DNA of 64,000 nucleotides from Pontederia crassipes (lineage: Eukaryota > Streptophyta > Magnoliopsida > Commelinales > Pontederiaceae): assembly GCA_030549335.1 (NCBI GenBank), contig CM060188.1:12816501-12880500 (forward strand). Reading direction: 5' to 3'. Within the stretch, counting starts at the first letter, position 1. Each line of letters begins with the position of its first letter. The notes below the pieces were generated by a model, which had not been told where the DNA came from, ran no database searches, and saw nothing but the letters and a program-made list of their open reading frames with translations. Shown here piece by piece: positions 1 to 64,000 of the stretch. Made by a program: the position numbers and the translations under genes.

Positions 1-106
1 TTATGCTTAATTTACTGACCTTTATCTGCCTTAAGCTCCAGTTTTGTTTTGCTCTTGTCTATCCCTCTACTTAATTGCATTTGTTCTTCTATGTACCTTT
101 CTATAG

Positions 107-208
107 GCTAAAGGGAGCATAATAAATGAAACAATCCTCGAGGTTCTTAATGACACTGGATCCACAGCCAATGCTGTAGAAGTAGTAACTCAAGACACAA
201 GTATTTAG
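107..208 (+). CDS. possible last exon of a gene entering from the left edge
   Basis: After a pyrimidine-rich tract and a TATAG acceptor at 102-106, one frame stays open for 33 codons and ends in TAG at 206-208. The peptide starts AKGSIINETILEVLND and ends in VVTQDTSI; the other two frames close almost at once. This looks like a short C-terminal exon whose upstream exons lie outside the window. An internal donor (GTATTT at 201) could instead join to an acceptor at 295-296 and change the last residues. I do not recognise the family. Exon status is inferred from the acceptor and coding-like composition only. Confidence 0.35.
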   Translation, partial: AKGSIINETILEVLNDTGSTANAVEVVTQDTSI

Positions 209-1100
209 GTTTCAATTATTCTCTTCGATGATATATTGTAACATTGGAATTATCAGTTTTTCCCGTATTTTCTTGTTTGAATTCCTATTATGACAGCCCA
301 AAATGGATGCTAAACTATTTTGTGAAGAAGCCAAAGATGCCCAAGTTTAAGGTTCCTGCCTCATCTAGCAGGCTCCAAATTTGAGTTCCATTTCTGAACT
401 GAGAATGTTTTTTTGTCTACTTGGCCTATATCACTGTCCCCATTCGCAGGTTGCTCCAAGTGAGGGGTCCAAAGGAAGTTTAGGAACCTTTGTAATGACT
501 TAACCAGCCAATAATTTGAACTTCTTAGCATTACTCGAATTATTGGACTACGGCCCAGACTTGTATATTTTTGTAAGCTAGACCATATTACAACTTTTTT
601 TTAAGACCATTACAACTTAGTGGTTCTAAGTTGTGGGGTGGAAAGGTTCCTCTGCAGTCAAATACATGTTTCCAACTCTCTCAACGGAGGAGGTAAAAAA
701 AGAGGAAATTTCAATAAATGTCTTTCAATTTTATCCTTTTTTCAATACTTTCCTCCAACTTTACTTTGAAATTAGATTGTCATCTAATTATTGACTTATT
801 TCAACGCTGAAATTTTTTTTATTTAGGTAGTTAACTCTCGCGGTGCCGACGACCCAACTTGTATGACGCTAAAGAGCGTACTGTCCCACCATCGAGCTCA
901 ATTAATCTGATTAGGTAGCAAGTGAGATATAAGAATTTTATATATTCATAAGAATTCAAATTTGAGATTTTGCTTAAGCGAGTAGTAACTTACCGCTTCA
1001 CTTCAACCTTGTTGGTAGCTACTGACATGATTGAGTATAACCAGATAGCTTGCTTTTAAAAATAAAATAAATATAAAATAGTATTTAAATAGTAATTAAA
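209..1100. other. probable 3' flank, no gene seen
   Basis: This is AT-rich sequence after the possible terminal exon. A frame opening after an AG at 295-296 runs 28 codons (PKWMLNYFVKKPKMPK...) to a TGA at 379-381, but its phase does not fit the upstream exon. I see nothing else gene-like before the AAA-ATPase remnant. Confidence 0.3.
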
Positions 1101-1149
1101 ATAATATAAAATAGTATTTAAATAGTAATTAAAATAAAGAAGCAGGGGC

Positions 1150-1900
1150 ATTGTCACCCTCCCCTCTTCGTTCGATGGCCGTCCTCGCCTCCTGGGTTCT
1201 TGTTTGCTGTCTTCATCTTGATGACCTTGTATAACATCTTGAACTCTCTCACCACGACTCCTTCCCAAACAGAAGTCTCACTCCTCGGCATGTCATCGGT
1301 GTTCAGCAGCTTTGTCGTCCACACCTTTCTTGGGCTTTGCTTCGTTGATGCTACCCTCCCGGCCTAAGCATCAACACAATCTTCAACGCCTTGTTCAGCG
1401 ACCCTCTGTTGGGTCAGGCTCATTTGTGCATCTGGAAGGCCTCCTTCACCTCGGGGTACAACTTGTAATCCTTGAGCCCCAGATAGCTGCTGGCCAGAGT
1501 CTTGAACGTCGAGAAGTTGCATAGTGGGAGTGGACGTGGACGTCGTGCTGCCCCAGACGGAGCACCACCGGCTCCACGCCCTCCGGTACCCAATAGTCAG
1601 TCATCATCGTGAACACTAGCACTTGCTCCTCGCCATAGTAGGAGAAGGCGTCGTCCATAAAATTGAGGATTCCGTTGAGTTGCGACTCGCTATTGCCGCT
1701 GATTGTTTTTAGGTACCGGTCCTCGATGATGATCGTGGATAGGCTCGACTGCATGATGCTCTCCTGCGCTTTGAGCACATGGTTCTCCAACGTTGGGTCG
1801 AAGTAAAGCTCCATGGTGTAACCCTTTTTGCCTTCCACCGTAACCTCCAGACACCGCCAGTCCTTGTTGCCTTGCTCGCACTACCAGTGGTGGTAGCAGC
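1150..1900 (-). pseudogene. BCS1-like AAA-ATPase pseudogene fragment
   Basis: On the minus strand several broken pieces match the plant BCS1-like (AATP1/ASD) mitochondrial AAA-ATPases. About 1838-1550 reads GYTMELYF, then STIIIED, which resembles the Walker B segment (SIIVIEDIDC). It goes on to QLNGILNFMDD, GEEQVLVFTM and VVLRLGQHDVHVH, which resemble the family's second region of homology (LSGLLNFIDGLW, GEERIIVFTTN, LLRPGRMDMHIH). After a frame change, about 1520-1420 reads FKTLASSYLGLKDYKLYPEV, the near-invariant C-terminal block of the family, then stops. The Walker A region is missing, so the N-terminal part is joined directly to the Walker B part. This is a decayed host gene; family assignment is from remembered motifs. 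No function is expected. Confidence 0.6.
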
Positions 1901-2146
1901 TGCGCTCCCCCTGTGCCTTGAGTCATGGCGGTTGCTGGTCTCGTGGCTAGATCAACACCACCACCTCAACGTTGGGTCGAAGTAAAGCTCCATGGTGTAA
2001 CCCTTTTTGCCTTCCATCGTAACCTCCAGACACCGCCAGTCCTTATTGCCTTGCTCGCACTACCAGTGGTGGTAGCAGCTGCGCTCCCCCTGTGCCTTGA
2101 GTCATGGCGGTTGCTGGTCTCGTGGCTAGATCAACACCACCACCTC
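1789..2146. repeat. 179-bp tandem duplication beside the AAA-ATPase remnant
   Basis: The stretch starting with CGTTGGGTCGAAG at 1791 is repeated starting at 1970, a period of 179 bp. The two copies differ at only a few positions. The first copy overlaps the 5' (minus-strand) end of the AAA-ATPase remnant, so the duplication happened within the pseudogene or its parent. Confidence 0.85.
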
Positions 2147-3620
2147 ATCGTGATGGCCGCCCGTCCCCATCTCGCCATCATTGCTGGCAGCTCCCTCTGT
2201 TAAGAATATAAAATAATAGATGTTGCTCTTCCTAACGGCTTAAGCTTTTAGGAAAACTAGTTAGCACATCAAATTTAACATGATATCAAAGCCAACCCGT
2301 TGAAGATCCTGCCGAGCTCCTTCGCCGTCAGCGCAACGAAGATCGTCTTCAAGCTCGCCATCGCTGGGTGAGCGCCATCAGCATACATGGCTCCAGCAAG
2401 CCCCGGCCAGCGTAGATCGAGGTCTTCGTCGCGTGTTGCTGCAGATCAGCAAGAACGATGTCGAGCGGCATCTGCATCGGGTGTTTTTCCCTTTTCTAGC
2501 TACTGATCAGAGTTTTTCTCCTTCATTTTCCCTCATTTCTTCGATCTTCTTTCTAGTTCTTCGTCTGCTCATTTTACTTGATTTCTTGATCGCTTTCTCC
2601 TTCTTCGTTCGTTGCTCCGTTGTCACTTTCTTGTGTTCTTCTTGATCTTCTGTTCGATTATCTTTGGGTCTTCTTCAAAGCTATTACAATTCCTTCCTTA
2701 GTCATGGCATATAAACTGAGTTCTTGAGCTCTACTTCCATACCAACAGTTATGTTATGTTCTTATGCTCTGTTCTTACTCTGATTGTGCTACAAAAGATC
2801 TCCGGCCAACTTGAGGGAGCTGGATTCTTAACATGTCCATCAGGTGCTCGATAAAATGCATCTTGTCAGCCACGTCCGATCCAGTTCCTTCTTCGATTTC
2901 TTCGTTTGTTTTCTGCATTTACTCATCGACTTCATCCAGTACTTCTTATATGTCTTTTTCGGCCACGGTTCTTATTCGTCATCTTTGTCTTCTTCTCTTT
3001 CGTTCTGCGTCGAGTTTGGCAAATTTCCCCTATTTTTCTTCTTCGAAATCTTGATAGACCATCCACTACTGCCCTGCGAGCAGCCTTCATGATGGCACCG
3101 CATGTATTCATCTTCAGTATCTGCACATTCCACTAAAGTGTTTGGATCATGAAGCTCATGTCGACCAATAAGATGGAAGTTATGTTTACAATGATCCTCA
3201 AGTCATCGGCGATGGAATAGCTAAGAGTTCCTCATGTCGCCTTTCTCCGGTAGTGGAATCGTGTTCTAGGCTTTCCTCAGGTCGTCTTTCTTGGTGATGG
3301 ATCGTGATTCCTTTCCATCAGGTGTTCGGCTTGTAGTGTGCATTTTCCGACGACTACAACTTCTATCGCAGTTGACAATTAATGGACATCTCTAGCTGCT
3401 ACTGTATCTCAAATTGCTTCATAGCTTACTCTCCAGCAGCGCCCAGTAAGTGTTCGATGATTTGCATGTTCTATGGCATCTGCATGCATCATCTCCTTGT
3501 TGTCTTCTCCGGTGATAGCTGCAACAGAAGGATGTTACGCCAGTGAGTTTCTCTTCCAACGACTTGAGATCTCCAAGTTGACGTCGTTCGGATGCTTTCC
3601 GCCGTCAACTTGCGGGGGCA

Positions 3621-3958
3621 TGTTGGAGAGTTGGCTCTCAGTCTCATCCTAGCAAAGCAAGAAGCTGCAAATTGGAGTTACATAGTACTGTGTTTGTTCC
3701 TTTATAACAGTTCTTGTATCGGATATATCAGTCTTATATTACTATAAATAGGTCTTTGGTGGTGTGTTGTTCTCTCTCGATGAGTTGTAATACATTTACA
3801 TTTGAATAGTAAAACCACTTTTCCTTCTCTTCTACCTTCCTTTCTCTACAACTTCAAGCATCCTCCATCTCTCTCTCTCGTATTCTCCTCCGGCGACAGT
3901 GCGACAAACGTTCAGGGAATTTGTTCTTTGCCTCTTCTTCTTGGTGAATCTCTGATCA
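3621..3958 (+). mobile_element. LTR-like segment A inside the nested fossil
   Basis: This 338-bp segment runs from TGTTGGAG to a CA end. It is preceded by a purine-rich tract (CAACTTGCGGGGGCA), as expected of a polypurine tract before a 3' LTR. It holds a TATAAATAG box near 3745 and a pyrimidine-rich downstream part. It is a diverged relative of the segment at 4980-5324. Confidence 0.5.
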
Positions 3959-4979
3959 TGGTTCTCGGGTGTTTGATGAATGAGCTGCTGACGAGAGGCT
4001 TCTATAGTTCTATTCGTGCGCTGATAGTTGTCTCTAGCTGATGTGCGCGTCTTCATGGCATTCATGGAGTTTGCATGGAGTTGTGCTCTTGCTGCTGAAG
4101 TGTTACTTGCTGCCAATCCAATCTTGCATTTGTGATGTTACAAAGATGTTCAACGAGAGTGTTTTACATTTGAAGCTCTCGTCATTTTTGCTGCTGCCGC
4201 AGTTTGATTTCAAGTGATATACAGATCTGATCTCCAACTTATCAACAGCGTTTCAAGCTGTCCTTCACGCCTCTCTTTGCCAGTTGCAGAGTTTTTTTTA
4301 CAGGACATGATCTGCAAACCAAACCATGAGGAGGATGCTCTCTAAGATATAGGAGGAGTCCAAGTAGACGTAGCACATAGCAGGGCCTTGCTTCACGGCA
4401 GTCTTTCAGTCCTCCAAGGATTCTCTTATGGGGTCATTTGTGCAGCCACGGCAGTGGCTCGGACACCTTGCACGACGCCCACTAGGCAGCCCAAAGATGT
4501 GTCAGACGTGGCAGGCAGATTCTGCGTTTGGTTCATACCACAGCTGTGCCCTCTGGTTCTCTCTCCTTCGCAACCTGCTGCTGCAAAGTTGATACCACAT
4601 TTGGTCGACGACGATTTACATTTTCAAGTTGCTGCTGTTCAAACTCCTTCTCTGCATCTTCTACTAAACAGACGACGTTCGAGTTCGAAGTAGAGTTTCT
4701 TCTCTGATCCTCTTCCAGTTGGTGTTGCCGACATTTTGAACCATCTCATCGAGTTAAGTTCAGCGGAGTTGTACTTCATTGTCTGAAGCAAGCAGCAGCA
4801 ACAACAGAGCTTTCTTCGAGTAAGCATAGAGTTACAGAGCCACATGTTCTTGTGCATTTTTTATTTCATGGCTTCCAAGTGTTCGATGGATTATCTCACT
4901 GCTTCGAAGCATCGCCGAATTCAAGCCGAGTTCAAGTTGACGTTGTATGGTTTCTCCCCACCGTCAACTTGCGGGGGCG

Positions 4980-5324
4980 TGTTAGCGGTATCGGCATCCT
5001 CTGCCTCTCCGGTGAGCTGCTACGTCAAACTGGAAGCTGATGTTCGTGGGCTGGAAGCTGATCGGTGTTCGTTGTATTGTAGCGCTTATCGGATGTAACA
5101 CTGGTTAATACGGTTTAATTCCTTGGCATATCATTTTCTGATTGGTATAAATAGTGGTGTGTTGTCGAGTCTGATGTATCTTTTTTTCTACATTTTTGAA
5201 TAGAAATCAGCAACTTCCCCTTTCTCCTTTCCTTTCTTCCTCTGTTTTATTCTTCTTCTACCAGATCCCTTCGGCTTCATCTTCTCCACGTTCGGCAGCA
5301 CTCTGGAGCTCACGATTCTTGACA
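4980..5324 (+). mobile_element. LTR-like segment B inside the nested fossil
   Basis: This 345-bp segment runs from TGTTAGCGG to GACA. The polypurine-like tract before it (CAACTTGCGGGGGCG) is almost the same as the one before segment A. A TATAAATAG box is near 5150. It is followed directly by TGGTATCGGAGCT, a Copia-type primer site that also belongs to the TRIM internal part. Confidence 0.5.
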
Positions 5325-5741
5325 TGGTATCGGAGCTAGAGGTCAAGGGTTCGAACCTCGTTAAGTTCTTATTAAAAAGTAATTTCCTCCTTTAGTTGTT
5401 CACGTGTTGGACTTGGGCTAGACCAAAAGTTATCAGCAGCCCACACGTGAGGGGAAGTGTTAATAATATAAAATAATAGATGTTCTTCATAACAGCTTAA
5501 GCTTTTAGGAAAGTTGGTTAGCACATCAAATTTAACACTCTCGACCCCCTCTGCCTCTGGCCACTTCTCTGTGCTCTTGTCGCTCGTCTCACCGTCGGTG
5601 GTAGGCGAACTACGCACCACCACCACCACCCCCTGGGCTATGGCGGGAGAGGGGGCCACGCCCTATCTCCGATGCTGACAAGGCCGATGCCCCTCCTCTT
5701 TTTTCAATTTTAATATTATTTTATTGGTGTATATTTATTTT

Positions 5742-6200
5742 AGGGTTATTTTCATTAACATCCCCTGAACTATCGCGAAATATCACATCTAATCCCAAAT
5801 TACGAACTTCGTTTTTTGAGTATATAAACTATCGTGACTTTTCTAATTTGGTCCTTTTGTTCAATTCCGTGAAATTTTCTGTTAATTTCGAAATTTTTGA
5901 ACCATCGTACCCCTATCCTAGACGACTTATATCCCTTCCTTAAGTATTAGTTTATTTTTACATCAAATAATATATAATAATAAATAAAAAAAAATAAAAA
6001 AAAGACTGTGGGGGCATCTTTTTAAAAATATTTTTTAGTTTATTTTTAAAAAATGTGTCGCTTGTGCAAAATTATTTGCTAGCGGTTGGAATAACTGTTG
6101 TTAAAATAAGTTAATAGTTGAATATTTAGTAAAAGTAAAGTTTGAAAATAAATTAGAAAAAAAAGATAAAATTGGAGGGATTTATCGAAATTTTACCCTA
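5742..6200. repeat. inverted-repeat (MITE-like) element
   Basis: The left end (AGGGTTATTTTCATTAAC at 5742) is an imperfect inverted match to the right end near 6165-6200. The inside has the 'ctgaactatcg...' style of common plant TIR repeats. No clear target-site duplication was found, so the ends are approximate. Confidence 0.35.
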
Positions 6201-6650
6201 TCCTCTACTATATATAATCCTTGGTGGTTTGGTTTACTTGCTCCATTATTTTAAGAAAGGAGAAAAAGACATCAAGATGGATTTTAAATTCTACAAGTGG
6301 TAATCCTTTTTCAAGCTTCGTTGCTAATCTTGTACGGTACCATAATCGTACTGTTTGTCACATGTGGAAGAAATCAGCAGAGCATCTTTGGTGTCGGATA
6401 TCAATTTTGTATGCTTCTCCCCAGCAGAAGGGCCCTTCCTACAACTTTGCTCATTAACATTCAGGGGCTTTCTTATGTCAATTTTTACGAACTTGCTAGT
6501 GATTTACGTTTTCTTTTTAATGAATATGTTCATCCTTCAAAATCTATTGGTTTAAGTTTAACCAAATGTTATCTTGATCCATGGTTGAATTTGCAGGGAA
6601 TTTCTATTACCACGGTTCAATCCTACGGCTGCGGGTGAACCACCAGCTTT
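6201..6650 (+). other. unrecognised short open frame, gene status unclear
   Basis: A 113-codon frame at 6297-6638 (+) includes SYVNFYELASDLRFLFNEYV and has roughly coding-like composition in otherwise AT-rich DNA. I do not recognise it. It may be a decayed gene fragment or chance. No splice or promoter signal supports a gene model. Confidence 0.2.
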
Positions 6651-6870
6651 GTAAAGCTTTCTGCCTGCAGTTTTTTTTTTCTCTCTGGTTCTGTGGCCTT
6701 GCGGTGGAAAAATATGGACATTCTTGTTAGCACGGAACCAAGTTGATGCAAAATAACATTATTATTGCCATCGTCATATTTCTTCCATCATCTTTTTTTC
6801 TTTTTCATTTCAACACTATGCAAACCGCTCTGAAGTGTCTGCATTCTGCAACTTGTTTAGTGATTGTGTC

Positions 6871-7105
6871 TCTGTTTGGTTCAAGATTCGAGAAAGGATG
6901 AATAAAAAAAGAGAGAGGATGAGAAGATTAATTATTTTTATTTGATTGACATAATTAAATGAAATAAATATTAAATAATACTTTTATTTTTGAGTAAAAA
7001 GAAAAAAATATCTCTTTCTACTTAAATTTAATCTAAGAGGAGATTGGATTCTCCTTATTATTCTTTTCATCATTTCTTCTTCTTTCAACTCCAACCAAGC
7101 AAGCG
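6871..7105. repeat. candidate short MITE (hAT-like ends)
   Basis: The left end (CTCTGTTTGGTTCAAG) resembles the reverse complement of the right end (CAACTCCAACCAAGCAAGCG). The roughly 235-bp interior is AT-rich and non-coding. Such TTTGGTT-type ends are common in plant hAT MITEs. A target duplication was not clear. Confidence 0.35.
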
Positions 7106-8880
7106 CATATTAGACGATGACATTTTAACAATTATCTGGTAAAAGTGGCTCTTACTCAGAGCCTTTTTTTTATCTTTTACTTACTTCATTCGGCGTGTGA
7201 TGAGTATTTAGGTCGGATTGAAGGAACTGTTCCATAATTTTCGGTTATCTTTCTTAATTCTATACATTTATCTTATTCATTTTGAAGAAAAAAAGTAGCG
7301 CATTAATCTTTTTTTATTTGTATTTAGTATATTTTTATTTTGTTATTGTAATATTTTAAATTAAACAATAAAAATATCATATAAGTGATATTGTATCAAT
7401 AAACTAAAATAAAATCAATAAAAATACTAAGTATGCGGCATAAACTATTGAATAATTCGTGCACTAATAAAATGATGTATATATAAGTGAAAAATAGATC
7501 GAATTAAGTGGATTTTTGTTAAAGCCATAATTAAATATTAAAAAAAACACCCTTTCGATTTTGAAAAATATCTCTTTAATCCAACTCTTAAATATACTTA
7601 TTTTTCTCGGTTGAATATATCTTTTTTCTTTTATTTTTTTTCTTGCAAGCTTGTAACTCTTGATGTGATAGTGTCCTAAATTAGTGGCGTAGTTAGAGTT
7701 CTTTCCGTATAGAAGATAAACTAGCAATCGGAAATGAGGAGAAAAATGTCTGTGTGACCCCGATGGATTGGAAACCCCTAATTACTTGAATTGAAACAAA
7801 GCTCGATACCCTAACTTATGATTAAATACATATTGTAGCCTTTGTACTTATTAGGGATGTAAGAGAAATTCATTTGAATCGAAAAAAATTATCCCGTATG
7901 AAAAAAATGAATAAAAAATAAAAAAATAGAAGATCGAATATGATTTAAAATAATTTTTAAATCAAACAAAACTTACTCGTTTAAATTAGAACTCCATTCA
8001 AAAAAATCGTAAAATCCATTTTTATTTATTATTATTTATATAATTAATGTATATATAATTATTTTTTATTATTGTTATAATATTTTTATATATATTTTAA
8101 TTTTTTCTTATCACATCATGAAACTCTAATTTAATAATTTTAATCTATATCATATATTTAATTATAAAATTAAATATGTTAACATGAATTTTAATTTTTT
8201 AAAATATTATTCTATTAAAATAAGCGGTCCAAAAGAGAAAATCGATCAGTTTTTTTAAAATAATTTTAGGATATTTTTATAATTTTAAAAAATTAATTCA
8301 AAAAATAATAAATAATTTTATTAAATCGAAGTCACATCAGAACCACTTTCACCCCTAATCCTTATCACAAATTACGATTTTTATGTGGCTTTTACCTTGC
8401 CTTCAATTTATGAAAGATATGCTCAACATGCTTACATTATAGTTGAGAAAGATTAGACTGAAGGGGAATCGAACAATTTTTTTTTTGAAATTGAAATTAC
8501 ACATTCTCTTAATCCTAAAATAAATTTTAAATTTTTTCCTTCCCTCCATTTTCTACTTTTCTTGTGTGCACTTATAATTTTTTATCTGAATATATACTTC
8601 TTAACAATGATAACACCTAAATTATATTTTTTTCGATTACAAACAAATGTTCATGTCCCCAGAAAGAGAATGCAAATTTTTCTCCGTGGCAATTGAACTC
8701 CACCGAGTCATAGTCACGTCCGTTACTTTGCCTTTTGTATGTTTAGAGCTGAGACGCACGCTTGGATTTGCCCATTTGATTTAAATTTATGGAATAAGAA
8801 TTGAGGAAAAAGAGAAATTAATTAATTAATGGATTTGCCGAGGAAAAAAAAAGGAAAACTAACTCGAAGTTGAAGCTTCA
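7106..8880. other. AT-rich intergenic DNA, promoter side of LCD
   Basis: The stretch is very AT-rich with stops in every frame. The only long frame (7464-7727, minus) is low-complexity. No RNA gene or element with definable ends was seen. The last few hundred bases before 8880 should hold the LCD promoter. Confidence 0.4.
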
Positions 8881-8882
8881 AC

Positions 8883-8985
8883 ATGGCGGAGTCCCTTCAC
8901 CGCCTTCGCCCCCTCCAGCCGAAACCCTAACCCTACCAATCCTCCAAATCCCTCTTCCATGGCCGCTGCCGCCGCCTTCCTTTAA
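8883..8985 (+). promoter_or_regulatory. two short upstream ORFs before LCD
   Basis: An ATG at 8883 opens a 15-codon frame (MAESLHRLRPLQPKP) ending in TAA at 8928-8930. A second ATG at 8959 opens an 8-codon frame (MAAAAAFL) ending at 8985. Both stop before the main ATG at 9003. If transcription starts upstream of 8883 they could lower initiation at LCD. Confidence 0.4.
8923..8936 (+). promoter_or_regulatory. telo-box (AAACCCTAACCC) in the LCD leader
   Basis: The motif AAACCCTAACCCTA lies about 75 bp upstream of the LCD start. Telo-boxes are common near plant transcription start sites. Whether it lies in the promoter or the leader depends on the unmapped start site. Confidence 0.45.
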
Positions 8986-9002
8986 ATCTCCGAGGAGATC
9001 TG

Positions 9003-10406
9003 ATGCCCCTCACCATGGATGTTGACGACCACGTTGAGAACGGTCACCGGAGCTCCGGCGGAGCTGACGACCACGCCAACGGTCCCGCCACCAAGCGCCT
9101 CCGTATCCCTCCCCCTTCCATCACTCCCGCCGAGATCGCCGAGGAGTTCGCCCACCACGACCTCTCGGTGGCCCGTGTCAATAACGGCAGCTTCGGTAGC
9201 TGCCCTTCTTCCGTCCTCGCTGCGCAGCTCCAGTGGCAGCGTCGCTTCCTCGCTCAACCCGACGAGTTCTACTTCCGCCATCTCCAGCCCTCCCTCCTCC
9301 GCTCCCGTCGCGTTGTCGCCGGCCTCATCAACGCCGCCGACGTCGACGAGGTCTCCCTCGTCGATAACGCCACCACCGCCGCCGCCATCGTCCTTCAACA
9401 CGTCTCCTGGGCTTTCAGTGAGAGCGTCTTCCGTCCGGGAGACGGCGTGCTGATGCTCCACTACGCCTATGGCGCCGTTAAGAAGTCCATTCACGCCTAC
9501 GTTGCCCGTGCCGGTGGCCACGTCATCGAGGTCTCCCTCCCGTTCCCGGCCACCTCCGACGCCGAGATCATCGCCGAGTTCCGGAAGTCTCTGGCCCTCG
9601 GCAAAGCTAACGGACGCAGGGTTCGACTCGCGGTCATCGACCACGTGACCTCCATGCCCAGCGTCGTGATCCCTGTCAAGGAGCTCACTCGAATCTGCCG
9701 CGAGGAGGGCGTCGATCAGGTTTTCATTGATGCCGCACACGCCATTGGCAATGTCCAGATCGACGTGCAGGACATCGGCGCTGACTTCTATACTAGCAAT
9801 CTCCACAAGTGGTTCTTCTGTCCCCCTTCCGTTGCATTCCTGCACATCCGTAAAAGTTCCTCAGCTGCCACCCTCCTGCACCATCCAGTAGTATCGCATG
9901 AGTACGGCAATGGCCTTCCACTCGAGAGTGGCTGGATTGGCACCCGAGATTACAGCTCCCAGCTTGTGGTGCCCTCGGTAATGGAGTTCATTGAGAGATT
10001 TGAAGGAGGGATAGATGGAATTCGCGAGAGGAATCACGAGAAAGTGGTGGAAATGGGAAAAATGCTGGCAGAGTCGTGGGGCACGCATCTCGGCTCACCT
10101 CCTGAAATGGCCTGCAGCATGATCATGATCGGGTTGCCAGGATCTTTGGGGGTTTCCAGCGAAAAGGATGCCATGAAATTGAGAACCCTACTGAGAGATG
10201 AGTTCAAGGTCGAAATCCCTATTCATTATCAATCGCCTAAGGAGGGTGAGGTTGGCACTGACAGAAATGGTTCGAGTCCTGTGACTGGGTATGCTAGAAT
10301 TTCTCATCAGGTCTATAATGTGGAGACTGATTATCACCGGCTTAGGGATGCGGTTCTCAAGCTAGTAAAAGACGGATTTAATTGCACAAAGCTTCCAGCA
10401 AAATGA
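9003..10406 (+). CDS. LCD: L-cysteine desulfhydrase, PLP-dependent
   Basis: This intronless 467-aa gene matches plant L-cysteine desulfhydrase (At3g62130 type), a class V aminotransferase-fold enzyme that splits cysteine into H2S, ammonia and pyruvate. Family blocks are plain: HHDLSVARVNNGSFG (51-65), QPDEFYF (85-91), EVSLVDNATTAAA (116-128), VIDHVTSMPS (211-220) and FIDAAHAIG (241-249). The likely PLP-binding lysine is K269 in SNLHKWFF. PVVSHEYGNGLP and RDYSSQLVVPSVMEF also match. The length fits the family (about 450 aa). A basic KRLR at 31-34 could be a nuclear signal. The start at 9003 is the first in-frame ATG; a second ATG at 9015 (ACCATGG) has the stronger context and may be used instead. 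The coding region is GC-rich, unlike its AT-rich surroundings. It is convergent with the ABCB gene. Confidence 0.93.
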   Translation: MPLTMDVDDHVENGHRSSGGADDHANGPATKRLRIPPPSITPAEIAEEFAHHDLSVARVNNGSFGSCPSSVLAAQLQWQRRFLAQPDEFYFRHLQPSLLRSRRVVAGLINAADVDEVSLVDNATTAAAIVLQHVSWAFSESVFRPGDGVLMLHYAYGAVKKSIHAYVARAGGHVIEVSLPFPATSDAEIIAEFRKSLALGKANGRRVRLAVIDHVTSMPSVVIPVKELTRICREEGVDQVFIDAAHAIGNVQIDVQDIGADFYTSNLHKWFFCPPSVAFLHIRKSSSAATLLHHPVVSHEYGNGLPLESGWIGTRDYSSQLVVPSVMEFIERFEGGIDGIRERNHEKVVEMGKMLAESWGTHLGSPPEMACSMIMIGLPGSLGVSSEKDAMKLRTLLRDEFKVEIPIHYQSPKEGEVGTDRNGSSPVTGYARISHQVYNVETDYHRLRDAVLKLVKDGFNCTKLPAK

Positions 10407-13229
10407 GAAAGGTACAGGTAACTACATCTTACTTTACAATTATCTTGCTTAAAGTAATGGACTCTAGGTCATTGCATCTTATGGCCGTGATGTGTTTTTT
10501 CCCCCATCCTCTGCAGTTCCTTTTTTCCTATCCATGGATGATATTTCTATTTGCACTATAATTCTTTTTTTAAGTAGCACTCTAGTTCTTTACTATGATG
10601 CACAGGTACATCGGTAAGGCTGGAGTACCCATACTGGGTACCTGCCTGGTTCGGGTACTCATGGGTAAGCCTAGACGTAAATATTTTTAATAAATGGGTA
10701 GGATTGGGTACGTCTGGAAGCTGGGCACGTCTGGATACTTTGTCCATAGAAGAGGAAGAAAGAAGCTGAGAATGTCGCCCAAGAAAGGGGAAAAAGTAGC
10801 TGGCAACCAAACCTTGAGTTGTCTAGTGCATTTTAAGGCTTATTTCATCTCAATAGCTTCAAGCATATTCCATCGCCAAATTAGGTTCTTTATAAAGTTG
10901 ATTGAATGATGAAGTCCCCAAATTGATTAATCTGTACTGGTACTGTACCCATACCCATGCAACATAGGTTATTTATAAAGTTGATTGAATGATGAAGTCC
11001 CTAAATTGATTAATCTGATAAATTCATCTAAGTTGGTTCTTCTCGATTGACTTTGCTAAGAAACTGAGCTTTCATGACAAATGAAAAGTGTGAATCAAGC
11101 CCTTATTGACAATAATAGGGGCTCGTTTAAAAAAAACTCTAAAAAACATTATTCACACTGCTCCTCTACCCCTCTTTTCTTTTCTTTTTTTTTTATTTTT
11201 TGGAGGAAGCCGCCCCACCTTTGTAAAGTGCATTAGTACTTTAAGATTCTTTGTTTCTACATATTCTTAAGTAGTTGTTGAGAATGTTCATGAAAAATAC
11301 CTGGTACAATTGGCTCTTTAATCTCTTTTTTTTTTTACTTTTTTCTTCATAATTGTTATAAATCTTTTCATGCCATCCATGGCAAAAGCTATATCTTCCC
11401 ATTGGGCTGTAAATGATACAAGAATTTACATGGTTTAACTTAATACCACAATTTTCAACTTTTTTATGTGCATGCATAATTTGTATCTTCAGGCAGAAAT
11501 AACAAGTTGTTGATATGAGAAACCAGCGTCCTTTGCTATGCCTGCAGGATACTGGGTTTATGTAGTTCTGGTATCTTAATTAATACAATAATTGCATTCT
11601 CAATTTAAGATTATTATCTTTTAGTCAGGCTTGATGTTGGGTTTTTTAAAGAATTTCAGTTAATAATAGAATAAGGATTTTAAAAAATTCTGTACTCGTC
11701 CCACTAATGCAGCTGGATGACTACCTTGTTGGTCGTCCTTCACTTCAGAGGAAAAAAACAGTATGAATGTTGAAAGAATAGAATAAAGTTCAAAAAAATT
11801 ATGATACTGATTTCTTACTGTCTCCCGGTAGTAATAATCCTTATCTTTGTATATCTATGTTTCCTTACTGTATCTTGATACTAATAACTGAGTTTTCAAG
11901 CAGATTTCTAGTTTATTTTAACATTCTATTTTTTCTTGTTTATATAACTGACGACTTTGAGGCTTGAGCTCTCTGATGAACCATTATCAGACGTTGCTTC
12001 ATAGGCACCCTTTTCTGTATCTCAGCTGGTGTTGTCTTGCACTCTTGCTGATCTGGTGATTGTTTTCTTTGTTTGTTGTACTCTGAACACAGAAAAGCTA
12101 TAGTGATTAATCTTTCTTATTTACCATGGAGAAGCAGGACTTGAATTTGGATACTTAAAACATGCATCAACCATCATCCTCATCCTTTTATCATACTTGG
12201 AAAATTTTGAACTATAAAAATTTTGAACTACTTTTATCTGAATACATCCTCCGATTTTTTTACATTTCTTTTTTTGAATGACTAAATCAGACATTCGTGT
12301 TGATTCTTTGCAGTTAGGCTGAGGTCCTGCTGAGAGGTGTTAGTGTCCCAGCATTTTTTTTCACTGACTGGAAGCTTCTCATGCCAAAGTTCGATGCAGA
12401 TTGCTCTTGTCTAGTGCAAAAAGCATTTTCTACTTGCTTGTTCATGCGGACCAGGCAGATTTCTAAATAGTCAAAATGCTAATGCTAGGGTATTTATAGC
12501 TAATAAGTTTTGAGAATGCAAAATAATTCATGTAAAAGGTGCTCCCGTGCTATTGATACTCAAGATATTTTGAGAAATTAATTGAAGTTGCTTCTTTGGG
12601 GGCATGTGCGATCACTATGGTTTTATAGTTTGCGTTCACATGTATAGGTCTACCTAGCTATGCTTGCAGTTGTTTTCGCGCTAAAATTGATGGAAATTTT
12701 ATGCTATATTGTAGTGTCTACCAATCTGGCATGCATCTTTTGCTTCTTTGTGGAGATGTGCATCTATTTATCCTGTCTTTTGCTGACATATTGAGATCTT
12801 TGACCCTGTTTTTGCCTCCCGAATTTATCATCTGTAATGTAACCATCTTGCATAATTGCCAATAGAAAAAGGTAATTTCTATAACCTATGTATAATATTG
12901 TGACACATGCTCTCATTGGTTGATCAAATTTGTCTGGCACAACTGATTAGCATGTTGATTTTTTGAATCGTTAATTTGGGTAATAAGAATATTATTTTAT
13001 TCTTTCTTTTCCGATCGTTGCATGCAGATAGCATGCTACTCTTGTTACCAGTATAGATTGAATAGTATACAACTTACAACTTGTGAAGTAACAATGTTGC
13101 AGTTACAAAGCCCAAATGAGAATAGCATAGCTCGAGAAACCAATTCAAAGGGTATATTCCTGTGTCAATTATGTCCAGGAGAGGTGCAGGAAAGGCAGAA
13201 AAGCACTTTCCAGAACGCAGAGCAGAGTC
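10407..13229. other. convergent intergenic region between LCD and ABCB
   Basis: This 2.8-kb stretch holds the 3' ends of both flanking genes and no clear coding frame. It contains an 83-bp-period local duplication (annotated separately) and a GGGTAC-rich patch at about 10615-10720. Poly-T and poly-A tracts are common. I see no RNA gene. Confidence 0.4.
10882..11016. repeat. local direct duplication, period 83 bp
   Basis: About 52 bp beginning TAGGTTCTTTATAAAGTTG at 10882 recurs at 10965 with only a few differences. It lies about 0.5 kb past the LCD stop and is non-coding. Confidence 0.8.
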
Positions 13230-16200
13230 TTACGACAAAGCTGAGGTGTGGAGTGCAACTAAAGAGGCATAAGCTCCGTCTTGTATCTTCATCAGCGTCT
13301 CGTGCCTTCCCTTCTCAACAATGACTCCGTTCTTCACCACGGCAATCACGTCGGCGCCTTTGATCGTGGACAGACGGTGGGCCACCACCACTGTCGTCCT
13401 GTTGATCATCACGCGGTCCAATGCATCCTGCACGACACGCTCGGATTCGGCATCCAGTGCACTAGTCGCCTCGTCCAGCAACAAAATCTTCGGCTCCTTG
13501 ACGATGGCACGAGCAATCGCCACCCGCTGCTTCTGGCCGCCAGACAACTGGATTCCACGCTCTCCGACTAAAGTATCATATCCCTGTAGTTTTTGTATGT
13601 CTTTCCATCAGAAGATGTAGGTGATAGGAATTACAAATCTAAGACTACCGGCATGTTGTTTACAACAATTCCTCAACTATGAGCAATCTAAGATTTGGAT
13701 CCTCTCCAATGCTGCTTTGAAGCCAGTCATAAAGGCGATATCGAGTTTTGACAGGACTTGCATGCAAAACTCAGAAGTCAAATCAATCATTGAAAAGAAA
13801 AGGAAAAAAAAAAAAGAAAGAGCTTTGACCTGTTGCAACCCGCTGATGAACTTGTGAGCATTCGCCATCTCTGCAGCAGCTATGATCTCAGCTTCAGTAG
13901 CACCTCCCTCCTTTCCGTAGGCAATGTTGGCTCGAATCGTGTCGTTAAACAAGGATGGTTCTTGACTGACCAAACCCATCTGCTGCCTCAGCCACCTCAA
14001 TTGCATTTTTCGAGTCTCAATCCCATCTAGCAATATTTGTCCCGAATCAGGATCATAAAATCTCTGCAACAGAGATATGGCCGTTGATTTCCCACTGCCA
14101 CTTTCTCCCACAAGTGCCACTGTCTGGAAGGGAAAAAAAATGAAGAGTTCAAAAACTTTTAGTTTAAAATCCAATGCAATGTGGAATTAACTCCTATCAC
14201 TGCGCATGAATCAACTTTTCGCAATCGTCTAGTGCAATAGACTTATATTGTTTTCTGTAGTTTTATGTTTCTGAAGTTTATGGAAAACATCACAACAGAT
14301 GATCAGTTACCTGCCCAGATTTGATTGTCAAGCAGAGATCCCGGAAAATCTGGACATCAGGCCGTGCAGGGTATCTGAAGCTGACATGCCTAAACTCAAT
14401 GTGGCCCTTCACTCTGTCTAATGTCATTCCAGATTCATCACTGGGATCAATTTTAGATTTTCGGTCGAGGATGGCGAAGACAGAAGCTGTAGCAGATTTG
14501 GCTTTTGCTGAATCTGGTGCTAAGGAGCTCGACTGTGAAACTCCCATTCCTGCCATTGCAAGAGCAAAGAACACCTGCAATTAGAGAAGGGGAGTTAGCT
14601 TCCGATTAGACTCAATCAACAGAACCTTACAGCATCCAAGTAAACAAGTTGAGTTATAGTGTGATACATACTAGAAATACTTTGTCGAAAGTAGTCTTCC
14701 CATCTTCAACCAATCGAGCTCCAGCATAGAAGCTAGCAGCATAGGTACTAAACAACAGAAAGAAGGAGACACCAAAACCAACTCCACTAATGATTCCCTT
14801 TCTGATTCCTTTCCTTGTAGGGCCCTCACATTTCTTTCTGTACATCTCCATCACCTTCTCTTCAGCTGAAAATGAGGCTACTGTTCTTATACTTCCAACA
14901 GCATCATTAGCAACCTGGCTTGCTTCCTCATACATGGCCTAAAGAATTTTTCACGTGTTCATAAGACAATATTGAGGTTGAGAAATATGAAATCTGACAA
15001 ACAAAAATTGCTATTATAAAGCCACAAGATGAAATGAAAATAAATTATCATTAATGTACTCAAGAATTGCTACACATGGTTCTATAGCAATAAAAACATG
15101 AGCCACTTTTGCAAGTTATTACCTTGGCTATAAAAAAATTGATTATTTTAGGCAGCAACTTTAAGGCTGTTGTGCTATCACCATTTTATTTAAGTGCTTT
15201 TCGTTCTAGTCAAACTACAATATCTAAGCACAAAAAACTGAGCACATATAACCTATAAAAAATGAAAGCATTAACATCCAAAGATTTAAAAAACTAAACA
15301 TCTTGACTGCTGATCTATGCTTTTACACTTTTTTCAAACATAGGAATGCAAGCAACAATTGTGTTTTGTTGAAGAAATGAAGGTACACTTCTTGTTAACA
15401 AAAACTTTTCATAACAAGAAAAGTAAACAAATGCACCATAAGCAATTGAGCATCTTAAACATTTCAAAAGGCTATATACAAGTCAAGCTTGATATGTATA
15501 TGTTAACTGATCTGTGCAATGTGAACCAGAAAGGCCCACCCAACTGTGGCATGTTTGTCGGCAAGCAAACCTGAGTATCAATAGTCACAGAACTGAAAAA
15601 TTTTCAGAAAATAGTAGGAGGGAGTAGAAGGAGATTATCTTACAAACCTTTGCATCTACACTAAATCCCTTCATAAATTTCATCTGCACCCATCCGTTGA
15701 CACCCAAAAGGGGAATCAAAGCCAGTATTATGAAGGATAGTTGCCAATTGGAGATAAAAGCAATCAGCAAACCAGCAGTTAATGTTGCAATGCTCTCGAC
15801 GACCAATGCAAGTGAATCACCGACAAGGCTCCTGATTGTAGCTGCATCAGCTGATAGCCTTGCACCAATTGCTCCACTGGAGTTCCCAGGTGTATCAAAC
15901 CATTCTATCTCCATGTTCACCGCCTTCTCAAATGTCATCAATCTAATCCTTCTTATCAATTTGGAGCCAGCTAAGCCAAAGAAGTATGTTTTAGCTGGAA
16001 TTGCAAAGAAGGAGACCACCCCAAACAGAAAGAATACTAACGACCAAAAGCTGCTATCCTTCTGAAGCTTGTGCGGCGGTTCGTAAAATGCCTTGATCAC
16101 ATTTGACAAGATTATTGAAAACATGGGAAATATGCATCCATTGGTGACAGCAGCAAGTGAACCAACTAATAATGCTGGGATCTCTGGTCTGTTAAGATAT

Positions 16201-19200
16201 GCTAGGCGGCTGATGGGTACGTCCTTGGCTTTCTCAGCAGGAGCTTCAATATCTTCAGTGGACTCCCTGTCTGCCGCATCCAACCCAACATCCATGCCAA
16301 GAAAGAGTTGAAATGAGTGGCTTCTGCTATGTCCAATTGACGATCCTCGACTAGTTGAACGATGGATGGACATTTTTTTACTTGAGGACCGAATGGTGCT
16401 AACCGATGTATCGGGCTTATCAGAATCAGGTGCTGCCTTATTACCTGACTCTTCTTGCAATCGTATTAACTGGCTATAAGCTCCATCTGGATCACTAATA
16501 AGATCGTCATGTGAACCTAAACGACAACACAAACAGCATTTTAGTTTGACATTTCACCAAGCCATATTATTTCTCATGCAAGTAAATATGCAGATTCCAG
16601 TATGGTAAACTTTTTAAGGTGACTGCATCAAGACTTCATTTAAATGAATTGTTAAAGCGAAGAAGTGTGATTACCTTTTTCAATAATAGATCCTCGATGT
16701 ATAACAGCAATAGTATCAGCATTCCTTACTGTACTTAAACGATGAGCAACTATGACAGTAGTTCGATTTGTCATAACTCTGTCAAGTGCTTCCTGCACAA
16801 CCCGCTCAGACTCTGCATCAAGTGCGCTGGTGGCTTCATCTAAAAGTAATATGCGTGGATCTTTCAGAATTGCTCTGGCAATTGCCACTCTTTGCTTCTG
16901 CCCCCCAGAAAGCTGAGTTCCATGCTCTCCGGCCATAGTATCAAACCCCTGGGTAAGCAATTTATTTATTCATGCATTTCAGACAATGCTAATATATTAT
17001 AAACTATGTGAAATCAATCATGTGCAAACCAAAAGGCAAGAAACTTATGTGATCTCAATCAATAGGCATATAGTTAGAAAAATGACCATGTAAAAACAAA
17101 TGCTTTTCTTGGAAGAGATATGGGCCTTCTCACCTGAGGCAATTTATCGATGAACTTTGCAGCATTAGCAAGCTCTGCTGCTGCTCTGATTTCTTCAAAA
17201 GTTGCATTATCCTTGCCATAAGCTATGTTGTCCCTAATGCTGGTAGAAAAGAGGACTGGTTCTTGACTCACTAAACCAATTTTTTGTCTAATCCAGTGTA
17301 GTTGAAACTCCTTTAGGTTTATACCATCTATGAGAATTTCACCAGCCTTTGGATCATAAAACCGTTCTATCAAGCTCACTACAGTTGATTTTCCACTTCC
17401 ACTCTCCCCAACCAAAGCCATAGATGTTCCTCTTTGAATGGAAAGGGAAAGTCCACGGAATATTTGTTCATCAGGTCTGGTCGGATAACTAAAATAAACA
17501 TCTTTGAATTCTATGTCCCCTTGAATATCATCCAGTTTTCTTCCTGTGCTATCATAAGCATCAATCTCTGGCATTCGGTTGATAGTTTCGAACATCTTGT
17601 AAGCTGCAGCCTGTCCTGCTGCAAATGCTGATATGCACGGTGCAACTTGGCCCAAGGAGCTGAAGAATTGAGATCAACATAAATGTATTAGTATGTGATA
17701 CTTATCCAGCTTGAATACCTTACAGCACCTATTTGCATATGAATGTTCATCTAATTATGATATCTACATATCATGATAAGACTAAAATTGTGTTGGCAAC
17801 TTACAAAGATCCAGTCAGGATAGCGAATATGACATTCATGACCTTGCCACCAGTGTAACCCTTTTGCAGTATCAGTTTTCCTCCATACCAAATTCCCAGT
17901 GAGTACCCAGAGAACATGAAAAACAAGACAGTACCCAAACCTATGCCTGAAACTAGACCCTCTTTCACACTTGCTCTGTACGCACTCATCAAAGACTTGC
18001 TATATTTTGCCACTGCTTGCCTTTCTCCAGTAAAAGAAGCAACCTGATTAAGAAGGTGAGCTTCCATTAGGCATGTTTTCATTTCAATCATTTGTTATGT
18101 TATCATGCTATACTGCATTTGTAGAACTTACTGTCCTAATTGAACCAACTGTCTGTTCAACCACGGTTGCTGCTTCCCCATAAGCTTCCTGGCCAAGTGA
18201 TGCCATCTTGGCCACTATAGTTGCCATGACTGCTCCAGCAATCACTAGCGGCGGAATTGTGCACAGCATGACAAGGGTGAGGAGCCACCCTTGGGCAAAT
18301 GCAATTACGAAGCCTCCAAAAAATGTTGACATTAGTTGAATGAACTTTCCAACCTGCATAATATTAGGAAATGTGAAAAGAAGATTAGAAGGAAACTACC
18401 CAGTCCACCACAGCTTGCCTTTTATTTGTTGTTTCTCTTCCCTTACTATCAGAACATAGTATCATTGTGATATTACAAATACTTCACTCAAACAGTATGA
18501 AACCAAGAATTATGCTGAAAATTAGGAGACTGAATGTACCTTCTCGCCCATGGCATCCTGAATTAAGACAGTATCCCCGGACATCCTACCAACAACTTCT
18601 CCGGTATTGGTTTCTTTGTCGAAAAATGCGATGTCCTGCCGTAATATGGTCTTCAAATACAAGTTACGTATTCTTGCAGACTGTCTTTCCCCAGTAGCAA
18701 TCCAGCAACCTACCTCTGATATGGGAAATTGGACATGGATGTCAGCTGATCGCATCTTATAAAGTGACAAGCAGAAATATGTTGGATTTGTATTCTGTAA
18801 GATCAATAAATGACATCTTACGAAGAAAGGAGGCCACGGCTGCTCCGATTGCCAAGTAGACAAAGTCCAAAGCCACCTGAACATCATCTTACGGTTCAAA
18901 ATTTGATCTTCCTTCCCAGATTCCAAATTAACTTCATTTATTCTAAATTTACGCTCTTATTTAATGGATATGGTTTTTAACTGATTAGACCAGAATTTGT
19001 AGTATACGGTCACTAGGTTTTGAATACATTTGAACACATCAGAAATATTTTGCCCATGGCAGACTTAGAAGGTGTTTATGAACATCAAAAACTCACCTTG
19101 GATACTCTATCAACCACATCCCGATTCTGTGCTCCTCCGAATGACTGCACCAGGTTTCCGAAAATGACAGTCATGAGCGGCATGGAAATCCCATTCCCCA

Positions 19201-19405
19201 ACGCGCCAGCCGTCCCCAGGATCATGAGAATTACATCTTGGGTGTCAGCAAACGCGAACAGTTTGTAGAATGGAACGGTGTACTTGTCGTCTTTGTCTTT
19301 CTCCTTCTGATCCTTCCTATCCGACCCACGCGTCTCGGTGGCTGTTGAGCTGCCGGATGATCCTGCAGCCCCTTCAGTCCTCGCAGCATCCTCCACGGAA
19401 ACCAT
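13230..19405 (-). CDS. full-size ABCB (P-glycoprotein-type) transporter
   Basis: I rebuilt 12 exons on the minus strand: 19405-19097, 18876-18822, 18715-18540, 18353-18132, 18043-17805, 17659-17134, 16948-16675, 16516-15648, 14938-14672, 14574-14311, 14123-13830 and 13583-13230. They join in frame to 1282 aa. All introns are GT-AG, the largest 709 bp. The order is TMD1-NBD1-linker-TMD2-NBD2. NBD1 has Walker [10 protein letters not shown] (418-426), LSGGQ (522-526) and Walker B ILLLDE (D546/E547). NBD2 has Walker A (1073-1081), LSGGQ (1178-1182) and Walker B (D1202/E1203). Both have AHRLST. The N-terminus ([12 protein letters not shown]) and [20 protein letters not shown] match the ABCB4/ABCB11/ABCB21 group, whose studied members move auxin at the plasma membrane. 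Auxin as substrate is inferred from the family. No motif is damaged, so the gene looks functional. Confidence 0.93.
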
Positions 19406-21414
19406 TTCTTTCTCCCCTTCTTTCCCTCTTATGCTTTAAATCTACTGCGACCTTGTGCTGTCTGGTTATCAAGTCTTCTTTGTGCTAGACTGCTAACAAG
19501 GTGTCCTCTGCTACATATTAATGTTCACCTGCCATGAAAGATCAAAGATACATGAGAAAGACGAAAGTTTGAGCCTTGAGCCTGGAGACCAGTAGGTAAG
19601 CATCTACTCCACAGAAGGAATCGAGGGCCAAGTTGGTAGGTATCATGTTCTGCTTTCTTTTTCAGCTTTTCGGCATTCAGCAAGCATTTTTCAGTCTAAA
19701 AAACAGGCGTATGCACAGAACTCACAGGAACGCGGACAGATCAAATAGACGAAATTTGATGAAAGGCGGAAACTTTTACCCTCAAGATGGGCATATGAAT
19801 TGGGACGCGGAGTCTACATGCCTAACAATATGTTTTTTTATTAAAAATATATATATGATGATGCTCAATTGTGGCCATCAGCGGTGGCAGCATGCTGCAG
19901 AGTGCAGACAAACCTAAATGCTCTTTTAATGATCGCACCTCTGCGAACCGACCGACCTTACTTTTGAACAAGTTAATCCTACAGGAGTCTAAAATTTCGA
20001 ACGAGGAAACTTAAGAATCGACTGCAACTTTTGCATTTGCACCAACCAGAGAGCAGACGTTCACAGCCTGTTGAGTAACAGGTAAAGTGCAATGACTATG
20101 AACCAAAGAAAACAGGAATAAACCAGAAGAACAAGCACTAATCACGCTCAAATCGGAAACAAAGCATATATTATACGCCATATATATTTCTAGATTATTA
20201 ATATAATCAAATTACATGATTCTGGTAGGAAACTAAGAACATAGACATGGATATACAACAAAAGTGACTTTAAGAAATAGAACAGTCAATAACATGATGT
20301 TTTTTATTTTCTTTTGGCACTATTTTTTTCCCTCCGTTTTATGTTTCGTTGTGCTTCAACCTCTTTGCAATATGAAAGAGAAAAAAAAAAGAAAACATAA
20401 AGATCGAGCATACCCAAAGACATAAAGCTGCAAAAGGGCTTTTACAGAAGCGTGAAAGAGGAGAAAGCTGTGAGCTTGTAAGAGGAGAAAGAATTCTGAA
20501 CTCACCAGCTCCCAGAAGCAGGTGAAGTTGCAGCAACCAAAAGATGGCCAGCTTCGAAATAATTTGTCCTCAGAGCTCCAGGAACATACATATATATCTA
20601 TGCTTGTGGTGATCCGCAGCTGCCTAATTGCAAACAAAGTGGGGCCACTTTGAATTTTTCCTATGTATGATGAGTGATGACTGTGGGGAAAGAAGAAACG
20701 AAGTAGGTCGGATGTTTTTGGTGGGGGCAGGTTTGCATGATTTGGAAGCCTGTCCATACGCACTTTGCAATATAAATGTGCAGTTCATCCGTCAATATTA
20801 GTTGGAACTTCCTGTAGTTTCAATGTCAAGGATCAGCGAACTCCAAAGTTTTATTTACTATTTTGTGAATCCAACGATGTTTTCTCGTGTGCAATGTATG
20901 CAATCTCACCAACAACAGCATCACAATCAAGTACACATCACACAGTGTACATGCATGGACGTCTAACCTTAAAAAAAAATAGCATAATTTATGTCCCTCC
21001 TACCTTCCAATAGATTAGAAAACAAAGCTTTCCAAATCCTCACCTACCCATTGATCTCGATTTGAACTGGTAATGGAATCAGGCCGAACTCTTAGTCAAT
21101 CATTACATTGTTATTACTGATGTCGTGAGCTAAAATATTATAATTAATTTGCACTTTGAAGTATTTTTCTGTCAACGGATGGAACTTATAATAATTAAGG
21201 ATCAACAGTGGAATGGTTCAGCTAATAACAAAAACTTTGTAAAGAGGAGATCCGTAAATCCAATTTTGCGATTGCTGGAAGAAGAAGAAGAAAAAACTCC
21301 AAACTTTGGATTTACAACGGAATAAATCATTGTCAGATTGAGAAAGAATACAGCAATGTCATAGTCGGTGAAGTCCACACCGGTCTACAATTGGTTCACT
21401 TTTGCTTTCCTTTT

Positions 21415-21415
<1 letters not shown>
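19406..21415. other. upstream region of ABCB, no other gene seen
   Basis: This is the promoter side of the minus-strand ABCB gene. Frames up to 135 codons (20356-20763, minus) are low in coding character and match nothing I know. A non-coding leader exon for ABCB could lie here but cannot be placed. Confidence 0.35.

Positions 21416-21507
<92 letters not shown>
21416..21507. repeat. (CT)n microsatellite, about 92 bp
   Basis: An almost uninterrupted CT dinucleotide run, with one imperfection near its 3' end. Confidence 0.97.
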
Positions 21508-21511
<4 letters not shown>

Positions 21512-22750
21512 GTGTGTGGGAGCGCACCTAATGAAAATGTTTCACAATTGATTCAGCCTATCTTACACGTCACAGAAATGAATGTAGCACTTGTTGACGT
21601 ATACATTAATTAATTGGCAGCATGTTATTTTTCTTTTATAATCTTTTTGATGAGGTTATAATGGGTGCCAAGAGAACTCCCACTCAGACGCCCCATGGTG
21701 CTCCATTCACTTGAGCCTTGTTTATGATCTCTTTCTTGTTCACACATGGTGATGGTGGTGGTGGGTCATGGTTTCCGATTCATGCATGCTCATTGCTCGG
21801 CGAGGATGATGAGAACTATAATTGTAGATCCGAGTGCTGAACAAAGTGGACGCCGAAAGCTTTTATGGAAAATAAGCATAATTAATTTAAATTGGATAAT
21901 GGAAATGGTACTTGGTTGATTTTGTCAATGAGGAAAGTGTGACGCCCCATAACCTCAAAAAAATATACAATATTATTCCATTATTTTAATTTTAAAAATT
22001 TAAAAAAATTGAAAGAGATACAAGATTTGTTTTTAAGGAAATAACAGTATACTCCAATAAGCGATGAAAAAGAAGAAAATATATGTACTAAAAAGGAAAA
22101 AAATCATTAAAATTAAGTCGATATTAAAATTCAAAACTCGAATTTGACCATAAATTTATTTTATAAAAGGCTCACAATTAAATTAAGAGTTCTATATTTA
22201 CAAAAAAAATGATAATTGTTTATCGTGCTAAAAATAATATTTTATTATTAAAATCCGAAGATTGAAAAAAAATAAAGGAATATAGGAGTTTAAGAAGAAA
22301 TAAAAGTATGGTTGCAGATGAAATAAAATATAGTTTGAATTTAAATAAAAAAGTAAATAAAAGAGTATTAGGAAAAATACTTAGTCATATAATTGTTTAA
22401 GAAATTTAAATTGGATTAAAATAGAATTGTGTTGCATGTCAGCATCCAATTTTTCTCTTTCACAAATTAACATTTTGTTTCCTCTCCCCTCCCTATCATA
22501 TGCACATCCTTGAGGGCACCATGACTTTAGTTTGATGTGCACCCGAGACACCATAAACACCAGTAATAACCTATCATCTCTCTCCCGTCAATATTTTTTA
22601 TTTTAGCAAAGTGGCCCATTAAATTCATTCTAAAGAAATATCTTATGATGTTATATTCCAACATTATTTTTATTATGAATAAATTGAGTATATGATAATA
22701 TATAATTTTTTTATTACAAAGAAGATTCACATGAAAAAAATTTAACTGAA
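21508..22750. other. AT-rich intergenic DNA
   Basis: No coding frame of note. A TGTGACGCCCCATAACCTC string at about 21939 resembles the start of many plant LTRs, but no partner repeat was found. Confidence 0.35.
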
Positions 22751-22760
22751 AATAGATATT

Positions 22761-23263
22761 GGATAATTTGCACTTCAACTTTGCGCTCAATATGCCTCTC
22801 TTTTCTTGAACTTTATTTTTTGAAAAATTAGTTCTTCAACTTTAATTGTTTTGCATGATTAATTTTTTACCGATTAAAACTATGTTTTCTTCATATTATC
22901 GACTATATATGTTCATTCAAATAGTTTCTCCTCAATAATTTACTTTTTATAAATTAATAATGATGAGCTGTAATAAAATTATGAAATAACCTATAATTTT
23001 GATCATTATAATTTTTTTGTGCTGATTGGTTCTCGATTTATGGTCATTTGTTTTCAATGTGACTTTCATAAGTATAATAGTAACTTGTATAAAATCTAAA
23101 TGGATATATATATAATCAATCATTTGAAGAAAGAATAAGCTAGAATGTATAAAAGTATTAAACGTGTAAAATCTCTAAAGTTGGGGGAATAATTATTCAA
23201 AAGAAAAAAAATTGAGGACAAAACATATATTAGACCCAAAGTTGGAGGACATGCAAATTATCC
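22761..23263. mobile_element. Mutator-type MITE with perfect 10-bp target duplication
   Basis: The 503-bp element begins GGATAATTTGCA and ends TGCAAATTATCC, a perfect 12-bp terminal inverted repeat that continues imperfectly for about 80 bp. It is flanked on both sides by AATAGATATT (22751-22760 and 23264-23273), an exact 10-bp direct repeat. A 9-10-bp target duplication with GG-starting ends fits Mutator-like (MULE) MITEs. The interior is AT-rich and non-coding, so it would need a transposase from elsewhere. Confidence 0.8.
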
Positions 23264-23273
23264 AATAGATATT

Positions 23274-24292
23274 GTACATTATGCCCCACTTAAAATTATA
23301 ATGAAGAATATTTAGATTCCTTAGTAGTCAATTTAGAAATGGATTAATAAATAAACTTTAATATACAATCACCAACTATAAATGCCTAAATAATAAGTTA
23401 GCTAATCCATGCATTTCTTGTGCATGTATTTGCTTAAAAATCATATTAGAAAAAACATGAAGGAAAGAAAAGGAGATTTTTCCTTAGATCTATTAATTTT
23501 TTTACCATTGTAATAAAAAGATAATTGAGAGGAATATTCTCAAATTCTTGGATGAGAGTCCCTTTAACCATATCTGTTTAAAATTATTCGCAACTTTAAA
23601 ATTTCTTAAATTAAAGTTATAATAATTATTATATGCACAGGGTCTAATTTATAATTGTAATGGTTACTAATTTATAATTTATCCCAATCTTATTTAATTA
23701 GTTTATTATTAAATTTAAGACCAGTCATATAAGTTAATATTATTTTAGATTTTATTTGTGATATTATTTATTATTATGAAATTATTCAAACTGCACCCAT
23801 TAGCTTTGGGTGGCAAAAGAGGATGGCGGGTGCAAGGAAGAGTTTGTGAGGTATGTAAAAAAAATTCGTATATCAGTGATTTTGTCCATATAGACCGAAG
23901 GTTTAGTACTCTATATGTAGTCGACAAAAATCCACAATGGACAAGTACTACGAAATTCGACCCGAATTTGAGAGGTGCGGCCTAAGTTCTCTACATCTTA
24001 GCTATGGCAAAACTCGTTCCAGATTCTAGGTCTTATAAACTTGTGACAATTGTTTTGAGTTAGAGGCGACCGACCCAAGTTTGATTCGATTTTAATTTAC
24101 AAAACTAGGAGTCGTTGGACAATAGGAGATCATGATCAATTTTGATTATGATTTCTGCACTTACAAGTTATAATTATTATAATTATCATTTATACTATTT
24201 TGTTACATTTTTTTACTCAAGCCATGAATTTTTAGTGCCATTACTGATGTCATTTACTGTATGATAATGTATATATATATATATATATATAT
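23274..24292. other. AT-rich intergenic DNA ending in a TA microsatellite
   Basis: No gene is seen. The stretch ends in a (TA)n run (about 24269-24292) that is the left flank of the long-TIR element. Confidence 0.4.
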
Positions 24293-24799
24293 GGATTTAA
24301 TGGGAGTCCTCCCCAATATAAGGGGGAGGACGCCCCTCCCCCCATCCGCGCCCGTCGGATGGGGATCCGACGGGCGTGACTTTCAATTTTAATTTTTTTT
24401 TTTAAATTCATTTTTTTCGATTTTTTTAATACGTTTTTTATCCTTTTTTAAATCCCTCTCCCTCTCTCCTCTCCCTCCCTCTCGCCCTCATCTCTCTTCT
24501 CCCTCTCTCTCTCCCTCTCTCTTCTCCCTCCCTCTCTCGCCCGACGTTGACGGCCGGATCTGACTGCGGCCGGCCAGATCTGGCCGCTCGGCAGCCGATT
24601 TGGCGCGGGCGGCCGGATCTGGCCGCCCAGCGGCTGCCCGCGTTCGATCGGCCGCCTAGGCGGCCGAATCTGGTTGCCAGCAGCTAGATCTGGCCGCTCG
24701 GTGGCCGATTTGGCACGGGCGGCCGGATCTGGCCGCCCAGCCGCTCTCGCCGAGGCCGCCGCCGTTCTCACCACCCTCGTCGCTCTCCAACCCCGTCGG

Positions 24800-25070
24800 G
24801 GATCTGCCCCGCCGCGCTCCGACCCCGCCCGGCCGCGCTCCGCCCCCACCCCACCGCGCTCCGACCCCGTCCCGCCGCGCTCTGACCCCATCCCGCCGCT
24901 CTGCGACCCCGCCCGGCCGCGCTCCGCCCCCGCCCTGCCGCGCTCCGACACCACCCCTCCACGCTCGGACCGCCCCGCCGCGCTCCGACCCCACCCCGTC
25001 GCGCTCCGCCCGCCCCGCCGCACACCGCCCCGCCGCGCTCCGCCACCGCTCCGCCACCGCCCCGCCCCGC
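24800..25070. repeat. GC-rich minisatellite, about 21-bp unit
   Basis: Repeated units of the form CCGCGCTCCGACCCCGCCC with small changes, about a dozen copies, inside the long-TIR element. Confidence 0.75.
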
Positions 25071-25687
25071 CGCGCTCCGCCCCGCCGCCGCCGCTCTTTC
25101 GCCCCGCCGCCGCCGTTCTCTTCCCCCGTCGCCGCCGTTCTCTCGCTCCGCCGTCCTCTTCCCCTGCTGCCGCCGTCCTCTCGCTCCCCCGTTGCTGTCC
25201 TCTCGCTCCGCCGCCGCCGTCCTCTCGCTCCCACTCGCCGTGACCTTCGCCTCTCCCACTCACCCACGCACCACCGCCTCGCCCACTCGCAGTCGCCGCA
25301 CGAGGATTGTGCGACCGCCCGACAACCCTCGCCGACCAAAGTAATCGAAGACAGCTATCTGCGATTACTGAATTTTTTAATTCGATTTACAATTTGGAGT
25401 TGTAATTTGGGTTTAATACCATGTACGATATGAGTAGATTACAAAATTTTTTTGAGTTGTAATTTGATGTACATATGTTGATAACTTTGTGTAAGAATTT
25501 ATTTGATGTGTAAGAATTTATTTGATGTGTAACAATTTTTTTGCTGAGCTTGCGCACCTCCGCCGAAGGGTTTTTCTTGTGTAATGTAATGTCGGAGTCG
25601 ATAATATGTACTTGCACCTTGATCAAAATGAAATTCACCTTTATGTTAGAATTAAAGAGGATTGGCTATATGTTCGAAAGCGAGATA

Positions 25688-25739
25688 GGATTCATCGCAG
25701 CTAAGTACGTTCGAGGATTCATCGCAGCTAAGTACGTTC
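25688..25739. repeat. two-copy 26-bp direct repeat
   Basis: GGATTCATCGCAGCTAAGTA with the following bases occurs twice back to back, in the AT-rich core of the long-TIR element. Confidence 0.85.
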
Positions 25740-26945
25740 GAAATTCGGGGAAACTAAGTCCGATGTTAGAAAGTGAGATACGGATGAATATGTGACAAGC
25801 TTCGTCGTTCCGAGAATGTAATACAAATGACAGACATGTAAAAGTGTACCAAATCCACACAAGCTTAACTAATCCACAACATGGATTAAAACAAAAAATT
25901 TACAGGATGAAGAATTAACGTGGATTAACAAAAAATTAGCTCGGCGGCGGGGGAGCGCGCTCGGCGGCGGTGAGCGATCTACTCGCGTCGTTGGTCGATA
26001 TCGGCGGCGAAGGGTCGCGAGCTCGGTGTCCCTTGGTACAAAGTCGGCGGCGGCGAGTGGGGCAGGCAGCGGGGGCTTCGAGGGCGAGATCGACCGTCGA
26101 GGGTGAGACTGACCGTCGAGGGCGCCGGTCGCCGGGCGAGGGTCGCGGGGCGGGCGAGAGTGGCGGTGGTGGGTGAGGTCAACGGCGTCGGGAGAGGCCA
26201 GCAACGGCGGGCGAGGTCGAGGGTCGCGGCGATGGATTACGAGGCGGTGGCGGCGGCGATGGATCGCAAGGCGGCGGCGAGGGGTCACGAGGCGGCGGCT
26301 GCGTCGGCGAGGAGTGAGGTCGAAGCGGATCTGATGCGGCGAGTGGGAAAGGCGGCCGAGGCTGCGAGGCGGCGAGAGGGGGGTGGCGACGGAGGCTGCG
26401 AGTCGGCGAGGCAACGGCGGCGGCAGAGGCTGTGAGTGGGCGAGGCGGCGGAGGCTGCGAGTGGGCGAGAGCGGCGGAGGGGGGCGAGAGCCCGCGGACG
26501 GGGGCGAGAGCGGTGGCCAGTTCTGACGCGAGCAACCACTGGGCAGCCAGATCCGGCCGCCCGCACCAAATCGGCCACCGAGCGGCCAGATCTGGCCGCT
26601 GGCAGCCAGATCCGGCCGCCGAGGAGGCCGATCGGACACGGGCAGCCGCTGGCCGGCCAGATCTGGCCGGCCGCAATCAAATCCGACCGCCGAGCGGCCA
26701 GATCTGGCCGCCAACGCCGGGCGAGAGAGGGAGGGAGAAGAGAGAGGGAGAGAGGGAGGGAGAAGAGAGATGAGGGCGAGAGGGAGGGAGAAGAGAGAGG
26801 GAGAGGTATCTAAAAAAAAAAGATCGAAAACGTATTAAAAAAAAGAAAATAGCTTTTAAAAAAAACTAAAATTGAAAGTCGCGCCCGTCGGATCCCCATC
26901 ACGGGCGCGGATGGGGGGAGGGCGGGGGGAGGACCTCCATTAAAT

Positions 26946-26947
<2 letters not shown>

Positions 26948-26998
<51 letters not shown>

Positions 26999-29900
26999 GA
27001 TTATGAACCTCTTGTATAATCATGAATTGCTATGTTATTGAATTGATATAGTTATGAATTAATGTTTACTTGACTTTTATGACCTTAAATGATATGGCAT
27101 GATGACGACTCATAATGCACAAAAATGAATAAAATGATAAATATGGATGTAACGTCCCCAAATCGGACTCTGCCACGTGGCGAGAAGCCAACTCGGGGAT
27201 GATATGGACTATGCAATGAAATTGACCAATAACTTGACTTTGACTAGTTTCTTGACTAGATAATATGAATGCGGAAGACTTAAAGTAATAAGAATAAAAT
27301 ATTCAATGAGTAGTGGAGTTCATCAGTACTTAGAATAATTAAACTTTTGTCTTTCAACATGTGCTCTCACGTTGCATGAGGTACCCGACAGCCAAATTAA
27401 AAGAGTCCCTACATTGTGGTACTTGACGCCAATGAGAAGGAGAACTGACCTAATAGAAAAAGGCAAAATGATAGCTGTCATATGACGCGCACAGACAATC
27501 AAGACAAATTTTATATAAATGGATAAAGGCGTTACGACAAGTGTCACACATCCACTTGCCTGATGAAGGAAAGAGAGAGGAAATAAAGGAATCAAAGACA
27601 AAAAATATGGTGTATCAAACTGAACAGCTGTCGTGCATCAGATGACTGAAAAAAACAGATGTTATAAGGGACAAGTGTCACGGATCCAATGATTAATAGA
27701 AGTGATACCAAGATATAAAAAAATAGGAATATCTCAATGAAGAGGGGGTGGTCAACAATTATCGAGAGGAAGATTGGAGAGGCAATGTGAGAACCAACCT
27801 GAGGGCATGGAGGAGAAAAACCTGTAGGAAGGGAAGAAGTCACTTTGAAGAGGAAGACTAACTGAGCCGAGAGGGAAAGCTGAAGCTCTATTCCTATTAT
27901 TGCTTGTTGCATTTTCCATTCTTCCTACTTCTTTTCGATTGCTATTTCTTTAGTTTTTTTATTGAGCGATATTTAGTGTTAGGATGATGATGTCTTGTGT
28001 TGTAATTCCTATAGTTATGCATAACTAATCAACCATCAAAACTGGGGGATTTCTTAATGAGATTGAATTATTTGGTTATGTCACTTATGAATTGGATGCA
28101 TATTTTCTTGATCTACATTGCTTATTTTACTTGTTGAATATTATTTTCTTTGGTCGATAGTTAATTATTCCTCATGCAATAGACTCTCGAGAGAGGACAT
28201 ATGTTGTAAATAGTCCAACGATAAGTCGAGAGGCTAGCCGGTCATAGTGGAGTAATCAGCGGGCAAGTCACTCTAACTTGATATAAACCGAGAGGTGGAG
28301 CTCATGGGGATGACTCGGTCATGATCTGAATGCTTAAATTCATAGTTTCGAAGCAAGAGCGGAGAAACTAGAGCGTCCCTAATACGAGAGTGATGAGAAC
28401 CTATATTTGATGTTTTGGTGATTTGTTTGTAATATCTCATTTTCCTTTTTCATGTCTGATTTCTCCTGCTTCTGCAATGAGACCCCTCAAAAGGATATTT
28501 GTGAGACAGTTTAGCAGTGAGCCGAGAGGTTAGCTAGCTGTATTAAGAAAATTATACAATGAGATAGGGGAGACTGAGCTGAGCCAAGAGGGGAGAGCCC
28601 AAGGGAGTAGTCCTATATGTGCTTGAATATGCGGTCTTGAAGCGAGAGTGGAGATGCTAAAGCGATTCTCAATACGAGAGTATTATGATCTATTTTCATG
28701 ACTTGCTAATTTGTTTGCATCCAATTGAACTGAACTTCTTAGACATAGCTGATTATTGTTCATCCCTAAAAAAATTCCTTAGTCTTGATAGTTAACAATA
28801 TTTGTGACTTAGTTTTAGATTCCTAATTTTGTTTTTATCATTTGAACAAAAAGCTAAAAAAAATACACAATAAAAATCACAAAACTGTTAAATTCATGCA
28901 ATATTGATTACAACAATCTTAATTAGTTTACTTATCTTACTATCAAAATCTGATTCTCTTCTTTCATTGTTACATAAGTCTAACAATAAATGCAACTTCT
29001 CTCTCTATGGTTCGACCCCGATCTATACATCGACGACGATTGTATACTTGCAACCTGAGAAATGTAGGTGAGATTATAAATTTAAAACTTATTTCTATTT
29101 CTGCTAAAAGCAAATTCGATCTCCACGCACCAGTGTCTAACGTGCAAACACTATTTCCCATACTTATACAGATTTCTAACAATAATTACTAATTATGATT
29201 AGTGGATAATGGTTAATTTATAATTATTAATTCGAATCAAAATTAACTAACATCCAAGTTATAATTGAAAAATGAAAATGATAACTAAAATAAAAAATTC
29301 ATTTATGAATAATTAATCTATTGTTAATTAACTATATTAATTATTCATAATTTAATTGATAATATGAATAATTATTATGATTAACTGATAATTAGTATGG
29401 GTATGATTCAATAACAAATTATTTTTTATATCCATGATATTAACTTTTGTTATGCATGTTTTATATGACATTTTGGTAGCATTTAGAAATAAAACCGGGA
29501 TTCCTTCTAAGTTTTCGATGCATAGTTAAATAGATAGATTGATTCGATGTATGTTTGGATTGAGTAGAAAGTAATGATGAAGAAGTAAGGAATTGATGTG
29601 ATAGAAAAAAATTAATGTGATGGATAAAGTTTTGGTGGGTTATAAATTAAAAATAATTATTATAATTATAAAGTATAATTTTATTATTAATTAAAATAAA
29701 ATTATGGAAAAATTTTGTTAAAAAATATATTATTTCAATATAAAAAATCAATTTTTAAAATAATTATACTTAATTAAATATTAAATCTTTTAATAAAATA
29801 ATAGTAATAAATAGTAGTATATTAATCCTTTGTTAAAATTATTTTATGTTTATTATATAAATTATTTTAGAGAAGAAAGGTAAAAAGATAAAAAAAATGA

Positions 29901-30629
29901 AAAAGAAAAAAAAGGTGAAAAAAAGAAAGGTTAAATAAAAAAAGAGAAAACAAAAAAAGGGGGCCGATTGGTTCTACTTTTTTTTTATCACGTGACTCTG
30001 ATTTCAGAGCATTTAATGTGGCCTAATTTTACCTCAAAAATCAGGTCATGACTTTTTTTTTTGGAGAACCAAGCTGAAATTATGTCATGATTTCATTGTC
30101 AAACGAGACTTTTATGTAATTAAATGATAGTGTGCAAGTGAAAGACTGCAATTTGTATGTTAACATTTTCTGACCTTAGAAACTGAGTAACGTATTTTTT
30201 TGTACTTAAATTTGGGGATCAATAAATATTATTGACAGGAGATGAAGGCTGGTTGGAGCAGTTGGAAGTGGATTGCATGCGGGATTAATTCTTGAAATTG
30301 TCACGTTGATCAAAAGTATATCTCTCCTGGATTAATATTATTGACAGGATGCCTAATAACTCTTGCGACGATGAATTTGTACATATATAATTAATAATAA
30401 TGAGAGAATAGTATATATATAAGCATATAATACGATATTGAAGTCTATTTTCCTGTGATAAATTTTATATTTAAGATATTTATTTGTGTAAATCAGTATT
30501 TAATTGATTAAAGTCAAATCATGAAAACAGGTAGCTAGGGTGTTAGAAAAGAATTAATCAATCATGTAGCTTGAACACTACATATGACAAGTACATGTTT
30601 GCTTTGTTTGGGAAAAAACAAGTAAATGC

Positions 30630-30630
<1 letters not shown>
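26948..30630. other. intergenic DNA with possible decayed retroelement sequence
   Basis: It starts with a TA microsatellite (26948-26990). TGTAACGTCCCCAAATCGG at about 27148 resembles the start of many plant Gypsy LTRs. Text at 28995-29140 (GGTTCGACCCCGATC) is like the 3' part of Tat/Ogre-type elements. I could not define paired LTRs or any coding, so this is only a suspicion of an old element. No host gene is seen. Confidence 0.3.
28165..28700. repeat. diverged tandem repeat, period about 290 bp
   Basis: Two units share blocks such as GAAGC(A/G)AGAG(C/T)GGAGA and AATACGAGAGT (about 28350 and 28637). They are clearly old. The 'cgagagg' phrases recur several times in each unit. Confidence 0.45.
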
Positions 30631-30662
<32 letters not shown>

Positions 30663-30692
30663 TTAATAATAATAATATTATTATTATTATTA

Positions 30693-30764
<72 letters not shown>
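30631..30764. repeat. palindromic AAT/ATT trinucleotide microsatellite
   Basis: A run of AAT repeats turns into a run of ATT repeats around 30675-30690, so the 134-bp locus is self-complementary and could form a hairpin. Confidence 0.95.
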
Positions 30765-32554
30765 GTTTGTATTTTTGGGACAAATCGTTGTTTGTCATGA
30801 TATCTAACATGTGGAGAGAGGTGGGAATTAATTGAAGAATCTCCAAACAATTTTGATTAAAGGATCACATCACTGAAAGCTTAAATGAAAGTTGACTAGA
30901 TCACTTAGCCGTCAGCAGGACGACATGATGACGCAGTACTATAAGTCACGTTGGATCATCTCCACGTAACGTACGGCCGGACTGACAAACGGATGGACAG
31001 AATCTCGGCCGTCTTCTTGTCCCCCCGTCAAACTCTTTCTTCTTTTTCATATTTGATCCTCCGTTTCTGAGGACAAAAAATAAAAAAAGAATGACAATTA
31101 TTTTTCGTTTTACTTCCTAAATCTTAATATTAGTCATTTACCTTTTTTTATTTTACTTGCTAAATTTTAATATTAGTTATTTACCTCCACTCGACTTTTA
31201 AGACACATTCACTTAATCTAAACTTCTTAAGCGTGTCAAAAAAATTATTTATTCTTTGTTTTTTCGCTTGCACATTACCTTTTACCACATTGTTTTATTT
31301 AATCTATTAATTTTCTTAAAAGAGGAAAATAAATAAATAAATAATCAAATGCATCCATCTTCTTTATGGTCCTATTTGATTTTCTTATTTTTTATAATTT
31401 AAAATTGAATAAGGGTAAAGTATTTGAAAATTGAAGAGAACTAGATAGATAATAGGCGAAGCTAAAGGTATGGTATAATTTAGAGGAGCAAAATAAAATT
31501 AGCTCAGTAATAAAGAAAAATAACAAATCACCATGCCAACAACATATTTATTTGATCTACACGAACGTATTTTCCTAATCCGCAGGAGTTGCAGTTCATT
31601 TGAAAAGATACGTAGTTTCTCCAAATTGATTTCCTCGCTGAGAATCCGTTCGGGACTTAAAAAGGCCTGTATGTTTAAAGGCCCGGCCCATACATGCAAG
31701 ATTTCACTGTTGGGATTCAGATGACATCCTCTTTTGAACTTTTTTCGTGTGTTCCTGATGGGCTTTCTATCATCAATCATCTATTGATTCCATTCTGCTC
31801 TTTATTTTGTTTGCCTTTTTTTTCTTGATATATTTCTCCAAGGAAAATGATCGTATTGATTCACTTTGATTTGCATATTAATTCACCCTTTTGACATTGC
31901 TGTTTATGAAAGCCGAGGGGAATTGATTAGTCTTTAGGTTTTTTTTTCCATTAGCTAATAGTCGGTATCTAGGAAGCAGCATTAATTGTTCAATCTGCAC
32001 GACATACTAGTCACAAGTTGAAAGATAGGGCATCATCAGACTCAATTAATCTAGTAGAATCTTCTCGAATCACGTATCTTACAAGTTCATAAGAATTGGA
32101 ACTTGCTTAAGCTTACCATTCAAACAGTCCCGTTGGTGTCTTTAGGTTTATTGGGGTGAGGAACGAATGCATGAGTTTTTTTTTTTCAGAAATTGTTTGT
32201 CGTCGTAGAAATGGGTGAAGTATGGAAGCAAAAAACGGAAAAACAAAGTTGTGTAGGTTGGTTGGGCGATCAAATCAATTCATGTATGTCAGATGGCCCA
32301 GTTGAAACAATAGCTGTGGTAGTAGCTAAAAGCCTAAAAGAGATGAAGACTGGATGAAGGAAGTAGTGGCCAAAGGTGTTGAAGTCTGCTCTGTCTATCT
32401 GTCTGTCTGTGGCAGAAAGATTTTTCAGAACTTTGACAGTTTTCCACAATGGCATTGAAGGAGCAGGGGCAGTTAAGACAACAGTCGCATGTCAAAAACT
32501 TTTGCCCCAGACTAAAAAAATGGCAGGAGAGAAGAGGAAGATTGGTCTATGAAC
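30765..32554. other. intergenic DNA left of the tandem duplication
   Basis: No gene is seen. Short frames (for example 31499-31780, minus) have no recognisable match. Confidence 0.4.
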
Positions 32555-33514
32555 CCTAATGTCAATTTAATTTCCTACCTTCACTTTACACTTGAATCAT
32601 TTTGGTTAGTCTTTCTGCAGTCCCTTGATGTATGGGTGTTTCAATTTTTCCTTATAAAATTATAAATTTATGATGGCAAATTATAATTAACTTGTGAATC
32701 ACTAACAATACTATCGACATACAATCAAACGAATTGGGAAGGGTGATAGTTTGGGTATAAAAAAAATTACGGAACTATATAAAACTAATATGGAGAAAAA
32801 GTTTGAGAATCATGGATGAAATTTATCTTAAAAGAATCAGGAAAAGTATCATCAATCATCATGCTCTTATGTTTGATGCTATGTATATATTGTTCCATAC
32901 ACTTCTCATTTTGTGGTAGTCTTCATTAAAAACTTTGTATAATCTTTCAAACTAAAACATGATAATCTTGCATAATATAAATTCTAATATAAAAAGTCAG
33001 TAACCAAAATAAATTTTCAGCTATCATACACAACAATTTTGATTGAGAGTAAAAACTGTCATATTAATTATAATCCATGATCTCTCGTACGCACACAATG
33101 ACTTTTGCATGTACGTTATTTTTTTCTCTTAAACATAAAAGGTGTTAGGCTCAAATTGTAAATGGGCGCTTGACTCATTGCAATCTCGAAAATAACATTT
33201 GTTAGAACTTAGAAGTCAAAATCTTGACATTTGCTGTATTCATACATAAAAGATGGCCATGCGGATAAGCTAACAAGTGGACTTATTACAAGTTCGACAA
33301 GGCCAACAATTAATTAAATATCAAGAACAAATTAAGAACAACGTAAAAAAGCTCATAACATGTTGACCGATTAAGAATTTAAGAGCACTGCACCCCTTCC
33401 TTCCTGTTGTTACATACACTTCATCAAACACTTAATTAACCACGTACTTTCAAGCAAGAAAAACAAGTTTTTTGGTCGACGGCTTGCACCGATCTGCGCG
33501 CATGTTGGGCACTT

Positions 33515-35731
33515 TCAGCTGCTGGACGTCTTCATCTGCTCCAAGAACTCTGCCAGGTGGTCTTTCTCGACACACTGCGTCATGATCCGAGAACCCTTTG
33601 CCGGCGCCGGCGGTTCGCCAATGATGCCCACGGCCATGAAGTCCTGGTACGCGAAGGGTACGACGTGCACCGGCTTCCCCCACCCGTAGTCCACGTCGAG
33701 GAATCCCAGCCGCGTCCAGTCCGACACGAACAGCGACTCGTACGAGAACGTGAGCTCGTAGGGATCCTTCTCAAAGCCCCCCACCGCCCACCTGGCGAAC
33801 TCGTCAGGCAGCCTCGCCTTGGCGTCCCTGATGATCTTCACCACCTCGAGGAGTTCCCCCGCGGCGACCCGGCCGCTCTTCGCGCTGGCAGTCACAACGT
33901 AGAAGCAGTTGCCATAGAAGCCCCGACCCTCCGCCGGCAGCGCGTGCTGCAGCAGGTGGCGGACGTTGGCGAAGAAGCTGACGTGGACGTCGGCCTCCGG
34001 GTCCAGCCCGATGGCCCGCGTGCGGGCCTGCCAGGTCTTGGCGATGCACACGTCGAAAGTGGAGCAGCGCTCCCCGGCCTGCTCGAAGTACTGGGACTTA
34101 ACGCGGTTGATGAAGTCTAGCGAGATGTCCGTGACGGCGTAGAGGAGCTTGAAGGAGGGGAAGACGGGCGGGCCTTCCGGCGGGGGCTTTGGCGGGTTGG
34201 GCATCAGTTCCCGGGACCATATCGGCTCGATGGTAGGCTTGAGGAGACCGCGAGCGGCGTCGCCGATGGCGTTGATGAATTGGGCGGCGCCGAGGCCGTC
34301 GGCGAGGGTGTGGACGGAGATGAGACCGACGACGAAACCGCTGCATGTGAACTCAGTTACCTGCAGGTAGATTTTGTATTACTCAATTAATTGTGAAGTT
34401 ATATACATGCTTCACACATCTACCTCTTTGTGATACACATGCTGTTTTACGTCGCAATATTAAGTGCATGAACTGATGAACATCTATACTACGTTATAAA
34501 TTACGTCCATCAGACTGCATACACAATTTTACATATATTAATCTGTTGATAAATTTGGGTGTGGGATTCTCGAGAATCAAACTCAAACCTTTTAATTTTT
34601 GGAATTGAACGGTGAGGCAATGCGTCATATCATTTTCCCCAAATATCTCCTTGTTTATTATTTATTGAAATATTAATATGTACTAATATATAAGTTTGTT
34701 TGAACTATGTAAAATTATGGAAGAAAAAAGATAAGAAAAAGAAAAAAAATAGAATATGTAACGGAAGCCAAGAACTTGGACCTCGTTATATATGAGCTTA
34801 GTATTTTATCATCATTTTTTTTTCTTATAGTAAATCTTTTCTTACAAGGGTCTTTTGTTTACTATTCCCAACACATGCATATATGTATATATATTATGTT
34901 GAAACGACCGTACCAAATATGCAACTGTCCGTGACAAATTCAAAATATTATTATCGATATTAAAAACCTTATTGGTTGTATTTCAATGTCAATACTTGTA
35001 TTTTTGTCCATGAATCACAAACACTACTGCTGACTTTCTAACTCATTTTGATTGTCAAAATGACGAACATTTTTGAATCGATGGACCTCCTCATGGCGTC
35101 GATAATATTTTATACCATGACCCCACGAGTCTTTTCATTACTTAATGAAATATTTACCTTTAAAAAAAACGTTAACCATCCATGCAATGCACGACTTTCA
35201 TATGCACTTTAACAGCCTAAATCTGAACCATTTGATATTTATCATAGAAGGTTATTAGCTTATGTTCTTAAGGGGGCGGAATATTAGATAGATGGATAGA
35301 TGGATGTATACCTGCATCATCACAGGAAGGTTTAGAGGATCAAAGTCCGGGCTAGCCGTGGGAATGAGCTCCGCCTGAGGGATCAGTAGAGGGAAGTCCA
35401 GATACTTGACGTCCTCCAAGCTGCAATTGGCCTTGGCCTCGATGAACCAAGCGCCCTCACCGGTGCACTCGACAAGAACGTCTCCGGTGTGGCCGTGCCG
35501 ACCGGAGTCCACAAACCTCCCGGCGAAGGGGTAGTACTTCACCAGCGCCCGTGACAAGGCTTCCTTGATGACCCTGGTGGGCTGCTCTCCGTGCTTGAAC
35601 ACATGAAGGGACCTGACCAAGTGCCTGAGCCCGGCCACCCGGTCGATGACGGAGAGGTCGAGCGTCACCTTGGGCGTCGGCTCGCACGGCGGTACCAAGT
35701 ACTGAGACGTTCTGGTCACAGAGAAGGTCAT
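33515..35731 (-). CDS. BAHD acyltransferase, PMT/OsAT4-like (copy 1)
   Basis: Two exons, 35731-35312 and 34360-33515, separated by a 951-bp GT-AG intron in phase 0 after LPVMMQ, the usual BAHD intron position. The protein is 421 aa. The catalytic HXXXD motif is H157-TLA-D161, and the structural DFGWG motif reads DYGWG at 364-368. Blocks such as [44 protein letters not shown] and RIMTQCVE read closest to rice OsAT4/PMT, a p-coumaroyl-CoA:monolignol transferase. The enzyme should move an acyl group from a CoA thioester to an alcohol in the cytosol; p-coumarate to monolignols is inferred from the clade. The ATG at 35731 is the first in frame; the upstream open frame has no ATG. No motif is damaged. 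Confidence 0.92.
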
Positions 35732-35826
35732 AGTTGAAACACTCAGAGGTACGTAATATGAATTTGATTCGGAGGAGGATGGCAGAAGGCAATTGGCGTG
35801 TGCAAATGACCAAGGCAACGCTTGAG

Positions 35827-35836
35827 GTATAAATAG
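35827..35836 (-). promoter_or_regulatory. possible TATA box of BAHD copy 1
   Basis: On the minus strand CTATTTATAC lies about 100 bp before the ATG, a plausible TATA position. The + strand reading (TATAAATAG) is the stronger consensus, so orientation is not certain. Confidence 0.35.
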
Positions 35837-36592
35837 AGAGTGAGAGTGAGACGCTTGGGCTATAGATATAATACGTAGTCATGTATAATATGTATACTTA
35901 TTATATGTATATGTACACATATTTTAGGTATAAACACGTATAAAAAAAGTCAAAATCTGCCTGCCGAAGTCGTGTATGCATTCCCATTGACTAATTGAGA
36001 CTCAAACATGGTCACAATGCCTCAATTTATTTATTTTTGTTAACACAATGCTCCTAAAATTGACGAACCGCTAACAGAAAACTGGTTTCACATGGTCTTT
36101 GTTTGCAAATTATGGCACGCTTGTTGCTGGTTAATTTATTCAGTGTTTTCTTTTTAAATTTCAACTCCACCGAATAATTGTTCAGAAAAGTATTATTCAT
36201 AAATAATTAAATATATCATGAGTCAATCAAAAGACATCCGAGTTGTACTCGTTAACACTCTATACACGTAACATAGGAAAATGTTAAATCTTCCTAAAAC
36301 TTCAGCCTAAAACTCTTTTCTAATACTTACATTTTTTTAATTGCATTAAAAATTGACTAATTTGTAATTATGCCATTATGACTCAGGCTAAATCCTCCTA
36401 AATCAGGAGGATATAGCAAAACCCCACGTACATAAAATCTGGTTTGTACGTATGAGCAGCGAAAGAAGGAGCCTACTTTCGTTCGCACGAGAATTGGTCA
36501 AAGGAGACTCTCCGCACATGCACGTGCCCTTTCCTATGTAATCACGTATGAATAGAGTCTCCACTGGGATCACAATATTCTCTGTCACATAC

Positions 36593-37150
36593 GGGGCCTC
36601 GCGGGGAATTTTCGATCAAGCTCCGAATTCAAAAAATTTTCTCCCCGCAGAGTCGGAGATAAGGGAAAATTATCCCCGAACCATCTTTCGGAGATCGAGA
36701 CGAGGGAGTTGTCTCCGCCCCGCGAGATCCCGAAGAAAAAGTGAGTGTACAACAATAGTCCCACATTGATAGTAGTAGAAAAGTGAGGGTAAATAAATAA
36801 GTATAAATGAATGAGAAAACTAATGGGTCAATATTGAATGTTTATGTAGAAAGTCCACCTTAAATATTTTCCAAATTTATAATAATATTTTTTATCAAAT
36901 TATCTCTTACTAAAAAATTAATAAAAAATTTTTATTGAACAAAAAAATACGGTTCAATTCGATTTTTTTCGATTTTGACCAATTTTTTATCGGTTCAATT
37001 CTGTTTAATTCGGTCCAAACTAGGATCGAGTCGTGAGGTTCAGAATTCTCGTGAGGATTCGAGACCCGCAAGGATCAGGGCGGGAGATAAAATTTTTTTC
37101 GAACCAAAAATTCGAAGCGGGGTCGGAGGCGAGGGCGGGGAACGATCCAC
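36593..37150. repeat. inverted-repeat element in duplication unit 1
   Basis: A GC-rich left arm (GCCTCGCGGGGAATTTTCGA, 36597) and a right arm ending GAGGCGAGGGCGGGGAACG are imperfect inverted relatives. They surround an AT-rich middle with 'cggttcaattcg' phrases typical of dispersed plant repeats. The element lies 0.9-1.4 kb upstream of the BAHD start and is the core of the diverged patch. Confidence 0.4.
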
Positions 37151-37799
37151 CCTTGTCTGCACTACTGGATGTGGCAACTCTTTTTTTTTTAACTCGGTTT
37201 GTTTAATCATTAATTAATAGGGTTCGATAAATTCTACCATAGAACATGCCTTCGGATCGTGGGACGTAAGCATAAAAAATATTTGTTTAAAATTTTATTC
37301 GTCGTTATTAATTGAGTTTGATGACGGGTCAACCTCTAATTTGTAAATTCTTATGATTAAATTGTCGACGCCATTTTTTAAACGTCGGGAATTGATAACT
37401 TAAAAAAATCGTGGGATGTGCAATGGACTAATTATGTGCATAGTTGAGTACTTTGGATAACTTATTTTGGCTCTACTTAATGTCTTGGTTTCATTTGTAT
37501 GATTGTTTAAATTCATATTCATAACAAATTTCCATGTAACCTAAAAAAATATTGAATTTCCCTAACTACTCTCGCAATAATGAGATGTGCGAATACGGAA
37601 CGTCCGTCAAATTAGTCATTAACGATTTGAAATTATAATTCATAATTAGTGTTCATATCTTATATCTTTTAGTGGCACGTGAATGGATAACCATTTGGGG
37701 AGCAATTACGTACTTGAACTCGAAGTAGTGACGAATAATTGTGTGATACATCCATTGAAATTAAATAGATAAGTCATAATTAGTGGAATAAGGAATAGG

Positions 37800-38316
37800 A
37801 GTATTTTCATAAATCTTCTCTAAATTATCATAATTTTTTATATTTAACTCTAAACAACTTTTTTTTCGAATCCATAAAGTGACTTTTTCACATTAGTCAT
37901 TCTGTCTTGTTATATTTTTATTTTTTTATTTATGTAAAGATTAAATTACTAACTTTTACTATTTTCATTTATATTTACTTTTATTTTTTGCTTAATACAT
38001 AAAAAAATAAAAAGAAGTAAAAAGAAAAAAATTTCAACAAATGTTGATCTAGGTTGCACGCAAAAGAGGAGTGAAAGCCTTCCTCACTTTTTTCATTTTT
38101 ATTTTTTATACTTATTATTTGATGTATTACGAAGGAGAGGTAATTTAGTCTTTTCATAAATAAGAAAAATAATAAAATTAATAGAAGTGGATGAAAGGAT
38201 ATGAAAAAATTATGATAGTTTAGGAATATAAAAAATAAGTTCGTAGTTTGAATTTAGATACGAAAAATCATGATAATTTAGGAGAGATTTTTAAAAATAT
38301 ACTTTATGCAGACAAT
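37800..38316. repeat. MITE-like TIR element in unit 1
   Basis: The left end (TATTTTCATAAATCTTCTCT, followed by AAATTATCATAATTT) is an imperfect inverted match of roughly 45 bp to the right end near 38270-38316. The interior is AT-rich and non-coding. Confidence 0.45.
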
Positions 38317-41300
38317 AAAATGATAATGTTAAAATTATCCAATTAATCATATTTGTAACGTGCACGTAGTAGTAGTAAAGTTGGGGGAATTGACCCACAC
38401 TATATACTTACTTTTCGGTTACGTTTAGTAATCGAACGTTCTCTTTTTCGACAAATGACGTGACTTTTTTATTTTGCAAATTCTTTTTTCTTTTAATTTT
38501 TTATTCTTTTTAGCTATCTCATATATAATAATTTATTTATTATGTGTAAAATATGAATAATAAAGAATTAATATAATAATATTTATTACTTATTATTTCA
38601 TCAAAAAATTCAATATTTAATTAAAAATAATTTATTTAAAAAGATTTTTATTTTTAAATAATATATTTTAAAACCAATTTTTTAGTAAAAAATTTATAAC
38701 TTATTTTATTTTTATTTTTATTTACTAACAATATTATATTTTCTATTTACAATACCACTTTTTAATTCAAAATTCATCAAAAATTAATAATCACATCTAT
38801 TTTCTACTAACTAATATATTAAATCGAACTATTTATTAAAATTCGGAGAAACTTTTGTTTCAGTTGCCAAACATAGCCTTCGAATTTTTATCTCTTGGTA
38901 CATGCGCTCTGGCAAGAGAAATAGTAATTTCTCCGAGTTCTTGTATTAACTTTGAGTGTATTTGAACGCATTAAATGTAATGATAAGATTTGATTAGAAG
39001 AAACTGTTTTCTTTTAATTTTTGTGTCATTTATCACATATTTGAAGACGTTACGTGGAAGGAAGGAGTTGATTTCAATCAATTCTAATTATCAATCGATA
39101 AATAAAAATATGTATTTTTAAATATGAACGTCATATATCGTGTACAGAACTCTTGTATGTATAATAATATATCCAATTACTCGAGTCAATTAGCTGCTGA
39201 GCAGCCAGTTCGCAGGGCCTGTTGCCCATCTGTTCAGACCGTGCAATCTATTCAATGCGTCTGGCATCCAAAACAATCCGGTCGAGCGGAAATTTGAAAT
39301 CAAATCAGATTGGTCCGACAACAGTCAGATTACCAAATTTATCAATTTATTCTAAAATTAAACCGATTTGATTTATGTCAAAATTTAAAATTAAAATATA
39401 TTAAATTATCATATTCTATTTTGTGAATGTTTAATATTGTGTTCTAAAAGGAATATAAAAATTAATGATCATATTATGTGTAGGACCTGAGTTCTAATTT
39501 TCTCACAAAGTTGACCCGGATCTCTAATCCGGGAAGCGACCACTGTAGCCATTCCATTAATATTTCACCGAAAATAAGAAAAAACTACATCAGCAACGTT
39601 ATGGGCCTGATTTAAGCCCAGTTGATTGTTCAGCAATTACCCGGCCCGGAAAAAGCCACTTGAATATTGTAGAATCCGAAATTTCTCTACACATTTCGGC
39701 CTCATATTTTGTGGCCTATGTTGGCTTACGAATTGAGTGGAAATTAACAATAAAAAAATAGTATTTATGAGAATAAGAGAGCTGCATCCTCTTAAATTTT
39801 GACCTAAAAATCTGTCTAACATATAAAGTTATCAATTTTTAGGAGTATATTTATTATGAAAGTATTTTTAGGAGGATTTAAATCTTTTTTTTTTCTTATG
39901 AGAATACAAATGGATACCCAAATGCATTCAAGATGCAAGATAAAAATGATGGTTATTGAGCAACAAATTGTGTTACTTGGAATTCGATGAATTATCTTGC
40001 AACATTAACAATCTGGATTATATTAAAATTATCAATAATGATTAACGCTCTATTTAGTGTACGTTGGATAATACGTCAATGCATTATACTTTATTATATA
40101 CCCAACTACACTTTATCAGAGATTCCAAGAAACAAAGCTTGAGTTTTCTTATGTCATTGTCGTGTGGGTAGAGTTTTGAAAAGTAATGAAAGAAGATGAA
40201 ATGAAAAACAAAGTGACATCAATTCTTTTGTGTTCAACCACAGAACATTCTCCAATAATTTTTTTGATCTCATGAATGGAAGATGAACTGTCCTTTATTC
40301 TTTTGTTTTTATTCCAATAGGAAAATCTAAATATATAAACCGAAAACTTAGATCTCCCAACTTTCTTCCCCACTTTTTTTGAATAAGTTTATTTGTCTTA
40401 ACTCATAAATCAAAATGTCTCCAATTTGAATTCTACTTGTCAAGAGTGTTCTTTATTTTAATTTATTTTCGTCATACCATGTCTTTAATTTTTTTATAAA
40501 ATAACAATATAGTAAACAACTATTTTTTTCTAGTCAAGGTTTAAGATCTATCAATCCAAAATTACTAGTTCAATATTCGAACGCGACATGATTTTTAAGT
40601 TGGTGTTTATTTTTTTGTCAATAATGGAACATAATTTTATTAACTACTTATGCTAGCCAAAGTTAGCAAATAATCTATCTGAATTTTTAATTCATTATTA
40701 TTTGCGCTCACTTTTGGGAGGAGAATCCTTCTTCTACCTCCTTTAAATTTTCATATTAGGACTTCTTGGATCTTTTTAATTAATAGATTAACTTCTTTCC
40801 GTAAGAAAAAAAAAACAGCACACAAAGCAAAAAGTGCCTTGTTGATATGTCTCTTTCTTGGTTTCATTCCCATGACTGCATCCAACAACTTCTCCCCAGA
40901 AGTTAGTGCCCCCATATGGTACACCCAACCCAACTCAAATTCACCACCAACTTTGGTCTTTCAACTCAAATGTGGCCCAACTCAAAAGTGTAGCAACCCT
41001 TTGAAAAAACACCTAATGTCAATTTAATTTCCTACCTTCACTTTACACTTGAATCATTTTGGTTAGTCTTTCTGCAGTCCCTTGATGTATGGGTGTTTCA
41101 ATTTTTCCTTATAAAATTATAAATTTATGATGGCAAATTATAATTAACTTGTGAATCACTAACAATACCATCGACATACAATCAAACGAATTGGGAAGGG
41201 TGATAGTTTGGGTATAAAAAAAAATTACGGAACTATATAAAACTAATATGGAGAAAAAGTTTGAGAATCATGGATGAAATTTATCTTAAAAGAATCAGGA

Positions 41301-41974
41301 AAAGTATCATCAATCATCATGCTCTTATGTTTGATGCTATGTATATATTGTTCCATACACTTCTCATTTTGTGGTAGTCTTCATTAAAAACTTTGTATAA
41401 TCTTTCAAACTAAAACATGATAATCTTGCATAATATAAATTCTAATATAAAAAGTCAGTAACCAAAATAAATTTTCAGCTATCATACACAACAATTTTGA
41501 TTGAGAGTAAAAACTGTCATATTAATTATAATCCATGATCTCTCGTACGCACACAATGACTTTTGCATGTACGTTATTTTTTTTTCTCTTAAACATAAAA
41601 GGTGTTAGGCTCAAATTGTAAATGGGCGCTTGACTCATTGCAATCTCGAAAATAACATTTGTTAGAACTTAGAAGTCAAAATCTTGACATTTGCTGTATT
41701 CATACATAAAAGATGGCCATGCGGATAAGCTAACAAGTGGACTTATTACAAGTTCGACAAGGCCAACAATTAATTAAATATCAAGAACAAATTAAGAACA
41801 ACGTAAAAAAGCTCATAACATGTTGACCGATTAAGAATTTAAGAGCACTGCACCCCTTCCTTCCTGTTGTTACATACACTTCATCAAACACTTAATTAAC
41901 CACGTACTTTCAAGCAAGAAAAACAAGTTTTTTGGTCGACGGCTTGCACCGATCTGCGCGCATGTTGGGCACTT

Positions 41975-44191
41975 TCAGCTGCTGGACGTCTTCATCTGCT
42001 CCAAGAACTCTGCCAGGTGGTCTTTCTCGACACACTGCGTCATGATCCGAGAACCCTTTGCCGGCGCCGGCGGTTCGCCAATGATGCCCACGGCCATGAA
42101 GTCCTGGTACGCGAAGGGTACGACGTGCACCGGCTTCCCCCACCCGTAGTCCACGTCGAGGAATCCCAGCCGCGTCCAGTCCGACACGAACAGCGACTCG
42201 TACGAGAACGTGAGCTCGTAGGGATCCTTCTCAAAGCCCCCCACCGCCCACCTGGCGAACTCGTCAGGCAGCCTCGCCTTGGCGTCCCTGATGATCTTCA
42301 CCACCTCGAGGAGTTCCCCCGCGGCGACCCGGCCGCTATTCGCGCTGGCAGTCACAACGTAGAAGCAGTTGCCATAGAAGCCCCGACCCTCCGCCGGCAG
42401 CGCGTGCTGCAGCAGGTGGCGGACGTTGGCGAAGAAGCTGACGTGGACGTCGGCCTCCGGGTCCAGCCCGATGGCCCGCGTGCGGGCCTGCCAGGTCTTG
42501 GCGATGCACACGTCGAAAGTGGAGCAGCGCTCCCCGGCCTGCTCGAAGTACTGGGACTTAACGCGGTTGATGAAGTCTAGCGAGATGTCCGTGACGGCGT
42601 AGAGGAGCTTGAAGGAGGGGAAGACGGGCGGGCCTTCCGGCGGGGGCTTTGGCGGGTTGGGCATCAGTTCCCGGGACCATATCGGCTCGATGGTAGGCTT
42701 GAGGAGACCGCGAGCGGCGTCGCCGATGGCGTTGATGAATTGGGCGGCGCCGAGGCCGTCGGCGAGGGTGTGGACGGAGATGAGACCGACGACGAAACCG
42801 CTGCATGTGAACTCAGTTACCTGCAGGTAGATTTTGTATTACTCAATTAATTGTGAAGTTATATACATGCTTCACACATCTACCTCTTTGTGATACACAT
42901 GCTGTTTTACGTCGCAATATTAAGTGCATGAACTGATGAACATCTATACTACGTTATAAATTACGTCCATCAGACTGCATACACAATTTTACATATATTA
43001 ATCTGTTGATAAATTTGGGTGTGGGATTCTCGAGAATCAAACTCAAACCTTTTAATTTTTGGAATTGAACGGTGAGGCAATGCGTCATATCATTTTCCCC
43101 AAATATCTCCTTGTTTATTATTTATTGAAATATTAATATGTACTAATATATAAGTTTGTTTGAACTATGTAAAATTATGGAAGAAAAAAGATAAGAAAAA
43201 GAAAAAAAATAGAATATGTAACGGAAGCCAAGAACTTGGACCTCGTTATATATGAGCTTAGTATTTTATCATCATTTTTTTTTCTTATAGTAAATCTTTT
43301 CTTACAAGGGTCTTTTGTTTACTATTCCCAACACATGCATATATGTATATATATTATGTTGAAACGACCGTACCAAATATGCAACTGTCCGTGACAAATT
43401 CAAAATATTATTATCGATATTAAAAACCTTATTGGTTGTATTTCAATGTCAATACTTGTATTTTTGTCCATGAATCACAAACACTACTGCTGACTTTCTA
43501 ACTCATTTTGATTGTCAAAATGACGAACATTTTTGAATCGATGGACCTCCTCATGGCGTCGATAATATTTTATACCATGACCCCACGAGTCTTTTCATTA
43601 CTTAATGAAATATTTACCTTTAAAAAAAACGTTAACCATCCATGCAATGCACGACTTTCATATGCACTTTAACAGCCTAAATCTGAACCATTTGATATTT
43701 ATCATAGAAGGTTATTAGCTTATGTTCTTAAGGGGGCGGAATATTAGATAGATGGATAGATGGATGTATACCTGCATCATCACAGGAAGGTTTAGAGGAT
43801 CAAAGTCCGGGCTAGCCGTGGGAATGAGCTCCGCCTGAGGGATCAGTAGAGGGAAGTCCAGATACTTGACGTCCTCCAAGCTGCAATTGGCCTTGGCCTC
43901 GATGAACCAAGCGCCCTCACCGGTGCACTCGACAAGAACGTCTCCGGTGTGGCCGTGCCGACCGGAGTCCACAAACCTCCCGGCGAAGGGGTAGTACTTC
44001 ACCAGCGCCCGTGACAAGGCTTCCTTGATGACCCTGGTGGGCTGCTCTCCGTGCTTGAACACATGAAGGGACCTGACCAAGTGCCTGAGCCCGGCCACCC
44101 GGTCGATGACGGAGAGGTCGAGCGTCACCTTGGGCGTCGGCTCGCACGGCGGTACCAAGTACTGAGACGTTCTGGTCACAGAGAAGGTCAT
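41975..44191 (-). CDS. BAHD acyltransferase, PMT/OsAT4-like (copy 2)
   Basis: Second copy of the gene at 33515-35731, shifted by exactly 8460 bp, with exons 44191-43772 and 42820-41975 and the same intron. The 421-aa product differs from copy 1 at one residue only, K301 to N, from one base (33878 C against 42338 A on the + strand). HXXXD (157-161) and DYGWG (364-368) are intact. Residue 301 lies in TASA(K/N)SGR, outside both motifs, so activity should be similar. The shared upstream sequence suggests the same expression at first, doubling dosage if both are transcribed. Alternatively one copy is an assembly artefact, though the substitutions argue against a simple duplicate contig. Confidence 0.9.
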
Positions 44192-44286
44192 AGTTGAAAC
44201 ACTCAGAGGTACGTAATATGAATTTGATTCGGAGGAGGATGGCAGAAGGCAATTGGCGTGTGCAAATGACCAAGGCAACGCTTGAG

Positions 44287-44296
44287 GTATAAATAG
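44287..44296 (-). promoter_or_regulatory. possible TATA box of BAHD copy 2
   Basis: Identical site, same distance from the copy 2 ATG. Confidence 0.35.
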
Positions 44297-45050
44297 AGAG
44301 TGAGAGTGAGACGCTTGGGCTATAGATATAATACGTAGTCATGTATAATATGTATACTTATTATATGTATATGTACACATATTTTAGGTATAAACACGTA
44401 TAAAAAAAGTCAAAATCTGCCTGCCGAAGTCGTGTATGCATTCCCATTGACTAATTGAGACTCAAACATGGTCACAATGCCTCAATTTATTTATTTTTGT
44501 TAACACAATGCTCCTAAAATTGACGAACCGCTAACAGAAAACTGGTTTCACATGGTCTTTGTTTGCAAATTATGGCACGCTTGTTGCTGGTTAATTTATT
44601 CAGTGTTTTCTTTTTAAATTTCAACTCCACCGAATAATTGTTCAGAAAAGTATTATTCATAAATAATTAAATATATCATGAGTCAATCAAAAGACATCCG
44701 AGTTGTACTCGTTAACACTCTATACACGTAACATAGGAAAATGTTAAATCTTCCTAAAACTTCAGCCTAAAAATCTTTCTAATACTTACATTTTTTTAAT
44801 TGCCTTAAAAATTGACTAATTTGTAATTATGCCATTATGACTCAGGCTAAATCCTCCTAAATCAGGAGGATATAGCAAAACCCCACGTACATAAAATCTG
44901 GTTTGTACGTATGAGCAGCGAAAGAAGGAGCCTAATTTCGTTCGCACGAGAATTGGTCAAAGGAGACTCTCCGCACATGCACGTGCCCTTTCCTATGTAA
45001 TCACGTATGAATAGAGTCTCCACTGGGATCACAATATTCTCTGTCACATA

Positions 45051-45610
45051 CCGGGCCTCGCGGGGAATTTTCGATCAAGCTCCGAATTCAAAAAATTTTC
45101 TCCCCGCAGAGTCGGAGATAAGGGAAAATTATCTCCGAACCATCTTTCGGAGATCGAGACGAGGAAGTTGTCTCCGCCCCGCGAGATCCCGAAGAAAAAG
45201 TGAGTGTACAACAATAGTTCCACATTGATAGTAGTAGGAAAGTGAGGATAAATAAATAAGTATAAATGAATGAGAAAACTAATGGGTCAATATTGAATGT
45301 TTATGGAGAAAGTCCACCTTAAATATTTTCCAAATTTATAATAATATTTTTTATCAAATTATCTCTTACTAAAAAATTAATAAAAAAATTTGATTGAACA
45401 AAAAAAATACGGTTCAATTCGATTTTTTTCGATTTTGACCAATTTTTTATCGGTTCAATTCTGTTTAATTCGGTCCAAACTAGGATCGAGTCGTGAGGTT
45501 CAGAATTCTCGTGAGGATTCGAGACCCGCAAGGATCAGGGCGGGAGAGAAAATTTTTTCCGAACCAAAAATTCGAAGCAGGGTCGGAGGCGAGGGCGGGG
45601 AACGATCCAC
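45051..45610. repeat. inverted-repeat element in duplication unit 2
   Basis: Counterpart of the element at 36593-37150, with many more differences than the rest of the duplicated unit. Confidence 0.4.
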
Positions 45611-46258
45611 CCTTGTCTGCACTACTGGATGTGGCAACTCTTTTTTTTAACTCGGTTTGTTTAATCATTAATTAATAGGGTTCGATAAATTCTACCATAG
45701 AACATGCCTTCGGATCGTGGGACGTAAGCGTAAAAAATATTTGTTTAAAATTTTATTCGTCGTTATTAATTGAGTTTGATGACGGATCAACCTCTAATTT
45801 GTAAATTCTTATGATTAAATTGTCGACGCCATTTTTTAAACGTCGGGAATTGATAACTTAAAAAAATCGTGGGATGTGCAATGGACTAATTATGTGCATA
45901 GTTGAGTACTTTGGATAACTTATTTTGGCTCTACTTAATGTCTTGGTTTCATTTGTATGATTGTTTAAATTCATATTCATAACAAATTTCCATGTAACCT
46001 AAAAAAATATTGAATTTCCCTAACTACTCTCGCAATAATGAGATGTGCGAATACGGAACGTCCGTCAAATTAGTCATTAACGATTTGAAATTATAATTCA
46101 TAATTAGTGTTCATATCTTATATCTTTTAGTGGCACGTGAATGGATAACCATTTGGGGAGCAATTACGTACTTGAACTCGAAGTAGTGACGAATAATTGT
46201 GTGATACATCCATTGAAATTAAATAGATAAGTCATAATTAGTGGAATAAGGAATAGGA

Positions 46259-46777
46259 GTATTTTCATAAATCTTCTCTAAATTATCATAATTTTTTATA
46301 TTTAACTCTAAACAACTTTTTTTTCGAATCCATAAAGTGACTTTTTCACATTAGTCATTCTGTCTTGTTATTTTTTTATTTTTTTATTTATGTAAAGATT
46401 AAATTACTAACTTTTACTATTTTCATTTATATTTACTTTTATTTTTTGCTTAATACATAAAAAAATAAAAAGAAGTAAAAAGAAAAAAATTTCAACAAAT
46501 GTTGATCTAGGTTGCACGCAAAAGAGGAGTGAAAGCCTTCCTCACTTTTTTCATTTTTATTTTTTATACTTATTATTTGATGTATTACGAAGGAGAGGTA
46601 ATTTAGTCTTTTCATAAATAAGAAAAATAATAAAATTAATAGAAGTGGATGAAAGGATATGAAAAAATTATGATAGTTTAGGAATATAAAAAATAAGTTC
46701 GTAGTTTGAATTTAGATACGAAAAATCATGATAATTTAGGAGAGATTTTTAAAAATATACTTTATGCAGACAATAAA
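46259..46777. repeat. MITE-like TIR element in unit 2
   Basis: Counterpart of 37800-38316; present in both units, so it inserted before the 8.46-kb duplication. Confidence 0.45.
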
Positions 46778-49471
46778 ATGATAATGTTAAAATTATCCAA
46801 TTAATCATATTTGTAACGTGCACGTAGTAGTAGTAAAGTTGGGGGAATTGACCCACACTATATACTTACTTTTCGGTTACGTTTAGTAATCGAACGTTCT
46901 CTTTTTCGACAAATGACGTGACTTTTTTATTTTGCAAATTCTTTTTTCTTTTAATTTTTTATTCTTTTTAGCTATCTCATATATAATAATTTATTTATTA
47001 TGTGTAAAATATGAATAATAAAGAATTAATATAATAATATTTATTACTTATTATTTCATCAAAAAATTCAATATTTAATTAAAAATAATTTATTTAAAAA
47101 GATTTTTATTTTTAAATAATATATTTTAAAACCAATTTTTTAGTAAAAAATTTATAACTTATTTTATTTTTATTTTTATTTACTAACAATATTATATTTT
47201 CTATTTACAATACCACTTTTTAATTCAAAATTCATCAAAAATTAATAATCACATCTATTTTCTACTAACTAATATATTAAATCGAACTATTTATTAAAAT
47301 TCGGAGAAACTTTTGTTTCAGTTGCCAAACATAGCCTTCGAATTTTTATCTCTTGGTACATGCGCTCTGGCAAGAGAAATAGTAATTTCTCCGAGTTCTT
47401 GTATTAACTTTGAGTGTATTTGAACGCATTAAATGTAATGATAAGATTTGATTAGAAGAAACTGTTTTCTTTTAATTTTTGTGTCATTTATCACATATTT
47501 GAAGACGTTACGTGGAAGGAAGGAGTTGATTTCAATCAATTCTAATTATCAATCGATAAATAAAAATATGTATTTTTAAATATGAACGTCATATATCGTG
47601 TACAGAACTCTTGTATGTATAATAATATATCCAATTACTCGAGTCAATTAGCTGCTGAGCAGCCAGTTCGCAGGGCCTGTTGCCCATCTGTTCAGACCGT
47701 GCAATCTATTCAATGCGTCTGGCATCCAAAACAATCCGGTCGAGCGGAAATTTGAAATCAAATCAGATTGGTCCGACAACAGTCAGATTACCAAATTTAT
47801 CAATTTATTCTAAAATTAAACCGATTTGATTTATGTCAAAATTTAAAATTAAAATATATTAAATTATCATATTCTATTTTGTGAATGTTTAATATTGTGT
47901 TCTAAAAGGAATATAAAAATTAATGATCATATTATGTGTAGGACCTGAGTTCTAATTTTCTCACAAAGTTGACCCGGATCTCTAATCCGGGAAGCGACCA
48001 CTGTAGCCATTCCATTAATATTTCACCGAAAATAAGAAAAAACTACATCAGCAACGTTATGGGCCTGATTTAAGCCCAGTTGATTGTTCAGCAATTACCC
48101 GGCCCGGAAAAAGCCACTTGAATATTGTAGAATCCGAAATTTCTCTACACATTTCGGCCTCATATTTTGTGGCCTATGTTGGCTTACGAATTGAGTGGAA
48201 ATTAACAATAAAAAAATAGTATTTATGAGAATAAGAGAGCTGCATCCTCTTAAATTTTGACCTAAAAATCTGTCTAACATATAAAGTTATCAATTTTTAG
48301 GAGTATATTTATTATGAAAGTATTTTTAGGAGGATTTAAATCTTTTTTTTTTCTTATGAGAATACAAATGGATACCCAAATGCATTCAAGATGCAAGATA
48401 AAAATGATGGTTATTGAGCAACAAATTGTGTTACTTGGAATTCGATGAATTATCTTGCAACATTAACAATCTGGATTATATTAAAATTATCAATAATGAT
48501 TAACGCTCTATTTAGTGTACGTTGGATAATACGTCAATGCATTATACTTTATTATATACCCAACTACACTTTATCAGAGATTCCAAGAAACAAAGCTTGA
48601 GTTTTCTTATGTCATTGTCGTGTGGGTAGAGTTTTGAAAAGTAATGAAAGAAGATGAAATGAAAAACAAAGTGACATCAATTCTTTTGTGTTCAACCACA
48701 GAACATTCTCCAATAATTTTTTTGATCTCATGAATGGAAGATGAACTGTCCTTTATTCTTTTGTTTTTATTCCAATAGGAAAATCTAAATATATAAACCG
48801 AAAACTTAGATCTCCCAACTTTCTTCCCCACTTTTTTTGAATAAGTTTATTTGTCTTAACTCATAAATCAAAATGTCTCCGATTTGAATTCTACTTGTCA
48901 AGAGTGTTCTTTATTTTAATTTATTTTCGTCATACCATGTCTTTAATTTTTTTATAAAATAACAATATAGTAAACAACTATTTTTTTCTAGTCAAGGTTT
49001 AAGATCTATCAATCCAAAATTACTAGTTCAATATTCGAACGCGACATGATTTTTAAGTTGGTGTTTATTTTTTTGTCAATAATGGAACATAATTTTATTA
49101 ACTAATTATGCTAGCCAAAGTTAGCAAATAATCTATCTGAATTTTTAATTCATTATTATTTGCGCTCACTTTTGGGAGGAGAATCCTTCTTCTACCTCCT
49201 TTAAATTTTCATATTAGGACTTCTTGGATCTTTTTAATTAATAGATTAACTTCTTTCCGTAAGAAAAAAAAACAGCACACAAAGCAAAAAGTGCCTTGTT
49301 GATATGTCTCTTTCTTGGTTTCATTCCCATGACTGCATCCAACAACTTCTCCCCAGAAGTTAGTGTCCCCATATGGTACACCCAACCCAACTCAAATTCA
49401 CCACCAACTTTGGTCTTTCAACTCAAATGTGGCCCAACTCAAAAGTGTAGCAACCCTTTGAAAAAACACCT

Positions 49472-50276
49472 TTTTCATACTAACCATAACTCATGATGGT
49501 TACTCAAATCAGTAACTCAACATAAAAAGAGACGTATTAGAATGCAATCATAATTTGTAATTACATCACACAATTTCATACTTTTGGACTATGAGATTAT
49601 CATTATATTAATTTAACAATCCAAATTACTTATATTATGAATCATGAGATCAAAATGATTCCAATCTGATGACTCAATTTAATTTGATGACCTAGAACTA
49701 TGTGATTGCAAGACGCACCCTAATATAACTGATTGAACTATGTGATTCCCATCATTGATTGCACCTTAATATAACTAATAAAAAAATTTTATATATTAAT
49801 TTATGGATCAATATATTATTTGACTCAAGGTCACTAATAAATTTTAATTCAAAAAATCTTCCAAGAATTAAATCATATGTTCATTTATGTGGTCTTAAAA
49901 GTTTTGTCAAGTCTAATAATCTAATTGAATGTTCTGAGCGAAAGTTTAAAATGATCTACGCCTGACTAATCCGGCGACATCTGGGGGGAAAAGCCGTCAC
50001 CATCGACTTGTTAGCGTCTTGTCTTCGATTTGCACTGCAACAGACACAACGGAGCCACCTCTCAGAACAAAAAACCACCATTAGCAGCGAAGCGAGGAGG
50101 GGCAGACCCTCATCTCCTTCCACATGCACCTAATCCTCTTCTTCCACGCCACTCCAAACCATCCAAACTTATCGGAGGCTTCTTCCGAAATCTCAATTTT
50201 CCTGTCAAAAGTTTCAGATCCGGCCTGCTTGCTTCTGTTCTGTGATCTCAATTTTATTCTGTTTCCTCCCTCTTGA
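49472..50276. other. single-copy DNA between the duplication and TPK; TPK promoter and leader
   Basis: AT-rich up to about 49960, then more GC-rich towards the TPK start, as expected for promoter and 5' leader. A 71-codon frame at 50030-50245 has no recognisable match. Confidence 0.4.
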
Positions 50277-51477
50277 ATGGAGCAGTCGGAACCATTGCTT
50301 GCTACCAGCATCTCCGACTCCTTTTCGGTGTCCGATGTCGAAGACCCTTTCGCCTTGAGCACGCCCCGGCCTCGCCGCAAGACGAGCCTCCATCGCACCC
50401 GGACGGCCCCGGCCATCTCCGTCATCCGGGACATCCTCGACGGCGGCAACGCCGGCGCCGGCGCGGAGGAGCCCAACTTCGGTTCCCCCGGCTCCATCCT
50501 CAAGCACGCCTCCGTTCTCCTCCTCGTTTACCTTTCCCTCGGCGTGCTCGTCTACTCCACCAACCCGGAGGGGTTCTCCGGCATCGAGACCCACCCGGCC
50601 GTGGACGCCCTCTACTTCTGCATCGTCACCCTGTGCACCATCGGGTACGGCGACATCGCCCCCCTGACGCCCGCCACCAAGCTCTTCTCCTGCGCTTTCG
50701 TCCTCGTCGGCTTCGGCATCATCGGCTTCCTGCTCTCAGGGGCGCTCAACTACCTACTGGACGTGCAGGAGCGCATGGTGCTGGCCGGCGCCACCGCGTC
50801 CAGCTACATCGTCGACGCGGAGAAGGGGCGGATGAGGATTCGGATGAAGGTGGGGCTGGCGGTGGTGGTGGTGGTGCTGTGCATAGGGGCCGGCACGGCG
50901 GGGCTGCGGTCGCTGGAGGAGATAGAGTGGATGGACGCGCTGTACCTGTCGGTGATGTCGGTGACGACGGTGGGGTACGGCGACCAGGCCTTCGAGACGG
51001 TGGGCGGGAGGGTGTTCGCGTCGCTTTGGCTGCTGGTGTCGACGCTGGCGGTGGCGCGGGCGTTCCTGTACCTGACGGAGGCGAGGATCGACAAGCGCCA
51101 CCGGCGGGTGGCCAAGTGGGTGCTGCAGCGGGACCTCACGGTGGAGGACTTGCTTGCCGCCGATCTCAATCACAGCGGATTCATAAGGTCTCTTTTGCTT
51201 ACAAAGAGTATAAAAAAATAGCTGAAGAATTAAAACAAAAAAAAAATCACATATGCTGATCCGAGTAGTACTAATTTACTTCTGGTGCCTTCCTCTCATT
51301 CTTACGTTGTTGTTAAAATCACAACGCAGTAGGTCAGAGTTTGTCGTCTACAAGCTGAAGGAGATGGGGAAGATTGAGGACAAGGACATGGAGCTGGTCT
51401 GCAACCAGTTCAACAAGCTCGACCCTAACAGCACTGGGAAGATAACCCTCGCTGATCTGCTGAACACATCAAGATGA
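50277..51477 (+). CDS. TPK: two-pore K+ channel (TPK/KCO, TPK1-like)
   Basis: Two exons, 50277-51187 and 51330-51477, flank a 142-bp GT-AG intron and encode 352 aa, the usual TPK length. The layout is TM1 (about 79-93), pore 1 with TIGYGD (121-126), TM2 (about 137-160), TM3 (about 191-207), pore 2 with TVGYGD (231-236) and TM4 (about 246-266), then two EF hands. EF1 loop is D296-E307 (DLNHSGFISRSE); EF2 loop is D335-D346. The N-terminal RTRTAP (40-45) fits a 14-3-3 site (R-x-x-T-x-P) with T43 as the phospho-residue, as in TPK1 types. Studied TPK1 proteins release K+ from the vacuole and are gated by Ca2+ and 14-3-3; that role is inferred. The single intron interrupts EF1, and its acceptor is a CAGTAG tandem site. 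Confidence 0.94.
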
Positions 51478-52359
51478 CCTTTTGTGCAGTTCATTACTCT
51501 CTTATTAAACTGGAGTCAGGGTAATTAAGAACCCTCTCCCTTGTGCATATATTAGACAGCGTATTTGGTACGGGAATTTTAAGTTTGAGTTAATTTTCTA
51601 GAATTAATTGATTTGATAGAAAAAATTAAGTTTGGAGTTTTAATGAAAAAGTAACGATGAAAATTTGAAAAGTTGATTTGATATATAAATTTTAATAGGT
51701 GTTTAGATAAAAAGCGAGAATTATGAATATAATTTATTATTTTATAAGATATAAAATTATAGTAAATTAAAATATTATGTGTATTTAGTTAAAATAATAA
51801 TACATAATTATTAGTTTAACATTTCTTTAAAAATAAATTGTGTCATAATATATTAATATTAATTTTGATTAATTCTTAAATATGCTATTAATATTGTAAT
51901 TATGAAAATATTTATATTAAGTTAAAAAATTATTTTATAAGCAAAATGATAATATGTTAATAAATATGATTATTATTTAAGATAATATAAAAATATTCTA
52001 CTAATTGAAAGTAAAAAGAAAAAAAGAAAAAAAGGGAAAAATAAAAGTTCGGCCGCTTCGAGCGAGACTTTGAAAAGTTCTCGTTCGAAGCGAAAACCTC
52101 AAGTTGTCACGTGACTTAAACTGACCATCAATTTAAGTGTTTGACGGAATTTACTAGGACTTGAACAAGTTCTTGCCCAAGTTTCGGTAATCAAACACAA
52201 CTAAAAAGAAAAGGGAGATTGTAAGTGAATCACAATTGTTTTCACTTTTTCATTTTATTATTTTCGATATCCAATTATGAAGCGTTTCACCATCAATCTG
52301 AGACATTCTATAGGTTAAGATATTAGTTCCCAAGTATCATCCAATTATACTTAGTTCCG
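51478..52359. other. TPK 3' flank and AT-rich intergenic DNA
   Basis: No gene is seen. About 51560-52200 has ends reminiscent of hAT-type MITEs (TTTGGTACGGG to TTTCGGTAATCAAAC), but I could not define exact borders. Confidence 0.35.
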
Positions 52360-52875
52360 AAAATGGTCGCTAAATTTTGTTTTATAATGCAATGATTACC
52401 AAATTTAAACAATATTATAGCTGTGGTAATTCTAATTGATGGCAGAAAGTTAATCAACTTTAATATTGACGTCACACACGCATGAACATTTTCTCTCTTT
52501 CATATCAAATTTTAAAATAATTTTTTTAAAAAATGGTACTTTCTCTCTCCGCCATCAACTTTAAAATAATAAAAATCAGAAGGCCGATGAACCCACTCTC
52601 CTCCGCACATGCCAAGGAACCCCTTCTCTTTCTCTCATGTGCTTAGGAGTGGAATTAACGGAGAGAGGAGAGGGGACGATCGCCCTCTCTCTTCTTGGAG
52701 AGGGAGGGCAAGTTTGTGGATTTTATTTTATTTTTTACTTATTTTAAAAATTAGGTGGAGGGTAGAGATAATAGTGATGACACACTTTTTTTAAGTGTAA
52801 GGAAAAAATATTGACATGGACATTTCTAAATTTTATCGTTAAATTACAAAATAAAATTCAATGACTATACCAAAA
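52360..52875. repeat. MITE-like TIR element
   Basis: The left end (AATGGTCGCTAAATTTTGTT) is an imperfect inverted match of about 45 bp to the right end near 52815-52875. The 'ggtcactaaatttt' style is common in dispersed plant repeats. Target duplication not seen. Confidence 0.45.
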
Positions 52876-53317
52876 AGAGATATAGTTTTTTTTTAAAAAA
52901 TAAAAGTGGCATTCATCTATTACCAAAATGATCAAAAACATCTTGATACAATACTTTGAGAAGGCCATAAGGTGGATATTCTTCTCCAAGAATATTTTCT
53001 TAAAAGAAATTCTTTCAAGATTTGCCAAAAACTCCGTAACCCTATTAGTCTCGCAATATACATGAACTCTTATACGAATTCAAAGGTGTCTTGGACATGC
53101 CAACAATCTAGTAGCACATCGAGTACTTTTCAAGGACAAGTAGTAAAATCTTAAGTAAATAAACGAGGTTGAGTGAATCGCTTTCGATCCAGATCTTTTC
53201 GAAGTCCAATTATTGACATTGTATTAAGCCGCAACCTAAAGCTCATACCTCTGCGATCAGCACCAAATGAAAATATCGTGGAGAAGCTCCTGCAAAAAGT
53301 TAAACGGCGATTAGAAT

Positions 53318-53567
53318 TGTTAAATTTAATGTGCTAATCAATTTTTCTAAAAATTTAAGTCGTTAAGAAGAACAATATCATTAATTTTATATTCTTAATA
53401 TTCCTCCTTACGTGTGGACTGTTGACAACTTTGATTTAGTCCAAACTTAACGTGGATAACAAAGGGAGGAAATTTTTTTATACATGTTACATTTGATATG
53501 TTGATCAATTTTTTTAAAAGTTTAAACCGTTAAGAAGAACAACATTATTAATTTTATATTCTTAATC
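53318..53567 (-). mobile_element. compact TRIM element (about 250 bp)
   Basis: Two direct repeats of about 83 bp (53318-53400 and 53485-53567) flank an internal part of about 84 bp. Read on the minus strand they match the terminal repeats of the composite fossil at 2198-5537 (TTAAGAATATAAAAT ... CAAATTTAACA type). The short internal part also matches it (TTTCCTCC ... CCACACGT). This is a non-coding miniature LTR element, old, with no clear target duplication. Confidence 0.7.
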
Positions 53568-54911
53568 AGATGCGTAATTAGGTAACCTGCCCTTCCTTAG
53601 TCCTCCGGTGTAGTGAAAGTTTTGTCCAAGTTAAGTTTAACCCGATCAGAAGATGAAGACTCCCATCGAATTCACCTAGGTCACGAGGGATCCATAATTA
53701 AGGATATCACAAAAGAAGAGATGTTTAGAGGACTCAATTTCGTGACCACAAAAGGTAGAACAAGGGTAATAGATTGATCCAAGTGAAGCAACCGAGGCAG
53801 ACAACAATTATGCTATAGTTGACATTAAAAAGATTGAATTTTGGAGCAACTAGAATGTTCCATAGTTTTCTCCAATCAATTAATCTGTTACTACCAAGTG
53901 TGTGAGTTCACTCATTTGGAAACCTGAAAATCGATTTTGCATTAGCTATACTATGAGTATGTGTCACTCACACCTACCGTTCATCATTGGTTACAGTCGG
54001 TAAATGAATGTAGGAAATTAACTTAGACAATATATGACCAAAACAATCAATAAGCAGATAGAGGTCCCAACCATTATCACATAGCAGTGCTGAAACAGAG
54101 AGAGCTTGCAATTGTATATCCATGTTAATGCAAGTGAGCAGATAACACAAGGATATGCAAAAGATCCAAAGATCAATCATTATTAATGAATTACGTTCAT
54201 TCCCAATGTGTTTCTTAAGACCTAATCTTATCATTTCCAATGCTTGCATATTTAATTTCCAACTTTCAAATTTACTCTTAAAACACTTGCCATGTTTATA
54301 TCTAAAGAAAAAATGTTGCCATTTTGAATGAGGTAAATGGATGGCAATAATAGAAGATCCTTCCACTTGAAAATGGGTGTGCACTTTAGTTGAAGAAGCA
54401 TTCATCAAGACTAGTTACCTGTCATCAAGACTAGTTACCTTTCAAGGTCCTGTTCACCTGAACTTGTTTGGGCTTGGCCACTAATCAGGGCATAATCATT
54501 TGGTATCAAGTTAAGTTTTTCATGATTCGGACCCTGGCCATTGATTTTGGCTTCAAAAACACGTTAAATGTACTCAACTCACAATTTTTTTTCTGTAATT
54601 CTTTTCATATAACTGATACATTTCATCCCCTTGTTTCTTTATAACACTTGATAAAATGTGTTTTATCTTGTAATGCAGCTTGCAAGGGATGTTCTTTCGG
54701 AAGATATATATTAGAAAACCTTTTTGCAAATGTGTGAGAATTATCTTTCGAAGAGCATAGCTTATGAATAATCGACTTGCTTTCCATTATGCACTTAAAC
54801 CCTTCCAAGAGAGGGTAAAAGAGTACTTTACACTGTACAATTACAGTAATTTAAGGACGTATGAAGAATCACAATTTCCTTCTAAATTCGTACAAAACAA
54901 AGTTCTCATCA
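53568..54911. other. intergenic DNA downstream of CIPK
   Basis: No gene is recognised. A 144-codon minus frame (53974-54408) has no known match and weak coding character. A 20-bp phrase (CATCAAGACTAGTTACCT) is repeated at about 54403 and 54423. The part near 54900 should hold the CIPK 3' UTR. Confidence 0.35.
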
Positions 54912-59424
<4,513 letters not shown>

Positions 59425-60805
59425 TCACGTCCGCCCCGCCCGGCGCTTCTCGTGGCACCAAAAGTCACTGCTCTCCTCGCTTCCTTCCTTCCTTCCTTCC
59501 TTCCTCGTGCTCTGTTCTATCTTTTTAATTCCCGGCGAAAAGCGTCGGTCGACGGGTGGTGGACGTGAGAAGCCTCTCCCGCTCCGCTTCTTATAGGCGC
59601 ACACCCGCACGTACGAGCGCACGCGCGCCGGTGCACGGGATCCGTGTGGGAGATTTTTTTTTTCTTTCTCCGCGTTATTTTTACTTAAAAACAATTTTTT
59701 GGGTAGAAATTTTCTGAGTTTTTATGAACCTCTCATAATCCAAGTCGAACGTCGTGCATCAATATGTCAAATCCATTAATTCACTTTCGGGCGTCATGCG
59801 AGAACTTAAATTACAAATCGTAGATTTATGATCACCGTTGCTCATTTGATTCCTTGTTGAAAAAGTGGGACTTAACACAAAATTAACACATGTGAGAGTC
59901 AAATTACATGAACTTTAACTAGATATTTAATTATATTTCCGTAATAACTATAGATTGAGACATAAATAGTAACGCTGTAGAGAATTCTATTAAGTTCACG
60001 AAGAATCAAGAATTACTTCAATTCGTTACCTTGCATAAAGTTACATACAAATGAAGGCAAATTTATTAGGATGCTGACATTAGGTTTGAAAGAGGTCAGA
60101 ATGCATTAAGGGTCGAGGCCAAGACCAAATGATCAACGAAGTCAAGATGAGTTAACAGCCACTTGGAAAGATCGAACAATCAATTTAGGGTTTAGATGAA
60201 TGAAGTTTCATCCCGAAGACGTGCAATTAAGAGAAAAGATGTTAACAAGAGATAGAATGATCCATTGTAAAACTCGATCTTATCCTATGGCTAGTTTGAA
60301 TAGAAGTTCAAATGACGAATTTAATGTAGCGATCGCCTAATCCTAAGATGACAAGCCAAAATATGGTTAGAGAAATTATGCAATGACTACTTTAAAAATT
60401 AGACAATATAAAAGAGCCCTAAGACTATTAAGTAAGTCAAGATTTTAACCAAAATCATCATCCCTCAAGGAAAAACATGTAGAGTTCATATATAATTCCT
60501 CTCTTATCATGTGGGTGTGCTACAATGCTACAAATATAAATATAAAGTATTCTTATTATTCTTGTGAGGTTGTAATCTCATTTTTAGTGAAGAAAAGATG
60601 AGTGATAGTTTTTTTTATCTTAGGAAGTGAAGAAAATAGATTAGAATAAAAGGATTGTTGTCGTATCTAAAATGAAGGATTATGAAACTTCAAGATTCAC
60701 CAGACTTTGAGAAGTCGAAATGGTGGATGTAGAACAAAGAGTTGGCCTGAATATCATCATTTATCATTGTGCTTTGTGTTTGGTCTCTTTATCTCTCTTT
60801 CTAGC
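59425..60805. other. CIPK promoter side and intergenic DNA
   Basis: A TTCC repeat (59483-59505) lies in the probable CIPK leader, followed by GC-rich sequence to about 59640. About 60050-60780 has phrases reminiscent of an LTR end, but no partner repeat is seen. No gene is supported. Confidence 0.35.
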
Positions 60806-60820
60806 TTTGTAATCATCTTA

Positions 60821-61011
60821 TAATAAAAATAACAACAAAGTCTTATCCCACTAGATGGGGTTGGCTACATGGATCATACGACGTCATTCCGCTCTAATTC
60901 GTTGATCCATGTTCATAAGATTCAACAGGATTTTACGCTAGCTGTCGGAGCCTAACACAACCCTCCTCCTTTATTCGGGCTTGGGACCGGCTATAAAACA
61001 TAGGCGGAGTT
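60821..61011 (-). mobile_element. SINE-like element with perfect 15-bp target duplication
   Basis: The 191-bp body is flanked by TTTGTAATCATCTTA at 60806-60820 and 61012-61026, an exact 15-bp direct repeat. On the minus strand it starts AACTCCGCCTATG, contains CCGGTCCCAAGCCCG and ends GGGATAAGACTTTGTTGTTA with a T-rich tail. This text is familiar as a widespread plant repeat related to AU-type SINEs or RTE LINE 3' ends. Variable-length target duplications of this size are typical of LINE-driven insertion. The family name is from memory. Confidence 0.7.
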
Positions 61012-61026
61012 TTTGTAATCATCTTA

Positions 61027-61643
61027 ATGTTTTAAAATTTTCAAATTGATTTTAGCTTCGTGAAATTGTTGAACAACGAGAGAAGTAGCGCTCGAAGAAG
61101 TAAAAGAAGGAAAAAATGAGATTAAAAAAATATATATTTATATGGTTAAAATAGAAACTTTGACCAATTGTCTTATAAATAAAAGAAAAAAAAACCATGG
61201 TCCTACAATTTATTATTTTCAACTTATAAATTATTTTTAAGTCACTGATCCTACAATTTAAAAGTAAAAAGTTGTTAATTAATGTGTTAATTGAAAATTA
61301 TATATAGGCAAATTTGACCAACTCATATGTGCTTGCTATTTGACAAACACCCAAGTCTACGTGGAAATGTTTACTGATGAATACCAGGTCATAACACAGA
61401 GCAAAGAGTACATAAAAAAAGAGAGGGGGGTCATTACGGATTTGAGGCCTCAAGGGAATATGGATAAGGGCAGCTGATTCATGTGTTGGGTCCTTGAAAA
61501 GAAATATATCCTAGCTATTATTTGTCACTTGGAAATATATACATGTCACGTATTTGACAGACCTCCCACACTAATTTAATGGCTCTTCTAAATGGACACT
61601 TAATTGGGAGAACAAAAAATATAAGAATTTTGCATTGACTTTG

Positions 61644-61677
<34 letters not shown>

Positions 61678-62414
61678 GGAGCAAGGCCTGTTCTAATTTT
61701 GTGTAGCTAGCAATTGAAAATGAAATGCCAGCAATTAGATGACACATCTTTTTCCTTTATTGTTCAAACGTTTATCATGGATTTGATTTCTCAATTAGCG
61801 TCTTAATCGGTTCATTTATTCATCCAAAGGTGTTCTAATTGTATTTTACTTCTACTTATAATTTTTTTAATTATATATATGTTTTTAGTGGTATCCAAAA
61901 GGTGTTCTGATTCTGATTGTATTCTTATATGTTAATTCAACAAAATGCAATCTATCACATGTGTGTATATATGTGCATGTCTGAAATGTATGGGAATTGC
62001 ACAAATAAAAAGAAAGATATATAATTGGCCTCAATATTCTTGTCTTTGACATATCGTGTTCATAATTTAAGACGAAGTAAATCCGAAGATTCCAATAATG
62101 AGTCTATTAATCAAACAATTATAATGCGATGCTCCTCGAAGGAAGACCAAGAAATCTCCAATGTCAAATCTTAAGGTGACGCCAAAAAAAGGAACGTATC
62201 AAATCAAAACCCTCCCTCCTCATTTTTTTTCTTTTTTTTTCCTTTTTTTTGTCTTGCCAAGAACTTTGATTGCTTGCGTTTTGACGAAGCACAATCACGT
62301 GAAATTTTTTAATACCTTGGAAATATTTTTCTGATCACGCGATTTAATGATGTCGCGCCCCGAGATCGGTGCATTATGTGTGTTCCAATTTGTGGTGCGC
62401 AATTCAGATTGACG

Positions 62415-62512
<98 letters not shown>

Positions 62513-64000
62513 AATCGGCATGTGGACAACATTAGGAGAAACAGTGTAGTCATTTTGGATTTTGGAATCTTTGTTGCAGTTTGCATCATGATTTAGCATA
62601 ACATGGAAACAATAACTAATTAACTTAACAATGAAAACTTATGAAATAAGAGCAGGATATTAGGATTCCAAGATATCCTACAATATGCAATGCCACTTTT
62701 TTTTGCCTTTTTCCTATTACAAAAAGACCCACTGAGTTGGTATTAAAAATAAAAAAGTTAATTATTAAAAGTTTCTTAAATTATACAATGATATGCTCCT
62801 CTTGAGTCTTGAAGTGTGAAAATTTTAACGTTGCAAATGTCTCAAAAATCATTAATATAGTGTGCATCGAGAAGAAGAAAACCACTCTATTTAGTCAAGT
62901 GTAACAAATATTATCGAAATGAATATATAAAAGGAAATTGAATATACTGCATGGTTTATAATAGATCGATTGATCCATTGTACATGTTATTATTCATCAA
63001 AATCGTATTTATATGATAAGTCGATTGAATTGTCATTCAATACAATATACTGTAATATATAAACATACAGTATACTCATTTTATTCAAAGAAAGAATAAA
63101 TGTTTGTGATTTACGTATAATGCTAAGATACGATGCACTTAAAAATATTTGAAAATATGTTTATTCAATATTTAACAGTTGAATCTTGCTAAAAACTTGT
63201 AATTAGATGTGAATATTGGACATGTTAAACGACCAAACGATAGAAAATATAAGTACAACAATGACATATATTGTTAAAAAGCTAAAAGATATGTTCAAAT
63301 AATAGTAAGAGAAATATTTATATTATTGCTTTGTGATGTTAAAATGAGGGCATATTGTCCAATTGGAAAATAAAGAAGTACATAAACGGTGATATAACTC
63401 GAGTAATGTCATATTCTAAAAGTTAATAATATTTTTAGTATCAAAAGTAATAATGAAAATAATAATTGATCGATGACAAATATAATATAATATAATATAA
63501 ACTAATAATATTTTTTATAATATAATATAATAAGAGAGACAACTTACAACCACATGGCATGCCATGTCAACTAGTGACATACCTATAAGTCCTAATTAAG
63601 CAAAGACATGTAGTTGTGAACACAACTAAGACATGGTGTATTGGTGTGTGGCTGCATCGCCACATGCAATAAAACTGTTAGGTGGATGATTACGAAGGAT
63701 GCACAATTTGCACATGAAATATAATATATATCATGACTAGACACATATGATAGCTATGAATCTAAAGTATAACACATGTGTACAAGTAGACTTCTAACCA
63801 GTAATAATTAATATACTCCTGAGTGCATTTTAGCCAACTCCACTTTGATACCTTTTTTTCTTACAAAATTAACAAGAGAAATTACTTTGCAATTTAAATT
63901 TTGTGACGAAACTATTTTAAATGACAAATTATATTTTGATATAAATATTTGGTAATAAAGTAAAAGAAATATTCAAATTCCTCCTCCACAAAATTCATGG
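61027..64000. other. AT-rich intergenic DNA to the window end
   Basis: No gene is seen. It holds a (TA)n run at 61644-61671, the CT microsatellite at 62417-62510 and an ATAATATAAT-type run at about 63480-63530. Confidence 0.4.
62417..62510. repeat. (CT)n microsatellite, about 94 bp
   Basis: Uninterrupted CT dinucleotide run. The arginine/glutamate and serine/leucine frames across it are artefacts. Confidence 0.98.

What the first reader, a model, noticed from the sequence alone, without database searches (positions are those of the whole stretch)
32555..49471. Very young 8.46-kb head-to-tail duplication carrying a whole BAHD acyltransferase gene
Units 32555-41011 and 41012-49471 are near-identical, including introns, promoter and transposon fossils. 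The 1266-nt coding sequences differ by one base. Such a duplication could double dosage of a probable p-coumaroyl transferase, or vary among individuals. It could also be an assembly artefact, but the scattered real differences argue for two loci.
Basis: seen in the sequence. Interest (0 to 1): 0.72.

Follow-up and report, generated by a model that had tools for sequence, protein, structure and literature searches.

The report
Young tandem duplication, one older block
A plant acyltransferase gene and its surroundings (8.46 kb) appear to have been copied head to tail recently, and a 1-kb stretch upstream of the gene differs about twenty times more between the two copies than the rest, so the pair has a mixed history.

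Summary
The duplication is in the sequence at the stated coordinates: 32555-41011 and 41012-49471 are 99.6% identical. A homeologous stretch of contig C5 is collinear and has one copy. It aligns across both outer joints, so the junction at 41011/41012 is the new one. That junction shows only a 3-bp microhomology (CCT) and no repeat, which fits end joining or template switching and argues against repeat-driven recombination or misassembly.

Of 23 substitutions, 17 lie in 1,016 bp (36313-37328), 0.6-1.6 kb upstream of the start codon. That block differs 1.7%, the rest 0.08%. Of 16 block sites that could be polarised, 8 are derived in copy A and 8 in B: two long-separated lineages, not errors or fast change in one copy. 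No donor was seen among the 40 best places scored.

Best reading: a young duplication in which one copy holds a 1-kb tract from a diverged allele. Less likely: an older duplication homogenised elsewhere. The one coding change (K301N, derived in B) is at a variable site. The gene is an intact BAHD gene; p-coumaroyl activity and copy-number effects are untested.

The parts
32555..41011 (.). Duplicated unit, copy A
41012..49471 (.). Duplicated unit, copy B, ending with the third copy of the CCT microhomology
41012..41014 (.). New junction with 3-bp microhomology CCT (also at 32555-32557 and 49469-49471); outer joints are ancestral by comparison with C5
35312..35731 (-). Copy A BAHD gene, exon 1
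33515..34360 (-). Copy A BAHD gene, exon 2 (stop at low end)
43772..44191 (-). Copy B BAHD gene, exon 1
41975..42820 (-). Copy B BAHD gene, exon 2; codon 301 AAT (N) versus AAG (K) in A, at 42338
   Evidence: the C5 homeologue has K
36313..37328 (.). Diverged block in copy A: 17 of 23 A/B substitutions, 1.7% versus 0.08% elsewhere
44773..45786 (.). Same block in copy B
36564..37154 (.). 591-bp dispersed repeat insertion inside the block, absent from C5; 12 of the 17 block substitutions
36275..36424 (.). About 150-bp dispersed repeat (MITE-like, my label) at the left edge of the block

Best explanation
A single-copy BAHD acyltransferase locus on contig C6 was duplicated in tandem by a break-repair event joined through a 3-bp microhomology (shown: single-copy layout in the homeologue, new junction, no repeat at the breakpoints; inferred: end joining or replication template switching). 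It was recent: outside the block the copies differ at 6 of 7,440 sites, about 1.4% of the noncoding divergence between the homeologues. A roughly 1-kb stretch upstream of the gene in one copy came from a diverged allele of the same locus, by non-crossover gene conversion or a double exchange after the duplication, or because the duplication joined two haplotypes that differed there (inferred). Both reading frames are intact, so the likely effect is a second dose of the same enzyme with slightly different upstream sequence (inferred, not tested).
For: Identity and copy number. C5 is collinear with window 22-64 kb, with one copy of the gene in the 50 kb read; it aligns across 32555 (96%) and, with gaps, across 49471 (74-76%). 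Junction microhomology CCT; no significant repeat between the 2-kb stretches centred on the outer breakpoints (best E 0.11). 17 of 23 substitutions in 1,016 bp. Block sites polarised: 8 derived in A (36313, 36345, 36779, 36847, 36933, 37099, 37272, 37328), 8 in B (36593, 36675, 36706, 36760, 36789, 36929, 37088, 37119), 1 unresolved (36476). The block extends past the 591-bp repeat on both sides (5 of 17 sites outside it; density not different, p = 0.33). The 38 other scored places of the repeat are 77-85% identical, and none reaches the block's flanks by more than a few bases (40 of 1,799 candidates scored). The flanks left and right of the block have similarly low divergence (2 of 3,758 and 4 of 3,683), as expected if one event set both.
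Against: No reads, second haplotype or related accession was available, so no diverged allele that could be the donor was seen. Only the best 40 candidates of a genome search are scored, and the separate searches for the right flank and the junction did not complete. Sites 37272 and 37328 are polarised on an alignment of about 75% identity. The repeat copies used for 14 sites are only about 80% identical to the unit and several columns are not unanimous; at 36593, 4 of 19 copies carry B's base when B is the query and 0 of 24 when A is.
Confidence: 0.58

Rival explanations
1. The duplication is older (about the age of the 1.7% block), and later gene conversion or unequal exchange between A and B homogenised the gene, proximal promoter and distal half, leaving the 1-kb block as the only unconverted island.
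For: The block is symmetric, 8 derived changes in each copy, as in two tandem copies ageing independently. Long identical tandem repeats are known to exchange sequence (established knowledge).
Against: Needs at least two long conversion tracts (about 3.7 kb on each side) reaching both ends of the unit and of similar age (2 of 3,758 and 4 of 3,683 substitutions); one duplication plus one tract needs fewer events.
Confidence: 0.22
2. Assembly artefact: two haplotypes of one locus laid end to end, or a mis-join.
For: 0.27% overall difference is within the range of allelic differences in plants (general knowledge), and a mosaic of SNP-poor and SNP-rich stretches is what two haplotypes can look like. 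No reads were available to exclude it.
Against: No N in the window. The breakpoints share no repeat that an assembler could have used as an overlap, only 3 bp. The outer joints align with the homeologue.
Confidence: 0.12
3. Block caused by ectopic conversion from another copy of the dispersed repeat, by hypermutation of a methylated repeat, or by polishing errors in the repeat.
For: 12 of 17 block substitutions lie in the 591-bp repeat, which belongs to a large family (1,799 first-look candidates).
Against: The block overhangs the repeat on both sides with a density that is not different; the 38 other scored copies are 77-85% identical; changes fall 8:8 in the two copies; 9 of 17 are transitions and 3 of 17 touch a CpG.
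Confidence: 0.04

Closest known systems
Recent tandem segmental duplication / copy-number variant in plants with microhomology junction (reviews PMC12073271, PMC4544587: search listing and abstract starts only)
   Same: Head-to-tail unit of several kb, near-identical copies, 3-bp microhomology at the new junction, complete gene inside
   Different: Contains one 1-kb block with about twentyfold higher divergence; population frequency unknown
Mosaic tandem duplicates shaped by gene conversion (general knowledge; one search gave a search listing only)
   Same: Sharp change in divergence along an otherwise uniform duplicate pair
   Different: Here one short old block in a young pair; donor not seen
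BAHD acyltransferases (Pfam PF02458)
   Same: Match over residues 3-416, 189.8 bits; HTLAD and DYGWG read in the protein; one intron
   Different: Donor and acceptor unknown; best solved relatives are BEBT-like 9uod and coumarin synthase 8dqo

Membership tests
Recent tandem segmental duplication | Two adjacent near-identical direct copies | tested here: met
   99.62% over 8,468 columns
Recent tandem segmental duplication | Single copy is the ancestral state | tested here: met
   collinear single-copy C5 homeologue aligned across both outer joints (one outgroup only)
Recent tandem segmental duplication | Uniformly low divergence along the unit (typical, not strictly defining) | tested here: not met
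   17 of 23 substitutions in 12% of the length
Recent tandem segmental duplication | Physical junction present in DNA molecules | not testable with these tools
   no reads
NAHR-generated duplication | Homologous repeats at both breakpoints | tested here: not met
   best match E 0.11; only CCT shared at the joint
BAHD acyltransferase | Transferase domain PF02458 over the full length | tested here: met
   189.8 bits, cut-off 22.7, residues 3-416
BAHD acyltransferase | HXXXD and DFGWG-type motifs (motif names recalled) | tested here: met
   HTLAD and DYGWG read in the translation; DYGWG also in 9uod and 8yi2. DYGWG departs from DFGWG by one residue
Mitchell-clade p-coumaroyl/feruloyl transferase | Groups with the rice OsAT proteins in clade Va | not testable with these tools
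   no named plant reference set; the PDB ranking is not decisive
Mitchell-clade p-coumaroyl/feruloyl transferase | p-coumaroyl-CoA donor activity | not testable with these tools
   needs an enzyme assay

The most novel reading that the evidence does not exclude
An older tandem pair in which the gene, its proximal promoter and the distal half are kept identical by conversion while a 1-kb upstream repeat-bearing block escapes and diverges freely, so that the two genes keep one protein but drift apart in regulation, in a lineage whose homeologous copy on C5 carries a CACTA-like sequence in place of the corresponding promoter.
Probability: 0.15. Interest if true: 0.5.

Novelty: new member of a known kind. 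Interest (0 to 1): 0.33.

Why it matters
A fresh gene duplication with a readable junction, a single-copy homeologue for comparison and an internal block of a different age is a clean case for seeing how young plant duplicates form and then exchange sequence. It also warns that one average identity can hide two ages. If the enzyme acts on cell-wall or defence phenolics, copy number could affect the phenotype, but nothing here shows that.

Tried and rejected
Conversion from the C5 homeologue as the source of the block: rejected, C5 lacks the 591-bp insert and aligns there only in pieces of 74-97%. Ectopic donor: none among the 40 scored of 1,799 candidates. Hypermutation of one copy: not supported, 8:8 split. 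Repeat-mediated unequal crossing-over: no repeat at the breakpoints. The three-way MAFFT alignment was poor across the block, so polarisation there used BLAST alignments. At 40909 (outside the block) MAFFT gave a third base in C5, BLAST with A as query gave A's base and BLAST with B as query a gap; I count it as probably derived in B. A check of PMC9070852 for six terms found none. Species: the contig layout (C1-C16 of 38-85 Mb, C17-C20 of 9-19 Mb, the other 23 of 43 contigs not looked at) resembles tetraploid water hyacinth as described in PMC10938897 (passages: 8 chromosome pairs, 1.22 Gb). Against it: that paper gives chromosomes of 46-104 Mb and a larger total. Not tested further. That C13 and C14 form a homeologue pair is a guess from both being about 84% identical to the gene; they were not compared with each other. 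K301N as a functional change: C5 has K, the C13 and C14 paralogues P, and 8dqo, 9uod and 8yi2 have K, S and T at the aligned place, so the site is variable.

Full report
Observation. Comparing the window with itself gives one large direct repeat: 32552-41014 against 41008-49471, 8,468 columns, 99.62% identity, 23 mismatches and 7 gap openings. A 1-kb probe (34000-35000) has two 100% places in the 1.13-Gb assembly, both in this window, and next an 88% place on C5 (40 of 83 candidates scored).

The gene. On the minus strand each unit holds a two-exon gene: exon 1 35312-35731 and exon 2 33515-34360 in A, 43772-44191 and 41975-42820 in B; 1,266 nt, 421 aa. One base differs, codon 301 AAG (K) in A, AAT (N) in B. 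The protein matches Pfam PF02458 over 3-416 with 189.8 bits and carries HTLAD and DYGWG. Best of 31 solved relatives are a BEBT-like acyltransferase (9uod, 5.6e-47) and coumarin synthase (8dqo, 1.3e-46); a ferulate monolignol transferase (7w26) is far down at 6.4e-11. The review PMC9887202 (passages) puts the grass hydroxycinnamoyl transferases in clade Va; no named plant reference set was at hand, so 'p-coumaroyl transferase' stays a guess.

Ancestral layout. C5:56444000-56493999, reversed, is collinear with window 22-64 kb and holds one copy of the gene. It aligns across the left joint (32300-32741, 96%) and, with gaps, across the right joint (49343-49528, 74-76%). The junction at 41011/41012 is therefore the new one. 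Coding difference to C5 is 29 of 1,266 sites, dN 0.014 and dS 0.055 by NG86, dS 0.081 by YN00; noncoding divergence over alignable columns is 204 of 3,487, 5.9%. The outer breakpoints share no repeat: the best match between 2-kb stretches centred on them has E 0.11. A 3-bp microhomology fits end joining or template switching and is hard to obtain from an assembler's overlap.

The differences are clustered. 17 of 23 substitutions lie between 36313 and 37328; the largest count in any 1,016-bp stretch in 100,000 random placements was 13. Densities are 0.0167 (95% interval 0.0097-0.0268) in the block and 0.00081 (0.0003-0.0018) outside, about 29% and 1.4% of the noncoding divergence from C5. Six indels, all in runs of one base, three in the block and three outside, were left out. 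The block lies 582 to 1,597 bp upstream of the start codon.

What the block is. C5 lacks a 591-bp stretch, 36564-37154, which belongs to a dispersed family with 1,799 first-look candidates; 40 were scored, and the 38 other than A and B are 77-85% identical and reach at most a few bases into the block's flanks. At the left edge is a 150-bp dispersed repeat, 36275-36424. The block overhangs the 591-bp insert on both sides: 12 substitutions in 591 bp and 5 in the other 425 bp, not a different density (p = 0.33).

Direction of change. Twelve sites in the insert were compared with 28 other copies (19 to 28 of them readable per site): 8 are derived in B, 4 in A by the majority base; columns are not all unanimous, and at 36593 the count depends on which copy is the query. 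Sites 36313 and 36345 carry B's base in 4 of 4 other copies of the small repeat, so A is derived. Sites 37272 and 37328 agree with B in C5, on an alignment of about 75%. 36476 is unresolved because C5 has a third base. The total is 8 derived in A, 8 in B, 1 unresolved. Outside the block, 32712, 33878 and 40423 are derived in B, 40909 probably in B, and 40647 in A; 37914 has no outgroup. A symmetric split means two lineages that had long been apart, not errors or rapid change in one copy.

Interpretation. The simplest history is a recent tandem duplication and one tract of about 1 kb from a diverged allele. The flanks left and right of the block have similarly low divergence (2 of 3,758; 4 of 3,683), as one duplication event would give. 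The rival, an old duplication homogenised on both sides of the block, needs at least two long conversion tracts. If the species is water hyacinth, whose subgenomes are dated about 6.4 million years apart and whose heterozygosity is given as 0.76% (PMC10938897, passages), the duplication would be roughly 0.1 million and the block roughly 2 million years old; the species was not tested, so these are illustrations only.

Limits. No reads, no second haplotype and no relative were available. Many genome searches did not complete. Copy-number variation and dosage remain open.

Noticed in passing
L009:6572-6731 (C5 homeologue, upstream of the gene): In C5, homology to the window promoter stops 14 bp upstream of the start codon, close to a CACTACAAGAAAA sequence that looks like a CACTA-transposon end (my inference; the string occurs in the radish CACTA paper PMC7210773, search listing only). 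Window 35746-36448 is missing there; of it, 35746-36274 was found only in A and B among 40 scored of 361 candidates. The C5 copy may have altered expression. The search for this C5 piece did not complete.
   Followed up: partly
C5, between the equivalents of window 37501 and 39061 (loci L015, L016, L009): 14.3 kb in C5 stand in place of 1.6 kb in the window. Self-comparison shows one direct repeat pair of 258 bp, 86% identical, near the two ends, possibly terminal repeats of an element.
   Followed up: partly
L013:4203-6915 (C13 paralogue): Exon 2 of the C13 paralogue is interrupted by a 2.7-kb insertion flanked by a 9-bp near-perfect direct repeat (8 of 9), so this copy is probably inactive.
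   Followed up: partly
window 1788-2151: A 185-bp direct repeat at 179-bp spacing, 98% identical, perhaps another recent small tandem duplication.
   Followed up: no
window 24334-26922: Inverted repeat arms of about 410 bp, 85% identical, in a stretch with many long overlapping open frames that look spurious.
   Followed up: no
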